DNA of 64,000 bases, taken from positions 1 through 64,000 of the forward strand of contig CALIBP010000147.1 in assembly GCA_938048165.1 (NCBI GenBank), written 5' to 3'. Position 1 is the stretch's first letter; each line of letters starts with the position of its first letter. Shown piece after piece: positions 1 through 64,000 of the stretch. A program made the position numbers and the translations under genes. This DNA is from an uncultured Alphaproteobacteria bacterium (GTDB lineage: Bacteria; Pseudomonadota; Alphaproteobacteria; MPNO01; UBA2964). Under the pieces are notes generated by a model that was given only the letters and a program-made list of their open reading frames with translations, made no database searches and was not told the origin of the DNA.

Positions 1-453
1 GGCAAATTTGTTGTCGAACAGGGCTATGACGTCGCTCTGGTCCCTTATGTCGTTGAAAACGTCATTTTGGAAGAAGACCTTAAAGGTGTGTTTTTCCACG
101 AAATCAGATGGGCGCGGACCATTCGCTCCGTTCAGCCGGGAGGCTATGCAGCCTCAATAACGACTGAAATTTTGCCCCTCTCGCTATTTGCAGCTTTTGG
201 CGCCTTCACAATGGGTGCCTCAGCCCCTATGTCACTGATGTTGATCGCTATTGCGCTGGGCATGCGGACCCTCTTGCACTATGCAGTCTGTCGCGGTTTA
301 ACTAGCAGAAAATCCTGCGGTGCTTGGCTGATTCCAGTGCGGGATATGCTATCTTTCGCGGTACGGATATACAGTTTCTGCGGCACCAAGGTTCTATGGC
401 GGGAACGGGAATTTGTTGTCCTGGCCGACAACAGGCTGAAGGTTGCCAAATAG
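1..453 (+). CDS. hpnI: Hopanoid glycosyltransferase HpnI, 3' part only
   Basis: The reading frame is open from base 1 to the TAG at 451-453, so the gene starts left of the window. About 150 C-terminal residues are visible. They include an RW-x-R segment (HEIRWARTIRS), which fits the (Q/R)xxRW motif that closes the catalytic region of processive-type GT2 enzymes. Two or three hydrophobic segments follow, as in the ceramide-glucosyltransferase-like family. In the known pathway HpnI adds N-acetylglucosamine to bacteriohopanetetrol at the membrane. The identity rests mainly on the next two genes being hpnJ and hpnK, the usual order, 53 bases downstream on the same strand. The sequence seen alone would only support a membrane GT2 enzyme. 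Confidence 0.8.
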   Translation, partial: GKFVVEQGYDVALVPYVVENVILEEDLKGVFFHEIRWARTIRSVQPGGYAASITTEILPLSLFAAFGAFTMGASAPMSLMLIAIALGMRTLLHYAVCRGLTSRKSCGAWLIPVRDMLSFAVRIYSFCGTKVLWREREFVVLADNRLKVAK

Positions 454-506
454 GCTGGGAATAGAAATAGGCTGGAAATCGAAATCCAGGGGATACGGAA
501 TACAGG

Positions 507-1934
507 ATGAAGAAGACACTCTGTTTGAGCCCACCGACTTATGCTGGATATGACGGTGGCGCAGGCTCCCGCTACCAATGCAAGCGAGAAGTCAAATCCT
601 TCTGGTATCCAACCTGGCTGGCCCAGCTTGCGGCGTTGGTTCCTGGCAGTAAACTGGTCGACGCCCCGGCGCGCGGTCTATCTGTCGACGATGTCCTAAA
701 GGATGCAAAGGATTACGAATTTTTGGTCCTTTACACATCTACGCCTTCCTTCGCGAATGACACAAAGGTTGCCGAGCTGTTCAAAGAGCAAAATCCCAAT
801 CTTCTTATCGGGTTTTGTGGCGCTCATGTAGCCATCAATAATGAAGCGTCAATTGTTGCCTCACCTGCCATCGATTTCGTCTGCGACAATGAATTCGACT
901 TTACTATCAAGGAAATTGCGGAAGGCATGCCTCTCGAAGAGGTTCTCGGTATTACCATCCTGAAAGATGGCAAACCGCACTTCACCGGAAAGCGCCCTCT
1001 TATCGAGGATATGGATACGCTCCCCTGGGTCACGCCAATATATAAGGAGCACTTGGTCACAACTGACTACTATAACGGCTATATGCTGCACCCTTACATG
1101 TCGCTCTATACCGGTCGCGGCTGTAAATCCCGCTGTACCTTTTGTCTCTGGCCTCAAACGATTGCCGGCCACAATTACCGGACACGGTCAGTAGAAAATG
1201 TTGCGGCTGAAATCAAATATGCCCGCGACAATTTTCCTGAGATCAAAGAATTCTTTTTTGATGACGATACGCTGACCGATAACCGCGAAAACGTGGAAGC
1301 GCTTGCACGTGAACTCGGCAAGCTCGGCGTTACCTGGTCCTGCAATGCCAAGGCCAATGTCCCCTATGAGACCTTGAAGATTATGAAAGAGAATGGCCTA
1401 AGGCTGCTCTTAGTGGGTTATGAATCCGGTAACCAGAAAGTCCTGAACAATATCAAAAAGGGTATCCTGGTCACCAAAGCCAAGCAGTTCACACGTGACT
1501 GCCATGAGCTCGGGATTTTGATCCACGGCACGTTCATTGTTGGCCTGCCTGGCGAAACCCGCGACACAATCGAAGAAACCATCCAGTACGCGCAGGAGAT
1601 CAATCCCAAGACCATCCAGGTGTCTTTGCCAGCGGCTTACCCTGGAACTTTCCTCTATAAACAGGCCACCGAGAATGGTTGGCTCATTGCCGAAGACGGT
1701 AATGAGCTGGTTGCTGAGAATGGCGTGCAAAATAGCGTTCTGCATTACGATCACCTCAGTAAGGAAGAAATCTTTGAAGCGGTCGATTTGTTTTACAAAC
1801 GTTTCTACTTCCGCCCCCGAAAGATGGCATCGCTATTTTTCGATATGTGCAAAGACTGGAACGTTATGAAGCGTCAGGCCCGCGAAGGCGTTGAGTTTTT
1901 CCGCTTCCTGTGGGGCCGGGAGAACGCAGTCTGA
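507..1934 (+). CDS. hpnJ: Hopanoid radical SAM protein HpnJ
   Basis: A 475-residue protein with an N-terminal B12-binding-like Rossmann region (about 1-165) and a radical SAM core. The [4Fe-4S] cysteines are C206, C210 and C213 (GCKSRCTFC, CX3CX2C). HpnJ is known to convert the glucosamine head group of glucosaminyl-bacteriohopanetetrol into the cyclitol ether, a ring contraction at the membrane face. Length and N-terminus (MKKTLCLSPPTYAGYDGGAG) match the family. It lies between hpnI and hpnK. Its TGA at 1932-1934 overlaps the proposed hpnK start, so the two genes look translationally coupled. Confidence 0.93.
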   Translation: MKKTLCLSPPTYAGYDGGAGSRYQCKREVKSFWYPTWLAQLAALVPGSKLVDAPARGLSVDDVLKDAKDYEFLVLYTSTPSFANDTKVAELFKEQNPNLLIGFCGAHVAINNEASIVASPAIDFVCDNEFDFTIKEIAEGMPLEEVLGITILKDGKPHFTGKRPLIEDMDTLPWVTPIYKEHLVTTDYYNGYMLHPYMSLYTGRGCKSRCTFCLWPQTIAGHNYRTRSVENVAAEIKYARDNFPEIKEFFFDDDTLTDNRENVEALARELGKLGVTWSCNAKANVPYETLKIMKENGLRLLLVGYESGNQKVLNNIKKGILVTKAKQFTRDCHELGILIHGTFIVGLPGETRDTIEETIQYAQEINPKTIQVSLPAAYPGTFLYKQATENGWLIAEDGNELVAENGVQNSVLHYDHLSKEEIFEAVDLFYKRFYFRPRKMASLFFDMCKDWNVMKRQAREGVEFFRFLWGRENAV

Positions 1935-2740
1935 AACGCTTAATCGTCACTGGCGATGACTTCGGTATATCGATCCCGGTAAACGAGGCGATTGAAGCCG
2001 CACATTCCAAAGGGATATTAACCGCAACCTGCCTGATGGTCGGCGAAGCGGAAGTGGAGGATGCCGTCTCCCGCGCAAATCGATTACCAGACCTTGGCGT
2101 TGGCCTTCATATCGCTGTTGTGCGTGCGAAAGCCATATTGCCGAAGGACCAGCTCTCAGCCATTGCGCCAAACGGGTCTTTTGATGACGATCTTGTTCGG
2201 GCGGGATTTCGTTACTTCTTTTCACCCAAAGCTCGTCGTCAGTTACGGGCCGAGATTCGGGCACAATTCGAAGCCTTCCGCGCAACCGGGCTCACGCTCG
2301 ATCATGTCAATGCCCACAACCATATGCACCTGCACCCTACCGTCCTTAGCCTGATTCTCGAAAATGCGGCAGAGTTCGGGATCGAAGCCGTGCGTTTACC
2401 GGCCGAAAAAAATGGCGGCTTAGGCGCGTTCCTACTGTCGCCATGGATAGCTCTCATGCGCTGGCGATTGCGCCGCGCCGGCATTAGCTATAATGACCAA
2501 ATTATTGGCATTACCGAGACCGGAACCCTCGACCAAATGCATCTATTATCAGCAATTTCAAATCTTCCGGACGGCGTAACGGAAATTTTCTCACACCCCG
2601 CCATGGGAAGGTGGGACGATATGGACCCTGCTGCGTCAGGCTTTAAATTCAGAGAAGAATTCGAAGCCTTAATCTCACCGGATGTCGCTGCGGCAATCAA
2701 GAAATGCGATATTACCCTATCGACATACAAGGACATCTAA
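1931..2740 (+). CDS. hpnK: Hopanoid deacetylase HpnK (YdjC-like), probable CTG start
   Basis: A YdjC/ChbG-like polysaccharide-deacetylase fold protein of about 269 residues. Family motifs are the TGDDFG metal site right at the N-terminus and the His-rich HVNAHNHMHLHP segment. HpnK removes the acetyl group from N-acetylglucosaminyl-bacteriohopanetetrol. Start choice: CTG at 1931 gives the N-terminus (M)KRLIVTGDDFG typical of the family. It sits 8 bases after GGGAG (1918-1922) and overlaps the hpnJ stop as CTGA. The in-frame GTG at 1910 has no visible ribosome-binding site and would add seven unusual residues (MGPGERS). The end overlaps the next gene as TAATG. Confidence 0.92.
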   Translation: MKRLIVTGDDFGISIPVNEAIEAAHSKGILTATCLMVGEAEVEDAVSRANRLPDLGVGLHIAVVRAKAILPKDQLSAIAPNGSFDDDLVRAGFRYFFSPKARRQLRAEIRAQFEAFRATGLTLDHVNAHNHMHLHPTVLSLILENAAEFGIEAVRLPAEKNGGLGAFLLSPWIALMRWRLRRAGISYNDQIIGITETGTLDQMHLLSAISNLPDGVTEIFSHPAMGRWDDMDPAASGFKFREEFEALISPDVAAAIKKCDITLSTYKDI

Positions 2741-3342
2741 TGGTTGGCGATTCCTGGACACACAAAATAGCGAAGGTTTGTATCACGCCACTCGCCAATA
2801 CGCCTGTAACGCCGAACCATTTGACGACGGTTCGCCTGATCACCGGCGTCGCAGCCTGCGTTGCGTTCGCCATTGGGGATCGGCAATGGGACATTTGGGG
2901 CGGGTGGTTATGGCTGTTCTCCGCGTTCATGGATCGTGCCGATGGCGAGCTCGCCCGACTGACCGGCAAGTTCACACCTGGCGGGCACCGATATGACATG
3001 TTTTGCGACATCACCGTTACCTCGCTGTTCTTCATTGGCTGTGGCATTGGGCTGCGCGACGGTTATTTCGGTAACTGGATGATATTAATGGGCGCTATGG
3101 GCACTGCAGGCGTATTTGCCGCCGAGATTTATGCTGAAAAGATTGATCAGATGAACAGTGATACCGGCGACAAGGCTTACGCCGGTATCTGGGGGTTCGA
3201 CTTCGATGACGTGCTTTACCTGTTCGCCCCAATCGTCTGGCTTGGCTGGCAAATGCCGTTCGTCGTTGGCGCCTCTATTGGTGCCCCGGCATTTGCCCTC
3301 CTCACCTGGTACAAATGGCGTAAGTGCCTACGTGAAGGCTAG
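2740..3342 (+). CDS. CDP-alcohol phosphatidyltransferase family membrane enzyme
   Basis: A 200-residue membrane protein carrying a perfect CDP-OH-P signature, D-x2-D-G-x2-A-R-x8-G-x3-D-x3-D: D65, D68, G69, A72, R73, G82, D86, D90. Enzymes of this family transfer a phospho-alcohol from a CDP-activated lipid to an acceptor alcohol. About six hydrophobic segments are visible, as expected. The ATG at 2740 overlaps the hpnK stop (TAATG), so it belongs to the hopanoid operon. The upstream in-frame ATG at 2704 lies inside hpnK and is less likely. The acceptor is unknown: ordinary phospholipid synthesis is possible, and so is modification of a hopanoid head group. The stop shares a CTAG palindrome with the converging gene. 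Confidence 0.88.
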   Translation: MVGDSWTHKIAKVCITPLANTPVTPNHLTTVRLITGVAACVAFAIGDRQWDIWGGWLWLFSAFMDRADGELARLTGKFTPGGHRYDMFCDITVTSLFFIGCGIGLRDGYFGNWMILMGAMGTAGVFAAEIYAEKIDQMNSDTGDKAYAGIWGFDFDDVLYLFAPIVWLGWQMPFVVGASIGAPAFALLTWYKWRKCLREG

Positions 3343-4220
3343 TCGCGTTCAGCCAGTTCGCCGCCCAGCCAATCCTGCATCCACTTGCGATGATCGTCTT
3401 CGCGCGTAAGCCGTTTCATCATATCCTTCGGCGCTACAGTCGAAATTTCAGATGGCGGCACCCCGTCCCGCAAAGCTTTCAGCGTGTCGTATGTTGCTTT
3501 GACAGCGGCCTGGAACGGATGATGACCCTGTAAGCAAATCCGCACACCGGCAGCGCTAAGTGAATCCAGATCACCGAGCGCCGACGCCGCACCACCAAGG
3601 AAAATCGGTATGTTGACAGCATCTGAAACAACAGCGAGCTGATCTGTATTTGTCACCCCAGACAAAAACACCGCGTCGACGCCGACAGCCTCATAGGCCT
3701 TAATTCGGGCCACAGTATCTTCAGGCCCCGTGATCCCCATCGCGCTCGTTCGCCCGGCAATGACGAGGCTGGGATCCTGGCGACCATCAAGGGCTGCCTT
3801 CATCTTGCCAACGCCCTCTTCAATCGGGATCAGCCGCGTACCACCGACGGTGCCATAGCTTTGCGGTAACTCAGTATCTTCAATCGTCAGCGCCGCAACG
3901 CCAGCCGTCTCTAATTCTTCAACGGTGCGACGAACGTTCAACGCATTGCCATAGCCATGATCCGCATCGACCAGAAGAGAAAGATTGCCGGCGCGACAAA
4001 TCCGATAGGCCTGCTCTGCAAACTCTGACAGGCTGAGAACGATGAGATCCGGGGAGCCCAGAACTGCCTGGGAAGCAACAGACCCCGCAAACATACCGAC
4101 TTCAAAGCCCAACTCCTCCGCAATCCGGGCTGAGATCGGATCAAATACCGACCCGGGGTGGACACAACGATCTCCCTCAATGAGAGCCCGGAACCGTTCG
4201 CGTCTGTCTGCCCAATGCAT
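3339..4220 (-). CDS. Oxaloacetate decarboxylase, PEP mutase/isocitrate lyase family
   Basis: A 293-residue member of the PEP-mutase/isocitrate-lyase TIM-barrel superfamily. The segments SVFDPxSARIA, DADHGYGNALNV and EEGVGKMKAAL closely follow the Pseudomonas aeruginosa PA4872 oxaloacetate decarboxylase as I remember it. The Asp residues of DADHGYGN would bind Mg. Predicted reaction: oxaloacetate to pyruvate and CO2 in the cytoplasm. Start: ATG at 4220 has GAAAGGG about 6 bases upstream. The ATG at 4235 would place that site inside the gene. It converges on the CDP-alcohol transferase, the stops sharing CTAG at 3339-3342. Another C-C lyase of the same superfamily acting on a 2-oxo or methyl-malate-type substrate cannot be excluded. 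Confidence 0.8.
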   Translation of the reverse strand: MHWADRRERFRALIEGDRCVHPGSVFDPISARIAEELGFEVGMFAGSVASQAVLGSPDLIVLSLSEFAEQAYRICRAGNLSLLVDADHGYGNALNVRRTVEELETAGVAALTIEDTELPQSYGTVGGTRLIPIEEGVGKMKAALDGRQDPSLVIAGRTSAMGITGPEDTVARIKAYEAVGVDAVFLSGVTNTDQLAVVSDAVNIPIFLGGAASALGDLDSLSAAGVRICLQGHHPFQAAVKATYDTLKALRDGVPPSEISTVAPKDMMKRLTREDDHRKWMQDWLGGELAERD

Positions 4221-4348
4221 TGTTGACCCTTTCAAAAACGAATTTGACGCAAGCTAGCGCAAATCGCGCCCGTTGCAAAATTGGGCTCTTGCGGTTAGGC
4301 CAAAAGCTGGGCAGTTTAGCGCTCCGATCAACTGAACGAACAAAGACC

Positions 4349-4597
4349 ATGGCCAAGTTTTACGAACCCGATATGGGACAGGACCCCAACAATCCCTTCG
4401 CCCGCGACGCCGATGGTAAATTGGCGAGACGCGGCTACTGGCTCGACATGGCCGACCGTTCGATCATTCTCATGATGACGCAAGGTTTGGGACGGGTCCT
4501 CTCCAACGAACAAAAGCGCCTGCATCTGGAAGATATCGGTCGCGGACACCTGACCGCAGAGATATGCACTGTTGAAATCCTGCCGCCGGAAAACTAA
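4349..4597 (+). CDS. Small hypothetical protein, 82 residues
   Basis: No family recognised. A small soluble-looking protein beginning MAKFYEPDMGQDPNNPFARD, with Asp/Asn/Pro-rich first third, one moderately hydrophobic stretch (about 35-48) and an acidic end. The ATG at 4349 was chosen because residues encoded upstream of it (from an ATG at 4220) overlap the divergent gene and look like noncoding sequence. It lies 44 bases before the ABC-F gene on the same strand, so the two may be co-transcribed. The codon use resembles its neighbours, which supports a real gene. Confidence 0.55.
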   Translation: MAKFYEPDMGQDPNNPFARDADGKLARRGYWLDMADRSIILMMTQGLGRVLSNEQKRLHLEDIGRGHLTAEICTVEILPPEN

Positions 4598-4641
4598 ACC
4601 ACCGGCCTGTGCCCGCTTCAAAGAACAAGTTTTAAAACAAT

Positions 4642-6552
4642 ATGTTGCGCATTGAAGGGCTGACATACCGGATCGGCCCCCGGACTCTGTTTGAAAATGC
4701 CGATGCGGCGATCAATGAAGGCCACCGGGTAGGTTTTGTTGGACGCAATGGCGCTGGTAAAACGACTCTGCTCAACATGATCATGGGCTCGATCATTCCA
4801 GACACCGGAGTGATCGATTATCCGAGCCGCTGGCGTATCGGGATTACCCGACAAGAGGCCCCAAGCGGCACACAAAACCTTGTCGAAACGGTGATGTCTG
4901 CTGATCGGGAGCTGGTCAAACTCAATAAAGAGGCCGAAACCGCCGCTGACCCAAATCGTATCGCTGAAATTCATACCCGGCTGCACGAAAAAGAAGCTCA
5001 TAAGGCACATTCCAGGGCCTCACGCATGCTCTCCGGCCTCGGTTTCTCAGAAGCCGAAATGCAGCGCCCCTGTGACGAATTCTCTGGCGGCTGGCGCATG
5101 CGTGTCGCCCTCGCCGGCTTGCTCTTTACGCAACCCGACCTCCTGCTCCTCGATGAACCCACCAATCATCTCGATCTCGAAGCGTGTCTATGGCTTGAGG
5201 AATATTTGAAACGCTATCAGGGAACGATCCTGATCGTTAGCCATGACCGGGGATTGTTGAATCGGGTGGTGAATCAAATCCTGCATCTCGATGACACCAA
5301 GCTTAAACTCTATTCGGGTGGTTATGACCGGTTTGAAGTCAGCTTTCGGGCTCAACTCGAACGCATCGCCTCCGAACGCTCTCGGCAGGAGGCGCAGCGC
5401 GCGCACATCCAGAAATTCGTCGACAAGTTCCGTTATAAGGCGACGAAAGCTCGCCAGGCGCAATCTCGGCTAAAAATGCTGGAACGAATGGAGCCCCTGC
5501 CAGAACGGAGCGAAGATGGTTCGGTTGCCTTTACCTTTCCAAACCCAAAGCCTCTGGCACCGCCCCTCTACAGCATCAACGATGCATCAATCGGTTATGA
5601 TGGCACAGCTGTCTTGAACAAGGTTTCTTTCCGGCTCGATCTGGATGACCGGGTAGCTCTGCTGGGCGCAAACGGTAATGGCAAATCCACCTTGATCAAG
5701 TTGCTCGCAGGGCGGCTGGAAGCAATGTCTGGTCATATTGTCAGATCCGGAAAACTACGCGTCGGTTATTTTGCACAACATCAGACCGACGAGCTTGATT
5801 TCAATGCCACGCCGCTTACTGAGTTGGCTCGAAGACGACCAAAAGACCTTGATGTAAAACTCAGAAGCCATTTAGGCCGTTTTGGCTTTTCGCAGCAACG
5901 TGCTGAAACCCGTACCGGTGATCTTTCAGGTGGTGAAAAAGCGCGATTGCTGTTTGCCATGATGAGCAGCGACGAGCCTCATATTCTACTGCTTGATGAA
6001 CCAACCAACCATTTGGATGTCGTTGCCCGCGAAGCCCTCGTGCAAGCGATCAACGCCTTTGAAGGTGCCGTGGTCATCGTCAGCCATGACCCCCACGTCA
6101 TTGAACTGACCGCTGACCGTCTATGGCTGGTCGATCAGGGAACTGTCACGCCTTATGACGGAGATCTCGATGATTACCGGAAGCTTTTAACGAAACCGGT
6201 CAAGAACAGCGAGAAGCAAAAGCAATCTCGCGAATCCGCAACGCCCGTCGTTCCTGAGATACCGAAGAAAGAACAACGCCGACTCGCAGCGGAACGACGT
6301 AACGCTCTGGCACCGCTGCGCAAACGCGTAAAGCGTGCCGAGGACAAGGTTACAAAGCTAACCGCAGAAACCGAACGGCTGCAGACCGCTCTCGCAGACC
6401 CCGAGCTATATGAAAAAGGCGACGGCGAAGCCGTCAAATCACTACAGGTCGAGGCAGGATATGCCGCTAAAACATTAGCGGACGCCGAAGAAGCATGGCT
6501 TGAACTTCAGGAAGAGCTGGAAACCGCTGAAGCCAAAGCCGCAGCGGGATAG
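4642..6552 (+). CDS. ABC-F ATPase, YheS type
   Basis: A 636-residue soluble tandem ABC ATPase without membrane segments. First domain: Walker A GRNGAGKTT (34-42), signature FSGGWRMR (147-154), Walker B LLLLDEPTNHLD (167-178). A linker with KATKARQAQSRLKMLERME follows (266-284). Second domain: Walker A GANGNGKST (342-350), signature LSGGEKARL and a second LLLDEPTNHLD. A charged C-terminal coiled coil covers about 540-636. The linker and end match E. coli YheS much better than EttA or Uup. ABC-F proteins bind the ribosomal E site and affect translation; the exact role of YheS-type members is unsettled. ATG at 4642; no strong ribosome-binding site is evident. Confidence 0.92.
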   Translation: MLRIEGLTYRIGPRTLFENADAAINEGHRVGFVGRNGAGKTTLLNMIMGSIIPDTGVIDYPSRWRIGITRQEAPSGTQNLVETVMSADRELVKLNKEAETAADPNRIAEIHTRLHEKEAHKAHSRASRMLSGLGFSEAEMQRPCDEFSGGWRMRVALAGLLFTQPDLLLLDEPTNHLDLEACLWLEEYLKRYQGTILIVSHDRGLLNRVVNQILHLDDTKLKLYSGGYDRFEVSFRAQLERIASERSRQEAQRAHIQKFVDKFRYKATKARQAQSRLKMLERMEPLPERSEDGSVAFTFPNPKPLAPPLYSINDASIGYDGTAVLNKVSFRLDLDDRVALLGANGNGKSTLIKLLAGRLEAMSGHIVRSGKLRVGYFAQHQTDELDFNATPLTELARRRPKDLDVKLRSHLGRFGFSQQRAETRTGDLSGGEKARLLFAMMSSDEPHILLLDEPTNHLDVVAREALVQAINAFEGAVVIVSHDPHVIELTADRLWLVDQGTVTPYDGDLDDYRKLLTKPVKNSEKQKQSRESATPVVPEIPKKEQRRLAAERRNALAPLRKRVKRAEDKVTKLTAETERLQTALADPELYEKGDGEAVKSLQVEAGYAAKTLADAEEAWLELQEELETAEAKAAAG

Positions 6553-6559
6553 AAACTGA

Positions 6560-7039
6560 TTAATTATCCTTTGGATGGCCGCGAGTGGGCGGCTCTGGGG
6601 TTCCCGGTGCCGGAACAACATCCTTTGTTGCACCCCCCCACCCCAAATGCGTTACATCAAAGATCACACCATTGGGATCACGATATTTGATTTCATAGAA
6701 CGTCGTCGGCGCTTTCTTGTCCGGCCGACCCATAAAATATTTGCCACCAGCCTTTTCGATTTTCTTGTCAGCTTCTTCGGCATCATCAACCCAAAAGCCA
6801 ATATGATGCAGCCCGACATAATCCTTGCCGCGCTCGTCTTTACCCTCGACATAACCCGCCCAATGGTCAGATTTATATTTCAACAAGGCGACCGTAATCA
6901 CGCCATCGGAGACATAGCAGCCTTTTGCGAGTGGAGAATCAGTCGTTCCCACCCGTTCCATATCAAAAGCTTCGCAATAAAAATCAGCGGTTTTCTCGGG
7001 ATCATCCACCGACATTGCGATGTGTCTCAGCTTGGCCAT
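6560..7039 (-). CDS. VOC family (glyoxalase/dioxygenase-like) protein
   Basis: A 159-residue vicinal-oxygen-chelate protein with two beta-alpha-beta-beta-beta modules. Likely metal-site positions are the His of LRHIAMS near the N-terminus, the His pair of GLHHIGFWVDD in the middle, and acidic residues in FYEIKYRDPNGVIFDV. The last 25 residues are Pro/Gly-rich and probably disordered. VOC members include lactoylglutathione lyase, epimerases and extradiol dioxygenases, so the reaction cannot be fixed. It is the last gene of a minus-strand operon that also holds two HsaA-like monooxygenases and two other VOC proteins, which favours a role in ring degradation. ATG at 7039 follows AGGAGG closely (from the TCCTCC at about 7043-7048). 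Confidence 0.85.
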   Translation of the reverse strand: MAKLRHIAMSVDDPEKTADFYCEAFDMERVGTTDSPLAKGCYVSDGVITVALLKYKSDHWAGYVEGKDERGKDYVGLHHIGFWVDDAEEADKKIEKAGGKYFMGRPDKKAPTTFYEIKYRDPNGVIFDVTHLGWGGATKDVVPAPGTPEPPTRGHPKDN

Positions 7040-7077
7040 AATGTCCTCCTAAAATTCGATAGCTGGATTATACCCGA

Positions 7078-8292
7078 TCATTCCTGTTTGGCGTCGGGAA
7101 AATATCTTGGATCGGAAATCACGGTACCAAAACGCTGTTGTGCATAAGTAATCGCGGCAACGTCCCACGCCATACTGTTTTGTGATGTTGCTGCGTGAAC
7201 GTCACGGACCGCACGCTGGTAAGGGCTGTCAAAACCCAGACCACGACCACCCGCCAGCGGAAACAACCGTTCAACTGCCTGAACACATAATTTGCCCGCA
7301 AAGGAATTATTCCGACGCCATCGTGCCCGCTGCTCCTGTGTCGGCGGCTCATCACTGGTTGCAACCTGATTGCTTTCCCGAAAATCCTCCAGCAATAGCG
7401 CCCGGGCAGCTTCGATCTCAGCACTGGATTCCGCTACACGAGATTGCACTGTTCCCTGCTCACTGAGCTTTACGCCCGCAACTGATTTACGAGTCGCAAG
7501 GTCTGTCCACATGGCATCCAGTGCACCAAGGGCAATCCCCACAGCTGTTGAAGCAAACTGTTTGGTCCCCATCGCAAATAACGGAATCTTGTAGAGCGGG
7601 TTGGGGTTAATCTCGCTACCTGGCGTTGGGCCACCCTGGACCTGCCCCGCCGAAATGGCGCGATGTTCAGGGATAAACACTTCCTTCAGAACAAAAGATC
7701 GACTGCCCGTTGCAGCGAGACCACTGGGATTCCAGTCATCGACCATTTCGGTGAAGTCAGTTTTCGGGACAAGGGCAAATTGATGCTGTGGTGGACCCTT
7801 TTCCTGCGGCACGAAAAGCTGAACGTTACTCCAGTCTGCGAAATCTATACCGCTTGAAAAACCCCAGGTGCCATCCGCAATCCAGCCGCCATCGACGGTT
7901 TTTACAGTTGCCCCTTTCCCCGGGAACGAGGATGCAATAACCGCGTCGGGGTTATTCGCCCAAACATCATCCTGGGCGCGTTCGTTCTTCATACCGTTGA
8001 TCCAACTCTGCCCTGTCAGGTTGGTAAAGACCCAACAGCTGGAACCACAACCGCGTCCCAGCTCGGCTGCAACATCAAGGATGCAATCCCAATCCATCTC
8101 ATAGCCGCCATATCGTCGCGGCTGGAACATGCGATAAAATCCTGCGTCGATGAATTCCTTATGAGTGATATCGGGCACCCGCCGGTTTTTCTCCGCATCG
8201 GGGGCACGGTCTCGCAAAACAGGGACCATAGCGCGCGCACGTTCCGCTAATTCTTCGCGCGTTGGCACCGCGCTGTGTCCTGCATCAGGCAT
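7078..8292 (-). CDS. HsaA-like flavin-dependent monooxygenase (acyl-CoA dehydrogenase fold)
   Basis: A 404-residue acyl-CoA-dehydrogenase-fold protein of the group D flavoprotein monooxygenase type (HsaA, HpaB-C2-like). Family traits are the N-terminal helix block ending MFQPRRYGGYEMD, the GCGSSCWVFTNL segment, SSGIDFADW in the flavin/substrate barrel and RAVRDVHAATSQN near the end, where the catalytic His lies in relatives. True acyl-CoA dehydrogenases carry a catalytic Glu that I do not see. Such enzymes use reduced flavin from a separate reductase to hydroxylate phenols; none is present here. ATG at 8292 was preferred over TTG at 8310. It is 38 bases upstream of the VOC gene and in the same operon. 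Confidence 0.82.
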   Translation of the reverse strand: MPDAGHSAVPTREELAERARAMVPVLRDRAPDAEKNRRVPDITHKEFIDAGFYRMFQPRRYGGYEMDWDCILDVAAELGRGCGSSCWVFTNLTGQSWINGMKNERAQDDVWANNPDAVIASSFPGKGATVKTVDGGWIADGTWGFSSGIDFADWSNVQLFVPQEKGPPQHQFALVPKTDFTEMVDDWNPSGLAATGSRSFVLKEVFIPEHRAISAGQVQGGPTPGSEINPNPLYKIPLFAMGTKQFASTAVGIALGALDAMWTDLATRKSVAGVKLSEQGTVQSRVAESSAEIEAARALLLEDFRESNQVATSDEPPTQEQRARWRRNNSFAGKLCVQAVERLFPLAGGRGLGFDSPYQRAVRDVHAATSQNSMAWDVAAITYAQQRFGTVISDPRYFPDAKQE

Positions 8293-8330
8293 AATCAATC
8301 CACTTCTCAACGTCTCTGTGAAGCCGCTTG

Positions 8331-8843
8331 TTATTCTTTGCGAATATAGGAAACGAAAACGAGGAGATTCACAACCTCACCATCGTCATTTAACAAGGGC
8401 AAAATAATATCTTCACCATAAAGAAATTCCGCGTGTGGCCCGACATAAGGAATTTGGCTAAGCATCGGGTGGCAGGTTTTTGCCACCTGTTCACAACTGC
8501 TCCAAATCCGGCTTGGTGATTTCTGGTGTTCGATTTGGGACATCCACGCCCCGGTATGATTTTCCGCCAAATGTTCAAGAACAAATGACCCGATAACTCG
8601 GTAACGGAAGTCCGCAGGCGATTGTTGAACCTCAAGCAAAACCATGTGCGGCATTAATTTGGGTACATCAAAAGGATTGAAGTCGCTACGCTTTGGCGCC
8701 ACGTCATCCTGACCTTTTAATTCCTCCCAAAAGGCGAAACCGTCACGGATAATGGAAGACCGCGACGCCAAGACATCCAAAAAGGTTGTCCGTTGCTCCG
8801 GACTTAGTTCAGCAGCAATATGTTCAATATTATCTTCCACCAT
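8331..8843 (-). CDS. PAS_5-type PAS domain protein
   Basis: A 170-residue single-domain protein. The pattern FNPFDVPKLMPHMVLLEVQ followed by FRYRVIGSFVLEHLAENHTG is characteristic of the PAS_5 family, common in Alphaproteobacteria. No output domain is attached, so it may act as a small-molecule or redox sensor that binds a partner. It sits between two flavin monooxygenase genes (16 bases from the upstream one) and is almost certainly co-transcribed with them. That suggests it senses the pathway's substrate or helps regulate it. Function is otherwise unknown. Confidence 0.75.
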   Translation of the reverse strand: MVEDNIEHIAAELSPEQRTTFLDVLASRSSIIRDGFAFWEELKGQDDVAPKRSDFNPFDVPKLMPHMVLLEVQQSPADFRYRVIGSFVLEHLAENHTGAWMSQIEHQKSPSRIWSSCEQVAKTCHPMLSQIPYVGPHAEFLYGEDIILPLLNDDGEVVNLLVFVSYIRKE

Positions 8844-8858
8844 CCAACTATCTCTTGG

Positions 8859-10061
8859 CTAAACAAATGGTCCCGTTGGCTTAAGGTCGAGCTGCAGCCG
8901 TCCCGCATTTACCGCCGCAAACTCTGGAAGGATCACGAAGTGACTACGCAAGACATGGAGGTCCCGGAATGCGCGCTGTAGTTCGCTGCCTTCCATCATC
9001 ACACCGGTTCCCGCATCACAGAACAGCTCGTAGACCAGCTCACTACAAATACGCACGATTTCAACCATGGTCATACGATAACGAACGCGATCTTCAGTAG
9101 AAATCCGCTCTCCCAGTTCAAGTTTAGCCATCAACTCGAGTGCACTTTCAAGGACGGTCGCCTTCGCAATATTGCATTGCACCCTGGCACGCCCGAGACG
9201 CTGCTGCGATGATGCCCATTCTGATTGCGCCGATGGCATTCTTGCATTGGTTCGGCTTTTTAGCCGGTCGCGATAGGCTTCAATCGCGCATTCTGCCAAC
9301 CCTACGGCTGGTGCCGCGACAACAAAGGCAAAAACAGTCGAATTGGGGCTCGTCTTATAGAGCAGTCCGTCATTTAACGCCGAACCAGGAATGCCGTTTT
9401 GCTCGGCCTCGCGAAAACACAGGACACGATGATCCGGCACAAACTCGCCATCAAGAGAAACTGTCTTGCTGCCCGTCCCTTTCATTCCCAGACAATGCCA
9501 ATCATCCTTTACAGAGACAGAGGCGCGCGGAATGAGGCAGGTAAGATTTCGCTTGGGATCATCAGGATCATGCGCACTAAGCATCAGCCAATTGGCACGA
9601 TCGACACCAGAGACATAAGGCCAGCTACCGGTAAGTTGGACGCCGCCCTGGGCTTTATCCGCTGTAATCGTTGCTCCCATCACCAGACAGGTAAAGAGCG
9701 GTTCGCCGCTTGCGCGGACTTCTTCCTGCGCCGCCGGCGGATACCAGCCCACGAGATAGTTTTGATTACCGATCAGACTGTGCAGCCAAGCAGTTGATCC
9801 GCAGCCACGCGCGGTTTCCATCACAGCTTCAAGATGGGTTGGCAACGTCATGCCGAGACCGCCAAGACCAGGTGCTAACATAATGCCCAACAGGCCCGCA
9901 GCGTTTAACTTTTCGTGAACCTCCGGCAACATCGAGCGGTTCGCTTCGGTCTCTTCTGCCTTTTCACGCAGGAACGGCACCAGGTCGGTCGCCCGTGCGA
10001 CAATCTCCTCATGCGTTGGTTTTTTTATTCCGACCGAGCTTCCTTCCATACCACAGATCAC
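8859..10061 (-). CDS. Second HsaA-like flavin-dependent monooxygenase
   Basis: A 400-residue acyl-CoA-dehydrogenase-fold protein, paralogous in design to the gene at 7078. Shared landmarks are EEIVARATDLVPFLREKA, the ARGCGSTAWLHSLIGNQ segment, SGVDRANWLML and FRDLHVLRSHF near the end, the position of the catalytic His in HsaA-type hydroxylases. The two proteins have diverged strongly, so they probably act on different intermediates or as different steps. Start: GTG at 10061 overlaps the stop of the upstream VOC gene as GTGA. ATG at 10049 is the alternative and would shorten the protein by four residues. Reduced flavin must come from elsewhere, as no reductase gene is near. Confidence 0.8.
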   Translation of the reverse strand: MICGMEGSSVGIKKPTHEEIVARATDLVPFLREKAEETEANRSMLPEVHEKLNAAGLLGIMLAPGLGGLGMTLPTHLEAVMETARGCGSTAWLHSLIGNQNYLVGWYPPAAQEEVRASGEPLFTCLVMGATITADKAQGGVQLTGSWPYVSGVDRANWLMLSAHDPDDPKRNLTCLIPRASVSVKDDWHCLGMKGTGSKTVSLDGEFVPDHRVLCFREAEQNGIPGSALNDGLLYKTSPNSTVFAFVVAAPAVGLAECAIEAYRDRLKSRTNARMPSAQSEWASSQQRLGRARVQCNIAKATVLESALELMAKLELGERISTEDRVRYRMTMVEIVRICSELVYELFCDAGTGVMMEGSELQRAFRDLHVLRSHFVILPEFAAVNAGRLQLDLKPTGPFV

Positions 10062-10579
10062 CCGTCCGCTGATGGCAGATGTGATTTCGGCAGTCGACGC
10101 TTGCGGCCCTCATAGGGCTCGGCAGACGTGTCGCCAACACCATCAAAGTCGATGATTTCGATGCCATTGCCATCCGGGTCATGAAAATAAGCATGGCGAC
10201 CGGAAAAGCTGCGATGGCCGGTATCTTCGTAGAGCAGAACCTCAACCCCTTGGTCTTCGAGATGCGCCATAGACGCATCAAAATCTTCACTCGCCACCAT
10301 AAAGGCATGATGGATCAATGAATCTCCCGGTTTGTTGGGTGGCTGATGGTATCCCGTCCGCGACAGAACAAAATAATCCTCTCCCGCTTTCATAAACACC
10401 GTGGTGTCATTTTGCCGCCAGTATGTGCAACCTACGACGTCTTCATAAAACTTCCGCGACACCTCTAGGTCCGTCACGCCTATCGTAAAATGAAGAATTC
10501 CCGTCGCCTCAACCCGGCGAGGCGTCTCATATTTAATAGTATCGGCGCCCTTGAAGGCATCGCTTTTAAAACCAGACAT
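10058..10579 (-). CDS. VOC family protein with 2-His-1-Glu metal site
   Basis: A 173-residue VOC protein. The likely metal ligands are clear: His in GILHFTIGVTD, His in LIHHAFMVASED and Glu in GNGIEIIDFDG, the 2-His-1-carboxylate arrangement seen in extradiol dioxygenases and in fosfomycin-resistance/glyoxalase enzymes. With one module pair it is shorter than classic two-domain catechol dioxygenases. Start: ATG at 10579 has AGGTGA four bases upstream (CAGGTGACATAATG). The ATG at 10603 lacks this site. It overlaps the downstream monooxygenase gene, indicating translational coupling. Confidence 0.86.
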   Translation of the reverse strand: MSGFKSDAFKGADTIKYETPRRVEATGILHFTIGVTDLEVSRKFYEDVVGCTYWRQNDTTVFMKAGEDYFVLSRTGYHQPPNKPGDSLIHHAFMVASEDFDASMAHLEDQGVEVLLYEDTGHRSFSGRHAYFHDPDGNGIEIIDFDGVGDTSAEPYEGRKRRLPKSHLPSADG

Positions 10580-10645
10580 TATGTCACCTGTGTAATCATT
10601 CAATCGACATTGATAATGATCGATCAGGCGACCTGGCGCTAGTCC

Positions 10646-12187
10646 TCAAGCAGCGGCGTCTTCTTCCTTTTTTTCTCCCGGCGCCCGGTGTTCGGGAAAG
10701 ATTTCATTGAGAGCCTTGGATTTGCCATCCGCCATCATCACACGGCAATGGTAACGACGTAGATGCCGTGCCTCTTTCACGCCACAGGAATGCGCGATGA
10801 TCCCGACCTCTTTTCTCATCGTTATAATATAGTTTTTAACCCGTTCCGCCTTATCGACAGGATCAAGTCCTTTCTGAAGACGTTTATTGTGAGTCGTGAT
10901 TCCCGTTGGGCAGGTATTCCTGTCGCACTGCATCGCCTGGATACAGCCGAGAGCAAACATAAAACCCCGCGCGGAAACCACAAAATCTGCCCCAGCGCAT
11001 AGCGCCCAAGCGACTTCTTCCGGCGTTACCAGCTTGCCCGACGATATGACTTTGACCCGTTCCTTGAGACCATGACGGGTCAGTGTATCAACCACCATCG
11101 GCAGACTTTCTTTTACCGGCAATCCGACATAATCGAGCAGTGCCATTGGGGCCGCACCGGTTCCACCATCACCAGAATCAACGGTGATGAAGTCGGGCGC
11201 GCTTTCGATACCGCGCTTATTAATGGCGTTAAACAGACTATCGAGCCAGCCATAGGAACCAATAACGCATTTTATTCCGACGGGTTTACCCGTCACTTTT
11301 CGGATGCGTTCGATCATATTGATCATATCATCGACGTTATCAATATCCGGATGTCGGTTAGGGCTTATCGAGGACTCACCTACTGGAATACCACGAATGG
11401 CGGCAATTTCCGGCGTCACCTTGCTACCAGGCAAAATGCCACCCTTACCGGGCTTTGCGCCCTGGCTGAGCTTGATCTCAAACATCCGAACCTGCTCGTG
11501 TGCGGCGATCCCTTTTAGCTTTTCATCAGACAGCTCGCCGTTTTCATCACGAACACCATACTTAGCCGTCCCCATCTGAAAAACGATGTCGCACCCGCCT
11601 TCGAGATGAAATGGCGACAACCCACCTTCACCAGTATTCATCCAGCTACCAGCCGCCTTGGCACCATTGGAAAGTGCTCTCACCGCCGGTTCAGAAATAG
11701 CGCCATAGCTCATACCGGAAACGTTAAAGAAAGAATTCGTCGTATAGGGTTTCTCGCAATAGGGTCCAACCGTCACCTCACCTGGATCCGCCGCATCGAC
11801 TTCCAGAGTCGGAAAAGGGCAGTTCACGAAGAAAATTGTTCCCGGCGGGGTGATATCCCGTGTCGAGCCGAACGCCAGCTGTGTGCTAACATTCTTGGCT
11901 GCGCGATAGACCCAGGAGCGTTGCGCCCGATTAAAGGGCATTTCCTCACGGTCCATGGCTAAGAAATACTGGCGAAAAAATTCGCCCATATGTTCAAACA
12001 AGTAACGGAAACGCCCCACGACCGGGAAATTCCGCCGGACCGCCTGCTTTGTTTGAGTGACATCGATGACATAAAGAACTGCAACAACAACGATACCAAC
12101 GCCAAGGACAAACACAATAAGTGTAATCAGGATGTCATTCGCGGTCTGGATAAAGTCGAATGTCTTTTCCATACTCATATTGTTCAT
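10646..12187 (-). CDS. FMN-binding glutamate synthase-like protein with membrane anchor
   Basis: A 513-residue protein of the FMN-binding glutamate-synthase (GltB core) family. An N-terminal hydrophobic segment (about 18-41) would anchor it in the membrane. The rest is the synthase TIM barrel, including a GGTGAAP phosphate-binding loop (341-347), SSGKLVTPEEV, and the [3Fe-4S] cysteines C415, C421 and C426 ending in CPTGIT. It lacks the glutaminase domain, so ammonia-dependent glutamate formation or another FMN redox reaction is possible. Relatives occur in catabolic operons with unproven functions. ATG at 12187 follows GGGAG by 8 bases. It lies between VOC genes in a monooxygenase operon. Confidence 0.85.
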   Translation of the reverse strand: MNNMSMEKTFDFIQTANDILITLIVFVLGVGIVVVAVLYVIDVTQTKQAVRRNFPVVGRFRYLFEHMGEFFRQYFLAMDREEMPFNRAQRSWVYRAAKNVSTQLAFGSTRDITPPGTIFFVNCPFPTLEVDAADPGEVTVGPYCEKPYTTNSFFNVSGMSYGAISEPAVRALSNGAKAAGSWMNTGEGGLSPFHLEGGCDIVFQMGTAKYGVRDENGELSDEKLKGIAAHEQVRMFEIKLSQGAKPGKGGILPGSKVTPEIAAIRGIPVGESSISPNRHPDIDNVDDMINMIERIRKVTGKPVGIKCVIGSYGWLDSLFNAINKRGIESAPDFITVDSGDGGTGAAPMALLDYVGLPVKESLPMVVDTLTRHGLKERVKVISSGKLVTPEEVAWALCAGADFVVSARGFMFALGCIQAMQCDRNTCPTGITTHNKRLQKGLDPVDKAERVKNYIITMRKEVGIIAHSCGVKEARHLRRYHCRVMMADGKSKALNEIFPEHRAPGEKKEEDAAA

Positions 12188-12281
12188 GATGTTATCTCCC
12201 GAGCCCCACCTGTTCTCCTGCTTTCAATATGTACTCTACCTCGCGAACCACCAATAACGGTTTCGTTACCGGGTTCCGCGA

Positions 12282-12725
12282 TTAAGGCGCCATATTCTTT
12301 TTGGTTAGTTCCTCGATAGCTGACGGCGTTTTTTCCAACCCTTCAAGCCCCATGCCCCGCAGGATATTAGGGGCCTTGCTAAACTGGATGTCGTCATAGG
12401 GGACGACCTCAACCCGATTGCCCCACGGATCCCGAAAATTCATTCCGCGCTCAAGCATTTCAACGCCCATTTCTTCAAGTGCCTGTTGTACAGGTTCACG
12501 GTCGTCAACCACGAAACCAAAATGGCGCGCGCCATCGGGCTCCTGCGTTCTACCAAGGCGAAGCTGGATAAACTGATCTCCAAGATCAATGAAAGCGTTG
12601 TGTTCATTTCGCCCACGAAGGCTAAAATCAAACAATCGTCCGTAAAATTCCAAGGCTTCGTCAAGATCACCTACTTCTAGAACAATGTGATTGATCCCCA
12701 GCGCTTTTGCTTTCTTTTCCGCCAT
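12282..12725 (-). CDS. VOC family protein, first gene of the minus-strand operon
   Basis: A 147-residue VOC protein. Putative metal ligands are His in INHIVLEVGDLD, His in ARHFGFVVDD and Glu in GNRVEVVPYDD. It is a distinct paralogue of the two other VOC proteins in this operon. Start: ATG at 12725 is preceded by GGGAGGGA, an excellent ribosome-binding site. The frame stays open 120 bases further upstream but that part crosses into the divergent gene. It is probably the first gene of the operon running down to 6560, though a 94-base gap separates it from the next gene. Confidence 0.85.
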   Translation of the reverse strand: MAEKKAKALGINHIVLEVGDLDEALEFYGRLFDFSLRGRNEHNAFIDLGDQFIQLRLGRTQEPDGARHFGFVVDDREPVQQALEEMGVEMLERGMNFRDPWGNRVEVVPYDDIQFSKAPNILRGMGLEGLEKTPSAIEELTKKNMAP

Positions 12726-12844
12726 TATTCCCTCCCATGTTTTGATCACTATAGCGCCATTCGGCAATGGTGTAGCTGATATTGGTAATCGGGACCAATT
12801 CAGGGCAAAATAGCCACGTAAAGAATATCTATAAGGTTCCGCCA
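12726..12844. promoter_or_regulatory. Divergent promoter region
   Basis: A 119-base interval between the minus-strand VOC operon and the plus-strand dioxygenase operon. It must carry the start signals for both. I see no textbook -35/-10 pair or clear operator, and no regulator gene adjoins it. The shared region suggests both operons could be co-regulated, which is inference. Confidence 0.4.
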
Positions 12845-13675
12845 ATGCCGAAAGTTCTGACAGAAGATCAGGTCAGGGAATTTGACCAAAATGGATTTTT
12901 GTTCCCTGTCGAAGCCTATTCGCGAGAAGAAGCTGCCGAACTGCATGCCAGGTTCGCAACGATGGAGGAACATCTAGGTCATGAGCCACAAAAGAAATTC
13001 AGGGTTAAGGCGCATTTGCCGTTTCCCTGGCTGTGCGATGTCGTTCGAAACGAGAAACTTCTGGACGCCATCGAAGACATTCTAGGTCCAAACATTCTGT
13101 GCTGGGGGGCCTCCTTCTTCACAAAGAAAGCCAACGACCCAAGATTTGTTTCGTGGCACACGGATAGCTTCTATTACGGACTGAAACCCGCAGAAACGGT
13201 AACGGCATGGCTGGCCTTTAACGATGCCACAGTCGAATCCGGCTGCGTCCAATACATCCCAGGCACGCATAAAGGCCCACCGGCTGTCCATGAAATCCGC
13301 AAGCACGAGCATAATCTGGTCCAGCAGGGTCAGACCGTCGTCGATGTCCCTGAGGACAAGGCCGTGTTTGCCGAGGTCAATGCTGGCCAGGTCGTCCTGC
13401 ATCATGAAAGCGTCGTTCATGGATCAGGGCCGAACCGAGCCAATCACCCTCGTGTTGGGTTTTCCATTCATTACGTTGCACCGCACGTCAAAGAAACCCG
13501 TTTCGACGGTGCGACAGCTATGCTGCTGCGTGGTGAAAATTTCGGTGACAATTGGGGGATCGACCCGGAGCCCCGGCACGATTACGATCCCGCCTGCATA
13601 AAATTCATGGAAGACACCCGCGCGAAATTTACAAACTCCACAGCAGATAAAATCGCCGTTGGGGGACGGAGTTAA
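12845..13675 (+). CDS. Phytanoyl-CoA dioxygenase (PhyH) family protein
   Basis: A 276-residue non-haem Fe(II)/2-oxoglutarate oxygenase of the PhyH/EctD-like family. The facial triad is visible as H105 and D107 (WHTDSFY) and H192 (VVHGSGPN). R203 (NHPRVGFS) is placed to bind 2-oxoglutarate. Family members hydroxylate small molecules such as fatty acyl-CoA, ectoine, phosphonates or modified amino acids; this substrate is not evident. ATG at 12845 is preferred to one at 12782, which would add residues reaching over the divergent promoter. The next gene starts three bases after its stop, so an operon with the dehydrogenase is clear. Confidence 0.85.
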   Translation: MPKVLTEDQVREFDQNGFLFPVEAYSREEAAELHARFATMEEHLGHEPQKKFRVKAHLPFPWLCDVVRNEKLLDAIEDILGPNILCWGASFFTKKANDPRFVSWHTDSFYYGLKPAETVTAWLAFNDATVESGCVQYIPGTHKGPPAVHEIRKHEHNLVQQGQTVVDVPEDKAVFAEVNAGQVVLHHESVVHGSGPNRANHPRVGFSIHYVAPHVKETRFDGATAMLLRGENFGDNWGIDPEPRHDYDPACIKFMEDTRAKFTNSTADKIAVGGRS

Positions 13676-13678
13676 TTT

Positions 13679-14794
13679 ATGACCGAAACAGCCTATGCCG
13701 CCGTACTCGTTGAGAAGCGCAAATTTGAAACGCGAGAGGTACCAATCCCTGACATTGGCCCGGACGAAGGCATCCTGCGAATAGAAGCCGCCGGACTATG
13801 CGGTACAGACTATGAGCAATATGATGGCCATTTTATTGGCACCCCCCATGGCACGCTGCCGATCACTCCTGGCCATGAAATTTTCGGCTGGATCGACAAG
13901 GTCGGTGCCAATGCGGCCAAGAAATGGAATGTAAAAGAAGGCGATCGCGTCGTCGTCGAAACCTCGATCCCCTGTGGCGAATGTCTCGCCTGCCACGATG
14001 GCCGGCCAATATTTTGCGATGCCAATATGGGTTATGGGCTTCGCATGGGATTTGATAACGAGCCTCATTTGTGGGGCGGCTATGCCTCACATCTTTATCT
14101 GCATCCGAAATCGCGGATGCATAAGATTCCCGATCATATTCCAACTGACATAATGAGCCTCAATAACCCGCTTTCAAATGCAGTACGCTGGGCGTGGGCA
14201 CGGCCAAACCTGCGAGAAGGCCAAACCATCGTTATTGAAGGTCCGGGACAGCGTGGACTGTTAAGTGTCTTGGTCGCCAAAGAGATGGGTGCCGGACAGA
14301 TTTTCGTGACCGGTACCGCCGCCGACACTTACCGGCTGGAGATCGCCAAAGAACTCGGCGCCGATGCTACCATCAATGTTCAGGAAGAAGACCCTGTCGA
14401 AAGAGTCCATGAACTCACAGGCGGGAAAAAAGCCGATATCGTCCTCGACGTTTCCATGGGCTCAACGGAGCCTCTCATTCAAGGCGTTGAAATGCTCAAG
14501 AAAGGTGGCACGCTGGTCGTCGCTGGCGTTAAAACCCATAACGCCCTCAATAATTTTTATAGCGACAAACTACTGTTCAATGAAATTTCAATGCTCGGCG
14601 TCCTGTCCTCTGACTGGGAAGACACCGCCCGCGCCGTCGAAATTCTGACCGACAAGTGGCAAGACCTTGGAAAACTCTGCACACATAATTATTCGCTCGG
14701 TAATGCAGAAAAGGCAGTCTTGCTGCTCGGTCGTGAGATTCAGGACGGTGCCGAACCAATTCATATTCATCTCGATACAACCATAGCGCCTTAA
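13679..14794 (+). CDS. Zinc-dependent medium-chain alcohol dehydrogenase
   Basis: A 371-residue MDR-family dehydrogenase. Catalytic zinc ligands are C41 (CGTDYEQYDG), H66 and E67 (PGHEIFG). Structural zinc cysteines are C99, C102, C105 and C113. A Rossmann domain follows, with a less usual GPGQRG in place of GxGxxG. It likely oxidises an alcohol made by the adjacent dioxygenase, using NAD(P) in the cytoplasm. It starts 3 bases after the PhyH stop and ends 10 bases before the binding-protein gene. Family similarity includes threonine/sorbitol-type dehydrogenases, and the substrate is open. Confidence 0.88.
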   Translation: MTETAYAAVLVEKRKFETREVPIPDIGPDEGILRIEAAGLCGTDYEQYDGHFIGTPHGTLPITPGHEIFGWIDKVGANAAKKWNVKEGDRVVVETSIPCGECLACHDGRPIFCDANMGYGLRMGFDNEPHLWGGYASHLYLHPKSRMHKIPDHIPTDIMSLNNPLSNAVRWAWARPNLREGQTIVIEGPGQRGLLSVLVAKEMGAGQIFVTGTAADTYRLEIAKELGADATINVQEEDPVERVHELTGGKKADIVLDVSMGSTEPLIQGVEMLKKGGTLVVAGVKTHNALNNFYSDKLLFNEISMLGVLSSDWEDTARAVEILTDKWQDLGKLCTHNYSLGNAEKAVLLLGREIQDGAEPIHIHLDTTIAP

Positions 14795-14804
14795 GGAACA
14801 CATT

Positions 14805-15791
14805 ATGAGTGACAGACTTTCTATCCGGCTTGCTGCGGGGTCCGGACCGACCTTCGGCGTCGACGACCTTGCCTGTGCCGCCGCTACGCTTCTCGGATGC
14901 TGGGAAGACGAAGGCCTCGATGTCACCTGGACCCCGGTCCACGGCGGTGTCGCTGCCATGCAGGCGGTCCTCGATGATGTTGTAGATGTTTCTTATGGCG
15001 GTCTTGGGCCCGTTCTTAAGTTCCGTTCAGAAGGACAGCCCGTTCGTATCATTGTTTCGATGGCACGCGGCCTTGCCCAGAACCTTGTTACCCAAAGCCG
15101 GATCACTGATCCACAGCAGTTAAAAGGCTGTTCCTGGGCGTTGGACGGCTTTGGTGCCCTAAGCCATCACATGGCGAGACTATTGGTGGCTGCGCTCGGC
15201 ATTGAGGAGAGTGAAATAGACTGGCAGGCCGTTGGACCACCGCCAGAACGAATCGACCGCCTGTTGGCTGACACGATTGATGTGTCCCTGATCCGTGTTG
15301 AAGAAGCCATTTCGCTGAACCAGGACCCCAGCAACAGCCTACATACATTGCTGGGATTTGCTGACCTCAAGAAACTGGTACCCGTTCAGCCGCATGGCGT
15401 TCTCGGAACAACCGAAGCCTATGAACAGGCACACCGCGAAGAGCTCAACCGTCTAACGCGCGGCATGATCAAGGCATCACGCGCGCTGCACGATGACTTT
15501 GCGACCTTCAAAAAGGTCTATAACCATTACGTCACTGTCCCGGTGCCGGAAGAGGATGTTCAAATAATCTGGCAACAGGAACATGACACGGCGGGCTTTG
15601 CCATCAATGGCGAGCTTACCAAAGGTCACTGGAAGGATGAGATGGAGTTGTTCTACAAGCTCAACCCCGATCTCCCTAAGGTAACGCGGGAAGACGTGAT
15701 TGCTGAGAATTTTGTTGCCGATGCCCTCGCGGCTATCGGTGTCGTTCCAGGTGAAGACGCACCCGACCGAGAACTCGCTAGCCGGTTTTAA
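14805..15791 (+). CDS. NMT1/THI5-like solute-binding-fold protein without signal peptide
   Basis: A 328-residue protein resembling the NMT1/SsuA-type periplasmic binding proteins: an N-terminal lobe with ALDGFGALSHHMARLL and the GGVAAMQAVLDDVVDVSYGG pattern. Yet the N-terminus (MSDRLSIRLAAGSG) has no signal sequence or lipobox, and no ABC permease or ATPase gene is nearby. It may be cytoplasmic and act as a sensor, carrier or enzyme. It is the last gene of the PhyH-dehydrogenase operon. Its 3' end overlaps the converging gene by 14 bases. A second signal-less relative lies at 54939. Confidence 0.75.
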   Translation: MSDRLSIRLAAGSGPTFGVDDLACAAATLLGCWEDEGLDVTWTPVHGGVAAMQAVLDDVVDVSYGGLGPVLKFRSEGQPVRIIVSMARGLAQNLVTQSRITDPQQLKGCSWALDGFGALSHHMARLLVAALGIEESEIDWQAVGPPPERIDRLLADTIDVSLIRVEEAISLNQDPSNSLHTLLGFADLKKLVPVQPHGVLGTTEAYEQAHREELNRLTRGMIKASRALHDDFATFKKVYNHYVTVPVPEEDVQIIWQQEHDTAGFAINGELTKGHWKDEMELFYKLNPDLPKVTREDVIAENFVADALAAIGVVPGEDAPDRELASRF

Positions 15792-16506
15792 ACAATCGGC
15801 CAAGCGCTGAGATATTGTCATTGAGACCAGCCAGGCGCAGCGCTGACCATAGTGCCGCCTGATTGCTGGTGATCACCGGCCTGTCTAATTCATCTTCCAG
15901 CGCTTCAATGACATCGATACTGCGAATATTGGCGCAGCTGATGAAATAGGCATCCGCATCGTCGTTGCGCATGGCTTTGACGTTCTCGAACCAGAATTCA
16001 GGTGGCGTACTGCAATACACATCGGTGCCAGCCAGCCCCATCGCCTTATCGGCGATGATGTCCAAACCGGCTTCCTTGAGAAAGGCGAGCTTTTTATCGT
16101 GTCCCCCCTGCGGGGTTTCAGACACAAAAACCAACCGTTGCGCATTCAATGCCTGAAACGCATCCATCAAGGATGAGGCCGCCGAGGCTGCCGGTTTACC
16201 GGTCAAGTCCTCAATCGCCGATATGACCTCCCGCTCCTTTTCAACGCCGCCCGACATTGATGTCCCGGTACATTGCAGAACCGTCACATCACATTTGGAA
16301 TCACCGAGGAGTTCAGCCGCGAGAAGAATGCGCGGCATTAACTCATCCAGCGGCGCCTTATGCCGGTTGGTCATGCCGATCCGGTTAAAATGAGGGACGA
16401 CCCCCTCCGGGCAGTAATGCTGCAACTGCGGCTCTACCATTCGATTTGAAGACGGAATGATAAAGCCCAGCCGAGCCCGCGGAATGATGGGGTCGTAGTT
16501 AGTCAT
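15778..16506 (-). CDS. Maleate isomerase / Asp-Glu racemase superfamily protein
   Basis: A 242-residue member of the Asp/Glu/hydantoin racemase superfamily, nearest to maleate isomerase and arylmalonate decarboxylase. The two catalytic cysteines are present: C79 (VLQCTGTSM) and C191 (ISCANIRS). N-terminal RLGFIIPSSNRMVEP also fits maleate isomerases. Likely reaction: cofactor-free cis-trans isomerisation of a maleate-type diacid or a decarboxylation, cytoplasmic. Its ATG directly follows the stop of the upstream amidohydrolase gene (TAGATG), so the two are one operon and probably consecutive steps. Confidence 0.85.
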   Translation of the reverse strand: MTNYDPIIPRARLGFIIPSSNRMVEPQLQHYCPEGVVPHFNRIGMTNRHKAPLDELMPRILLAAELLGDSKCDVTVLQCTGTSMSGGVEKEREVISAIEDLTGKPAASAASSLMDAFQALNAQRLVFVSETPQGGHDKKLAFLKEAGLDIIADKAMGLAGTDVYCSTPPEFWFENVKAMRNDDADAYFISCANIRSIDVIEALEDELDRPVITSNQAALWSALRLAGLNDNISALGRLFKTG

Positions 16507-17502
16507 CTACTCACCGAAGAGCAATTTTCTCGTATTATCTTCATAGATCGCCTGACGATCACTGTCCTCACAATTCAGGCTTTCAATGACTTCAATGGTC
16601 TCGCGAATATTGCTTTCGCCACCGGTAAGATCGTAGGGCGCATCGGTCGCAAAGAACGAATTGCCAGAACCGAAGAAATCGAGACCGGCCTGACTTTGCG
16701 CCTTGGCACCGAACATCGCTGTATCCCCATAGAACATTTTGAAATAATCGAGCATTGGCTTTTCGAGATCGTCTGCAAAAGACCTACCATCGGCCGACAT
16801 GGTGCCATTGCGTGCTTCCCAAAGCGGCATCCGCCCTTCCGCATGCGGGATATAGGCACCCCAATGATGCGCCATAACGTGGAAGTTTGGAATTTTATCA
16901 AACATGCCCGAACAAACCATTCGGCACATCGCTGCCGTTGTCTCGTAAGCCCAGCCAATGCCCCAGAAAATTTCGTAGTGAGACTGATCTTCGGTCAGGT
17001 AGTCAGCGTGACTCGCGGGACGGGTCGGATGTAACCAGACACATTTTCCGCGTTCGGCGATCTTCTGAAAGATGTCGTGGAACTCTGGCGCATCAAGTGG
17101 TTTGCCACCAACGTTGGAATGAATTTGAAATCCCACCGCATTATGCTCATCGAGGACACGATCAACCTCGCGGATCGCCTCATCAGTATTGTTCATGGGT
17201 AATGCCGCGATGAACCACGGCATGCGATCTGGGTATTCTCGACAAATTCGGGCCATACCATCATTGGCCACACGAGCCAGCTCAGGCGAATCATTTGGCC
17301 CGGCAATGATATCCAAAGGCGGCTGTGAGATCGAAATGATCTGCTGATAATCGTCAAATTTCTCGATTACCTTCATCCGAGCGTCCATATCATAAAGCTC
17401 TTCCATGGCCTTCCAACGCTTTACAGCGCGCGCAGGCATAAGCTTTTCTGCGGCTTCGAAGAATTCATTGGGAAACACATGATTAAAAACGTCGATCTTC
17501 AT
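16507..17502 (-). CDS. Amidohydrolase-2 (ACMSD-like) with altered metal motif
   Basis: A 331-residue ACMSD-type amidohydrolase. Candidate metal/catalytic residues are H8, H158 (WLHPTRP), H212 or H213 (MAHHWGAY) and D287 (ATDAPYD). The usual first ligand of the HxH pair is F6 here (DVFNHVF instead of DIHSHIL in ACMSD). So the metal site is incomplete or rearranged. Family members are decarboxylases or hydratases of unsaturated or aromatic acids. Start: ATG at 17502 has AAGGA six bases upstream; the ATG at 17526 does not. It is directly followed by the maleate-isomerase-like gene. Confidence 0.83.
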   Translation of the reverse strand: MKIDVFNHVFPNEFFEAAEKLMPARAVKRWKAMEELYDMDARMKVIEKFDDYQQIISISQPPLDIIAGPNDSPELARVANDGMARICREYPDRMPWFIAALPMNNTDEAIREVDRVLDEHNAVGFQIHSNVGGKPLDAPEFHDIFQKIAERGKCVWLHPTRPASHADYLTEDQSHYEIFWGIGWAYETTAAMCRMVCSGMFDKIPNFHVMAHHWGAYIPHAEGRMPLWEARNGTMSADGRSFADDLEKPMLDYFKMFYGDTAMFGAKAQSQAGLDFFGSGNSFFATDAPYDLTGGESNIRETIEVIESLNCEDSDRQAIYEDNTRKLLFGE

Positions 17503-17601
17503 TTCGTATCCTTTTGTGTCAAACAACCATCACAAATAATATCTTACGCTACAGCAGAGTTCTTCGTCGCAGTAGGGTGAATTTCATGACCTTGGCAGAA
17601 C

Positions 17602-17641
17602 AAAGTTGCTGCTTTAAACTTGATACAACTTTAACGTTTAA
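17602..17641. promoter_or_regulatory. Interleaved inverted repeats before the FAD gene
   Basis: Two perfect inverted repeats interleave just upstream of the coding region: AAAGTTG (17602-17608) with CAACTTT (17626-17632), and TTAAAC (17614-17619) with GTTTAA (17636-17641). The position fits an operator for the plus-strand FAD-oxidoreductase/TctCAB group. Short arms in AT-rich promoter DNA can arise by chance, and no regulator gene is adjacent. Confidence 0.3.
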
Positions 17642-17655
17642 TGAAGGTGGGGGCC

Positions 17656-19143
17656 GTGATCGAAGAGCAATCTTTAAGTTGTGACGTCCTGGTTATCGGT
17701 GGCGGTGGCGCCGGCTTGGCGGCAGCGATTGAGGCGCGAACACACGGTGCCAATGTCATGCTCATCGAAAAAAACCCTGAGCTGGGCGGGACAACCGCGT
17801 GGTCGATAGGATCCTTCTCTGCAACACAGACCCCACACCAACTAGCCGAAGGTATTGTCGATACGCCGGACGAGCATTTCGAAGACATGCCTAAATTCTC
17901 CGGCCCTCAGGCAGACCGGGATAACCCCAAACTTCGACGTATTTTTGTCGATAACGCCAATGAGACTTTGCGCTGGCTCATGTCTATGGGAGTCGAATTC
18001 TTTGGTCCCATGCCGGAGCCACCGCACCGCAAACCACGGATGCATAATGTCCTGCCAAATTCTCGCGCTTATATTCATCACCTCGGTAAACATGCGGCTA
18101 AAATTGGGGTCGAAATTCGGTGCAACAGCCGAGCTAATAAATTTCTCCTCGAAAATGACCGCGTTATTGGCGCTCGCTGCGAAATGCCGCGCGGTATTAC
18201 CGAGGTCCACGCAAAATCGATCGTCCTAGCAAGTGGTGATTACGCCGCCAACCGCGAGTTAAAGGCCAAATATATTTCACCCGAGGTCTCTCTGGTAGAT
18301 GCGATGAATCCAACGGCCACTGGTGACGGTCACGAGATCGCCTTCCCGCTTGCGGCCAGAGTCATTAACGGTGATGTACTTTCTGGCCCAACCCTGCGTT
18401 TTATTCCGCCACCGCGGGAATCCATTGACCGGATGTTACCACCCGTAAAAATTGTCACAAAATTCATGCGGTTCGCGTTGAAATATTTGCCGGATAGAAT
18501 ACTACGACCCTTCGTCCTCGGGTTTACTACCACCTCAATGGCACCCGAACTCGATCTATTCACCAATGGTGCCCTGCTCGTTAACAAGAACGGCAAACGC
18601 ATTACAGATACTCCCGCCAAGTTGGGGCTCGCGATCGCGCAAGAGCCGGAAAAAATCGGATATGTCATTTTAGACAGCAGCCTTGCTGCGAAATATTCCG
18701 CATGGCCTGATTTTATCGCCACCGCGCCGGGAGTCTCATACGCCTATCTCGATGACTTTCGAAAAACACGGCCCGACATATTCCGCAAAGCGGATACCGT
18801 TACGACTTTGGCCGGCGCACTGGACATGCCGTCTGATGAACTCAAAAAATCAGTTGCGGATCATAACGCCGACAGTGATACAAAAATTCTTTCAGGTCCG
18901 TTTTATGCCCTTGGCCCGGCCAAGAGTTATGTGGTTTTGACGGATGGCGGTCTGGCAGTCGATGAAGACCATCGTCTGTTAGGCGAAAATGATAACGCGA
19001 TTCCTGGCCTGTTTGCAGCGGGTTCCGTGGGACAAGGCGGCCTCATGCTCAAAGGACATGGCCATCACATTGGCTGGGCCTTTACCTCAGGTCGTCGCGC
19101 CGGACGACATGCTGCCAAAGACGCCGGACTCAATGTGACTTGA
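17656..19143 (+). CDS. FAD-dependent oxidoreductase, fumarate reductase/ketosteroid dehydrogenase family
   Basis: About 495 residues. The N-terminus has the FAD dinucleotide motif VLVIGGGGAGLAAA and then LIEKNPELGGTTAWS; the C-terminus has GLFAAGSVGQGGLMLKGHGHH, typical of the fumarate-reductase flavoprotein/3-ketosteroid-dehydrogenase family. Likely reaction: dehydrogenation or reduction of a C=C bond next to a carbonyl or carboxyl group. Start: GTG at 17656 lies just after AAGGTGGGG, a good ribosome-binding site. The ATG at 17641 (five codons earlier) has none and overlaps an inverted repeat. It is 77 bases before the transporter genes, so the transporter may supply its substrate. Confidence 0.85.
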   Translation: MIEEQSLSCDVLVIGGGGAGLAAAIEARTHGANVMLIEKNPELGGTTAWSIGSFSATQTPHQLAEGIVDTPDEHFEDMPKFSGPQADRDNPKLRRIFVDNANETLRWLMSMGVEFFGPMPEPPHRKPRMHNVLPNSRAYIHHLGKHAAKIGVEIRCNSRANKFLLENDRVIGARCEMPRGITEVHAKSIVLASGDYAANRELKAKYISPEVSLVDAMNPTATGDGHEIAFPLAARVINGDVLSGPTLRFIPPPRESIDRMLPPVKIVTKFMRFALKYLPDRILRPFVLGFTTTSMAPELDLFTNGALLVNKNGKRITDTPAKLGLAIAQEPEKIGYVILDSSLAAKYSAWPDFIATAPGVSYAYLDDFRKTRPDIFRKADTVTTLAGALDMPSDELKKSVADHNADSDTKILSGPFYALGPAKSYVVLTDGGLAVDEDHRLLGENDNAIPGLFAAGSVGQGGLMLKGHGHHIGWAFTSGRRAGRHAAKDAGLNVT

Positions 19144-19220
19144 TCCTATTGAAACATTCAACAACCTCGGCTAGCGTCCAATCAGAATAAAAATATAGAT
19201 ACATACTTGGAGGAGTTTTG

Positions 19221-20477
19221 ATGAAGAAATTTTCAGGATCACTTGCTCTCGGCAGCCTTTTGGCTGGCGTTGCAGCGTGGGGCATCGCCGACACACAAGC
19301 CGTTAATGCCCAAGGCTTTTACAAAGGCAAAACCATAAAAATGATCGTACGATCTGCCCCTGGTGGCGGCTACGATTTTTACGGACGCCTTATCGCCCGT
19401 CACATGCCGAAACATATTCCCGGCAATCCCAAAATGGTTGTCATCAATATGCCGGGCGCCGGTGGCATCGTCGCAGCGAACTATCTGGCCAACCGCGCCA
19501 AGAAGAATGGTACGGAGATTGCTATTCTAACCCGTGAACTGGCCCTGGCGCAGCGGACAAAAGCTGTCGGCGTTAAATATGACCTGAGTAAACTCAGTGC
19601 GATCGGCAGCGCCGCCTCATCAACATTCCTGGTGGTGATGGGTAAGAACCAGCCAATCCGTACCTTCAAACAGCTGAAAGCATCCAAAAAGACTATCTTG
19701 TTTGCAGCTACGGGTCCCGGATCAGGGTCGTATCAGTACCCGGCCCTTCTGAAACAGGACGGATTTAACGTCAAAATCATCTCTGGTTTCAGCGGAGGTC
19801 AGAACCGTTTCCTGGCGATTGAACGTGGTGATGTTCAAGGCACGGCAAACAGCTATGAGAGCACCAGCAAGGCCATCAAAGAACTTGGCTTAATTCCAAT
19901 TCTGTATAACGGGGCGCCTCTTGCGGCGCTTAAAGGCGTACCACACATCAGCACCGAATTAACCGCCGATGGTAAGGCACTCGCTGCGCTCCTCGGAGCG
20001 CCACTGGCTGCAGGTCGTCCGTTTTTCACGACATCCGGTGTTCCGGCGGACCGCCTGAAAACATTGCGGGCTGCATTCAAAGCCGCTCTGCATGACAAAG
20101 ACCTTCTCAGAGAAGCCAAACGGGCCAAGCGCAATGTCGCCTGGACCGCACCGGAGTTGATGCAGAAGATCAATGCCGAAATTCTGGGTGCTTCTGACAA
20201 AGTCGTCGCGCTTTATAAATCCGGTGCCAAGAAACCCAAAAAGGATCTCAGCAAGTTCCTTAAACATTCTGGCAAGGTGACCAATATTAAAAGAAAAGGT
20301 CGCCGGATCTGGATTTCCTACAATGGCAAAGATGTAATGGCCAAGGTGTCAGGGTCGCGGACCAAGATCACGCTAAACGGCAAAAAGGTAAAGCGTAAGG
20401 CGATCAAGCTCGGCATGACCTGCCAGTTCACCTATCCGAAACCTGGTGAAGAAGCCGCTATGGTCGACTGCAAATAA
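19221..20477 (+). CDS. TctC/Bug-family periplasmic binding protein with C-terminal extension
   Basis: A 418-residue exported binding protein. A signal peptide occupies about 1-31 (ends AVNAQ). Then comes the Bug/TctC fold: GKTIKMIVRSAPGGGYDFYGR, NMPGAGGIVAANYLANRA and a ligand-loop region around 130-200. Typical members are about 320-330 residues. Here a basic tail of about 80 residues follows (RKGRRIWISYNGKDVMA to a Cys-containing end), looking like a small beta domain with two cysteines that could pair. Start: ATG at 19221 has GGAGGAG nearby; the TTG before it is not needed. It heads a complete TctC-TctA-TctB system for a carboxylate-like ligand. Confidence 0.9.
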   Translation: MKKFSGSLALGSLLAGVAAWGIADTQAVNAQGFYKGKTIKMIVRSAPGGGYDFYGRLIARHMPKHIPGNPKMVVINMPGAGGIVAANYLANRAKKNGTEIAILTRELALAQRTKAVGVKYDLSKLSAIGSAASSTFLVVMGKNQPIRTFKQLKASKKTILFAATGPGSGSYQYPALLKQDGFNVKIISGFSGGQNRFLAIERGDVQGTANSYESTSKAIKELGLIPILYNGAPLAALKGVPHISTELTADGKALAALLGAPLAAGRPFFTTSGVPADRLKTLRAAFKAALHDKDLLREAKRAKRNVAWTAPELMQKINAEILGASDKVVALYKSGAKKPKKDLSKFLKHSGKVTNIKRKGRRIWISYNGKDVMAKVSGSRTKITLNGKKVKRKAIKLGMTCQFTYPKPGEEAAMVDCK

Positions 20478-20484
20478 GGTACTT

Positions 20485-20510
20485 AGGGTCACTCTATCTG
20501 GAGTGGCCCT
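20485..20510 (+). terminator. Stem-loop between tctC and tctA, likely attenuator or partial terminator
   Basis: AGGGTCACTC (20485-20494) pairs with GAGTGGCCCT (20501-20510) over ten positions with one G-U pair, loop TATCTG. Only two T residues follow. It lies between the binding protein and permease genes, where such hairpins commonly stabilise upstream mRNA or reduce permease expression. Confidence 0.55.
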
Positions 20511-20536
20511 TTAAACCTTAATCTCGGGGGATCACC

Positions 20537-22033
20537 ATGATCGATGCCGCCATTGAAGGCCTGCTTGGCATTTTGCAGTGGAAAGCGTTTCTGCTGATGA
20601 TTGTAGGCATTGTCATTAGTTCAACGCTGGTTGCCATGCCCGGCATCGGCAGTAAAACCGCGATTGCTCTGCTGTTGCCTATTGCCTTTGTTCTCAACAA
20701 ATTTGAGGCGATCTGTCTCATTATGAGCGTTTGGGCGGTGAGCAATACCGCCAACTCCATTACGTCAATCCTGTTCAGTGTTCCTGGGGGGGGCGGCTCT
20801 CAGGCCACAATTATGGATGGCTACCCAATGGCCAAGAAAGGTGAAGCCGCTCGTGCCCTGGCTGCAGCATTCACCTCATCCGCCATTGGCGGGATCATCG
20901 GGGCTATTGTTCTTCTTGTCGCAATCCCCATTCTGCGTCCGCTCGTTCTTCTTCTCGGACCGCCAGAATTTTTCATGTTGGTGATGGTCGGTATCGCCAT
21001 GGTCGGCGCACTGAGTGGCAAAGCCCCTGTAAAGGGGATCATTGCGGGCGGTCTCGGTCTGGTCATCTCAATGGTCGGCGTTCATGTTATTACGGGGCTG
21101 CATCGGTTCACCTTTGACCAGATATTTCTCCTCGACGGGTTGAAACTTATCCCGGTAACCATCGGGCTCTTTGCCATTCCAGAGCTCATCTATATGGGCG
21201 TCAAAGGAACTGGCATATCCGACCTGCCGCTTGGTGATCTCGGCAAAGGCCGCAGGCAAGGCATTAAAGATGCCTTCACGCATCGGTGGCTAGTCCTACG
21301 GAGTAGCCTGATTGGAGTTTGGGTCGGCATAATCCCAGGGCTCGGTTCAGCGGTCGCAGACTGGTTCGCCTATGGCAGCGCCAAACAAACCTGCCCTGGA
21401 GCCCGCGAAACATTCGGTAAAGGCGATGTCCGCGGCGTAATTGCCGTCGATGCGGCAACCAACGCCAAAGAAGGTGGGTCACTTATTCCGACACTCGCCT
21501 TTGGCATACCCGGATCAAGCACGCTTGCCCTGATTTTTGGCGGGTTGATTATCGTGGGGATCACGCCTGGTCGCGACATGCTGACGAAGGATCTTCACCT
21601 TACCTTCTCGATGATCTGGTTGTTGATCATTGGCACTGTCATCACGTCAATTCTGTGTCTGGCTTTCACCCGCCAGTTAGCAATGGCAACAAAACTGCGA
21701 CCATCGCTGATGATACCGGTCATCCTGGCCATGGCCGTTATCGGGAGTTTCGCGGCATCCAGCCGGTTTGAAGATGTCCTAATCATGTTTGCCTTTGGCA
21801 CAATCGGATACTTTATGCGCGCAGCTGGCTGGCCCCGGCCACCATTGCTGCTGGGTCTGGTTTTAGGCCCCATCGCGGAACGCCATATGTGGACGTCGGT
21901 CCAGCTGTTTGGTCCCGACTTCCTGTTACGTCCAGGGGTCTTGATTATCTTCGTTATCCTTGTGTTTTGTGTCACCTATCCAATGTTCCAGGACAGGAAT
22001 TCAAAACTACGAGCACAGGAATCGGAGACATAA
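20537..22033 (+). CDS. tctA: TctA family permease of tripartite tricarboxylate transporter
   Basis: A 498-residue, very hydrophobic protein with about 11-12 membrane segments. The family hallmark GSKTAIALLLPIAF near the N-terminus and the second half-repeat (EGGSLIPTLAFGIPGSS, about 310-327) are clear. TctA is the large membrane subunit that takes the substrate from the periplasmic TctC partner, using an ion gradient. It follows the TctC gene by 59 bases and ends one base before the TctB start codon, so the three form an operon. Confidence 0.93.
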   Translation: MIDAAIEGLLGILQWKAFLLMIVGIVISSTLVAMPGIGSKTAIALLLPIAFVLNKFEAICLIMSVWAVSNTANSITSILFSVPGGGGSQATIMDGYPMAKKGEAARALAAAFTSSAIGGIIGAIVLLVAIPILRPLVLLLGPPEFFMLVMVGIAMVGALSGKAPVKGIIAGGLGLVISMVGVHVITGLHRFTFDQIFLLDGLKLIPVTIGLFAIPELIYMGVKGTGISDLPLGDLGKGRRQGIKDAFTHRWLVLRSSLIGVWVGIIPGLGSAVADWFAYGSAKQTCPGARETFGKGDVRGVIAVDAATNAKEGGSLIPTLAFGIPGSSTLALIFGGLIIVGITPGRDMLTKDLHLTFSMIWLLIIGTVITSILCLAFTRQLAMATKLRPSLMIPVILAMAVIGSFAASSRFEDVLIMFAFGTIGYFMRAAGWPRPPLLLGLVLGPIAERHMWTSVQLFGPDFLLRPGVLIIFVILVFCVTYPMFQDRNSKLRAQESET

Positions 22034-22034
22034 A

Positions 22035-22523
22035 ATGGGCTTACGATTTCAACCGCGCTCTCTCCTGACGCTTTGCTTTATCGCACTCTTTGCCTATGTC
22101 GTTATTTCGTCCTCCGAAATGCCGTTACAGGCCAAGCTTTACCCCTGGACTATCGGCATCATTGCTCTGGTGTTACTGGCCTATCAGCTGGTTCGAGAAA
22201 TCTTACCGCCTGCTAAAACAGAAACAGACCAAACCGGTGTCGATATCGATTTCTCTGAGGAGGAATCATCCAAGCTGGGGAAACGCCGTGCCCTGGAATT
22301 ATTCGCCTGGATGTACGGCTTTGCCCTTCTGTTGTGGCTCATCGGTTTCTATACCGCCGCACCGCTTATGGTGTTGGCCTATATGCTACGCCACAAGGAA
22401 ACACTGGTGATGACAATTGCCCTGCCCGTAGGGACAGGTGTTGCGACCTGGTATATCTTTGGCCACCTCCTGCACCTTCCCTTCCCACCGGGCGTCCTGC
22501 TAGAATGGGCGGGTCTGGTCTAG
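22035..22523 (+). CDS. tctB: TctB family small permease subunit
   Basis: A 162-residue membrane protein with four hydrophobic segments: about 12-27, 41-58, and two in the last half (FAWMYGFALLLWLIGFYTAA and LPVGTGVATWYIFG). A charged cytoplasmic loop lies in the middle (about 64-90). This is the layout of TctB. The ATG at 22035 follows the tctA stop by one base. An earlier in-frame ATG (21960) lies deep in tctA and is rejected. It completes the only full tripartite tricarboxylate transporter in the window. Confidence 0.88.
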   Translation: MGLRFQPRSLLTLCFIALFAYVVISSSEMPLQAKLYPWTIGIIALVLLAYQLVREILPPAKTETDQTGVDIDFSEEESSKLGKRRALELFAWMYGFALLLWLIGFYTAAPLMVLAYMLRHKETLVMTIALPVGTGVATWYIFGHLLHLPFPPGVLLEWAGLV

Positions 22524-22583
22524 GGCTGCATAGTCACCCGAACGATCATCGTATTTTTAGCCTGTTGTTCATAGAGGACCCGT

Positions 22584-23786
22584 ATGTCTGACGAAAACGC
22601 CCCCACCGAAGAAATTGATATCAGCAAAAAGTTTCTTGTCGATCCTTATATGGATTGGGCGAAGGGCGAAGGCATTCCCATGCATCTCGATTTTGGCCAC
22701 AACCTGCTAGCCTTGGAAACAGATGTTTGGGATCGCTGGGACGCACGCGGCTGTTTCGCGCATACGCACGGCAATGGCGACTTCATGGCCAACTATGTCC
22801 TGGAAGTCGCACCGAGCAAGAAGACAGCACCGATCAAACATATATACGAAGCGTTTTTCTATGCCCTCTCCGGTTATGGCTCAACGACGGTCACTTACCC
22901 CGATGGCGAGGTCCGGACTTTCGAATGGGGTCCCAAATCACTTTTCACAGTGCCGTTGAACTGCGAATACCAAATCTTCAATGGCTCTGGTCAGGAGCCA
23001 GCACGCCTGTCCTGCACCAATGATGCGCCGCTGGTCATCAACCTGTTTCACAATGAACGCTTCGTCTTTGAAAACGATTTCGATTTTCCTGAACGGATTG
23101 GCGACAGCAAGCATTTTGATGGCGAAGGCGATCACTTGACGGTTAATCGTGGCGACAACGTCGCCGAAGCCAATTTGTGGGAAACCAACTTCGTCAATGA
23201 TCTGACAAACTTTAAGCTCTATGCGATGGATTCACGCGGAAAAGGGTCACTCAACGTTTCCTTTATTCTCGCGGACAGCACCATGCATGCCCATTCGTCT
23301 GAAATCCCGATGGGCCGTTACAAGAAAGCCCACCGTCATGCTGCCGGTACGCACGTCCACGCCGTCAGCGGCACTGGCTACACCCTTCTTTGGTACGAAG
23401 GGGATCAGGAATTCAAGGAATTTCCGTGGGAACATGGCTTTATGTACACACCGCCGTTCTGGATGTTCCATCAGCACTTCAACACCTGCGATCAACCGGC
23501 CCGATATCTGGCCTGTAGTATGGGCAGCCGCCGCTATCCGTTTATTGCATTACGCCGCAAAAGCGCGGAGGGCAAAGGTGCAACATCCATTCAGGAAGGT
23601 GGTCGGCAGGTTGAATATGAAGATCAGGATCCCCGTATCCATCGCAAATGGCTGGAAGCAATCGCCGAGAATGGTGTGAGCTCAAATATGGGGGATGTCT
23701 TCGACGAACCGGCTATTATGGCTTTGCCTCAGTCAGAGCTGGAAGGCCCAATCAAGACACCACAATCAATTGGCCCCGCCGTTTAA
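22584..23786 (+). CDS. Bicupin protein with intact second-cupin histidines
   Basis: A 400-residue two-cupin protein. Cupin 1 (about 85-160) has KHIYEAFFYALSGYGSTT and a GPKSLFTVPLN turn. Cupin 2 (about 235-310) carries H250, H252, H257 and H259 (HRHAAGTHVHAV), then H296 and H298 (MFHQHF), a plausible Fe or Mn site. The general design recalls gentisate-dioxygenase-type bicupins, though identity is not strong enough to assign a reaction. It follows tctB by 60 bases with GAGGACCCGT before the ATG. A paralogue at 28345 has lost the cupin-2 histidines. Confidence 0.75.
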   Translation: MSDENAPTEEIDISKKFLVDPYMDWAKGEGIPMHLDFGHNLLALETDVWDRWDARGCFAHTHGNGDFMANYVLEVAPSKKTAPIKHIYEAFFYALSGYGSTTVTYPDGEVRTFEWGPKSLFTVPLNCEYQIFNGSGQEPARLSCTNDAPLVINLFHNERFVFENDFDFPERIGDSKHFDGEGDHLTVNRGDNVAEANLWETNFVNDLTNFKLYAMDSRGKGSLNVSFILADSTMHAHSSEIPMGRYKKAHRHAAGTHVHAVSGTGYTLLWYEGDQEFKEFPWEHGFMYTPPFWMFHQHFNTCDQPARYLACSMGSRRYPFIALRRKSAEGKGATSIQEGGRQVEYEDQDPRIHRKWLEAIAENGVSSNMGDVFDEPAIMALPQSELEGPIKTPQSIGPAV

Positions 23787-23804
23787 CCGACGACTGATCG
23801 GTCG

Positions 23805-25055
23805 GTGACAACTCCGCAGCGCATAATTGTTATAGGCGGCGGTGTCGTCGGTATTAGCAGCGCTTTAGAGTTTCAACGACGCGGCTATCAGGTTTCGCTT
23901 CTCGACCCCAAGCAGCCGGGCCGCGAGACCTCATACGGGAATACCGGCGTCCTGTCTGACGGGTCAGTGGTAATTTCCAATAATCCTGGCCTCCGAAAAC
24001 GGCTACCCAAGCTCATTCTTAAAAAGAGCAACGCCCTGAATTATAGTTTGGGGTTTGTGTTGAAACGCCTGCCCTGGGTCGCCCGTTTCCTGAGCTACAC
24101 CACGGAAAAGCACCTTGATCATAGTAGCCAAGCCCTCCGTGCCCTTCAGGCTCATTCGCTAAAACTTCATTTGAACCTTATCTCAGATGCAAAAGCCGAA
24201 AACCTTCTGCGTAGAACAGGTTGGCTAAAAGTCTTCCGCAGTGACTCAAGTTACAAAGCCTACGACATGGAGCTTAAGGTGTTTGAGCGGACAGGTGTCG
24301 GACATACGATTTATTCCGCGGAAGAATTAAATCAGCTGGAACCGGCGTTAAATCCAATATTTCGTCATGGAGTCCTGCTTCACGACGCCTGCAGCGTCTC
24401 CAGCCCGGCAGCGCTCTGCGACGCTTATCTTAAGCTTTTTACTGACGCTGGAGGTAACGTAATTCTCGACGCTGCTGAAAGCTTCCAGAGAACCGAAAGC
24501 TGGATAGTGCAGCTTAGAGACGGAGAACCTCTACAGGCTGACGCCATCATTCTCGCCGCCGGGCCATGGTCCGCTGAAATCGCAAAATGTCTCGGATATA
24601 AAATCCCAATGGCCTGGGAACGCGGTTATCATTGGCACTTGAAACCTGGTACAGGACCTGCCCTGACCAGAGCCGTGCACGACGTCGATGCGGGCTATGT
24701 CATGACCCCTCAACAACAAGGCGTACGTATTACCTCAGGCGTGGAACTGGCGGATCGCGATGCACCTCTCGATATCAGTCAGATAGAACAATCAATCCGT
24801 TCAGCGCGCCAGGCGACATCATTGGGGGAGAAAGTAGAAGACGCACCTTGGATGGGTCGCCGTCCAACCCTCATTGATAGCCTGCCGATGATCGGTGCTG
24901 CACCGCGTCATCGAGGACTGTGGTTCAATTTTGGCCACCAGCACAACGGGCTTTCTACGTCGGCCGCAAGTGCACAGCTTCTCGCCGACCAGTTCGAGGG
25001 CAAATCTCCGGCGATCAATGTTGAAGCTTTTAGACCAGACCGTTTTCGCCTTTAG
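23805..25055 (+). CDS. DadA-like FAD-dependent D-amino acid dehydrogenase
   Basis: A 416-residue FAD oxidoreductase of the DAO/DadA family. The N-terminal dinucleotide motif is IIVIGGGVVGISSALEFQRRG, followed by SLLDPKQPGRETSYGNTG. The C-terminus holds WMGRRPTLIDSLPMIG and FNFGHQHNGLS, as in D-amino-acid dehydrogenases. Likely reaction: oxidative deamination of a D-amino acid or related amine, electrons passing to the respiratory chain. GTG start at 23805 gives a natural N-terminus. It follows the bicupin by 18 bases, so they are probably one operon. Confidence 0.85.
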   Translation: MTTPQRIIVIGGGVVGISSALEFQRRGYQVSLLDPKQPGRETSYGNTGVLSDGSVVISNNPGLRKRLPKLILKKSNALNYSLGFVLKRLPWVARFLSYTTEKHLDHSSQALRALQAHSLKLHLNLISDAKAENLLRRTGWLKVFRSDSSYKAYDMELKVFERTGVGHTIYSAEELNQLEPALNPIFRHGVLLHDACSVSSPAALCDAYLKLFTDAGGNVILDAAESFQRTESWIVQLRDGEPLQADAIILAAGPWSAEIAKCLGYKIPMAWERGYHWHLKPGTGPALTRAVHDVDAGYVMTPQQQGVRITSGVELADRDAPLDISQIEQSIRSARQATSLGEKVEDAPWMGRRPTLIDSLPMIGAAPRHRGLWFNFGHQHNGLSTSAASAQLLADQFEGKSPAINVEAFRPDRFRL

Positions 25056-25202
25056 ACGTTTTCATTGACTGTCACTTGATTCTGCAACCAGTACGAGAAT
25101 AGGCTACTTACCTCGATGAGGGATGAGGGAGAAGCCGTCATGACAGACTTGGTAAGCCAACGCCGAGAAGCCTGATATGGAGCGCCCGCCGCAGACCAGA
25201 TA

Positions 25203-25871
25203 ATGGTCAATCGTTACTTCACCATCGGATATTCCTACTATTTCCGCCAAGCGAAGTGGGCGCTTGAAATTGTTGGACGGGTTGATGAAGGAGAGGAAGC
25301 TGTTGAGCGTCTAGATAACTTCCGGTCTGATTTCCGGGTCCCACAAATCTTTCGAGCTGATCTTGCCGATTACACAGGCTCAAAACATGATCGAGGTCAT
25401 CTGGTCGCCAGTGCCAATCAACGCGAAGGCGTGCTGCAGAATAGCGAGACCTTTCTGCTCTCTAATATGTCACCACAAAAACCCAAGTTTAACCGGGGGA
25501 TCTGGAAAGAACTTGAAGGAGCGGTCCGCGCCCTCGATGCCGATCCGAAAATCTTTGAAACCTATGTCATTTCAGGGCCCATTTTTGATTTTGGCAAAGC
25601 AATCAAGGTAATTGGTTCGAAGGACAAAAATGGTGTCAGCGTCCCGATACCTCATGCCTATTTCAAATCTATCCTGGCGGAGAACAATAAAGGGGCGCTG
25701 AACATGTGGTCCTTTGTCCTTCCCAATGAGGAAACGCACAAAAAGCTGGAAGATTTCCGCGTCCCGACGACAAAAGTCGAGAATTACGCCGGCATATTGT
25801 TGTGGGAACGTTTACGGGGACGAAAAATCGCGAATGAAAAGAAGCGTGTTCGCCCAATGTGGAAATTCTAG
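25203..25871 (+). CDS. DNA/RNA non-specific endonuclease family protein, no signal peptide
   Basis: A 222-residue beta-beta-alpha-metal nuclease of the NucA/NUC1/Serratia type. The signature DRGH is at 63-66 with H66 as general base. N88 (LLSNMSPQ) and the N97-x3-W-x2-LE pattern supply the metal Asn. The N-terminal IGYSYYFRQAKWALEIV is the usual first strand. Relatives are normally secreted or periplasmic, yet the N-terminus here has no signal sequence. Possible roles are toxin, nucleic-acid salvage or membrane-lysed DNA turnover. No immunity-like gene (NuiA) is recognised beside it. It lies alone between 148-base and 139-base gaps. Confidence 0.82.
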   Translation: MVNRYFTIGYSYYFRQAKWALEIVGRVDEGEEAVERLDNFRSDFRVPQIFRADLADYTGSKHDRGHLVASANQREGVLQNSETFLLSNMSPQKPKFNRGIWKELEGAVRALDADPKIFETYVISGPIFDFGKAIKVIGSKDKNGVSVPIPHAYFKSILAENNKGALNMWSFVLPNEETHKKLEDFRVPTTKVENYAGILLWERLRGRKIANEKKRVRPMWKF

Positions 25872-25957
25872 TCCAACAATTCATTTTCCACATTAATCAC
25901 CAACTCGCCCTTTACAGTTGGGCTCCAAATCAGCATGTTTAGCCCGGATTTCTAGGG

Positions 25958-25976
25958 CGGATGCGTCTGGCATCCG
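25958..25976 (+). other. Perfect stem-loop upstream of the 457-residue gene
   Basis: CGGATGC (25958-25964) and GCATCCG (25970-25976) form a perfect 7-bp stem with loop GTCTG, 34 bases before the ATG at 26011. No T-run follows, so it is not a standard terminator. It may be a weak terminator for the nuclease gene or a leader structure for the next one. Confidence 0.4.
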
Positions 25977-26010
25977 TATTACGACCAAATTTCTAATTTA
26001 AGAGGCACCC

Positions 26011-27384
26011 ATGCTCGATTTGATGAATATTGCCCGCACTGAAGCCGATGGCGGGGACCTGTTTGGCTTGCTCAACGATTTGTATGAGCCCACCGATGTC
26101 CGGCCAACGGGCTTTCCTGATGCCGTCGTATGGCAAGGAGGCAATCATGATGGCAATGTCGAGCCTGTTGCCCATTCCATGACGGATGCGTTTGCATTGA
26201 TTGGAACCATGGCCGCGATCGATGTGCTAGGGCTGCCCTTTTACGCGGTGCCAATGTGGTCGCAATACCGGCATGACCACAATCTTGAACCTTTGACATG
26301 GTTCGGCAACATGCCATGCATCTCAATCAAATGGTCGACGGCTGGCGATGCTTACGTGAATGATGGCAAAGGCGGCAAGGTCGTTGTGATGGGTAAATCC
26401 GGTAATGCCCCGTTGCGGACCCAGGCAGGCGTTTATTGTAACGTTCGTCCTTACGGACCAATCACTGCCGTCCGCTGCATGCCCTGCCTGCCCTATTCGC
26501 AGGATAAGAGCGTCTTTGGCGTAAACGCTGAAACCGGTCATATCCATTCAGAAATGAATACCCCCGGCGTACAGCTTGCCTATGCCAATCGCCTGTTCCT
26601 GAAAATGGTCCATGAAACCGGACATCTTGGCCGTGTTGCAACAAAGCCGACGCAGGCCCAGGAAGACGGCATTAATGCCGGTCTCCACAGCTGGCTCCTT
26701 CAAGGCACCAAGTTTGAAGTCGGACGGAAATATGCCGTCGATCCTTACGATGAGTTCAAGGAAGAAATCGACAAGATCATCGCCCTCCTCCCGGCTGATT
26801 TTAAAGATGGCATGGAGAACTGGGGAGGCCGTATCGAACAGCACATTTCCGACACAAACTATGGGCTGCTGGTGTGGGATCTAATTGAACAGCGTGATTG
26901 CATCGTGCTGGCGACGGACTTGGATGGCGACCGCCTCACCGACCTCATGGCCGATATTTCTGATCCTCTGCGTGCCTTTGGTGGTATGGTCGCCAAACAT
27001 CTCGGGCAGGATGTCGATATGCGCAAAATTTGGTCCGACATGGGTTACACCACGGGTAATGGTCGTGACATGACGTCGGTCATGCACCGTATGACGGGTC
27101 CCGCCATTCATGAGCAAACGCTGGGTTCAGCGGATGCTATGCTCCTTCGCCTATTGGATGGTGACGAATGGGTTGGCGGCACCAAACAGCCTTATGATCC
27201 GCGTATTCATTTTGTTTTGATCCGCGATGCCTATCTCGATGCCAATAAGGGCAACAAAGAACTCGCAGCATTCCTTGACGATGCGCTAGCGAAGTTCGAT
27301 GAGATCTATTACAGCGGTGACCGCCCGGGCTTTCTGCAAGGCTATGCCTCACTGAAAGAAGCCATCACACCCTGGGGCGCGTAA
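26011..27384 (+). CDS. Unrecognised 457-residue protein with HETGH
   Basis: I cannot assign a family. The protein is soluble-looking, without signal peptide or membrane segments. The first half has several His, Cys and Asp clusters: WQGGNHDGN (41-49), YRHDH (86-90), CMPC (156-159) and H177/H179. HETGH at 201-205 fits the HExxH zinc-peptidase pattern, but the flanks do not match a peptidase family I know. The second half is acidic with DLDGDRLTDL. Start: ATG at 26011 with AAGAGGCACCC just upstream. It is not EutB, despite similar length and the nearby eutA. It converges with the dihydrodiol-dehydrogenase-like gene ten bases away. Confidence 0.6.
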   Translation: MLDLMNIARTEADGGDLFGLLNDLYEPTDVRPTGFPDAVVWQGGNHDGNVEPVAHSMTDAFALIGTMAAIDVLGLPFYAVPMWSQYRHDHNLEPLTWFGNMPCISIKWSTAGDAYVNDGKGGKVVVMGKSGNAPLRTQAGVYCNVRPYGPITAVRCMPCLPYSQDKSVFGVNAETGHIHSEMNTPGVQLAYANRLFLKMVHETGHLGRVATKPTQAQEDGINAGLHSWLLQGTKFEVGRKYAVDPYDEFKEEIDKIIALLPADFKDGMENWGGRIEQHISDTNYGLLVWDLIEQRDCIVLATDLDGDRLTDLMADISDPLRAFGGMVAKHLGQDVDMRKIWSDMGYTTGNGRDMTSVMHRMTGPAIHEQTLGSADAMLLRLLDGDEWVGGTKQPYDPRIHFVLIRDAYLDANKGNKELAAFLDDALAKFDEIYYSGDRPGFLQGYASLKEAITPWGA

Positions 27385-27394
27385 GCTCAAATTA

Positions 27395-28180
27395 TTAGCG
27401 TTGGGACGCGACGGAAACGCCGCGTCCCGCATCGCTATTTATCACCGAGCCGGTCATAACGGCAGATTGATCGGACGCCAGCAGCACATAGGACGCTGCG
27501 TGATCTTCCGGCTCCGTCTGACGTTTCAGAATATTACTGTTTGGACCACCTGTACGCGCTGGTGTCCTGTCTGCTCCCGGCTCCAACAGGCTCTCTGCAT
27601 CAGCAAAGGATGTCGGCGTCCCGCTCGGCGCGACGCCATTGACGCGAACGTCGGGAGCCAGCTCATGGGCTAATGCCCTCATCAGACCAAGGGCTGCATG
27701 TTTCGAGGCGGTATAAATTGGCCCACTGCCAATATAAAAAGACGAGGTCGACAGGGTCAGAACAATACAGCCTTTGTTTTTAATGAGTTCCTCACGGGCA
27801 GCGGCGGCGCCTATCAAATATCCTTTCACATTGACCCCGAAGACATCATCGAACCCCTGATTCAGCTCCTTCTCACCCATATCTTCGAGGCGCTTGCGGC
27901 CATCGCGAACGCCTGCATTACCAACAAATACGTCAAGCCTGCAAAATCTGGATACCGCCAGCTCAACGGCCTTCTGATTATCTTCAAGATTCCTGACATC
28001 GCCGCACACTGTCACCAGACGATCTTCGTGAGCAGCCTGCAACGCTGCTAGCCGTTCTTCAACCAGGTCAAATGCCACGATACCGGCAGCGCCTTCTTCC
28101 AGAAAACGCTTAACAACGACCTTGCCGATGCCTTCGCCAGCACCGGTAATAAACACAACCTTATTCTCAAGCCATCGCAT
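27395..28180 (-). CDS. SDR oxidoreductase, BphB-like dihydrodiol dehydrogenase
   Basis: A 261-residue classical short-chain dehydrogenase. NAD site TGAGEGIG (12-19); NAG motif at 88-90; active site S144 region, Y156 and K160 (YTASK). Several stretches follow the biphenyl dihydrodiol dehydrogenase BphB pattern: VGNAGVRD, DDVFGVNVKGY, GPIYTASKHA and TGSVINSDAG. Likely reaction: NAD-dependent oxidation of a cis-dihydrodiol to a catechol, the step after a Rieske dioxygenase. Start: ATG at 28180 with GGGAG eight bases upstream; GTG at 28195 is rejected. A Rieske oxygenase lies 3 kb away on the other strand. Confidence 0.83.
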   Translation of the reverse strand: MRWLENKVVFITGAGEGIGKVVVKRFLEEGAAGIVAFDLVEERLAALQAAHEDRLVTVCGDVRNLEDNQKAVELAVSRFCRLDVFVGNAGVRDGRKRLEDMGEKELNQGFDDVFGVNVKGYLIGAAAAREELIKNKGCIVLTLSTSSFYIGSGPIYTASKHAALGLMRALAHELAPDVRVNGVAPSGTPTSFADAESLLEPGADRTPARTGGPNSNILKRQTEPEDHAASYVLLASDQSAVMTGSVINSDAGRGVSVASQR

Positions 28181-28344
28181 TTCGGTAACTCCCACGCTTC
28201 CTCGGTTTAATAGCTAGTATGCGCTGCAAAACGGCCGAGAGGAACACCGGTATCAATGATGCCTGTTGCTTGACAGTCGCGCCGCCTTTGACCATGTTCG
28301 ACAGCAAGAAATTCGGTAGTTTTATCACTATTTGAGAGCCCTTT

Positions 28345-29571
28345 ATGCCCCATGATGTTGCGGGTGATCCGCACTGGCACGAACCCGGTCGCGACCTGTA
28401 TGCCGGCACCCCTTCCTGGCCTCGACTGGCAACGCCCTATGACGATTTTATGGAAGCGCAAGACATCCCCGTGGTGCGGGAGATCGGTATAGCCAACGTT
28501 CTAAACCTGCCGTTGCGCCCTTGGGAACGTATGGGAGGGCGTGGCTGTTTTATTCAGCTCTTCGGAACCGAAGGAAAATGGGGCAGTTATCTGGTTGAGG
28601 TTCCCGGCGCTGGTGCCCTCAATGAAGAGCGGCATCTATACGAAGAAGTTTATCTGGTTCTCGAAGGACGTGGCACCACCGAGATTTGGGATGATGGCCA
28701 GGAACGACCGGAAATTTTCGAATGGAGTCGCGGATCGCTTTTTGCCATCCCGATGAATACCAATCATCGCATTGTCAATTCGTCCGCCAATCCGGCTGTT
28801 TTACTGGCGGGCACTACCGCACCCAATATGCTCAACCTGATGCATGATGAAGACGTTATCTTTGGGTCTTCGCTGCAGATGAAAAAGCGCTACGACCCAA
28901 CTGGCAGCAACTTCGAGCCTTCGGACGGGTTACAGCCCGATCCGGCCCGTGGCCTGGCGATGTGCCGTACAAATGTCGTGGCTGACGTATTCTCAACAGA
29001 GCTCTATCTCGATAACCGCCGAACCCCCGGTTACCGTCGAATGGAACCACAAATGGCGGAAAACGTCTTCTACCAGTATATCGGAGAGCATCCCGCCGGG
29101 CGCTACTCGCGGGCCTATTCTCCAGGATCAGCCGCTGCATTTATATGCATCGGCGGCAAAGGGTATTCCTATACCTGGCCGCAGGAGCTCGGCCCCACCC
29201 CCTGGCAGGATGGCCAGGGCGATAGCGTACTGCGTCAAGAATATGGCGAAGTCAGCATGATTTCCGCAGCACCAATGGAAGGCGACTGGTTTCACCAACA
29301 TTTCTCAACCAGCGAAAAACCACTTCGGCTACTCGGGTGGTACGGCCCCAATAATCACATCGCCCAACAGGCAGGGGTTCCAGGCGACACTGTCGTCGAT
29401 CCCGGCATGGTCGATATCACCTATGCCGGTGGGGCTTCCGTTCCCTACTCTCTCGAAGACCCGCAAGTCCGAGCCAATTTTGCCGAAGCCGTCGCGGCCG
29501 AGGGGGCAGAGAACCGGATGGAAGACAAATTCTATGACAAGAACACGACATACTCCTTTGCTGGTGGCTAA
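28345..29571 (+). CDS. Bicupin paralogue lacking second-cupin metal histidines
   Basis: A 408-residue paralogue of the bicupin at 22584. Cupin 1 aligns well (RHLYEEVYLVLEGRGTTEIW, then RGSLFAIPMNTNH). In cupin 2 the first metal motif is replaced: the stretch aligned with HRHAAGTHVHAV reads YSPGSAAAFICI (258-269), with no His. The second motif keeps H317 and H319 (WFHQHFSTSEKP). It probably does not use the same metal site in cupin 2, so a structural, regulatory or heteromeric role is possible. It is 32 bases upstream of eutA on the same strand and likely co-transcribed with it and the Rieske gene. Confidence 0.75.
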   Translation: MPHDVAGDPHWHEPGRDLYAGTPSWPRLATPYDDFMEAQDIPVVREIGIANVLNLPLRPWERMGGRGCFIQLFGTEGKWGSYLVEVPGAGALNEERHLYEEVYLVLEGRGTTEIWDDGQERPEIFEWSRGSLFAIPMNTNHRIVNSSANPAVLLAGTTAPNMLNLMHDEDVIFGSSLQMKKRYDPTGSNFEPSDGLQPDPARGLAMCRTNVVADVFSTELYLDNRRTPGYRRMEPQMAENVFYQYIGEHPAGRYSRAYSPGSAAAFICIGGKGYSYTWPQELGPTPWQDGQGDSVLRQEYGEVSMISAAPMEGDWFHQHFSTSEKPLRLLGWYGPNNHIAQQAGVPGDTVVDPGMVDITYAGGASVPYSLEDPQVRANFAEAVAAEGAENRMEDKFYDKNTTYSFAGG

Positions 29572-29603
29572 GGGTGAAATGACGAAAGGCCCCGTTAAAA
29601 CCC

Positions 29604-31106
29604 GTGTATGACGAGGAAGAAGAAGGCGGCCGCGTTATTTTTGCCGAGCAGCGCAATATCGCCGCTGCCGAAAAGACCTCACTCGTCAGTGTCGGGGTCG
29701 ATATCGGCTCTTCGACATCACATCTGGTATTTTCACGGTTGCGGATGGAACAGCGGGATGGTCGCTATGTCGTCGCCGAACGCCAGGTCATTTACGACTC
29801 TGATATCTTTCTGACACCTTATACCGATCAACAGACAATCGATTCAGACAGGCTCGGCGACTACATAGCCGGTCAGTATCGGTCGGCTCAGCTTCGACCG
29901 GATGAGGTCGATACGGGAGCGCTCATTCTCACTGGTCTCGCCGTGCGGCGGCAGAATGCACGGGCGATCGGAGAATTGTTCGCCGTCGAAACCGGCAAAT
30001 TCGTTTCTGTCTCCGCCGGCGATCAAATGGAAGCGGCGATGGCCGCCTACGGCTCTGGTGCCGTTGTGAATTCCAAAGATGTCGGTGTTGTCGTTATGAA
30101 TGTCGATATCGGTGGCGGCACGACAAAGATCGCGATTTGCGACAAAGGCGAAATCGTTGGGCTAACTGCCGTTGATATTGGCGCCCGACTTATCGCCTTC
30201 GACGAAGGCGGCACGGTTACGCGGTTAGAGGAAGGTGGGCTATTTTTCGCCAAAGAGGCAGGACTCAATCTTGCCCTGGGCGATACCATCACGACTGAAA
30301 ATTGCGAAGCCATTGCAGAACGGATGGCTGACCGGCTGGAAGAAATTATTGCGCTACGCGTTCCTTCTGCCAAAACAGAAGCGCTGCATCGTCTTGCGCC
30401 GATCAGCTGGCGTGGCGAGATCGATGCCCTTACCTTTTCCGGCGGTGTATCTGAATTCATCTATGAGTATGAAGAGAATGAATTTGGTGACCTCGGCCCC
30501 TATCTCGGCCGTGCAATTTATCAGCGGGTGGAAAATGCCGGCTATCGGGTTATGCCCCCGGTTGAGAATATCAGGGCCACTGTCGTTGGTGCCTCCCAAT
30601 ATACAATACAGCTCTCGGGTACGACGATCATGGTCTCAGACGAGGCCCTCCTCCCGCTGCGCAATATTCCGGTTATCAAACCCGGGTTTTCCTTTGACCA
30701 GCAAGACATTGACCAGAATGATATCGCAAACGCCATCGCGAATGCTCTACGGCGACTGGACCAGTCTGATGCCGGGCAACCTGTCGCCTTGTGTTTCGAC
30801 TGGCTGGGATCTGCAAGCTACCAACGCATCGATGCTTTTCTTTGCGGAGTGGCTGCAGGCCTTCGCAAACACATCGAAAAGGGTCATCCACTGGTCATGG
30901 TCTGCGAAGGGGACATCGGGAAAGTCTTTGGTATTCACGCAGAGGAAGAAATCGAACTCGGCGTTCCAATTGTTTCCATCGATGGCATTGCCCTTGAAGA
31001 ATTCGATTATATCGATATCGGCGGCATGATGATCGCATCAGGTGCCGTTCCTGTTGTTATTAAATCGTTGCTGTTTCCGGGCAGTACGTCCTTGGGACGA
31101 AGCTGA
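29604..31106 (+). CDS. eutA: EutA-like ethanolamine ammonia-lyase reactivating factor
   Basis: A 500-residue protein of the EutA family, actin/Hsp70-fold ATPases that exchange damaged cobalamin out of ethanolamine ammonia-lyase. Family segments: SVGVDIGSSTSHLVFSRL at the N-terminus, ALILTGLAVRRQNAR, MNVDIGGGTTKIAI (phosphate loop), LTFSGGVSEFIYEYE, RATVVGASQYTIQLSG, LPLRNIPVIKP, and a final YIDIGGMMIASGAVPVVIKS. Order and length match E. coli EutA. No eutB, eutC or microcompartment gene is in the window. GTG start at 29604 gives a short acidic leader (MYDEEEEGG); no strong ribosome-binding site is visible. It follows the second bicupin by 32 bases. Confidence 0.88.
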   Translation: MYDEEEEGGRVIFAEQRNIAAAEKTSLVSVGVDIGSSTSHLVFSRLRMEQRDGRYVVAERQVIYDSDIFLTPYTDQQTIDSDRLGDYIAGQYRSAQLRPDEVDTGALILTGLAVRRQNARAIGELFAVETGKFVSVSAGDQMEAAMAAYGSGAVVNSKDVGVVVMNVDIGGGTTKIAICDKGEIVGLTAVDIGARLIAFDEGGTVTRLEEGGLFFAKEAGLNLALGDTITTENCEAIAERMADRLEEIIALRVPSAKTEALHRLAPISWRGEIDALTFSGGVSEFIYEYEENEFGDLGPYLGRAIYQRVENAGYRVMPPVENIRATVVGASQYTIQLSGTTIMVSDEALLPLRNIPVIKPGFSFDQQDIDQNDIANAIANALRRLDQSDAGQPVALCFDWLGSASYQRIDAFLCGVAAGLRKHIEKGHPLVMVCEGDIGKVFGIHAEEEIELGVPIVSIDGIALEEFDYIDIGGMMIASGAVPVVIKSLLFPGSTSLGRS

Positions 31107-31165
31107 ATTTTGAAATTTGCAAAACGGACATTAGAATAATTGCTTACACAGGCAGGACAGTTTAG

Positions 31166-32218
31166 ATGACCGATACCCCCCAGTTAAGAAACCGCTGGTA
31201 TGTTGCAGGCCTCTCTGAAGAGGTCACAGACAAACCTGTCGCGTCGCGAATGCTTGACGAACCGCTCGTCCTGTTCCGTACCCCCTCAACTGGTGAAGTC
31301 TCGGTCCTTGAAGACCGTTGCGTTCATCGTCAGGCCCCTTTGTCACTTGGCGAGATCGTCGGCGATAACCTGCAATGCGGTTATCACGGTATTGAATATG
31401 ATTGCAGCGGCACCTGCGTCCGAATTCCGAGCCAAAAACAGATACCGCCGGGTGCAGCCATCCGCTCCTATCCCTGTATCGAACAGCAGGGCTTTATCCA
31501 TGTCTGGATGGGAGACCCGGCTCTCAGTTCCACCGTAGAACCCTATGATTTTCCATTCGCGTCTAACCCCGACTGGCGTGTCCGCTACGCCCATCTCTAT
31601 GGCCGGTTCGATAACCGCCTGCTGATCGACAACCTCATGGATGTCACGCACCTACCCTTTGCCCATAAATCCACCATCGGTGCCTCCGGTGTTGCCGAAC
31701 AGGCGGTCGCGAAAACCGAGCGCCTTGGAGACCGGGTTCGGATCACGCGGTTTATGGAGAATATAGCTCCCGCCCCGGCCCATGTGGCGGTGACTGGTTA
31801 TTCCGATAATGTTGATCGCTGGCAGGTGATCGAATACGCCCCGCCTGGCTTTGTCTGGCTGCAAGTTGGCTCCTCAAAAGCCGGTACGGGTGGGCGTGAG
31901 GCTGATCCGGAAAATATGCTCCTGGACCGTCATACGCTTCATCTCGCCATGCCGGAGACGGACAACACCACCCTCTATCTCTGGGTAATGGCGAACAAAG
32001 CCGACGGGTTAACAAGCGAACAGGAAGACGCGATTTACGATGCCTCGGTTCTCGCCTTCAACGAAGATATCGTGATCATCGAAGCTCAGCAGGATCGTTG
32101 GAATACAGAAATTCCGAAAATCGACGTTAGCGCTGATGCCGGTGCTCTCGAAGTCCGCCGCCTCGTCGACCGGCTGATCGCAGAAGAATCCGCCGTTCGC
32201 AATCTGAAATCTGCATAA
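31166..32218 (+). CDS. Rieske oxygenase alpha subunit, VanA-like
   Basis: A 350-residue Rieske non-haem iron oxygenase. The [2Fe-2S] ligands are C52, H54 (CVHRQAPL), C71 and H74 (CGYHG). The mononuclear iron motif is D159, H162, H167 (NLMDVTHLPFAH). Length and C-terminus fit the vanillate O-demethylase/phenylpropionate group, so O- or N-demethylation or ring hydroxylation is possible. A ferredoxin-type reductase is required but none is encoded nearby. It lies 59 bases after eutA and ends before a strong terminator. Confidence 0.87.
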   Translation: MTDTPQLRNRWYVAGLSEEVTDKPVASRMLDEPLVLFRTPSTGEVSVLEDRCVHRQAPLSLGEIVGDNLQCGYHGIEYDCSGTCVRIPSQKQIPPGAAIRSYPCIEQQGFIHVWMGDPALSSTVEPYDFPFASNPDWRVRYAHLYGRFDNRLLIDNLMDVTHLPFAHKSTIGASGVAEQAVAKTERLGDRVRITRFMENIAPAPAHVAVTGYSDNVDRWQVIEYAPPGFVWLQVGSSKAGTGGREADPENMLLDRHTLHLAMPETDNTTLYLWVMANKADGLTSEQEDAIYDASVLAFNEDIVIIEAQQDRWNTEIPKIDVSADAGALEVRRLVDRLIAEESAVRNLKSA

Positions 32219-32223
32219 AAAAA

Positions 32224-32252
32224 CGGCGGTACCCCGGATTGGGGAACCGCCG
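32224..32252. terminator. Intrinsic terminator between convergent genes
   Basis: CGGCGGTACCCC (32224-32235) pairs with GGGGAACCGCCG (32241-32252), twelve positions with one mismatch, loop GGATT. On the minus strand it is followed by six T residues (AAAAAA on the plus strand before the stem), making a strong terminator for the binding-protein gene. On the plus strand CTTCTTTA follows, so it may also stop the Rieske transcript. Confidence 0.85.
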
Positions 32253-32277
32253 CTTCTTTAGCTAGAATTTGTTGGGA

Positions 32278-33315
32278 TCAGCTACCGCCACCAAAGATAA
32301 TCTTACGTGCCCGTGCCACAACAGCAGGAGACGTATCTTTAAGCGCCTTCGCAACAACAGCCTGGACATCTTCACCCGTGCTGGCAATCAAACGCAGCTT
32401 ACGTTTCTTAAGTTCTGCAACAAATGCAGGAGAAGCATTCATCCGGTCGTAAGCCCGACGCAGTGGTGTAACCATCCACTTCGGCGCGCCAGGCGGCAGG
32501 ATAAGACCACGACCGAGCGGGCCAGCCGATGCCAGGAACGAAGCCAAAGCCTTGTCTTCGGGTTTAACCAAGTCGGTCAACATCGGAACACCCTTGAGGT
32601 CCGGATCAGGCTGGAAGCCGTTCTGAAGGATCGCTTTAGCAAAAGGCTTTTTACCTTCGAACCAATGCGGCACTTTAGAACTCCATGCCAACCAGTTCGG
32701 CGCAGTCATGTGAACTTCGCCCTGTTCGATGGCGAACATTGACCGTGAGGAGCCTTTGTAACCGGTGACGGTCTTGACTTTAAGGTTCAGCAGGCCGGAA
32801 GCCAGTTTAATGAACAGATAGGTGCTCGAGAATTTGCCACTCGACGAGCTAATCGCCTGGGTCTTTCTCATATCGAGAATGTGATTGATTCCCGCATCTG
32901 TCCGGATAACCAGCACACTATTGGTCTGGTTCGATGAGCCGAGCCAGTTAAAGTCGTTTGAGTTATAGCGCATCTTCTTGGGCCGCAGCACCTGGTTAAC
33001 AACCGTGTTATCCAACGGCACCAGCATGTTGTAACCGCCCTTGGGTGCAACATTGGCGAACCAGTTCATCGCCTTGGCGCCACCAGCACCCGGCATATAT
33101 TGCATGATCATGTTGGGCTTGCTGGAAAGCTGTTTACCAAAATGGTTGGTAAAGCTCGAACCATATTTGTCATAGGTGCCACCAGGGCCATAAGGAATTG
33201 TGACCGTAATGGTTTTTTCTTTGTAATGATCACCAATCTTGTCAGCCAGGGTCGGCGTTGCCACAAGCCCGGCCGCAACTGCGACTGGCAGGGCATATTT
33301 CATTTTATTTAACAT
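32278..33315 (-). CDS. Bug/TctC-family periplasmic binding protein
   Basis: A 345-residue exported binding protein. Signal peptide about 1-24 (ends PTLA). Bug-fold landmarks: ITVTIPYGPGGTYDKYG, MPGAGGAKAMNWFANVAP, and a DLKGVPMLTDLVKPEDKALASFL segment typical of this subgroup. No TctA/TctB genes adjoin it, so it must share a permease or act otherwise. ATG at 33315 follows GGGAGG by four bases. It is transcribed divergently from oxyR across 288 bases. Confidence 0.88.
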   Translation of the reverse strand: MLNKMKYALPVAVAAGLVATPTLADKIGDHYKEKTITVTIPYGPGGTYDKYGSSFTNHFGKQLSSKPNMIMQYMPGAGGAKAMNWFANVAPKGGYNMLVPLDNTVVNQVLRPKKMRYNSNDFNWLGSSNQTNSVLVIRTDAGINHILDMRKTQAISSSSGKFSSTYLFIKLASGLLNLKVKTVTGYKGSSRSMFAIEQGEVHMTAPNWLAWSSKVPHWFEGKKPFAKAILQNGFQPDPDLKGVPMLTDLVKPEDKALASFLASAGPLGRGLILPPGAPKWMVTPLRRAYDRMNASPAFVAELKKRKLRLIASTGEDVQAVVAKALKDTSPAVVARARKIIFGGGS

Positions 33316-33603
33316 GTAACCTCCCGAAATAAATTTGCTTCACGCCGAACTAATGGCGTTCTTTTCGAAGCGGGTCGATCAAGAACCGATTCCTTAATAT
33401 TCTAAGACTCAATCTGTTGATTCAGCAAGGCCTCAGTGCAAGCAGGGTTTTTACCTGAGTATCAGTCGCCAGCAGATTGACCGAGGACCTCCGCTATTTA
33501 CAGAGATTCAATTGCCGTTTTCCAAGACTAATGAGAATTAAAATCAATTGTTCTGCTTATTCTGATTGTTTAATTTTATCATAAATTAGACGTAGGAGCT
33601 GAC
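33316..33603. promoter_or_regulatory. Divergent oxyR / binding-protein regulatory region
   Basis: A 288-base AT-leaning interval between two divergently transcribed genes. LysR-type regulators usually bind such regions to control themselves and the divergent gene. I looked for the OxyR ATAG-type tetranucleotide pattern and for T-N11-A sites; AT-rich stretches near 33535-33595 contain loose T-N11-A matches but nothing decisive. Confidence 0.45.
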
Positions 33604-34506
33604 GTGAATATTCGGGATTTGCAATATGTCATCGCTATCGCCGAGGAAGAACATTTTGGGCGTGCAGCAGAACGCTGTCATGTCAGCCAACCCGCGTTAA
33701 GTGGGCAGATACGAAAACTTGAGGATTATCTTGGCGTCACGCTATTCGAACGGACCAACCGCTCGGTAAAGATCACACCGATAGGCGAACAGATTACCGC
33801 GCAAGCGCGGCAACTCCTCACCATCGCTGACGAAATTGTTCTGGCCGCCCAGGCTGCCAATGACCCTCTATCCGGCCCTTTTCGTCTTGGTATGATTGCG
33901 ACCATCGCGCCATCACTATCGCCGCTTGTTTTGTCGATGATCCGACAAAAACTACCGAACCTCTCATTAACGCTGGTCGAAGGTTTCACCGAAAACCTGG
34001 AGAAAGCCGTCACCAACGGAGATCTCGATGCCGCCATTTTGGCAACGGTTCCCGAAGATACTCATCTGAAAGAAACCCTGCTCTACGACGAACCATTCTG
34101 GGTCGCGTTGCCAAAAGGCCACGCCTTAGCGACGAACAAAGCCATCGATGTCTGCGATTTACCACATGAAGAGCTTCTCCTGCTTGCAGATGGCCATTGC
34201 CTCCGCAACCAGGTCCTCGATATCTGCAGCGCCAATACTGGCACAGCGAATGCCAACACGCGCGAAACCAGTCTCGGAACTTTATTGGCACTGGTTGCCG
34301 CAGGCGATGGCATCACCCTTGTCCCTGCCCTCTCCAAACCGACAGATATGCCCAATATCATTACCCTTAAGGAATCCTCCGGAACAGCTTCACGGGCTGT
34401 ACGACTGGTATTTCGGAGATCTTTTCCAAGAACCGCTATCATTGAGGGCTTAGCCGGCATCATTCGAAAATCTGTGCCAGATAACCTTGTAAGGGTCATT
34501 TCATGA
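33604..34506 (+). CDS. oxyR: OxyR, peroxide-sensing LysR-type regulator
   Basis: A 300-residue LysR-type regulator. The N-terminal helix-turn-helix (MNIRDLQYVIAIAEEEHFGR then CHVSQPALSGQIRKLEDYLG) follows OxyR closely. The redox cysteines fall at C199 and C208 (GHCLRNQVLDIC), the same numbers as in E. coli OxyR, so peroxide-driven disulfide switching is expected. It should activate peroxide-defence genes; no catalase or peroxiredoxin gene is in the window. GTG start at 33604 has TAGGAG five bases upstream. The stop overlaps the start of the next gene as ATGA. Confidence 0.92.
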   Translation: MNIRDLQYVIAIAEEEHFGRAAERCHVSQPALSGQIRKLEDYLGVTLFERTNRSVKITPIGEQITAQARQLLTIADEIVLAAQAANDPLSGPFRLGMIATIAPSLSPLVLSMIRQKLPNLSLTLVEGFTENLEKAVTNGDLDAAILATVPEDTHLKETLLYDEPFWVALPKGHALATNKAIDVCDLPHEELLLLADGHCLRNQVLDICSANTGTANANTRETSLGTLLALVAAGDGITLVPALSKPTDMPNIITLKESSGTASRAVRLVFRRSFPRTAIIEGLAGIIRKSVPDNLVRVIS

Positions 34507-35420
34507 AAATCGGCGCGCTAAGAATCACAATAATTTTCGCCATGGGACTTACAGGCGCCTTTGCTTCACCTGCCCACGCTGATAGTTCATCACCCCTGCT
34601 GGCCGCCTATTATGATCGACAGATGGCCATCATTGAGGGCAACACCTATGCCTGGCGAGGGGATGGGACGCCACAACAGATACCATACAGAGCAACACAG
34701 GTCGGAGTCGGTGATGACAGCAATTATCTCCTTTCCGTTGATGGAACGCTTTTCAGATTCGACAATGACAATTTCGACAAGCCGCGAACGTTAAAAAAGG
34801 AAATTCTGCGATTTGCTGCCGGAGACACTGGTGCATTGGCAATCGATAAATCTAATACGCTCTGGTGGATTGCATCGGGCACTCGCAAAGCGCAGAAAAT
34901 TTCTGATGACGTGAAGAACGCAGCAGTAGGTGATGGTGCCAACTACTACGTCATGCAATCAGGTGATTTATACGTCAAAGGCAAAGCCCATCGCGGTCAA
35001 TATGGCAATGGCACCCTCGAGCGTACCGATAAGTTCATTCGTACAGCCACCAATGTTTCCTACATCACTGCCCATACAGGTCATGCCATCCTGCTCAAAA
35101 CCAACGGCGACGTATTAGGAACCGGTGGCAATATCTATGGCCCGGTTGGCAAGCATGGGCTCGGCGACAAGGCCATCCGCTGGAGCAAGATAGTTGGAGG
35201 CGCGAAGGCGATTGCCACCGGCTCGTCCCACACCGTCGCCATTCTGAATGACAACACCCTTGTCGCATGGGGCAGCGAATATGGCACTGACCCGAAACCC
35301 GTTCTCAAGAATGTCACTGACGTTGCTGCAAGTTCAAATACGACCATCGCGTTGCGAAAAGATGGTTCGCTGTGGCAGTGGGATCGCGGGGCTAAACCAC
35401 GTCGTATACACCTTAAATAA
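34503..35420 (+). CDS. Exported RCC1-like beta-propeller protein
   Basis: A 305-residue protein with a cleavable signal peptide (about 1-26, ending PAHA). The rest consists of short repeats of about 40-50 residues containing patterns such as VGVGDDSNYLLSVDGTLFRF, AVGDGANYYVMQSGDLYVKG, ATGSSHTVAILNDNTLVAWG and AASSNTTIALRKDGSLWQW. This is the RCC1/BLIP-II-type seven-bladed propeller pattern. The function is unknown; periplasmic or secreted binding is likely. The ATG at 34503 overlaps the oxyR stop, so it is translated from the oxyR mRNA, an unusual partner. Confidence 0.78.
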   Translation: MKIGALRITIIFAMGLTGAFASPAHADSSSPLLAAYYDRQMAIIEGNTYAWRGDGTPQQIPYRATQVGVGDDSNYLLSVDGTLFRFDNDNFDKPRTLKKEILRFAAGDTGALAIDKSNTLWWIASGTRKAQKISDDVKNAAVGDGANYYVMQSGDLYVKGKAHRGQYGNGTLERTDKFIRTATNVSYITAHTGHAILLKTNGDVLGTGGNIYGPVGKHGLGDKAIRWSKIVGGAKAIATGSSHTVAILNDNTLVAWGSEYGTDPKPVLKNVTDVAASSNTTIALRKDGSLWQWDRGAKPRRIHLK

Positions 35421-35484
35421 TTTAGTATAATCGGTGACGATAACCGTTAATCCCAGCCCTTGTCTTTGAAGGAACGACCCGACA

Positions 35485-36651
35485 ATGCAACGCAGTACAG
35501 ACCGCATCCTCACCACCCATGTTGGCAGCCTCATTCGGCCTGACGACCTGCTCACCTACATCAAACCGTTGCAGGCTGGACAACCCTATGACGAAGCGGG
35601 CTACGCCGACTGCCTCAAGAGCAGCGTCGCCAATATTGTTGCTGAACAAAAAGCAGCCGGCATCGATATCCCCAGCGATGGTGAATTCGGAAAATCGATC
35701 AGCTGGTCACAATATGCGCTGGAGCGGCTAAGCGGTTTCGAAAAACGCGAAATGCCCGCCGACCAGAACACCTTCGCGCAAGGTGCTGACCGCGAACGCT
35801 TTGCGGAATTTTATGAAGAACTTGATGGCAAGCAAAAATATGCGACGGTCAACCAAGCGGTCTGCGTCGGACCGATTGAGTATACCGGCCTCCCCGACGT
35901 CGAACGTGATGTCGCCAATATGAAAGGGGCCATCGATCAGGCTGGTGTCGCAGAAGGCTTCCTCCCCGTTGCAGCACCTTCGAGTGTTATTCCGGATCGT
36001 ATCAATGAGTTTTACGCGACCGAAGACGACTGCCTCGAAGCCATCGGCAACGCGATGAAGGTCGAATATAACGCTATCGTTGATTCAGGCCTGTTGCTGC
36101 AGCTCGACGATGCCCGCGCGACCGTGACCTATGACCGGATGGTGCCGCCCGGAACCTTCGAGGAATATCGCAATTGGGTGGCCAAACATGTTGAGGTGCT
36201 GAACTTCGCTCTCGAAGGCATCCCGCCTGAAAAAATTCGCTATCACGTGTGCTGGGGAAGCTGGCCCGGTCCGCACACCACAGATGTAGCATTAAAAGAC
36301 ATTGTTGATTTGATCCTCAAGGTGAATGCTGAAGCCTATGTCATCGAAGGCGCCAACGCCCGCCATGAGCATGAATGGAAAGTCTGGGGCGATGCGGGTC
36401 TACCGGACGATAAAATCCTGATCCACGGTGTCATCAGCCACACGACAAATGTCGTCGAACATCCCGAATTGGTGGCGGAACGTATCGTTCGGATTGCCAA
36501 TCTGATTGGTCGCGAACGGGTTATCGCGGGTACCGACTGTGGTTTTGCCCAAGGACCGTTTTACCGCCGGGTTCACCCGTCGGTTATGTGGGCTAAGTTC
36601 GACGCGCTGGTAGAAGGCGCCAAAATCGCCAGTGACGAGCTGTGGGGATAA
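35485..36651 (+). CDS. MetE C-terminal-like (cobalamin-independent) methyltransferase family protein
   Basis: A 388-residue protein of the cobalamin-independent methionine synthase catalytic-domain family. It begins RILTTHVGSLIRP, the usual opening of the stand-alone group. Zinc ligands are probably H254 and C256 (YHVCWGSWPGPH), C352 (GTDCGFAQ) and an acidic residue near E289. Members transfer a methyl or alkyl group to a thiol and include epoxyalkane:CoM transferase and demethylating enzymes in catabolic clusters. With the N-terminal MetE half missing, de novo methionine synthesis is unlikely. It is preceded by GAAGGAACGACC. Confidence 0.82.
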   Translation: MQRSTDRILTTHVGSLIRPDDLLTYIKPLQAGQPYDEAGYADCLKSSVANIVAEQKAAGIDIPSDGEFGKSISWSQYALERLSGFEKREMPADQNTFAQGADRERFAEFYEELDGKQKYATVNQAVCVGPIEYTGLPDVERDVANMKGAIDQAGVAEGFLPVAAPSSVIPDRINEFYATEDDCLEAIGNAMKVEYNAIVDSGLLLQLDDARATVTYDRMVPPGTFEEYRNWVAKHVEVLNFALEGIPPEKIRYHVCWGSWPGPHTTDVALKDIVDLILKVNAEAYVIEGANARHEHEWKVWGDAGLPDDKILIHGVISHTTNVVEHPELVAERIVRIANLIGRERVIAGTDCGFAQGPFYRRVHPSVMWAKFDALVEGAKIASDELWG

Positions 36652-36768
36652 AGAGCTAGGCGGCTTCCGGGAGCCGGGTGCGGTCCATTGATAACCGGAC
36701 CCCGCAATTGGGATTGAGCTTGAGATATTCAGAGTAGAAGTATACGCGCTTCTTCAAACTCAACGGGG

Positions 36769-37818
36769 CTATATCCGTCCGCCGATCTCTGATGAGTCTA
36801 TACCATAACGCAGCGCCCGGAATATCTGGCGAATAATGCCGTCGCCCCGTGCATTTTCATGCGGCGATACATATTCCCAGACGATATCGCCTTCTGGGGT
36901 TACTTCAAACAATCGTCCGTGCCGCCCTTCGCAGATGAACGTATTACCATTTGGCAGTCGTTGCGCCCCGCTCACACGCGGAGAGAAAAACGTATCAACC
37001 GGTGAGCCCTGATAGCTCCATACAATCTCCCCCGTTTCGGGGTTCAATTCCAGAACACGGGAAAACTCGGCCTCAACCTGCTCGCTGCCATTGGCAAATA
37101 TTGTAATATTGCCATTCTCAAGCCGCCTCGGATCGTGCTGCCCACCCCATTTACGATCTTCCATTTGCCAGGTGAGTTGACTGGTCTGACGGTCCACCAG
37201 CGCGATGAGGTCGAGATCACGCCAACTCACCAGTATATTGCCGTCCGGCTGAACATAACAGCAATTGGCATGAGCAAATTCGTGACGATGGCGGTTCGCC
37301 CGCAAGGGATATTTCTCGAATGGGAAATGATCCATCATGCGCCATTCCCAAACCAGCTCGCCTGCCGGGTTCACTTCCCGCAGCACATCGCAATAAACAC
37401 CACCATCTTCATGCTCTGAGCCAGGCTGTCCACCGATGATTTGACCGGCTTCCGCAGTGGGCACCAGTTCCCATGCGAGATAGACCGTATTGCCATTCGG
37501 GCAACGATTGAAATCATGATGCTGAAAATGATCAATATGTTCCCACAGAATATTGCCGTCCCAGTCATATTCAATAATGCGGCCTCCCGCGGCGGGAAGC
37601 TTCGGCCCTTCTTCTAACTGACAGGTCACAAGCAGATTTCCGGTTGGTAAAAGCTGCGCATAATTCCCGACCTTCGACGGCAGATCCCACTTATGAACCA
37701 CCTCACCTGCCATATCGATCAGGAAAGTCTCTTTGCCTTCTGAAGGAGTAAAAACCGTAAAGCCGGGAAAGGCCCGCGATGGGTCATGTTCCGTAACGCC
37801 ATACTTATAGGGACGCAT
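36769..37818 (-). CDS. Arylsulfotransferase-like beta-propeller protein, no signal peptide
   Basis: A 349-residue protein of the arylsulfotransferase (ASST-like) propeller group. Repeated blades of the form LPTGNLLVTCQ, EYDWDGNILWEH, PNGNTVYLAWE, VNPAGELVWEWRM, LPNGNTFICEG and VTPEGDIVWEYVS are clear. His-rich points HHDFNRC and NRHRHEFAHANC lie where active-site histidines occur in ASST, which moves sulfate between phenols. True bacterial ASSTs are periplasmic. This one begins MRPYKYGVTEHDPSRAF, without a signal peptide, so its substrate and location are uncertain. It converges with the methyltransferase gene, 117 bases apart. Confidence 0.75.
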   Translation of the reverse strand: MRPYKYGVTEHDPSRAFPGFTVFTPSEGKETFLIDMAGEVVHKWDLPSKVGNYAQLLPTGNLLVTCQLEEGPKLPAAGGRIIEYDWDGNILWEHIDHFQHHDFNRCPNGNTVYLAWELVPTAEAGQIIGGQPGSEHEDGGVYCDVLREVNPAGELVWEWRMMDHFPFEKYPLRANRHRHEFAHANCCYVQPDGNILVSWRDLDLIALVDRQTSQLTWQMEDRKWGGQHDPRRLENGNITIFANGSEQVEAEFSRVLELNPETGEIVWSYQGSPVDTFFSPRVSGAQRLPNGNTFICEGRHGRLFEVTPEGDIVWEYVSPHENARGDGIIRQIFRALRYGIDSSEIGGRI

Positions 37819-37972
37819 CGCCTACTCCTCTGGAAAATAGTTTCAGACTGATTGGACCCCGTATTATACAATGCATCAAGGCCGCCTCCCCCCAAAAACG
37901 CCGCAAATCGATGTCGACTTGCCCGAAAAACCGTTTATTCTTTTCTCATAATCAATCCAGGGAGAAATTTTC

Positions 37973-39010
37973 ATGAAAAAGACGATTATGGCTTCAGCCA
38001 TTGCCGCCGCGGCATTTGTCGCAGTGCCGCAAGCGTTTGCGGCAGACAAGGATTATCTTAAAGGCAAAAAACTCAACATTTACATTGGTGTCTCCGCTGG
38101 CGGCATCTACGGCACCTTTGCCCATATGTTGTCAAAGCACATTAGCAAACATCTACCCAACAAGGCGGGCGCCATTATTACCAGCCTGCGCGGTGCTGGT
38201 GGCACCAAAGCAATGAACTATATCTATAACGTCGCACCGCAAGACGGGACCTACGCGATTACGCCGAATGGCGGCATTGTTGAACGGGTCGTGCTCGGGC
38301 TCGGCAAACCGAGATACGACCCCAACAAAATGCACTGGCTCGGTGGCTGGGGCGAAGCCGTCAATTCTATCACCATCCGTAAAGACGCTGGGGTGAATAC
38401 AATTCAGGAAGCCATGCAGAAAGAGGTCATCCTCGGTGCCATCGGGCGCTCTTCAAGCACTGCGACAATTCCCCAACTCATGAACAACGTGCTCGGCACC
38501 AAATTCAAGATCATTACCGGCTATCGCGGCGGATCACCTATCCGAAAGGCGATTGAAACCGGAGAGCTGAACGGTTGGGCCGGCCAATGGCTGGGCTGGA
38601 AACTTCGTAAGGCAGACTGGATTCGCGACGGCAAGATCGTCACCCTGGTACAGGTCGCCTCAAGACCCTCGCCTGATTTGAAAGGTGTACCTCTTTTAGC
38701 CGATCTGGCGAAGAATGATGAGCAACGCAAGCTACTTGAATTTGTCGCAATCAAGATTGCCGACAAAGCCTTTGTAATGGGGCCTGGTGTGCCAAAAGCG
38801 CGGGCCGCCGCAGCGGGCAAGGCCTATATGGCAACCCTCCGCGACAAGGCATTCGTCTCTGAAATGGAAAAGCGTAACTACGATATCGACCCGATCGATG
38901 GCGCGACTATTACCGCCCATGTCAAAAAGATCATGGCAACGCCCAAACCGTTTGTAGCCAAGGTCAAAAAGGCGCTCGGTCTTACCGGCAAGAAGGGAAA
39001 GAAGAAATAA
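37973..39010 (+). CDS. Bug/TctC-family periplasmic binding protein with Lys-rich tail
   Basis: A 345-residue exported binding protein. Signal peptide about 1-23 (ends QAFA). Bug landmarks: LNIYIGVSAGGIYGTFAHML, LRGAGGTKAMNYIYNVAPQDG and DLKGVPLLADLAKN. The end is strongly basic (KKALGLTGKKGKKK). It resembles the protein at 32278 more than the one at 19221, as both share GGTKAMN/GGAKAMN and DLKGVP. No permease genes adjoin it. ATG at 37973 has AGGGAGAAA upstream. A strong terminator follows at once. Confidence 0.88.
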   Translation: MKKTIMASAIAAAAFVAVPQAFAADKDYLKGKKLNIYIGVSAGGIYGTFAHMLSKHISKHLPNKAGAIITSLRGAGGTKAMNYIYNVAPQDGTYAITPNGGIVERVVLGLGKPRYDPNKMHWLGGWGEAVNSITIRKDAGVNTIQEAMQKEVILGAIGRSSSTATIPQLMNNVLGTKFKIITGYRGGSPIRKAIETGELNGWAGQWLGWKLRKADWIRDGKIVTLVQVASRPSPDLKGVPLLADLAKNDEQRKLLEFVAIKIADKAFVMGPGVPKARAAAAGKAYMATLRDKAFVSEMEKRNYDIDPIDGATITAHVKKIMATPKPFVAKVKKALGLTGKKGKKK

Positions 39011-39030
39011 TCTTGTCATAGACTTCATTA

Positions 39031-39061
39031 AAAGGCCGGTGCTCAAACACCGGCCTTTTTT
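39031..39061. terminator. Bidirectional intrinsic terminator
   Basis: GGCCGGTG (39034-39041) and CACCGGCC (39048-39055) form a perfect 8-bp stem with loop CTCAAA, flanked by AAAA on the left and TTTTTT on the right. It can therefore stop transcription from both converging genes. Confidence 0.9.
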
Positions 39062-39797
39062 ATGAAATTAGTTTCGCGCAGGCCTGATACTGCGCGGGTA
39101 ATGTTCCTCTGTCATCAAACAGACTATCCGGATCGGCGGCCGCATGACGGCAGGCCAGCGCGCGATCCAGTAATTCCATATACAGCCCATCAACCGGATG
39201 AGCATGAAGATATTCCAGCGCCGTATCGTTCGAGCCGATCTTTCCGGTTATCCAGCTAAAGGCGAAACGCGCCGGATAGAGATGGGTCTTCAGATAAGAT
39301 TTTCGATCATCCGGATCAAGCGTCGAATGTGTTGAGAAAACCGTGCCGCGTTCAGCCCATTGTTCAAATGGAGTACCCCGAAGATAGGTTCTAATTTCTT
39401 CCAGGTCAGGTTTTGGAGCCGCGACTTTCTCTACTTCTTCAAGCGCGACAGCGTGATCGATGTAATCCAAACGGTCGAGTGGCGGGAAACGTCCCTTGGA
39501 AAACTCACAATCTGACCAAAACAAAGACACGCGATGCGCCAGGTCAGGAGAGATCGCCTCGGCTTCAGCGTTAATTGCCTCGAGAAATTCTTCATCAACA
39601 CCATATTCGGTGATGAGCGCGACATCGATATCGCTATAGCGCCGGTTAAACCCGCCATGAGCGAGACTGCCGATAAGATAAAAACCGAGAAACTCGTTGC
39701 CGAGCCGGCCCATCGCTGAACGGCAAAGTTGTTTGGCTAACGCGATCGCCGCATCACGTACTACATCATCTGTCGAAGGTGTTCCATCATTCGCCAT
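39060..39797 (-). CDS. Nucleotidyltransferase-domain protein (aminoglycoside-adenylyltransferase-like)
   Basis: A 245-residue protein with a pol-beta-type nucleotidyltransferase motif: GSLAHGGFNRRYSDIDVALI, where GS and the two Asp of SDID bind nucleotide and metal. A helical C-terminal region follows. This layout resembles ANT-type adenylyltransferases, but resistance activity cannot be inferred. ATG at 39797 lies one base after the amidase stop (TGATATG), so the pair is an operon. The longer frame start at 39860 lies inside the amidase gene and is rejected. Confidence 0.75.
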   Translation of the reverse strand: MANDGTPSTDDVVRDAAIALAKQLCRSAMGRLGNEFLGFYLIGSLAHGGFNRRYSDIDVALITEYGVDEEFLEAINAEAEAISPDLAHRVSLFWSDCEFSKGRFPPLDRLDYIDHAVALEEVEKVAAPKPDLEEIRTYLRGTPFEQWAERGTVFSTHSTLDPDDRKSYLKTHLYPARFAFSWITGKIGSNDTALEYLHAHPVDGLYMELLDRALACRHAAADPDSLFDDRGTLPAQYQACAKLIS

Positions 39798-39798
39798 A

Positions 39799-41139
39799 TC
39801 AGTTAAACAAACCAAGAACCGCCCGCGCCGCCGCGAATGCTCTTGCGTCCTGATCAGCATAACCCATTACCTGCAAACCGAGAGGCAAGCCTTCAGCCTC
39901 CAATACTGGAAGCGAGAAAGACGGTGTTCCTAAAACCGAAGACGGTACGGCATAGACCGCGTCACCCGTCCATTTAAGACCAACCGGCGCCGGTCCCGGG
40001 GCAGATAACGTCACGCAGACATCAAATTCGTTTTGCAGCGCATCATAGGATGACCGCAGCCCCTTTCGTTTGAGAACCAGCGCCTGATAATCTTCAAGGG
40101 TCATCGCCTCGGCAGCAATTAACCGTTCCCGTGCCTCAGGGCTTAGGCCATTGATATCCATATCTTTGGCATAGGTGTTCATCGGCCAGCGGAAATCCCA
40201 ATTATTGAGACCACCAGACAGCTCAATCGTGCCTTCGATGGATTTCTCCAACGCCGCCACGGTGTCATCATTATTTTTATCGACGACGGTTACACCCGCC
40301 GCCTCAAGTTTTCCCCGAGCATCTGCTAAAGCCTGTTTGGCATCATCCACGGTACGGTCCCAGCCATCGGTCATGAGTAAGGCCACACGCTTTGGCATTG
40401 TCGCTTCAGGCGCTTCCAGAGGACCAGACACACCCATAAAGCCTGGGTCGCCGCCAACGCGTGCGGTAATCGCCCGGGCCATCTCCCAGGTTTCCTCCAA
40501 CGTCGCGGCGAAGGTGCTGGTGCTGCTCTGGCTGATGGTATCGAAGCTGCCACCGCGATTGATACCGCCAAAACTAGGCTTAAAGGCGAAGACACCGCAA
40601 AAACTTGCTGGGCGAATGGTGGAGCCTAATCCTTGAGTGCCCAGTCCACCAGGAAGCATTCCCGCCGCCACCGATGCCGCCGTACCGCTACTGGAGCCGC
40701 CAGGCGTACGGGTCAAATCCCAAGGGTTACGCGTTCCCCGAGCCGGCTGCGCGGCAAATTCTGTTGTCACGGCCTTGGCATAAATAATCGCGCCGGCCTC
40801 ACGAAGGGCCGCCACCGCAGCACTATCCCGACCACCGCGCCAACCAACAAACAGATCAGAACCCTGCTCGGTCGGCATCGATGCGGTTTCCATAATGTCT
40901 TTGATACAAAGCGGCATGCCATCTATCAGCGAAAGGGGATTGCCAGATTCCCATCGCTTGTCCGCTTCGGCGGCGGCTAGCTTGGCACCCTTCTCATCCG
41001 TCGCCACAAAGGCGCCAATCTCACCTTCCAATCTATTGATTGTCTCGAGACATTCTTCAAGGAATCCAGTAGGGCTCGATGAACCGTCGCTGAAAGAAGG
41101 GCGTGCGTCGCGGAATGATTTTTTTTGAGGTCGGGTCAT
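39799..41139 (-). CDS. Amidase signature family enzyme
   Basis: A 446-residue amidase-signature hydrolase. The Ser-cisSer-Lys triad is K80 (LCIKDIMET), S149 (PGGSSSGTAAS) and S173 (GLGSTIRPAS); the spacing between them matches the family. It hydrolyses a C-N amide bond in the cytoplasm; GatA is unlikely because no gatB/gatC is near and the motif around S173 is divergent. It is followed by a nucleotidyltransferase gene one base later. Confidence 0.88.
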   Translation of the reverse strand: MTRPQKKSFRDARPSFSDGSSSPTGFLEECLETINRLEGEIGAFVATDEKGAKLAAAEADKRWESGNPLSLIDGMPLCIKDIMETASMPTEQGSDLFVGWRGGRDSAAVAALREAGAIIYAKAVTTEFAAQPARGTRNPWDLTRTPGGSSSGTAASVAAGMLPGGLGTQGLGSTIRPASFCGVFAFKPSFGGINRGGSFDTISQSSTSTFAATLEETWEMARAITARVGGDPGFMGVSGPLEAPEATMPKRVALLMTDGWDRTVDDAKQALADARGKLEAAGVTVVDKNNDDTVAALEKSIEGTIELSGGLNNWDFRWPMNTYAKDMDINGLSPEARERLIAAEAMTLEDYQALVLKRKGLRSSYDALQNEFDVCVTLSAPGPAPVGLKWTGDAVYAVPSSVLGTPSFSLPVLEAEGLPLGLQVMGYADQDARAFAAARAVLGLFN

Positions 41140-41236
41140 GGCCGGTTTCCGTTACTTGTCTGATTGCGTCACCTGGAGCTTAAACCGAAAACGGCCGGTA
41201 AAATACCGGCCGCTTCCATCGATTCTGATTTCGGGA

Positions 41237-42352
41237 TCAGCTTTTCTTTTTGCCCTTTTTCTTTTTCTTCGACCTACAGTATTTCGCTGATGTAAACGCC
41301 TTACACTTAACCAGCCCTTTGCGGCTTAGCGCGTTCTTCGCCTTGTCGAGGACTGCGGACGGTGCATTGACGATATCACTGACGATGTTTGTCAAATCCG
41401 CTCCAGTAACAGGATTGACGCTCAAGCGTATTTTTTTCATTTGCGCGAGATAGTCCTTATCCTTCATCGTAGTCATAAAGGCTTTGCGGAGAGCGGCAAC
41501 CCGCGCTTTGGAAACACCGGGCGTTGTCAGAATAGGCGAGCCCACGGCAACGACACCGGCAAACATCCTCATGACCTGCTTGTCTTCCTTTGCGGAGACC
41601 AGGTCTTCGGCAAGCGGGATTTTCTCATAACCAGGCTCCTTGCGGAGACCAATCTGGGCAAGAACCTTGAAGGTGCCCTTTGACATCCAGGTCGGGTGAA
41701 CCGCCATCATGCTGTCGAATGTAAACCCGGCGCGGCCTTTGACCTCACCACGCTCCATTGCCAGATCGATTGTATGGCCGGATTTATAACCCTGAACGAT
41801 TTTGAGTTTGGTCCCCAGGACTTTGTTGAACAGGTTGGGGAAGATCACCGAACCGGACCCAACACCGGTTCCGCCAACGATAAGCTCTTTTGTCTTCAGT
41901 TCCTCAAAACTGTTAATGCCTGCGGTATGAAAGGCACCCATGACAACATTACTGACGGCGGTCGACCCCAGAAAATTAAACTTGGTCGCATCATATTTCA
42001 CGCCCTTGCCGCCAAGCGCCTGATGAAGGACAAAAAACCGAATAATTGCCCCTAAATGGGTGCCATCCTGCGGCGCGCGATTATAGAGGAAGTTAGAAGC
42101 GCGAACGTGCCCGGCGCCGGGCATATTCACCGGTTTAAAATCAGGCTTGCCGGGAATGTATTTGACCATATGCGTTAGCAGGGTACGGGCGTTCAAATCA
42201 TTCCCGCCGCCAACACCGGTGCTCATGATCAAGGTGAGTGTCTTCCCCTTGTAAAAATCGGCAACCTCATCGGCATGCGCCGGGGCGGCAAGTGTAATCG
42301 CTGCGGCCCCGAATATCGTCGCGGCCAAAAGGCCGGAAATTCGGTTTGTCAT
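41237..42352 (-). CDS. Bug/TctC-family periplasmic binding protein with poly-Lys end
   Basis: A 371-residue exported binding protein. Signal peptide about 1-25 (ends PAHA). Bug landmarks: LTLIMSTGVGGGNDLNAR, VNMPGAGHVRASNFLYNRAPQDG and GGTGVGSGSVIFPNLFN. Residues at the end form a two-Cys, extremely basic tail (YCRSKKKKKGKKKS). Start: ATG at 42352 has GGGAG six bases upstream; the ATG at 42358 abuts that site. The frame is open 200 bases further but runs into the divergent hydrolase region. It is divergent from the hydrolase at 42509. No permease adjoins it. Confidence 0.88.
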   Translation of the reverse strand: MTNRISGLLAATIFGAAAITLAAPAHADEVADFYKGKTLTLIMSTGVGGGNDLNARTLLTHMVKYIPGKPDFKPVNMPGAGHVRASNFLYNRAPQDGTHLGAIIRFFVLHQALGGKGVKYDATKFNFLGSTAVSNVVMGAFHTAGINSFEELKTKELIVGGTGVGSGSVIFPNLFNKVLGTKLKIVQGYKSGHTIDLAMERGEVKGRAGFTFDSMMAVHPTWMSKGTFKVLAQIGLRKEPGYEKIPLAEDLVSAKEDKQVMRMFAGVVAVGSPILTTPGVSKARVAALRKAFMTTMKDKDYLAQMKKIRLSVNPVTGADLTNIVSDIVNAPSAVLDKAKNALSRKGLVKCKAFTSAKYCRSKKKKKGKKKS

Positions 42353-42508
42353 AAACATCTCCCTGTTGAGTGAAGCATTAATTTCTATGGGCACAGCGTA
42401 ACCATAGAAATAGGGCCTGTCATCCGATCTCCTTCGGTTTATACCCTGGTTGACCGCCACAAAAATGACCGCCAAGCTTGCCAGCATACAGGGACAGGGA
42501 GACAGAGA

Positions 42509-43750
42509 ATGCATAAGAACCCACGCATGGAAAACCGCACTAAACGCTGGCGCGAACAACGCTGGCTATTGGACTCTGTCATCAAAACGGTCGGACCGGA
42601 ATGGGACCAGGGCCGGCTTGGCGGCAAAGGCGGCAAGGGCGGCGGTGCGGGTCTCGCTTCTTTCCGACGCGCCGGGGCACGGATGAAAGTGTTTGATGAT
42701 ATCGGCCCTGAGTTTGGCAAAGAGGGGGAACGCCGGGAAAATATCGCGCGCGGTTTTGAGGAACAGGGGCGGCTGGTTTCGGCCTATGAGAACTACTTTA
42801 TCGCTGCCCTGCTCTACGCCTCCGCCCAATGGCCCTATTTCGATATCAATGATGAGTGTCTCGAATGGGAACGCCGGATGATTACCTGTTACGACAAATT
42901 CATCGAATATGCGCCACATCCGGTCAAACGCGTGGATATTCCTTTTAAGGACACCGCCCTCTCCGCCTTTCTGCATTTGCCAGCGACACCTGCCGATGGC
43001 GAAACCTTTCCCTGCGTCCTTCATATCGGCGGCATGGATGGCAGTAAGGAAAACATGGTGTCACTGCATGGCGACTCTGCCCTGTCACGCGGCATGGCGG
43101 TTCTTGCCCTGGATGGACCCGGACAGGGAGAAAGCCGAAACCGCGGTGTAACGATTTCTTCTGACAATTTCGCTGAAGCGGCGGAGACCGCCGTAAATTG
43201 GCTTAACAACCGTCCCGAAATCGACGGTGATCGCATCGTTATTCGGGGTTCTAGCTTTGGCACCTATTACGGCACGGTTGCCGCCGCGGGGCTAAAGGAC
43301 AAAATTAAGGGCTATTGCGGCACCGGCGTGTGTCAGGAACCTGGCTGCGACACGATCTTCAATACCGCCTCCCCGACTTTCAAGGTTCGGTTCATGTTCA
43401 TGGCGGGCTATGAGGACGAAGAGGCTTTTGATGAATTCCGTCAGGAGTTCGATCTCCGCAAATGCGCCAAGGATATTTCCGCACCCTATATGATTGTTGC
43501 GGGCGAATCTGATCAGCTCTCGCCCATTCATCACACCTATGAACTATTCGACCTGATCGAGGCCCCCAAACGGCTCGTCGTTTATCAGGGTGCTAATCAC
43601 AGTATGAAGTTTGCGGCCTCGGCTGACCTCGGCGAAAGCGTCGACAGCCTTGTCTATGACTGGCTGCGGGATCGCGTGGATGGAAAACCAGTAAGCTCCG
43701 AGCGCATATGGGTCGATAGTCGAGGGCAGATGAATTCAACGCCTTACTAG
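42509..43750 (+). CDS. Alpha/beta hydrolase, dihydroxypseudooxynicotine-hydrolase-like
   Basis: A 413-residue alpha/beta hydrolase with a long helical N-terminal region (about 1-125) before the core. The nucleophile elbow is GSSFGTYYG (Ser in IRGSSFG); the oxyanion strand is HIGGMDGSKENM; late VAGESDQLSP and GANHS supply the likely Asp and His. This layout matches the family of 2,6-dihydroxypseudooxynicotine hydrolase, which cleaves C-C bonds of polar ketones. A Gly/Lys-rich stretch (GGKGGKGGGAG, 38-48) is unusual. ATG at 42509 follows GGGAGACAGAGA. It is 12 bases upstream of the SGNH hydrolase, so an operon is likely. Confidence 0.82.
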   Translation: MHKNPRMENRTKRWREQRWLLDSVIKTVGPEWDQGRLGGKGGKGGGAGLASFRRAGARMKVFDDIGPEFGKEGERRENIARGFEEQGRLVSAYENYFIAALLYASAQWPYFDINDECLEWERRMITCYDKFIEYAPHPVKRVDIPFKDTALSAFLHLPATPADGETFPCVLHIGGMDGSKENMVSLHGDSALSRGMAVLALDGPGQGESRNRGVTISSDNFAEAAETAVNWLNNRPEIDGDRIVIRGSSFGTYYGTVAAAGLKDKIKGYCGTGVCQEPGCDTIFNTASPTFKVRFMFMAGYEDEEAFDEFRQEFDLRKCAKDISAPYMIVAGESDQLSPIHHTYELFDLIEAPKRLVVYQGANHSMKFAASADLGESVDSLVYDWLRDRVDGKPVSSERIWVDSRGQMNSTPY

Positions 43751-43762
43751 AGGGAAGAAAAT

Positions 43763-45010
43763 ATGGCCGATTACTGGGCAGCAGCGTGGAGTGCGTCGGC
43801 ACAAGGTCCTTACCCGCATGGCCGGGAAACCGCACAGCCTGATCTGTCAGCGCTTTTCCCCGAGCCTGATTTTAGCTGTCAGGATCAATCTTTTCGAATG
43901 ATCGTAAGACCTGACGTCTGGGGATCACAGGCGCGGATACGTCTTTCCAATGCACATGGGCGACAGCCGGTTACTTTCAATGACATCCATGTCGGACTGC
44001 GGTTGATGAGCAGCGCCCTGCATGTAGGCAGCAGCAGACCTATTAAATTTGGCACCTCCGACAGCATTACTATTGAGGCGGGAGGCCGGGCGGTCAGCGA
44101 TCCCGTTGATCTTGATTTCATTACCGATCCCAACGACCCACTACTCATCGGAACATCACTTGCCATCAGTTTTCATGTTGCGGGCGACAGCGGCCCGATG
44201 ACCTATCATGCCAAAGCATCACAGACATCATACCTCTCGAAAAACGGCGCAGTTGACGTTTGTTCCTCTCCAGAAGAAGCAGCCTTCCCCTACTCGACCA
44301 CCTCCTGGTTTTTTCTCGATGCGCTCGACATGAATATGGCCGCGCCCACCAAAGTCATTGTGGCGTTTGGCGATTCAATCTCCGACGGATCGGGTTCCAC
44401 CATCAATGGCTATGACCGCTGGCCGGATGTCGTCGCAAGACGATTACACAGCAAATTCGGCAACACCGTCTCTCTGGTCAATCAAGGGATCGGTGGCAAT
44501 CAGGTCATTGGGCCGCCAGACGACACCCCTGCGGCGGACCGTCTCGGCGGCATTTCAGCATTAAAACGACTGGAGCGCGATGTCGTCAGCATGGCCGGCG
44601 TCAGCACCGTCATCTGGCTTGAAGGCATCAATGATTTTGGCTTCACCGATGCTTCTGCGGAAGCGGTTATCGCAGGAGTCCAGCAGGGCGTCGCGCAGAT
44701 CCGTGAGGCCATTCCCGGCGTTCGGATCATTGGTGCGACGCTGACGACAGCCCTAAACGCGACCACCGGTGGCCATGGCAGCGAGTCTGTCGATGCCAGA
44801 CGTCGCACTTTCAATGATTTTGTCAGAACCACTGACCTCTATGACGACATCATCGATTTCGATGCCGCGACCTTTGACGAAACCACCGGCGAGCTTAGAC
44901 CCGAAATGGTACCAAATAGCTGTATCGGCGGGCCGGGCGACAAACTGCATCCCAACCGCGTGGGTTATCAGGCAATGGCGGCGGCGGTGGATATCGACAT
45001 GCTGGTATAA
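43763..45010 (+). CDS. SGNH/GDSL hydrolase family protein
   Basis: A 415-residue SGNH hydrolase. The N-terminal 190 residues form a beta-rich domain (WAAAWSASAQGP to FFLDALDM), as in the RmlC/rhamnogalacturonan-acetylesterase-like two-domain members. The catalytic blocks follow: GDSIS (Ser, block I), GIGGNQV (Gly/Asn, blocks II), EGINDFG (block III) and DKLHPN (Asp/His, block V). It is probably an esterase for an acylated sugar or lipid-like substrate. No signal peptide is visible. It lies just after the alpha/beta hydrolase gene. Confidence 0.87.
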   Translation: MADYWAAAWSASAQGPYPHGRETAQPDLSALFPEPDFSCQDQSFRMIVRPDVWGSQARIRLSNAHGRQPVTFNDIHVGLRLMSSALHVGSSRPIKFGTSDSITIEAGGRAVSDPVDLDFITDPNDPLLIGTSLAISFHVAGDSGPMTYHAKASQTSYLSKNGAVDVCSSPEEAAFPYSTTSWFFLDALDMNMAAPTKVIVAFGDSISDGSGSTINGYDRWPDVVARRLHSKFGNTVSLVNQGIGGNQVIGPPDDTPAADRLGGISALKRLERDVVSMAGVSTVIWLEGINDFGFTDASAEAVIAGVQQGVAQIREAIPGVRIIGATLTTALNATTGGHGSESVDARRRTFNDFVRTTDLYDDIIDFDAATFDETTGELRPEMVPNSCIGGPGDKLHPNRVGYQAMAAAVDIDMLV

Positions 45011-45038
45011 AATTTATGTCGGCGAACCACAGGACTGT

Positions 45039-45167
45039 ATGAATCAAATCCTCGATCCGATGGAACACGCGTAGAAACTAAACCCTGAGCAGCTGTGTCT
45101 GGCCAAACTCGGGCCGGACGAGGAAGAGGTTATTACCCTCTTGCGAGAGGTTGTTCTGGCTGATTGA
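45039..45167 (+). pseudogene. Possible small gene remnant with in-frame TAG
   Basis: One frame reads MNQILDPMEHA, a TAG at 45072-45074, and then thirty protein-like codons (KLNPEQLCLA to LLREVVLAD) before TGA at 45165-45167. The composition is protein-like and amphipathic, so it may be the remains of a short gene broken by one stop. Chance is equally possible for so short a stretch. Confidence 0.3.
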
Positions 45168-45174
45168 ATCAGCC
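45158..45174. promoter_or_regulatory. Perfect 17-base palindrome before the GST gene
   Basis: GGCTGATT-G-AATCAGCC has perfect 8-base arms around one base. It ends 23 bases before the ATG at 45198. The one-base centre is too tight for an RNA hairpin, so a dimeric-repressor operator is the better guess. Confidence 0.35.
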
Positions 45175-45197
45175 GAAATCTGGGTACGGAGGTTGTC

Positions 45198-46169
45198 ATG
45201 GGACATTTACTCGACGGCAAATGGAGTTTTGAAGACCATCTGTCAGAAACCGCGACCGGCAAATATGTCAAAAAGCCGTCGCAATTTCGCAATTTCATTA
45301 CGGCTGACAGCTCTTCCGACTATCCTGCTGAGGCCGGGCGCTATGTGCTATATTCCTCCATTGCCTGCCCGTGGGCGCATCGGACCGCGCTTTACCGGGT
45401 TCTCAAGAAACTCGAAGACATCATTCCGCTAATCAATACCGAGCAATCCGACGCCGATCAGGGCTGGGCCTTTGTCGATGGTGCGCATGCGGTACCCGGC
45501 ACCGACAAGACGGTCAACTTTCTGCACGAGATTTATGCGCTGGGCGAGCCCGGATGCACCACACGGGTGACGGTGCCCCTGCTATGGGACAGCAAGACCT
45601 GTACGGTGGTCAGCAATGAATCCTCGGAAATCATCCGCATGTTTAATACCGAGTTCGCCGCCATCGCCGAGCCAACGCCGGATTATTATCCGGAAGCGCT
45701 GCGCGACCAGATTGAGCTGATGAACAACAAAATTCTTGATGGCATCAATAATGGTGTGAATGGCAGTGGTCGTTCCAAGACCCAGGAAGCCTATGAGGAA
45801 TCCATCGAGCTGCTGTTCAACACGCTGGACGAAATGGAAGAGCATCTGTCAAAGCAGCGCTATCTCTGCGGCGAAACCCAGACCGAGGCCGATTGGCGGC
45901 TCTATCCCAACCTGATCCGCTTCGATCCGATCTATTATGTCGGCTATAAATGCAATCTGCGGCATCTTGAGGATTATCCGAACCTGTCGAACTATCTGCG
46001 CGATCTTTACCAGACGCCGGGGATCGACAGTGTCAGTGATGTTCAATCCATGAAACGCCAGGTCTTCAGCGCCCACGGCCCGATTGGGGCCAATGGTGTG
46101 GTGCCGCTGGGTCCGGTCGTTGACCTGACGCGGCCGCACGACCGTGACCGGTTTGCCAAAGCGGCGTAA
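45198..46169 (+). CDS. Xi-class glutathione S-transferase (glutathionyl-hydroquinone reductase-like)
   Basis: A 323-residue Xi-class GST. The catalytic Cys C57 is in the family motif ACPWAHR. NESSEIIRMFN (glutathione gamma-Glu site) and DWRLYPNLIRFDPIYY with YKCN complete the typical set. These enzymes (YqjG, PcpF, ECM4) reduce glutathionyl-hydroquinones formed when quinones react with glutathione, rescuing aromatic breakdown intermediates. The ATG follows ACGGAGG by five bases. It converges with the chemoreceptor gene eight bases away. Confidence 0.92.
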   Translation: MGHLLDGKWSFEDHLSETATGKYVKKPSQFRNFITADSSSDYPAEAGRYVLYSSIACPWAHRTALYRVLKKLEDIIPLINTEQSDADQGWAFVDGAHAVPGTDKTVNFLHEIYALGEPGCTTRVTVPLLWDSKTCTVVSNESSEIIRMFNTEFAAIAEPTPDYYPEALRDQIELMNNKILDGINNGVNGSGRSKTQEAYEESIELLFNTLDEMEEHLSKQRYLCGETQTEADWRLYPNLIRFDPIYYVGYKCNLRHLEDYPNLSNYLRDLYQTPGIDSVSDVQSMKRQVFSAHGPIGANGVVPLGPVVDLTRPHDRDRFAKAA

Positions 46170-46177
46170 GCATAACC

Positions 46178-47296
46178 TTACGCCGCCGCCGCGTCGCGGA
46201 CTTTCTGGGTGGATTCTTCGACCTGCGCGGCACTCTGGGCAATCTCATCAATACCCGAACTAATACTGCTTACCGCCTGAGCTGCGACCTGCATATTGGT
46301 CGACATTTCCTGTGTTGTTGCCGTTTGTTCTTCCACCGCGGCCGCGACAGCCGAAGAAATATCGCTTATTTCCCCAATAATCGTGCTGACCGATTCAATG
46401 GCGCCAACCGCGTCTTCTGTTGCGCTTTGAACATCACTAATTTGCGTCGCGATCTCTTCCGTCGCCTTCGACGTCTGGGTTGCAAGACTCTTTACCTCGC
46501 TGGCGACAACGGCAAATCCTTTGCCGGCATCACCGGCACGGGCCGCTTCGATGGTCGCGTTCAACGCAAGCAGGTTAGTCTGGGAAGCAATATCGTTGAT
46601 AAGGCTTACAACATCACCGATCTTCGCGGCGGCATCCGCCAGCCCCGTAACCACGGTATTCGTGTATTCCGCCTTGCCAACAGCCTCCTCGGCAATTTTG
46701 TTGGCCTGAGCGACCTGGCGCTGGATTTCCGACACAGAAGCACTCATTTCTTCAGTACCTGACGCCACCGTTTGTACATTCGTCGTCGTTTCATTTGTCG
46801 CCGTCGCAATCGACTTGGCTTGATCATTCGTCGCCGAAATGGCACCCGCAATTTCGTTCAAGCCGACATCAATGGTCTTTTGCACTTCGATACGATGAAG
46901 TCGCTCTTTGACCTGAGCTGTAATATCAGTGGCGTATTTGACAACCTTAAACGGGCGGCCATTTACGTCGAAAATTGGGTTATAGGATGCCTGAATCCAG
47001 ATCTCTTCGCCGCCCTTGGCGATACGCATATATTCAGCAGCCTGAAAAGTTCCATCATTCAATGTTTTCCAGAACGCCGCATATTCAGGACTGTCCTTTT
47101 CCGCCGGGTCGACAAACATGCTGTGATGCTTGCCCTGGATTTCACCGAGCTCGTACCCCAACGCGCCGAGAAAATTCTCATTGGCGGTAATAATCGTGCC
47201 ATCCATATTGAATTCGATGACGGCCTGGGACCTGTTGAGTGCTTCAACAAGGGCTTTAAAATCTGTTTTGCGGGACTTACCGGAGAGCAGCGACAT
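46178..47296 (-). CDS. Soluble PAS-domain methyl-accepting chemotaxis protein
   Basis: A 372-residue receptor with no membrane segment. An N-terminal PAS domain (about 15-125, [22 protein letters not shown] to [11 protein letters not shown]) probably senses redox or a cytoplasmic ligand. The MCP signalling region follows, with the tip [20 protein letters not shown] and [15 protein letters not shown]. It should act with CheA/CheW on motility. The signalling arm is short, about 230 residues, and lacks a HAMP domain. ATG at 47296. Confidence 0.9.
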
Positions 47297-47373
47297 GCTT
47301 CTATTTCCTATAGGGTTATGCGTCGGAAATAGAAATGCCCTATAACCTTAAAACAAAGCTTAATAACGACCGG

Positions 47374-48246
47374 TTATTTGCTGATCAGCGTGCCGTCGGG
47401 GCGGATGTGGTCTTCCCAGATATATCTGTCGGTATAGCCAAGTATCTTGCGCGCCTTGGAGGTATCGAGACCGCTCCAGCAGCCTTCGGCACCGTCCTTG
47501 ATTTTGGTACCGGGTAGATACGTCTCGACCAGCTCTGTGGTCGGTGTCTGGAAGCGGCTGTTTTTGGCGGCAATGTTAAATGCCTCATGGCCGGTGATAT
47601 CGGCCTCAATGGCGAGCTTGCAGGACTCTGCCGCATCGCGGACATCGACATAGCTCCAGAACGTGCCCAGCCGTGCGCCCGGCTCTTCCCAGCGCGCTGG
47701 CAGGCTTTCATAAGTGAGGTCAAAATTAACCCCGGCAAGCCGTAAACTGACCACCGACATATCAAACATGCCGACATAGCTGTCAGCGATCTGCTCGCCA
47801 AATACTTTGGAAAAAGAATAAGGATCTTTGGGGGTTAGCGGATGTTCTTCATCCAGCGGCAGATAGTCGGGATTCCAGATTTTCGGTGCATAGGTAAAGC
47901 CATAGGCCGCAACGCTGGAGGCATGCACGACGCGCCGCACGCCCATATCACCGGCTGCCTTAAACACGTTATAGGTCGCCGCCATATTATTGCGGAACAC
48001 CTCGGCATCGGCGGCCATAAACGGGGCTTGATGGGCGGCAAGATGGATCACCGCATCCGCGCCCTTGCAGGCCTCATAGAGATCACCGGTCTGGCTGAGA
48101 TCAGCGACCCAGCTTTCACAGATACGTTCGCGTGGCGGCACGACATCGAGGTTCAGCACTTCATAGCCGGCATCGAGCAATGTCTGCACAGTCCAGCGCC
48201 CGAGATTGCCACTGCCACCGGTCACCACGATTTTAGATTTAGCCAC
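47374..48246 (-). CDS. Extended SDR, NAD-dependent epimerase/dehydratase family
   Basis: A 290-residue extended short-chain dehydrogenase. NAD(P) motif VVTGGSGNLGRWT near the N-terminus, HLAAHQAP, then HASSVAAYG (active Ser) and YSFSKVFGE (YxxxK). The family covers sugar epimerases, dehydratases and reductases of catabolic intermediates. It starts 11 bases downstream of the Rieske oxygenase stop, so it is likely in the same operon as 48257 and 49499. That suggests an aromatic or related substrate rather than a nucleotide sugar. Confidence 0.85.
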   Translation of the reverse strand: MAKSKIVVTGGSGNLGRWTVQTLLDAGYEVLNLDVVPPRERICESWVADLSQTGDLYEACKGADAVIHLAAHQAPFMAADAEVFRNNMAATYNVFKAAGDMGVRRVVHASSVAAYGFTYAPKIWNPDYLPLDEEHPLTPKDPYSFSKVFGEQIADSYVGMFDMSVVSLRLAGVNFDLTYESLPARWEEPGARLGTFWSYVDVRDAAESCKLAIEADITGHEAFNIAAKNSRFQTPTTELVETYLPGTKIKDGAEGCWSGLDTSKARKILGYTDRYIWEDHIRPDGTLISK

Positions 48247-48256
48247 GCGCCCGCCC

Positions 48257-49471
48257 CTATTCCGCCGCTATTGCGGAAGCCCGCACACCAACAAAGGAGT
48301 CGAGCGTGACCAGCCCCTCGGCATTTTCCTCGAGATGCAGCGCCTTGGGATCCTTGCCCGCGACCGCATCGGCAATCGCCTCGCGCACCATCTTGCGCAG
48401 CATAATCACGCCACGATCCGAGGTGCCAAGATGTTCCTGACGCTCACCGACCAGCTTTTGCGTGCCCTGGGTGACGATATCTTCAGCCCGCACATTGCCG
48501 CGAAACGGCATCAGAGGCCGCTTGTCATAGGGTTTGCGGTCGTCTTTTGGTTCTTCACGTTTGCGCATTTCCTTGAGATGCTCAAAGAAGTTCTCATCCG
48601 GCCCGGTATAGTAATCGACCGTGAACATCATGAAGCTGTTGTCATCCTTGGGCGTCATGAACATGAAATGCTCAAAATCCGAGCCCTTGTTCATCAGCTT
48701 CTGCGGATCGGCCTTACCATGGACAAATTCAGTATCCCCGACCTGTAAAATACTGGGAAAGCCCAGGCTCATCTCATCGACCACCACCCCGTCACCATCG
48801 CTCGCCGGTTTCGACATCACGATCTTCATGCCATAGGGCGTCTCGACCGGCTCGAAATCCGGCGGATCATCGACACTAAAGAACCGGTCGCCCCAGGTCT
48901 GGTCGCCATAGGCGCTGGCACCATGCAAAATCCACACATGCACCGGGTCGGCACTGTTCTCATAGAAATTGAACCAGTTGTAATCAAAATGCCGCACCGG
49001 CTCGATCTGCCGGATGCCGCCATGATCAATCAGCGGCGAATAGTTCGGCAAGGGCGGCGGGTTCTCCGCATTCGGCCCCATATAGGCAAAAATCAGCCCG
49101 CCAAGCTCGCGCACCGGGTAGGAGACCTGCCGGACTTTGGCACAAAATGGGTTGCCACCAACTTCTGACGGCTGTTCGAGGCACTTCCCCTCCACGTCAT
49201 ACAGCCAGCCATGATAGGGGCAGCGAATGCCCGCACTTTCAATATCACCATATTCCAGCGACGCCCCGCGATGTGCGCAATGCTGGCCGAGCAGCCCGAT
49301 CCGGCCCTCGCCATCACGGAACAGCACCAGCTCCTCATCCATGATCTTGACGGCCTGCGGGATGTCATAGAGCTCGGACTCCAGCCCCACCGGCATCCAG
49401 TAGCGCCGCAGCCACTGACCACCGGGCGTTTCCGGCCCGACACGGGGAATATCTGCATTCGTTATCGACAT
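48257..49471 (-). CDS. Rieske oxygenase alpha subunit, second copy
   Basis: A 404-residue Rieske oxygenase. The [2Fe-2S] ligands are C65, H67 (CAHRGASL), C84 and H87 (CPYHGWLYD). The mononuclear iron ligands are D175, H178, H183 in ENSADPVHVWILH. The fold resembles the phthalate 4,5-dioxygenase/phenoxybenzoate group. No ferredoxin reductase lies nearby. It is in an apparent minus-strand operon: DapA-like aldolase, this gene, epimerase-like SDR. Confidence 0.88.
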   Translation of the reverse strand: MSITNADIPRVGPETPGGQWLRRYWMPVGLESELYDIPQAVKIMDEELVLFRDGEGRIGLLGQHCAHRGASLEYGDIESAGIRCPYHGWLYDVEGKCLEQPSEVGGNPFCAKVRQVSYPVRELGGLIFAYMGPNAENPPPLPNYSPLIDHGGIRQIEPVRHFDYNWFNFYENSADPVHVWILHGASAYGDQTWGDRFFSVDDPPDFEPVETPYGMKIVMSKPASDGDGVVVDEMSLGFPSILQVGDTEFVHGKADPQKLMNKGSDFEHFMFMTPKDDNSFMMFTVDYYTGPDENFFEHLKEMRKREEPKDDRKPYDKRPLMPFRGNVRAEDIVTQGTQKLVGERQEHLGTSDRGVIMLRKMVREAIADAVAGKDPKALHLEENAEGLVTLDSFVGVRASAIAAE

Positions 49472-49498
49472 TGTTCAGCCAATCTAATCCAAAATGAC

Positions 49499-50389
49499 CT
49501 AATCCAGAACGCCTACTTCACGATAGACCGCGCGCATGCCCTCAATCGCCTCTTCCGGCAAGGGCGCGGTTTCCCAGCGCGGGAAGCGCTTCACCGGCAG
49601 GCCGCGCAACCGGAAGGTCTCGGCAATCGTCCCCCGCCCGTATTTCTTCTGGGTCGAGATAAACATCTGGGTGACCTGCGTGACCTTGGCCTGGGCCTCG
49701 GCCGCCGCCTCATAATCCCTGGCGTCCAGCGCCTCAAACAGTGCCACCGTCAGCTCCGGCACCGAGCTGGTCGGCGGGTTGATCATCCCGGCGACGCCAA
49801 ACGGCACCAGCCCGAACAGATCAGCATTGCCGGTAAACACCGACACGTCATCGGGGAAATATTTGACATAATCCTCCATCGCGCCATCGCCATAGGAGAC
49901 CTTGATGCCTTTGATGCTCGGCACTTCTTTCTTGAGCGTCACGCCAAAATCCGGCGAGATCGAAATGCCGCAATATTTCGGGTTCTCATAGATATAGATC
50001 GGCAGCGGGCAGGCCTCGGCGACCTTGCGATAATGCTCCAGAACCGCCGATGGCGGCGCATCGCAATAGTAATAAGGCGGGATCACGCCAATCGCCGCCG
50101 CGCCGATGTCATTGGCATGTTTGGCGAGCTCCACCGTCGTCGGGGTATCGGCACAGCCGACATGGATAATCACCGGTGTGCGCCCCGCCGCCTGATCCAT
50201 CACGATCTCGGCCACAGATTTGCGCTCCTCCGCCGACAGAGCAGGCCCCTGCCCCGACGAGCCCAGCGCGAACAGCCCATGCACCCTGGCCCGGAAGTAG
50301 AAATCAACCAGCTGGCGCAGCGTGTCCTCATCGACCGAGCTGTCTTCATGAAACGGCGTGATAACCGGGATCAGAACGCCTCTATACAT
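49499..50389 (-). CDS. DapA/NAL-family lyase or aldolase
   Basis: A 296-residue class I aldolase of the dihydrodipicolinate synthase/N-acetylneuraminate lyase family. Schiff-base Lys is K163 (GIKVSYGDG) and the partner Tyr is Y134 (IYIYENP). The canonical GTTGE loop reads GSSGQG (43-48), so the pyruvate site is altered. True DapA in lysine synthesis is therefore unlikely; relatives cleave or form C-C bonds in aromatic and sugar-acid catabolism. ATG at 50389 was preferred over GTG at 50398. It is the first gene of the Rieske operon. Confidence 0.82.
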   Translation of the reverse strand: MYRGVLIPVITPFHEDSSVDEDTLRQLVDFYFRARVHGLFALGSSGQGPALSAEERKSVAEIVMDQAAGRTPVIIHVGCADTPTTVELAKHANDIGAAAIGVIPPYYYCDAPPSAVLEHYRKVAEACPLPIYIYENPKYCGISISPDFGVTLKKEVPSIKGIKVSYGDGAMEDYVKYFPDDVSVFTGNADLFGLVPFGVAGMINPPTSSVPELTVALFEALDARDYEAAAEAQAKVTQVTQMFISTQKKYGRGTIAETFRLRGLPVKRFPRWETAPLPEEAIEGMRAVYREVGVLD

Positions 50390-50500
50390 CTGCCTCACCC
50401 TCTTGTTTGCCGCGCCTTCACGGCACGGGATTTGGAAAGACCTGTGTACTGGAAATTAGCGGATTAGGGAAGATTTGCTACAAAGGACCGAAATAAATAG

Positions 50501-51586
50501 TTATGAATAAGAGTAACTTAACTGGATGAGTTCGGAAATATTTTCAATATCGCGCCTCGATTTAATCGTGACCTCTAAATCACCGGTACCGTAGTGCCCG
50601 ATTTGCCTTACATCGCGCATGTATGTATCGTCTATCTCCACATCATCAGGGTTTATATTCAAATAAACCCGGACAACCTTTATTTGATTATAAATCTGAA
50701 CAGACGCGAAATTTCTATTTCGCCGGAAAGCCATATAATGTTTTTGCGGGTGAATAGTTATCTTATCGCCTAACGATTTAAGGCGCGTTTCTAATTCGTC
50801 ATATATCGACCTTAAATCCTTAGGTGCGGAATCAATTTTGTCTTTTACGGTCACAACACGCTTAGCAATAGCGCCCGCAACGGCTTTAGCGCTTTCATTA
50901 AATGGAACCGTGCCTCTTGCAGGCACAGATTCTTCAAGTTCCTCTGATAATTTTGGTAAAACTAACAAACGGTGAATTAACCCTTCAACCGTATCAAGAA
51001 TTGTCGTGAGCTCATCCCTTGTTGGTGCCCAACCGCGATGAGCGGCCGCATTCCCAGCCTCAATTACCGGTTTTAAAATGTCTCGCTCGTGTGCTGCAAT
51101 TTTGCCTTCATCTACTAATGCCTTTAATCCTTTAGCAAAGTTCCCTTTGTCGCCGACAGTCAATAGAACCAAACGGTCAATCAAGGTTCTCGAACCAAAT
51201 GTGGCTAGATAGTTTGATTCTGTTTGTAGAGATTTATAAATTTCTCCAGAAATCTGCCTCAGAGTTGAATCCGGCACATCCTCAAACCAAGTGGGCGGCG
51301 CTCGGTAAGAAACAGGAGGATATATAACTTCGTCCCATATTGCTTCTTCGGTTACCTCACCGGTAACTGCATTTTCAGCGACCCACGTATCCTCTGAAAA
51401 ATGTGACTTCTTAACTAGCGCAAGGTGTTCGCATCCACAGCATTCGATGATTAGAAGCCTTTCGCGCATTGAAAAAAGTGCATCATCCCAATTGGTAGTT
51501 TTCTCGAATTCTCTGCGAACAAAATGGTTGGTCTTGCCCGAACATCGATTACAGAAATACTTTTCTATTTTTTGATCAGCGGTCAT
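50501..51586 (-). CDS. DUF4145 plus DUF5655-like protein
   Basis: A 361-residue protein. The N-terminal zinc-ribbon cysteines C12, C15 and C49/C50-C52 (IECCGC), with the helical GNAAAHRGWAP segment (near 165-175), fit DUF4145. The last 100 residues (ASVQIYNQIKVVRVYLNINP, then HYGTGDLEVTI) look like DUF5655. These domains occur beside restriction or defence proteins, but function is unknown. ATG at 51586 was chosen; the frame upstream lies in the next gene. It shares an operon with a small membrane protein 8 bases upstream. Codon choice is much AT-richer than the surroundings, suggesting acquisition. Confidence 0.75.
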   Translation of the reverse strand: MTADQKIEKYFCNRCSGKTNHFVRREFEKTTNWDDALFSMRERLLIIECCGCEHLALVKKSHFSEDTWVAENAVTGEVTEEAIWDEVIYPPVSYRAPPTWFEDVPDSTLRQISGEIYKSLQTESNYLATFGSRTLIDRLVLLTVGDKGNFAKGLKALVDEGKIAAHERDILKPVIEAGNAAAHRGWAPTRDELTTILDTVEGLIHRLLVLPKLSEELEESVPARGTVPFNESAKAVAGAIAKRVVTVKDKIDSAPKDLRSIYDELETRLKSLGDKITIHPQKHYMAFRRNRNFASVQIYNQIKVVRVYLNINPDDVEIDDTYMRDVRQIGHYGTGDLEVTIKSRRDIENISELIQLSYSYS

Positions 51587-51594
51587 AAGGCTCG

Positions 51595-51861
51595 TTAATC
51601 TTTTACTAAATGGGAAATTTTGCGGACCTTCCCCCAGACGTAACCAGCGAGAAATATAAAGACAACTCCAGACAGTAATCCGATTGGAATTGATAACCAA
51701 AAAGAGAAAGGAATAAACCAAGATACAGCCACAACGATTGTAGCGCTAACGGCGCAAATTAGCAGTTCCGCCAGAGGGCTAATAAGGCCGATCTTGTTGT
51801 ATCCGGCCTCGTCGTAAAACTTCAGTTCTTCTTGGGCCACCTCCGCCTCATCTTTCTCCAA
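51595..51861 (-). CDS. Small two-helix membrane protein
   Basis: An 88-residue protein with an acidic soluble start (MEKDEAEVAQEELKFYDEAG) and two membrane segments, about 29-50 (LAELLICAVSATIVVAVSWFI) and 54-75 (FWLSIPIGLLSGVVFIFLAG). The end is basic, so both termini would be cytoplasmic. No family recognised. It is 8 bases upstream of the DUF4145 gene and shares its AT-rich composition, so the two probably function together. Confidence 0.7.
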   Translation of the reverse strand: MEKDEAEVAQEELKFYDEAGYNKIGLISPLAELLICAVSATIVVAVSWFIPFSFWLSIPIGLLSGVVFIFLAGYVWGKVRKISHLVKD

Positions 51862-51964
51862 TTTTCAATTTCTATTTTAAATTACAGCAACCGAAAAATT
51901 ACAAACAATAATTGTAATTAAAAGGGTTACGCAATGTAACTGCAAAATCTCTACCCCGGAGAAA

Positions 51965-53599
51965 TCACTCCGCCGCAGCGGCACCCTTGTCGCTGCCTTC
52001 CAGACTGAACCCTTCATACCCCGCTGCCGCAACCGCGTCGCATTTCTCACGATAGGCGCCGACGCCGCCGATATAGGGCATGAACAGGCGGGGTTTGCCG
52101 GGGATGTTGGCGCCCATGTACCAGCTATTGGCCTTGGGGAAGAGGGTCTGGTTGGCGACCTCCTGCACATGGTCGGTCCAGGCGTCTTCGGCCTGTCGTT
52201 CGGGCTCAATGGTTACGACGGAATTGTCGCGGAGATTGACCAGCGCGTCGGTGACCCATTCGACATGCTGCTCGATTGAGGTCAGCATATTGCTTTTAAC
52301 GGACGGGCTGCCCGGGCCGGTGATGGTGAACAGGTTGGGGAAGCCTTCGGTCATCAGCCCAAGGTAAGTCCGTGGTCCGGCCTGCCACTTGTCTTTTAGC
52401 GTCAGCGCTCCCCTGCCCTGTATATCGACGCGCAGCAGCGTGCCGGTCATCGCATCAAACCCGGTGGCGAGCACGATACTGTCGAAGGTGAAGCTGCGCC
52501 CGCCGGTCTCCAACCCGGTCGCGGTGATCCGGTCAATAGGCGCGCTGGCGATATCGACAAGCTCGACATTATCCCGGTTATAGGTCTCGTAATAATCGGT
52601 ATCGAGGCACAGCCGCTTGGTGCCAAGCGGATAGGTCTTGGGGGCGAGAAGCTCAGCAGTCTTCGGGTCCTTCACCGTGGATTTGATCCGCTGGCGCACC
52701 CAGCTTGCCGCCGTTTCATTGGCCGCCTCGCTGGTCAGCAGATCATTATAGGAGCGCAGCAGCGTCATGCCGCCCGCCGCCCAGCGCTCGCGATAGGCTT
52801 CCTCGCGCTCCTCCTCCGTGACATCGAGGGCCGAGACATCAATCGGCGCGACGGCGCGCAGGCTGCCACTCATTGACGTCCGCATATTGGCGCGCTTCTC
52901 GGCGTATTCGTCCTTCCAGCTGCGCTCATATTCATCGGTCATCGGCACGTTGCGGGCCGGGACGGTCCAGTGCGGCGTGCGCTGGAAGACAGTGAGATGC
53001 GCGGCTTCGGCGGCGATCACCGGGATAGACTGAATGGCCGACGAGCCGGTGCCGATAACCGCGACCTTCTGGCCGGTGAAATCGACCTTTTCATGCGGCC
53101 AGTTGCCGGTGTGATAAATATTCCCCGTGAAATCATCGATACCGGGAATATCCGGCATGTTGGCGGTCGAGATACAGCCGGTCGCCATGATGAAAAACTG
53201 CGCCGATACCTGCTCACCGCTATCGGTCTCGACAGTCCAGCGCTTGGCGGTTTCGTCAAAATGCGCAGACGTTACCGAGGTTTCCAGCGTGATGTCCTTG
53301 CGGAGGTCAAACCGCTCGGCGACATGCTGCAGATAGGCGAGGATTTCCGGCTGTGACGAGTATTTCTCGGGCCAGCGCCATTCCTGCTGCAATTCCTCAT
53401 CAAATGAATAGGAATACTGCATCGATTCAACATCGCAGCGCGCGCCGGGATAGCGGTTCCAGTACCAGGTGCCGCCGACATCATCACCGCGCTCAAACAC
53501 ACGCGTCGAAAAGCCGTTTTTGCGTAGCAGATGCAGCAGATAAAGCCCGGAAAACCCGGCCCCGACGATAACAGCATCGACTTTGTTTTGTTCAGACAT
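51965..53599 (-). CDS. Baeyer-Villiger (flavin-containing) monooxygenase
   Basis: A 544-residue class B flavoprotein monooxygenase. FAD motif GAGFSG at 13-18; the Baeyer-Villiger fingerprint FTGNIYHTGNWP at 157-168 fits FxGxxxHxxxW; a second NADPH motif GTGSSA follows. Length and the start, WYWNRYPGARCDVES, match cyclohexanone/cyclopentadecanone-type enzymes that insert oxygen next to a ketone to give an ester or lactone. ATG at 53599 follows GGGAAAGCTGC. An earlier in-frame start at 53665 overlaps the divergent gene's region and is rejected. It could feed the esterase-like hydrolases nearby, which is inference. Confidence 0.92.
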   Translation of the reverse strand: MSEQNKVDAVIVGAGFSGLYLLHLLRKNGFSTRVFERGDDVGGTWYWNRYPGARCDVESMQYSYSFDEELQQEWRWPEKYSSQPEILAYLQHVAERFDLRKDITLETSVTSAHFDETAKRWTVETDSGEQVSAQFFIMATGCISTANMPDIPGIDDFTGNIYHTGNWPHEKVDFTGQKVAVIGTGSSAIQSIPVIAAEAAHLTVFQRTPHWTVPARNVPMTDEYERSWKDEYAEKRANMRTSMSGSLRAVAPIDVSALDVTEEEREEAYRERWAAGGMTLLRSYNDLLTSEAANETAASWVRQRIKSTVKDPKTAELLAPKTYPLGTKRLCLDTDYYETYNRDNVELVDIASAPIDRITATGLETGGRSFTFDSIVLATGFDAMTGTLLRVDIQGRGALTLKDKWQAGPRTYLGLMTEGFPNLFTITGPGSPSVKSNMLTSIEQHVEWVTDALVNLRDNSVVTIEPERQAEDAWTDHVQEVANQTLFPKANSWYMGANIPGKPRLFMPYIGGVGAYREKCDAVAAAGYEGFSLEGSDKGAAAAE

Positions 53600-53745
53600 G
53601 CAGCTTTCCCTCGCGATCGCCCAAGCGAACCATGAGGCGGGGGAATATGCAAGGCGGTGCGTCACGCAACCTCGCCTTCCCCTTGCTATCCGAAACAGAT
53701 GGAGTCACGCTTTCCCCAACAGGCTCCAACACGGGGAGAAGACCC

Positions 53746-54924
53746 ATGGCCACGATGATGAAGATGCCTTCGGGCACCACCTATCAATCCGATAACATCA
53801 CACCGATTTCGCGGCTCGATATTCCGGGCGGCGGCCAGGTGACGATTGACGGCAATTACGCCTATGTCGGCTATATGTACGGGCCGGAAGGCACCTCGAT
53901 TATCGATATCTCGGACCCCTATAATCTCAAGGTGCTGTGGACGGCGGAGCTGACCAACCCGCAAATGCATTCGCACAAGGTTCGGGTGGTTGGCGATTAT
54001 ATGGTCACCAATTGCGAACAGCGGCCACGCGCCGGCGTGAAAATGACCAGCGATTATGATGATCACGGGGTGCGCATCTGGGACATCAAGGATAAGAGCA
54101 ACCCGCGGCTGATCAACTATCACAAGACCGGCGGGCGCGGTGTGCATCGCTTCGATATGGATGAGAAGTATCTCTATCTCTCGACCGAGATGGAGGGCTT
54201 CCTTGGCCATATTCTGGTGACCTATGACTGGTCAAACCCGGAGAAGCTCGAAGAGGTGTCGCGCTGGTGGATACCGGGCCAGCATACCGCTGGCGGTGAG
54301 GAACCCGGCCCGATGAAACGCGAGCATCGGCTGCACCATGCGCTGCGTCATGAAAACACGCTCTATGCCGGGCTGTGGATGTCAGGTTTCGCGACCATCG
54401 ATATCAGCGATCTCAAGAACCCCAAAACGCTCGCGACCTATGATCCGCATCCGGAAGAAGCCGAGCCCAGCCATACGCTGCTGCGCGTGCCGTTTCAGAT
54501 AGACGGGCGCGACATCGCGCTGGGGATTGATGAGGAACGGACCACCCGCGGCCGCGATGCCGGAAAACCGCATGCGCCGCTCTATGTGTTTGATGTGAGT
54601 GACCCAAACAAGATGGAGCTACTTTACAAGCACCGGGTGCCGGAAGACGGCATGCCCTATACCGGCGACGACGTCCGGTTTGGGGCGCATCAGTTCCGCG
54701 AAAAGTTCGATGATACACTGACCTATGCGACCTGGTTTGCTGCGGGGCTGCGTATTCTCGATCTCGCCAACCCCACCGCACCGGAAGAGGTGGGCTATTT
54801 CATCCCGGAACCCGGCGAAGGCTATAACGCGCCCCAGACCAACGATGTTGAGGTCGATCATCGCGGGCTGCTCTATATCACCGACAAGGCACGCGGTTTC
54901 GACGTGATCGACTTTAAGCGCTAG
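53746..54924 (+). CDS. LVIVD-repeat beta-propeller protein
   Basis: A 392-residue protein with repeats ending in Asp-rich strands: GTSIIDISDPYNLKVLWT, GVRIWDIKDKSNPRLINY, GFATIDISDLKNPKTLAT, PLYVFDVSDPNKMELLY and GLRILDLANPTAPEEVGY. This is the LVIVD repeat pattern, which builds a six- or seven-bladed propeller. Such proteins occur in catabolic clusters with unknown function. There is no signal peptide (MATMMKMPSGTTYQ). ATG at 53746 has GGGGAGAAG about 6 bases upstream. It is divergent from the Baeyer-Villiger gene. Confidence 0.83.
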   Translation: MATMMKMPSGTTYQSDNITPISRLDIPGGGQVTIDGNYAYVGYMYGPEGTSIIDISDPYNLKVLWTAELTNPQMHSHKVRVVGDYMVTNCEQRPRAGVKMTSDYDDHGVRIWDIKDKSNPRLINYHKTGGRGVHRFDMDEKYLYLSTEMEGFLGHILVTYDWSNPEKLEEVSRWWIPGQHTAGGEEPGPMKREHRLHHALRHENTLYAGLWMSGFATIDISDLKNPKTLATYDPHPEEAEPSHTLLRVPFQIDGRDIALGIDEERTTRGRDAGKPHAPLYVFDVSDPNKMELLYKHRVPEDGMPYTGDDVRFGAHQFREKFDDTLTYATWFAAGLRILDLANPTAPEEVGYFIPEPGEGYNAPQTNDVEVDHRGLLYITDKARGFDVIDFKR

Positions 54925-54938
54925 CGGTTAGGGCCGGA

Positions 54939-55823
54939 TCATTCCGGCGGCGCGACACAGACCTGATCATGGCGGTAACGCTCCTTGAGCGTGCCGAAAT
55001 GTTCGAACACATCCATCACCACCTCGAGCGCCTGTGGCGTGATCTCAACATGCGGAGTCCAGCAGCCGAGCTTCTGATAGGTGCCGATACAGGTGGCGAG
55101 GACATCCTCGTCAATATCCGGGAAGAGCGGGCTCTGATTGGCCGCGATCTCTGCCGCCGGTGCCTCGTTCATGTAAATTCGCGTTTTCTTATAGGCGCGT
55201 ACAAATGCCTTGGCGGTATCGGTTGCCAGCCACTCGCGGGTCGCGGCGACGCTTGAGAACGCATTCGGCCCGATCAACGGCCCGGACTGCGCCACGATAT
55301 GCCCGACGCCATCGGCTTCAAGCTGCTGTGGAAATGGTCCCTGCTGCAACACATAAGCCCCAGTACCATCGCGGAACGCCTGATCCATCGCCGCCACACC
55401 ACCAACATTAATTGCGTTGATCTTGCTGAAATCGACCCCCGCCTTGTGACAGGCATACATGAACATCGCCAGCGGCTGGCCACCGCTGAACAATACGATG
55501 TCCGCGCCTTCAAGGGATTTCCAGTTAAAGTCCGGATCAGCCTCACGCCCAACCAGAAAGAACCCGTCCATTTCATTGATCTGGGCGAAATGTGCCGCCA
55601 CCGGGACCTCGCCTTTCGCCAGCGATGTGAAGGCCTGGCTCGGTGCAGTCTGGATCACCTGCGCGGTGCCGTCTTCCAATGCCTGAATGGCAGAAACGCC
55701 CGGCGGCGAGATCGACCAACTTGCGTCAATCCCCTCTTCTTTCAGGAACCCTTCCGAAAACACCGCAATCAGCGGTGAATAAAAGGCAGAGAACAGGGTG
55801 AATTGAATTTCGATCTTTTCCAT
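54939..55823 (-). CDS. Second NMT1/THI5-like protein without signal peptide
   Basis: A 294-residue binding-protein-fold member of the NMT1/SsuA group. Landmarks: LKEEGIDASWSISPPGVSAIQALEDGTAQVIQTAPSQ near the start, split here as in the family, and GGVAAMDQAFRDGTGAYVLQQ. The N-terminus (MEKIEIQFTLFSAFY) is not a signal peptide, and no ABC transporter genes adjoin it. It resembles the protein at 14805 in size and setting. ATG at 55823 follows GGAGAGTCCT. It converges on the LVIVD gene, 15 bases away. Confidence 0.78.
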   Translation of the reverse strand: MEKIEIQFTLFSAFYSPLIAVFSEGFLKEEGIDASWSISPPGVSAIQALEDGTAQVIQTAPSQAFTSLAKGEVPVAAHFAQINEMDGFFLVGREADPDFNWKSLEGADIVLFSGGQPLAMFMYACHKAGVDFSKINAINVGGVAAMDQAFRDGTGAYVLQQGPFPQQLEADGVGHIVAQSGPLIGPNAFSSVAATREWLATDTAKAFVRAYKKTRIYMNEAPAAEIAANQSPLFPDIDEDVLATCIGTYQKLGCWTPHVEITPQALEVVMDVFEHFGTLKERYRHDQVCVAPPE

Positions 55824-55932
55824 AGGACTCTCCAAAAACGCGTGATGTGACGGCAGTATAGCGTGACTTGCTCCAAAGGGTCGATTGCGGCACGCTCCTG
55901 ACTAGTAGGTTTGAGTATGAGTAAATCCGGGT

Positions 55933-56781
55933 ATGGCAGAAGAACTCTCACAAACAGAGATGATCGAGCGGGCACATCGCGCCGCCCTTTCCGTTGCCAC
56001 CACCCAGGGCCTCAAGGTTGAAAATGCCAAGCTGCTCCATTTTGGCTGCAATGCCACAATACGGCTCTACCCCTATGATATTGTCGCACGGGTTTCCGGC
56101 AGGGCTGGCGGATTCAGCTCGCACGCCGCGGCACGGCAACGGGAAATAGATGTGAGCCGCTATCTCGCCGACGCCGGAGCGCCGGTCGTCTCCCCGAGCA
56201 GCATGATTGATGCCGGTCTCCATGAGGAAGACGGCGTGATCGTGTCATTTTGGGAGTATATCGAAGCGAGCGAAAGCCGACGGGACAGAAAATATGCGCT
56301 CGACGCCCTGCATCGCTGTCACGAGATTCTGGCAGATTACCCCGGCGAGCTCCCGTTTTTGCATGGCTATGCGGATGCGCGACGCCTGTTTCTTCGATAC
56401 TGGCGGCTGGGAGTCCTGGCGGGTGAGGAAATACATGAAACACTCGAGCGCATCTCGGAAATGGATCACGCGCTCGAGATCATGAAAGAAAACATGCCCT
56501 CTCCACCCGTCCCCATCCACGGCGATTCTCATTTTGCCAATGTGATCTGCAGCGCGAATAAATCCGGCGTGTTCTGGATTGACTGGGAAGATGTCAGCTG
56601 CGGCCCGGTCGAATGGGACTATGCCTGCATGATGCGTTTTCTGGCTGATCATCCGGTACGCGATTTCAGGCTGACAAGAGCCTTCAAGGCCGCCATTGCC
56701 GACAGGATTGACCCGGAGCGCTTTGAGCTGATGATTGAAGCCCGCGAGTTACAATCAGACCTATGGGACATGTTCCCTTAG
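55933..56781 (+). CDS. APH-family phosphotransferase
   Basis: A 282-residue aminoglycoside-phosphotransferase/choline-kinase fold protein. The catalytic loop is HGDSHFANV (H196, D198, N203), and the metal Asp is D217 in WIDWEDVSCGP. The N-lobe nucleotide loop is weak. Substrates in this family vary widely: aminoglycosides, homoserine, choline, macrolides. Resistance cannot be claimed. ATG at 55933; 93 bases separate it from the next gene on the same strand. Confidence 0.82.
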   Translation: MAEELSQTEMIERAHRAALSVATTQGLKVENAKLLHFGCNATIRLYPYDIVARVSGRAGGFSSHAAARQREIDVSRYLADAGAPVVSPSSMIDAGLHEEDGVIVSFWEYIEASESRRDRKYALDALHRCHEILADYPGELPFLHGYADARRLFLRYWRLGVLAGEEIHETLERISEMDHALEIMKENMPSPPVPIHGDSHFANVICSANKSGVFWIDWEDVSCGPVEWDYACMMRFLADHPVRDFRLTRAFKAAIADRIDPERFELMIEARELQSDLWDMFP

Positions 56782-56873
56782 CGATCCCCTGTCCGGCTGA
56801 GTGCTCTCGACTATTTTGTTCTGTATCAATGTCGAATAGACTTTGACGACTCCTCTCCGTCGGGAATTTTGTC

Positions 56874-58730
56874 ATGCGTTATTCGATTGCGACCGTCTCC
56901 ATCTCCGGCACGCTCAGCAACAAGATCGAAGCGATTGCTGCGGCAGGCTTTACCGGCATCGAAATCTTTGAAAATGATTTGATTTCCCATGTCGGCAGCC
57001 TCAAGGATTTGCGCCAGAAGATGACTGATCTTGGGCTGACGCTTGAGGTCTATCAGCCATTTCGTGATTTCGAAGGCATGCCAGAGCCATTTCGCAGCCG
57101 CAATTTTGATCGCGCCGAACGCAAATTCGATCTGATGGAAGAGCTTGGCACCGATCTGCTGATGATCTGCAGTAATGTTTCACCGCACGCGCTGGGCGGC
57201 ATCGGACGGGCGGCAGATGATCTCCATGAACTTGGTGACCGCGCCGCCAAAAGAAATATGCGTATCGCGTTCGAAGCCCTGGGCTGGGGCCGTCACGTCA
57301 ATGACTATCGTGATTCCTGGGAAATCGTGCGACGCGCCAACCACCCTTCCGTGGGGCTTACCCTCGATACGTTTCATATCTATTCACGTGGCACCGAAAT
57401 AGACTCAATGCTCAACATTCCCGGGGACCGAATATTTCTGGTGCAGGTTGCGGACGCCCCCAAACTGTCAATGGATCCGCTTTCCTGGAGCCGCCACCAT
57501 CGCTGCTTCCCCGGTCAGGGTGAACTCGATCTCGCCAGCTTTATGGAGAATATTCGGGCCACCGGATATGACGGGCCGCTATCACTGGAAATTTTTAATG
57601 ACCAGTTCCGGTCCAGTGATCATTTCCGCCACGCCCGCGATGCCTACCGTTCGCTGATCTATCTGGCAGGGGAAACCGAGGAAAACGAGTCCGCCCCAAG
57701 CCAGCCGCTCAAGGACATTCCGCAACCGACCGAGGTTGAGTTTATCGAGTTCGCCGTCGATGGCGATGAACACACAGCCCTCTCCGCCTTTCTGACCCAG
57801 GCCGGCTTCACCCACGCCGCGACGCATAAGAAGAAGCAGGTCGAGCTATGGCGCCAGGGGGCCATCAACCTCGTCATCAATCGCGAGCCGGAAAGTTTTG
57901 CGCAACGCTACCATGGCGATCATGGCCTCTCTGTCTGTGCCTATGGCCTCACCTGTCCCGACCCAAAAGCGCTCGTTGAACGCGCTACGAGCCTCGGATA
58001 CGAGATGGTTCACGCCAATCCGGAACATGATACGCACGGGATCGCGGCGGTTACCGGGCCAACAGGTGCCCTGCTCTATCTCGTTGATGCCAATGATACG
58101 CCATCGCATTGGGAGCGTGAATTTATTCATCATCCGATTAACCAGGATGCCATGCTGAAACGGGTCGATCACGTCGCAACGACGATGCCCTTTGACGCGG
58201 TACTGGAAGCAACATTGCTTTATCGCTCTGTCTTCCAGATGACGTCATCGCCCTCCGTTACCATCGCCGATCCTCTGGGCATTGTGAAAAGCCAGGTGAT
58301 GGAAGTCGCTGATCGGGGCATCGCCATGACACTCAACAGCACGCTGGCTGGCGGCACGGTCGTCGCGCAAAGCCAGAACCGCTATCAGGGGTCAGGCGTC
58401 AACCACATCGCGATGGAAACCTCCGACATTTTCGCCCTGGCCGAGCATCTTAAAATACAGGGCGCCGAGCTGATGGATGTGACGCCGCATTACTATGACG
58501 ACCTCGCCGCACGGTTCAGCCTGAGTGAAGACGCCATCGACCGGATGAAGTCCTGCCATATCCTTTATGACGAAGATGACGACGGGATATTTTATCAGCT
58601 TTACACCAAGCTGTTTAACGGCCGGTTCTGTTTCGAATTCGTCCAGCGGCAAGGGTATCGCGGTTATGGCATGGCCAATGCGCAAATCCGCCTGACCATG
58701 CAGGCCCGCGAGCTTGACCTATTGCGGTAA
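56874..58730 (+). CDS. QuiC1-type 3-dehydroshikimate dehydratase (isomerase + HPPD-like fusion)
   Basis: A 618-residue two-domain protein. The N-terminal half (about 1-280) is an AP-endonuclease-2/sugar-isomerase TIM barrel, starting RYSIATVSISGTLSNKIEA with GLTLDTFHI and LSLEIFND. The C-terminal half (about 290-618) is a VOC/4-hydroxyphenylpyruvate-dioxygenase-like unit with HVATTMPFD and NHIAMETSD. This fusion is the QuiC1 family, whose N-domain dehydrates 3-dehydroshikimate to protocatechuate; the C-domain role is less certain. It links quinate or shikimate use to aromatic catabolism. Confidence 0.88.
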   Translation: MRYSIATVSISGTLSNKIEAIAAAGFTGIEIFENDLISHVGSLKDLRQKMTDLGLTLEVYQPFRDFEGMPEPFRSRNFDRAERKFDLMEELGTDLLMICSNVSPHALGGIGRAADDLHELGDRAAKRNMRIAFEALGWGRHVNDYRDSWEIVRRANHPSVGLTLDTFHIYSRGTEIDSMLNIPGDRIFLVQVADAPKLSMDPLSWSRHHRCFPGQGELDLASFMENIRATGYDGPLSLEIFNDQFRSSDHFRHARDAYRSLIYLAGETEENESAPSQPLKDIPQPTEVEFIEFAVDGDEHTALSAFLTQAGFTHAATHKKKQVELWRQGAINLVINREPESFAQRYHGDHGLSVCAYGLTCPDPKALVERATSLGYEMVHANPEHDTHGIAAVTGPTGALLYLVDANDTPSHWEREFIHHPINQDAMLKRVDHVATTMPFDAVLEATLLYRSVFQMTSSPSVTIADPLGIVKSQVMEVADRGIAMTLNSTLAGGTVVAQSQNRYQGSGVNHIAMETSDIFALAEHLKIQGAELMDVTPHYYDDLAARFSLSEDAIDRMKSCHILYDEDDDGIFYQLYTKLFNGRFCFEFVQRQGYRGYGMANAQIRLTMQARELDLLR

Positions 58731-58783
58731 TACCCCTGATCATGCGGGTTATCGCCTAAAACAAAATTTCAGGGAGAACAGGG

Positions 58784-59857
58784 ATGAGCAAACAACCGAC
58801 TGGTATCGGCTTTGTTGGGTGTGACCTGCAACGATCACCCGCTGATAATGGCGCCCATAGTCATGACACAGCGCAGGGCCATACCCATCGTCAGGAAGTC
58901 TCGATCAACGGCACACGGATCACGACGGTCGATATTCACGCCCATTGCGCAGTGCCGGAGGCCCTCGCAGTTCTCGACCTGCCCTGCGAAAAAGACACTT
59001 TATTGATGTCGGACCCGGCTGAACGGATAGCGGCGATGGACAGTCAGGGCATCGATATCTCGGCGCTCAGTATCAACCCGTATTGGTATCACGCTGAACG
59101 CGACGCCGCGGCTGAACTCATCCGCATCCAGAATGAAGGGCTGGCCGAGATTTGCGCCGCAAACCCCGACCGCTTCGTCGCCTTTGCCACCATCGCGCTG
59201 CAGCATCCTGAGCTCGCGGTCGAACAGATCGAATATGGCGTCAAACAGCTGGGGCTGCGCGGCGTCAGCATCGGCTGCGAGGTCGAAGGTGAAGAACTGG
59301 CCGATCCCCGCTTTGATCCGGTGTGGGCCAAATGTGATGAGCTGGATTTACTGGTCTTTATGCACCCCAAGGGCACACCGAGCATGGTTGCAGGAAGACG
59401 GCTTTCTGGCAGCGGCGTGTTGCAGAACACCATTGGTAACCCACTCGACACCACAATCGCGCTGTCACATTTGATCTTTGAAGGCACACTGGATCGCCAT
59501 CCGGGTCTCAAGATCTGCGCCGTGCATGGCGGCGGGTATTTCGCCTCCTACGCCCATCGCTCAGATGCCGTTATCCGCACTTTCCCACAACGCGTCGGCC
59601 CATTGCCGAAGAAAAACCCGACCCAGTATCTCAAAGACGGGCAGCTTTACTTCGACACCATCGTGTTCGATCCCGAAGCCTTGAATTATCTGATCTCACA
59701 AACCGGGTCCGACAAGATCATGATCGGCACTGATTACCCCTATGGCTGGACCAGTACGGAAGTTGAACTTGTGATGCGCACCCCGGGACTGACCGATGAC
59801 GAAAGAATCGCGATTCTTGGCGGCACGGCAGCGAAACTATTGGGTCTGGATCGGTAA
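58784..59857 (+). CDS. Amidohydrolase-2 (ACMSD-like) with His-rich N-terminus
   Basis: A 357-residue ACMSD-like amidohydrolase. Metal residues: H52 and H54 (DIHAHC), H194 (FMHPKG), H248 (AVHGGGY) and D317 (IGTDYPYG), so the site is complete, unlike the relative at 16507. Such enzymes decarboxylate or hydrate aromatic-pathway acids. Before the barrel is a 45-residue extension with five His (GAHSHDTAQGHTHRQ), which could store or deliver metal. ATG at 58784 follows AGGGAGAACAGG. It comes 53 bases after the QuiC1-type gene, fitting a protocatechuate-related pathway. Confidence 0.86.
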   Translation: MSKQPTGIGFVGCDLQRSPADNGAHSHDTAQGHTHRQEVSINGTRITTVDIHAHCAVPEALAVLDLPCEKDTLLMSDPAERIAAMDSQGIDISALSINPYWYHAERDAAAELIRIQNEGLAEICAANPDRFVAFATIALQHPELAVEQIEYGVKQLGLRGVSIGCEVEGEELADPRFDPVWAKCDELDLLVFMHPKGTPSMVAGRRLSGSGVLQNTIGNPLDTTIALSHLIFEGTLDRHPGLKICAVHGGGYFASYAHRSDAVIRTFPQRVGPLPKKNPTQYLKDGQLYFDTIVFDPEALNYLISQTGSDKIMIGTDYPYGWTSTEVELVMRTPGLTDDERIAILGGTAAKLLGLDR

Positions 59858-59866
59858 CAACCGCGT

Positions 59867-60622
59867 ATGAACGCCTTCCTGCAATATCTCGGCGACATCT
59901 GGACGCTGAACATGACGCTTGCCGCGCTCGTTGCTTTACCAAGCGGCGTCATTCAGGGCTATGCCGGGTTTGGGGGTGCGCTGGTATCGGTTCCGTTTTT
60001 TGTGCTTCTGTTCGGCCCCGTCCCTGGTTTCGCGATGGTCTTGATCGTCATGTTTTTAATTCAGGCATCGCTCTTCCCGAAGGCGGTTGGCAACGCCGAC
60101 TGGAAAGAGATCAGTCCACTCGCGGGGGCCAGTGCCGTGACGATGAGCCTGGGCATTCTGTTTCTGGTGTCGGCAGATCCAGCCTTTATCAAAAAGGCCA
60201 TGGGCGTGTTTATCCTGGCGATCACCCTCTTCATGATATCGGGATGGAAATATACCGGCACCAAGCGTATGCCAGTCGGTATTGCCACGGGTGCCGTTGC
60301 CGGCGGCATAACCGGCAGTTTTGGCGTGCCCGCCTTTCCCCTCAGCGCGCTCTATTTCCATACCTCGCAGTCAAACACCGCAACCATCAGAGCCAATGTC
60401 CTGATGGCGCTGCTCAGTAATTTAATCGTGGGCATCGTCGGTCTGACCATTCAGGGTATTTACGGTCAAACGCTGGTCGTTCGAACACTCCTGATCGCTC
60501 CGATATTCATCGGCGGTGCTTTTCTCGGGCAATATTTGTTTAGCGTTGCACCGGTCGAATGGTTCAAGCGCGTTACCTATGGGATTTTGATTATAAGTGC
60601 GATAACGCTGCTGGTGTTCTAA
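59867..60622 (+). CDS. TauE/SafE family exporter
   Basis: A 251-residue membrane protein with about eight hydrophobic segments and the internal duplication typical of TauE/SafE. Family elements: IQGYAGFGGALVSVPFF in the first half and GAVAGGITGSFGVPAFPLSALYF in the second. These proteins export sulfite, sulfoacetate or other small anions. ATG at 59867 lies 9 bases after the amidohydrolase stop, so they likely form one operon. Confidence 0.88.
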   Translation: MNAFLQYLGDIWTLNMTLAALVALPSGVIQGYAGFGGALVSVPFFVLLFGPVPGFAMVLIVMFLIQASLFPKAVGNADWKEISPLAGASAVTMSLGILFLVSADPAFIKKAMGVFILAITLFMISGWKYTGTKRMPVGIATGAVAGGITGSFGVPAFPLSALYFHTSQSNTATIRANVLMALLSNLIVGIVGLTIQGIYGQTLVVRTLLIAPIFIGGAFLGQYLFSVAPVEWFKRVTYGILIISAITLLVF

Positions 60623-60625
60623 CGC

Positions 60626-60958
60626 TCAGACGGCCCGACCAGCCTCGAAGATCACCTCATCCAGCATCACGCCGCGGTCGTCATAGATTGACCAGGCGCC
60701 GTCTTTCAGGCCGTTTTTGAAACTGCCTTTTTTGAAGACCTGACCATTATCGTAATACATGATCAGGTCCCCTTCCGGACGGCCCTTCTTGAACATGCCT
60801 TCATAATGAAGCTGGCCATTTGGATAAAACTGTTCCCACGGCCCATCGAGCACCCCATCGCTATAAGTCATCTTCTTGTACATCTGGCCGTTCATATAAT
60901 ATTTAACGCCGTCCTCTTCCGGCGTTTGTGAGCTAGCGTTCTTAGGGTCTTTGGCCAT
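60626..60958 (-). CDS. YwqK-like / MORN-repeat protein
   Basis: A 110-residue protein made of 20-24 residue repeats: GQMYKKMTYSDGVLDGPWEQ, GQLHYEGMFKKGRPEGDLIM and GQVFKKGSFKNGLKDGAWSI. This is the MORN/YwqK pattern of short beta hairpins. YwqK-type proteins are often labelled antitoxins, but no toxin gene lies beside it. The frame remains open 288 bases upstream; that part is basic and unlike coding sequence. ATG at 60958 is the likely start. It converges on the exporter gene four bases away. Confidence 0.72.
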   Translation of the reverse strand: MAKDPKNASSQTPEEDGVKYYMNGQMYKKMTYSDGVLDGPWEQFYPNGQLHYEGMFKKGRPEGDLIMYYDNGQVFKKGSFKNGLKDGAWSIYDDRGVMLDEVIFEAGRAV

Positions 60959-61267
60959 GTCTTCGAGGTCCGCGTATTGGTTTAAAATCAGGGCTGGAAT
61001 TTTCTGGCGCTTGCGCACGATTTGCAATTTATTTTTACGGCCTGTGTGGGTGTTCCTTCGCGACCCGTTCCTCGGATGCCGGACATTTTTTAAATGGCTC
61101 GAAGGACGGCTCGGCTGGCATATTAGTTCTTCCCGCTGCTTGGTGTTAGAGACCAAAGGCCTGCAAAACAACAGATAAATACTGCCCGTTAATGTTTTGT
61201 TAACCAGACGAAACCACACTCCAAGCTTAACAAAATCAATAGCCAAACCCAGGAAGGCAGAAGCTTT
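60959..61267. other. 309-base stretch without a confident gene
   Basis: It separates the divergently transcribed YwqK-like gene and the histidine kinase gene. Open frames on both strands (for instance plus-strand 60951-61178) are short and have no recognisable motif or ribosome-binding site. The last 70 bases are AT-richer and include AGGAAGG before the kinase start, so promoters for both genes are probably here. Nothing else was seen. Confidence 0.5.
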
Positions 61268-63220
61268 TTGACAAAAACCCAGGATGAAGCGACTTCTTCA
61301 GAGCCAAAATCTCCACACCTGACCCGGCGCTTTGCCATTCTCGGTGCGATCATCCTTTGCGCTGCAGGATATCTTATGATGGTGGTTGATCAACGAACAT
61401 CTGACGCCGACATCAATAAATGGGCTGAAGCCAACAACGCATCACTGACTCAAGCAATCGCAAACTCTGTCTGGCCTCGATTTTCCGGCCACTTGGAATC
61501 CGCCCGTTCACAACCAATAGACAAGCTGCAAAAAGCATCGAAGACCAAGAGCCTAAATGAGGAAATTCGGACACTCGTCGCGGAGTTGGGCGTTCTTAAG
61601 GTGAAGTTGTACGAAACCGGTGGCATGACAGTGTTCTCTACCCAGACGAGTCAGATTGGTACCGACTACAGCAAGAACCCGCGTTTTCTGAAATCTCTCG
61701 ATGGCGGTTTCGCCAGTAAGCTTGAATTGCGCAAAAAGTTTGGCGCTATTACCGGCCCACTGTCCGACCGCTGGGTTCTATCGAGTTACATTCCTGTTCG
61801 ACGGGCCAACGATGGAAAACTTCTTGGCGTCGCGGAAATTTATAGAGACGTGACAGCGGCACGCTTGGAAGCTGCGAAAAGCAGAACGGCGCGCGCTATT
61901 ATAATTGGCTTCGCCCTTGCTGTCGTTTTTGTATGCCTTGTTTTCATCGTATGGCGAAGCGATATTCGGCTAACGGCCTATCACCTCAGAGAAATTGACC
62001 TGATATCGAGCGCCGCCGATGCCGAGGCGAGGAATCAGGCAAAATCGCAATTCCTGGCTAATATGAGTCATGAAATGCGGACACCGTTGAATGGTGTGCT
62101 CGGAATGGGTAATTTACTGGCAAAGACCGATTTAAATGATCGTCAAACAAGCTTACTGCAAATAATTGGTAAATCCGGGCAAGCCCTCCTATCCCTTGTT
62201 GACGATATCCTTGATTTTTCGAAAGCAGAATCTGGCGCATTAACTCTCAACTCGGTGCCATTCAAAGTCGTGGATTGTGTCAGTGATGTTGTGGACTTGC
62301 TGTTGCCTGCAGCAGAGGAAAAAAACATACAATTGACCTGCGATATTTCTATTGCCGGGCAAGAAACTGTGCAAGGTGACCCAAAAAGACTACGCCAAAT
62401 TCTCACCAATTTGGTTGGCAATGCCATTAAATTCACAGACTCAGGCGCGGTTATTTTATCCGTTGATCCGGGCGAGAAATCAGACACCAGAAAACATTTT
62501 CGGTTTACGGTTCAGGACACTGGAATTGGCATTCCAACGGACCAACAATCGCAAATTTTCGACTCATTTTATCAAGCAGAAAGTTCAGCTGCCCGAAGGT
62601 TTGGTGGTGCCGGCCTTGGTCTCGCCGTAACCCACCAGCTGGTCAATTTGATGGACGGAAAGATCGGCTTTGACAGTGTTGAAGGAAAAGGTTCAACGTT
62701 CTGGGTCGAGGTAACATTTGACGCCAATTTAGAGAGTTTTGAGCCTGTTGATCAGCAGCACTCTAAGGATACATCTTCCCTTACACAGCCAAACGATACG
62801 CGCATTCTTCTTGCTGAAGACAATGAAATTAATCGACTGGTCGCAATCGAAACCCTGCAAGACTTAGGGCACAGCGTTGATTTTGTAGAGAACGGGCAGG
62901 ATGCCGTCGTCGCCTGGGAACAAGGAAACTATTCTTTGATCTTGATGGATATTCAAATGCCGAAGATGGATGGGCTTGAAGCTACCCGTCAAATTCGAGA
63001 GAAAGAGAGTCTACAAAACGGTCCGCCGGTACGCATCGTGGCTGTGACAGCAAATGCCTATGAATCCGACCGCGAGGACTGTCTTTCAGCCGGGATGGAT
63101 GATTATTTGAGTAAACCCTTCACTGATGAACAAGTTTCTACCTTGATTGACCGCTGGTTGCCACAGCTCCCCCAAGGCTTAGCATCCAGCGAGGAAATGG
63201 AATCGAGTGCGCTTCATTGA
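61268..63220 (+). CDS. Hybrid sensor histidine kinase with receiver domain
   Basis: A 650-residue membrane hybrid kinase. Membrane segments lie at about 22-40 and 209-229, enclosing a 168-residue periplasmic sensor region. HisKA holds H268 (NMSHEMRTPLNG); HATPase_c holds N385 (NLVGNAIKF), D417 (QDTGIGIP) and GGAGLGLA; a C-terminal receiver (about 511-632) has D561 (LILMDIQMPKMDG) and a TANA segment. Phosphate would move from H268 to D561 and then to an unseen phosphotransfer partner. TTG at 61268 is the start; no ATG fits better. The ligand is unknown. Confidence 0.92.
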   Translation: MTKTQDEATSSEPKSPHLTRRFAILGAIILCAAGYLMMVVDQRTSDADINKWAEANNASLTQAIANSVWPRFSGHLESARSQPIDKLQKASKTKSLNEEIRTLVAELGVLKVKLYETGGMTVFSTQTSQIGTDYSKNPRFLKSLDGGFASKLELRKKFGAITGPLSDRWVLSSYIPVRRANDGKLLGVAEIYRDVTAARLEAAKSRTARAIIIGFALAVVFVCLVFIVWRSDIRLTAYHLREIDLISSAADAEARNQAKSQFLANMSHEMRTPLNGVLGMGNLLAKTDLNDRQTSLLQIIGKSGQALLSLVDDILDFSKAESGALTLNSVPFKVVDCVSDVVDLLLPAAEEKNIQLTCDISIAGQETVQGDPKRLRQILTNLVGNAIKFTDSGAVILSVDPGEKSDTRKHFRFTVQDTGIGIPTDQQSQIFDSFYQAESSAARRFGGAGLGLAVTHQLVNLMDGKIGFDSVEGKGSTFWVEVTFDANLESFEPVDQQHSKDTSSLTQPNDTRILLAEDNEINRLVAIETLQDLGHSVDFVENGQDAVVAWEQGNYSLILMDIQMPKMDGLEATRQIREKESLQNGPPVRIVAVTANAYESDREDCLSAGMDDYLSKPFTDEQVSTLIDRWLPQLPQGLASSEEMESSALH

Positions 63221-63264
63221 ACTCTGCGAAGGTCTACACCAAACGATTTTGATAGGTTTCGACG

Positions 63265-64000
63265 CTAAAAGACGCGTTTGGCTGTCTTTGGCTTGGAAAA
63301 GACGAGGACAGTTCCGCCAAGCGCCAAAGCAACACCCAAAATAGCCAATAGGGTCCACTGAAACCCTTCGAACCAGGTCGAGACCAGCATGGCAACGATA
63401 GGAAATAAAACCGTCGCATAGGACGCCCGCGCGACCCCTTCCCGATTGACCAGGCTCAAATAGGCAATGAAACCCAGTACTGTGGCGAATACCGCCAGGT
63501 AGGCAAGCGACCCCAGGTAAACCAGGTCGTTGGGAATCGGGAATGGCAAACCCAAGGCCAGGCAAATCGCAAAACAGATCACCGTGCCGTAGACCATTCC
63601 ATAGGCGACGACGTTCGGCAGGTCGTCATCCTGCGACAGGCGGGCCGAGACAAGATTGCCAAGCGAAAACAGATAGGTGCCTAAAAATGGCAAAACCAGA
63701 AGAATGCCGACCTTGGTAGTATCGGCAACAACAATACTGCCCCAGGTGAGAAGCAACAGCCCGACCACTCCGAGCACCGCCCCCAGCAAAATGCGGCCAC
63801 TGAGCGCTTTACCGAAGAACAGCCGTTGATTGAAAGCACCCATAATCGCCGCCGTGGCAAAGATGACTGACAAAACGCCACTCGGTAAAAACCCTGCGGC
63901 CACATAAAAACAATAATAGTTCATGCTAAACAGGCAGAAGCCCAAGGCAATAAGTCTGCCGTGATGCTGCCACCGGATAAAGCGAAACCGCCCGGATACA
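63265..64000 (-). CDS. EamA/DMT-family permease, 5' part beyond window
   Basis: About 245 residues of a drug/metabolite-transporter family protein. The frame is open past the right edge: upstream of the Leu codon at 63945 it continues to base 64000 without a stop, so the N-terminus is missing. Eight or so hydrophobic segments and the second EamA repeat (NVVAYGMVYGTVICFAICLAL to LALGGTVLVF, not quoted in full) are visible. A Pro/Gly-rich GFLPSGVLSVIFATAA segment is typical. Substrate unknown; the family exports amino acids and other small metabolites. Confidence 0.85.
   Translation of the reverse strand, partial: VSGRFRFIRWQHHGRLIALGFCLFSMNYYCFYVAAGFLPSGVLSVIFATAAIMGAFNQRLFFGKALSGRILLGAVLGVVGLLLLTWGSIVVADTTKVGILLVLPFLGTYLFSLGNLVSARLSQDDDLPNVVAYGMVYGTVICFAICLALGLPFPIPNDLVYLGSLAYLAVFATVLGFIAYLSLVNREGVARASYATVLFPIVAMLVSTWFEGFQWTLLAILGVALALGGTVLVFSKPKTAKRVF

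Follow-up and report, generated by a model that had tools for sequence, protein, structure and literature searches.

A bicupin-linked EutA-like ATPase, set apart from ethanolamine ammonia-lyase, in an uncultured alphaproteobacterium

The gene at 29604–31106 of the 64,000-nucleotide stretch of DNA analysed here (the window) encodes an ATPase of the ASKHA fold that belongs to a separate branch within the EutA family and stands away from ethanolamine ammonia-lyase. Its partnership with the bicupin encoded immediately upstream is well supported by comparative sequence analysis, and the protein is probably an ATP-driven helper of an enzyme other than the lyase. The role that we consider most likely, giving it about an even chance of being correct, is the reactivation or assembly of the metal centre of that bicupin.

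RESULTS

Gene context in the window

The relevant genes of the window are listed below; neighbour families were assigned with phmmer and Pfam on open reading frame (ORF) calls made for this analysis.

22584–23786, plus strand: second bicupin, 400 aa, of the short-bicupin clade, with no EutA gene adjacent
26011–27384, plus strand: 457-residue protein that matches no Pfam or NCBIfam family and is conserved only within the genus
27395–28195, minus strand: short-chain dehydrogenase (SDR), a divergent neighbour (NF004849, 276 bits against a cut-off of 330)
28345–29571, plus strand: bicupin, 408 aa, the conserved partner (Cupin_2; structure model; next to EutA at all 10 clade-A loci)
29604–31106, plus strand: EutA-family ASKHA ATPase of the bicupin-linked EutA-like branch (PF06277, 405 bits; tree; signature residues S36 and K175)
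31166–32218, plus strand: Rieske oxygenase of the VanA_C type, downstream of the EutA-like gene (PF00355, PF19112)

The preliminary description had placed a full-length EutA between a bicupin and a Rieske oxygenase, and the coordinates agree: the bicupin gene ends at 29571, the EutA-like gene (GTG start, 500 aa) occupies 29604–31106 and the Rieske oxygenase gene starts at 31166, leaving gaps of 32 bp and 59 bp. It had also reported no eutB, eutC or shell genes in the 64 kb. This too holds, as a six-frame search of the window with EutA, EutB, EutC, EutL and EutM of C. difficile, two further BMC proteins and haloarchaeal EutB and EutC matched the EutA-like gene alone. The SDR resembles aromatic cis-dihydrodiol dehydrogenases best among the NCBIfam families, at a score below the cut-off, and the gene for the 457-residue protein is conserved upstream of SDR–bicupin–EutA in the genus. 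Elsewhere in the window, positions 56874–58730 encode a 618-aa protein in which a xylose-isomerase-like TIM barrel is joined to HPPD-like glyoxalase domains.

Membership of the EutA family

The Pfam EutA profile (PF06277) matched residues 26–491 of the window protein over profile positions 2–474 of 475, with a score of 405 bits (E = 5.8e-121) that is well above the curated cut-off of 27 bits. Against the NCBIfam EutA equivalogs the protein fell below every cut-off, the best score being 354.5 bits against 598. Scores so far under the equivalog cut-offs place the protein in the EutA family, outside the curated equivalogs.

The predicted fold (model pLDDT 81, pTM 0.69) is that of an ASKHA protein, with matches to the exopolyphosphatase-like structure 3cer (Z 18.1), FtsA, MreB and others; by sequence, the EutA-like proteins gave weak MreB/GppA-like matches only among solved structures. 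Residues D33, G35, D168, GGGT at 170–173 and SGG at 279–281, from the phosphate and adenosine motifs, are invariant. The predicted ATP-binding motifs are retained in this branch, apart from a set of signature residues that was defined by comparing 55 EutA-like with eight lyase-linked proteins, the very divergent L095 protein being left out of the eight. S36 in ‘DxGSS’ is present in 55/55 EutA-like proteins and is threonine in 8/8 lyase-linked ones. K175, in the ‘DIGGGTxK’ of the phosphate motif, is likewise found in all 55 and is asparagine in all eight. A148 and S331 each occur in 54 of the 55, with glycine at both positions in all eight. The L095 protein has serine at the first of these positions (S36, K175, A148, S331).

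Several EutA-like clades carry His/Asp-rich N-terminal tails (e.g. GDVFFHEHGPDADHDHD) that are absent from lyase-linked EutA. Clade A, to which the window protein belongs, has an acidic N-terminal tail without histidine; clade D and the rhizobial clade R also lack the His-rich tail, and the UbiD-linked clade has it.

In a tree of 68 sequences, the 59 EutA-like proteins split from nine lyase-linked EutA proteins with support of 98/96, so that the window protein groups apart from EutA of the usual partnership. The lyase-linked sequences came from haloarchaeal and C. difficile plasmids, from four sources outside the class and from one alphaproteobacterium; this side of the tree contains some long branches and its inner order is unsure. 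The sampled carriers of EutA-like genes are all Pseudomonadota, mostly uncultured alphaproteobacteria together with rhizobial plasmids. A strong EutA-family match was found in 11 of 385 alphaproteobacterial genomes (drawn samples, the window's genome counted in). Genomes hold three or four EutA-like paralogues, each of which tracks its own bicupin clade. The label ‘orphan’ that had been given to the gene is mistaken, since the gene has several paralogues and belongs to a coherent family that has a partner of its own.

Absence of ethanolamine ammonia-lyase

A search for EutB in the window's own genome (2.9 Mb in 307 contigs, 68% complete) found none. EutB was also missing in 19 of the 20 order-level carriers of EutA-like genes searched. 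The exception, G010, is from the same family as the window genome and has EutB on a contig without any EutA found. Six carriers from other families, among them G403 (100% complete, single contig), likewise gave no EutB. G002 (99% complete, single contig) has four EutA-family genes, and G003, G007, G011, G138 and G403 have two to four each, with no EutB in any of these genomes. All nine lyase-linked EutA genes examined adjoin EutB.

Since near-complete relatives lack EutB, the window gene is not the orphan of an unseen lyase, and the searches for EutB in its own genome and in those relatives led us to reject hidden eutBC genes. As to eutBC lying elsewhere in the genome, EutB is absent from the window's own assembly, at its 68% completeness, and from G002 and G403. 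The suggestion that the protein serves a distant lyase is contradicted by these absences and by its failure to branch with lyase-linked EutA.

Diol dehydratase was rejected as a client because no large subunit (PF02286) was found in near-complete carriers; one short fragment was seen, in G329. No cobalamin riboswitch was found in ten loci or in the window. At L095 5950–9655, in an alphaproteobacterium, a EutB–EutC fusion (740 aa) directly follows the very divergent EutA (229 bits); the fusion is possibly a lyase that acts on a different substrate.

Pairing with a bicupin or with UbiD

Among the 59 EutA-like sequences, 44 are encoded next to a bicupin, 10 next to the decarboxylase UbiD, a prenyl-FMN (flavin) enzyme, and five next to neither. 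The bicupin gene comes first in 33 cases and the EutA gene in nine, and the two are divergent or convergent in L066, in L068 and for the second bicupin of L073. Gaps from bicupin to EutA are mostly 0–80 bp and only 2–3 bp in clade D, a short spacing that suggests co-transcription. For the partnerless genes, L076 starts at a contig end and the window-type bicupin of its genome is cut by another contig end, the genomes of L065 and L071 hold unlinked bicupins of the matching clade, and the lack of an adjoining partner in L055 and L107 is unexplained.

The bicupin tree mirrors the EutA clades. Over the 15 pairs whose divergence exceeds 35%, the distance matrices correlate (Mantel r 0.79, permutation p 5e-5), and nearest neighbours agree between EutA and bicupin in 36 of 40 cases. 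This co-variation is not only a matter of shared genome ancestry, because clades A, C and D coexist in single genomes with their own bicupin clades. When 72,556 plasmid records were searched with the bicupin, only four matched, all rhizobial and exactly those carrying EutA-like genes; each of the four has two bicupin and two EutA-like genes. WP_262291220 and WP_262291219 form one such pair in Phyllobacterium.

The ten clade-A loci indicate which neighbour is the constant one. The bicupin adjoins EutA in all ten, the gene for the 457-residue protein is near in seven, and Rieske oxygenase and SDR genes are each present in five; the more distant members L053, L056 and L109 keep the bicupin alone. 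The preliminary description had proposed recruitment to another enzyme, perhaps the bicupin, the Rieske system or the 457-residue protein. Recruitment is supported, and these counts favour the bicupin; the 457-residue protein and the Rieske oxygenase, conserved among close relatives only, were dropped as main client. Adjacency and co-phylogeny show a functional link, which membership of one pathway would produce equally well. A search of the open-licence literature found no paper linking EutA with a cupin or UbiD.

A conserved cluster of UbiD, EutA-like, NicO and small cupin genes is present at L042 4340–8560 and in L047, L050, L058, L074, L100 and L105, and could be an unrecognised decarboxylase system. 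In G004, the UbiD-linked EutA, bicupin and Rieske genes are each split into two ORFs (L103 4908–6430, L102), reflecting either sequencing error or decay.

Nature of the bicupin

The model of the window bicupin (pLDDT 83) is closest to salicylate and gentisate 1,2-dioxygenases (2phd, Z 20.1; 3bu7, Z 19.7), with an rmsd of 3.3 and ∼12% identity to these structures, followed by the Mn-binding protein MncA and oxalate decarboxylase (Z ∼18). By sequence, it has no NCBIfam match and does not reach a family-level score for gentisate or salicylate dioxygenases, and its only match to a solved structure is a weak one to auxin-binding protein. Bicupins of relatives give weak family matches to 5-aminosalicylate and gentisate dioxygenases.

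Residues E100, E126, H317, Q318 and H319 are invariant in the bicupins. In the window clade the H-x-H of the second cupin is lost (Y258, P260) and H97 and H141 are kept, so that a three-histidine site is not found; in clade D the H-x-H is kept and H141 is missing. The predicted fold, together with the Rieske, SDR and TTT-transporter neighbours, suggests that the bicupin is a catabolic oxygenase or decarboxylase acting on organic acids, which may be aromatic. A decarboxylase role considered for one protein cluster was dropped, as Pfam gives only NMT1/THI5-like for it.

Nickel and cobalt transporters near EutA-like genes

Ni/Co transporter genes neighbour EutA-like genes in three distinct settings, one of which also includes NikR. 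A NicO gene follows EutA in the UbiD–EutA loci, and no other NicO exceeds the cut-off in G002, G003, G007 or G010. In G403, from another family, the only NicO is ∼3.3 kb from a bicupin–EutA pair. In Phyllobacterium, a strong NiCoT and NikR come right after cupin–EutA. After the second bicupin–EutA pair of the rhizobial plasmids (L121 11796–16328, L122 7284–10241), Phyllobacterium (L121) has genes for LysR and a metal transporter of the TerC family. The window's own genome, which is incomplete, yielded no Ni/Co transporter. NicO can also import cobalt, feeding B12. The metal of the bicupin is possibly nickel or cobalt, judging from these neighbours, and a nickel-dependent cupin dioxygenase, QueD, is on record (PMC4416304).

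DISCUSSION

A possible mechanism and its rivals

According to PMC5821096 (Mori et al. 2004 cited there), EutA uses ATP to remove damaged cofactor from its lyase. By analogy, the EutA-like protein would bind an inactive form of the bicupin and use ATP to open its active site, and an unusable metal or inhibited state would then be exchanged for a working one, whether as reactivation or as assembly of the metal centre. We infer the bicupin binding, ATP hydrolysis, exchange step and identity of the metal from this parallel, as we do the idea of a EutA ‘repairing’ a bicupin. One sub-branch pairs with UbiD, which indicates that the ATPase can be re-aimed. We advance only tentatively, as doubtful, the broader proposal that a EutA-based reactivase or metal-insertion machine serves cupin oxygenases (possibly Ni/Co-dependent) and, in one branch, UbiD.

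The chief rival gives the EutA-like ATPase a catalytic role of its own, for instance as an ATP-dependent kinase or activating subunit, in one catabolic pathway with the bicupin or UbiD, which would act before or after it, and no reactivation would take place. The ASKHA fold is common to phosphatases, kinases and enzyme activators, the surroundings are catabolic (Rieske oxygenase, SDR, TTT transporters, class II aldolase), K175 replaces the lyase-linked asparagine of the phosphate motif in 55/55 proteins, and the partner may be either UbiD or a bicupin. However, the full-length EutA architecture is retained, and three to four paralogues per genome, each tracking its own bicupin clade, resemble recognition of clients more closely than a catalytic step in common. 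We regard a pathway catalyst as somewhat unlikely.

A dedicated Ni/Co metallochaperone, in which a His/Asp-rich tail would collect metal and the ATPase insert it into apo-bicupin as first assembly rather than repair, is in our view rather unlikely. It would account for the NicO or NiCoT and NikR genes, the TerC-family transporter in L121 and the His-rich tails, and the existence of QueD lends it a precedent. Against it, the His-rich tail is lacking in clades A, D and R, the last of which contains the best NiCoT/NikR example (L083); NicO also supplies cobalt to B12; and the UbiD clade has both tail and transporter, yet its partner uses flavin. A pure metal-insertion role thus does not explain the UbiD-paired clade.

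It is very improbable that the EutA-like protein still handles a corrinoid for another adenosylcobalamin enzyme, with the bicupin link incidental. Although the whole EutA fold is retained and a Ni/Co transporter could supply cobalt, near-complete carriers lack EutB and the diol-dehydratase large subunit (the G329 fragment apart), riboswitches are absent from the ten loci and the window, and the bicupin pairing holds across clades. That the gene encodes an ordinary EutA, with eutBC in the missing third of its 68%-complete genome, is barely credible despite the EutB of G010 in the same family, being already contradicted by six carriers with the same genes and no EutB (G002, G003, G007, G011, G138, G403) and by the separate branch.

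Meaning and comparison with known systems

To our knowledge, the sole role described for EutA is to reactivate a single B12 enzyme, and we know of no general need of cupin oxygenases for an ATP-dependent helper. A lyase-free, bicupin-locked branch points to such a helper, hitherto unsuspected, and, if this is true, reactivases of the EutA fold would not be confined to B12 enzymes. Genome annotation names all EutA-like proteins after EutA, and this name is wrong for the lyase-free, bicupin-locked carriers. The reactivase reading is directly testable in Sinorhizobium and Phyllobacterium, which are cultured and have plasmids with two pairs.

Salicylate and gentisate 1,2-dioxygenases are bicupin ring-cleaving enzymes and their fold is nearest to that predicted for the partner. 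Unlike them, the partner bicupin has clade-variable metal ligands, shows ∼12% identity in the structural alignments and lies far below the family cut-offs; we know of no EutA-like partner for these dioxygenases. The diol and glycerol dehydratase reactivases, likened here by mechanism alone, would share the ATP-dependent exchange of a damaged cofactor, but they have two subunits and a B12-enzyme client (PF02286) that is absent here. EutA of ethanolamine ammonia-lyase (PF06277) is the closest counterpart, with full-length homology, the same phosphate and adenosine motifs and a gene beside a cofactor-dependent enzyme. The EutA-like proteins differ from it in having no lyase in the genome, a branch of their own with about 30–34% identity to lyase EutA, and S36 and K175 in place of threonine and asparagine. 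In addition, their N-terminal tail is longer, one genome holds several of them, and they are partnered by a bicupin or UbiD.
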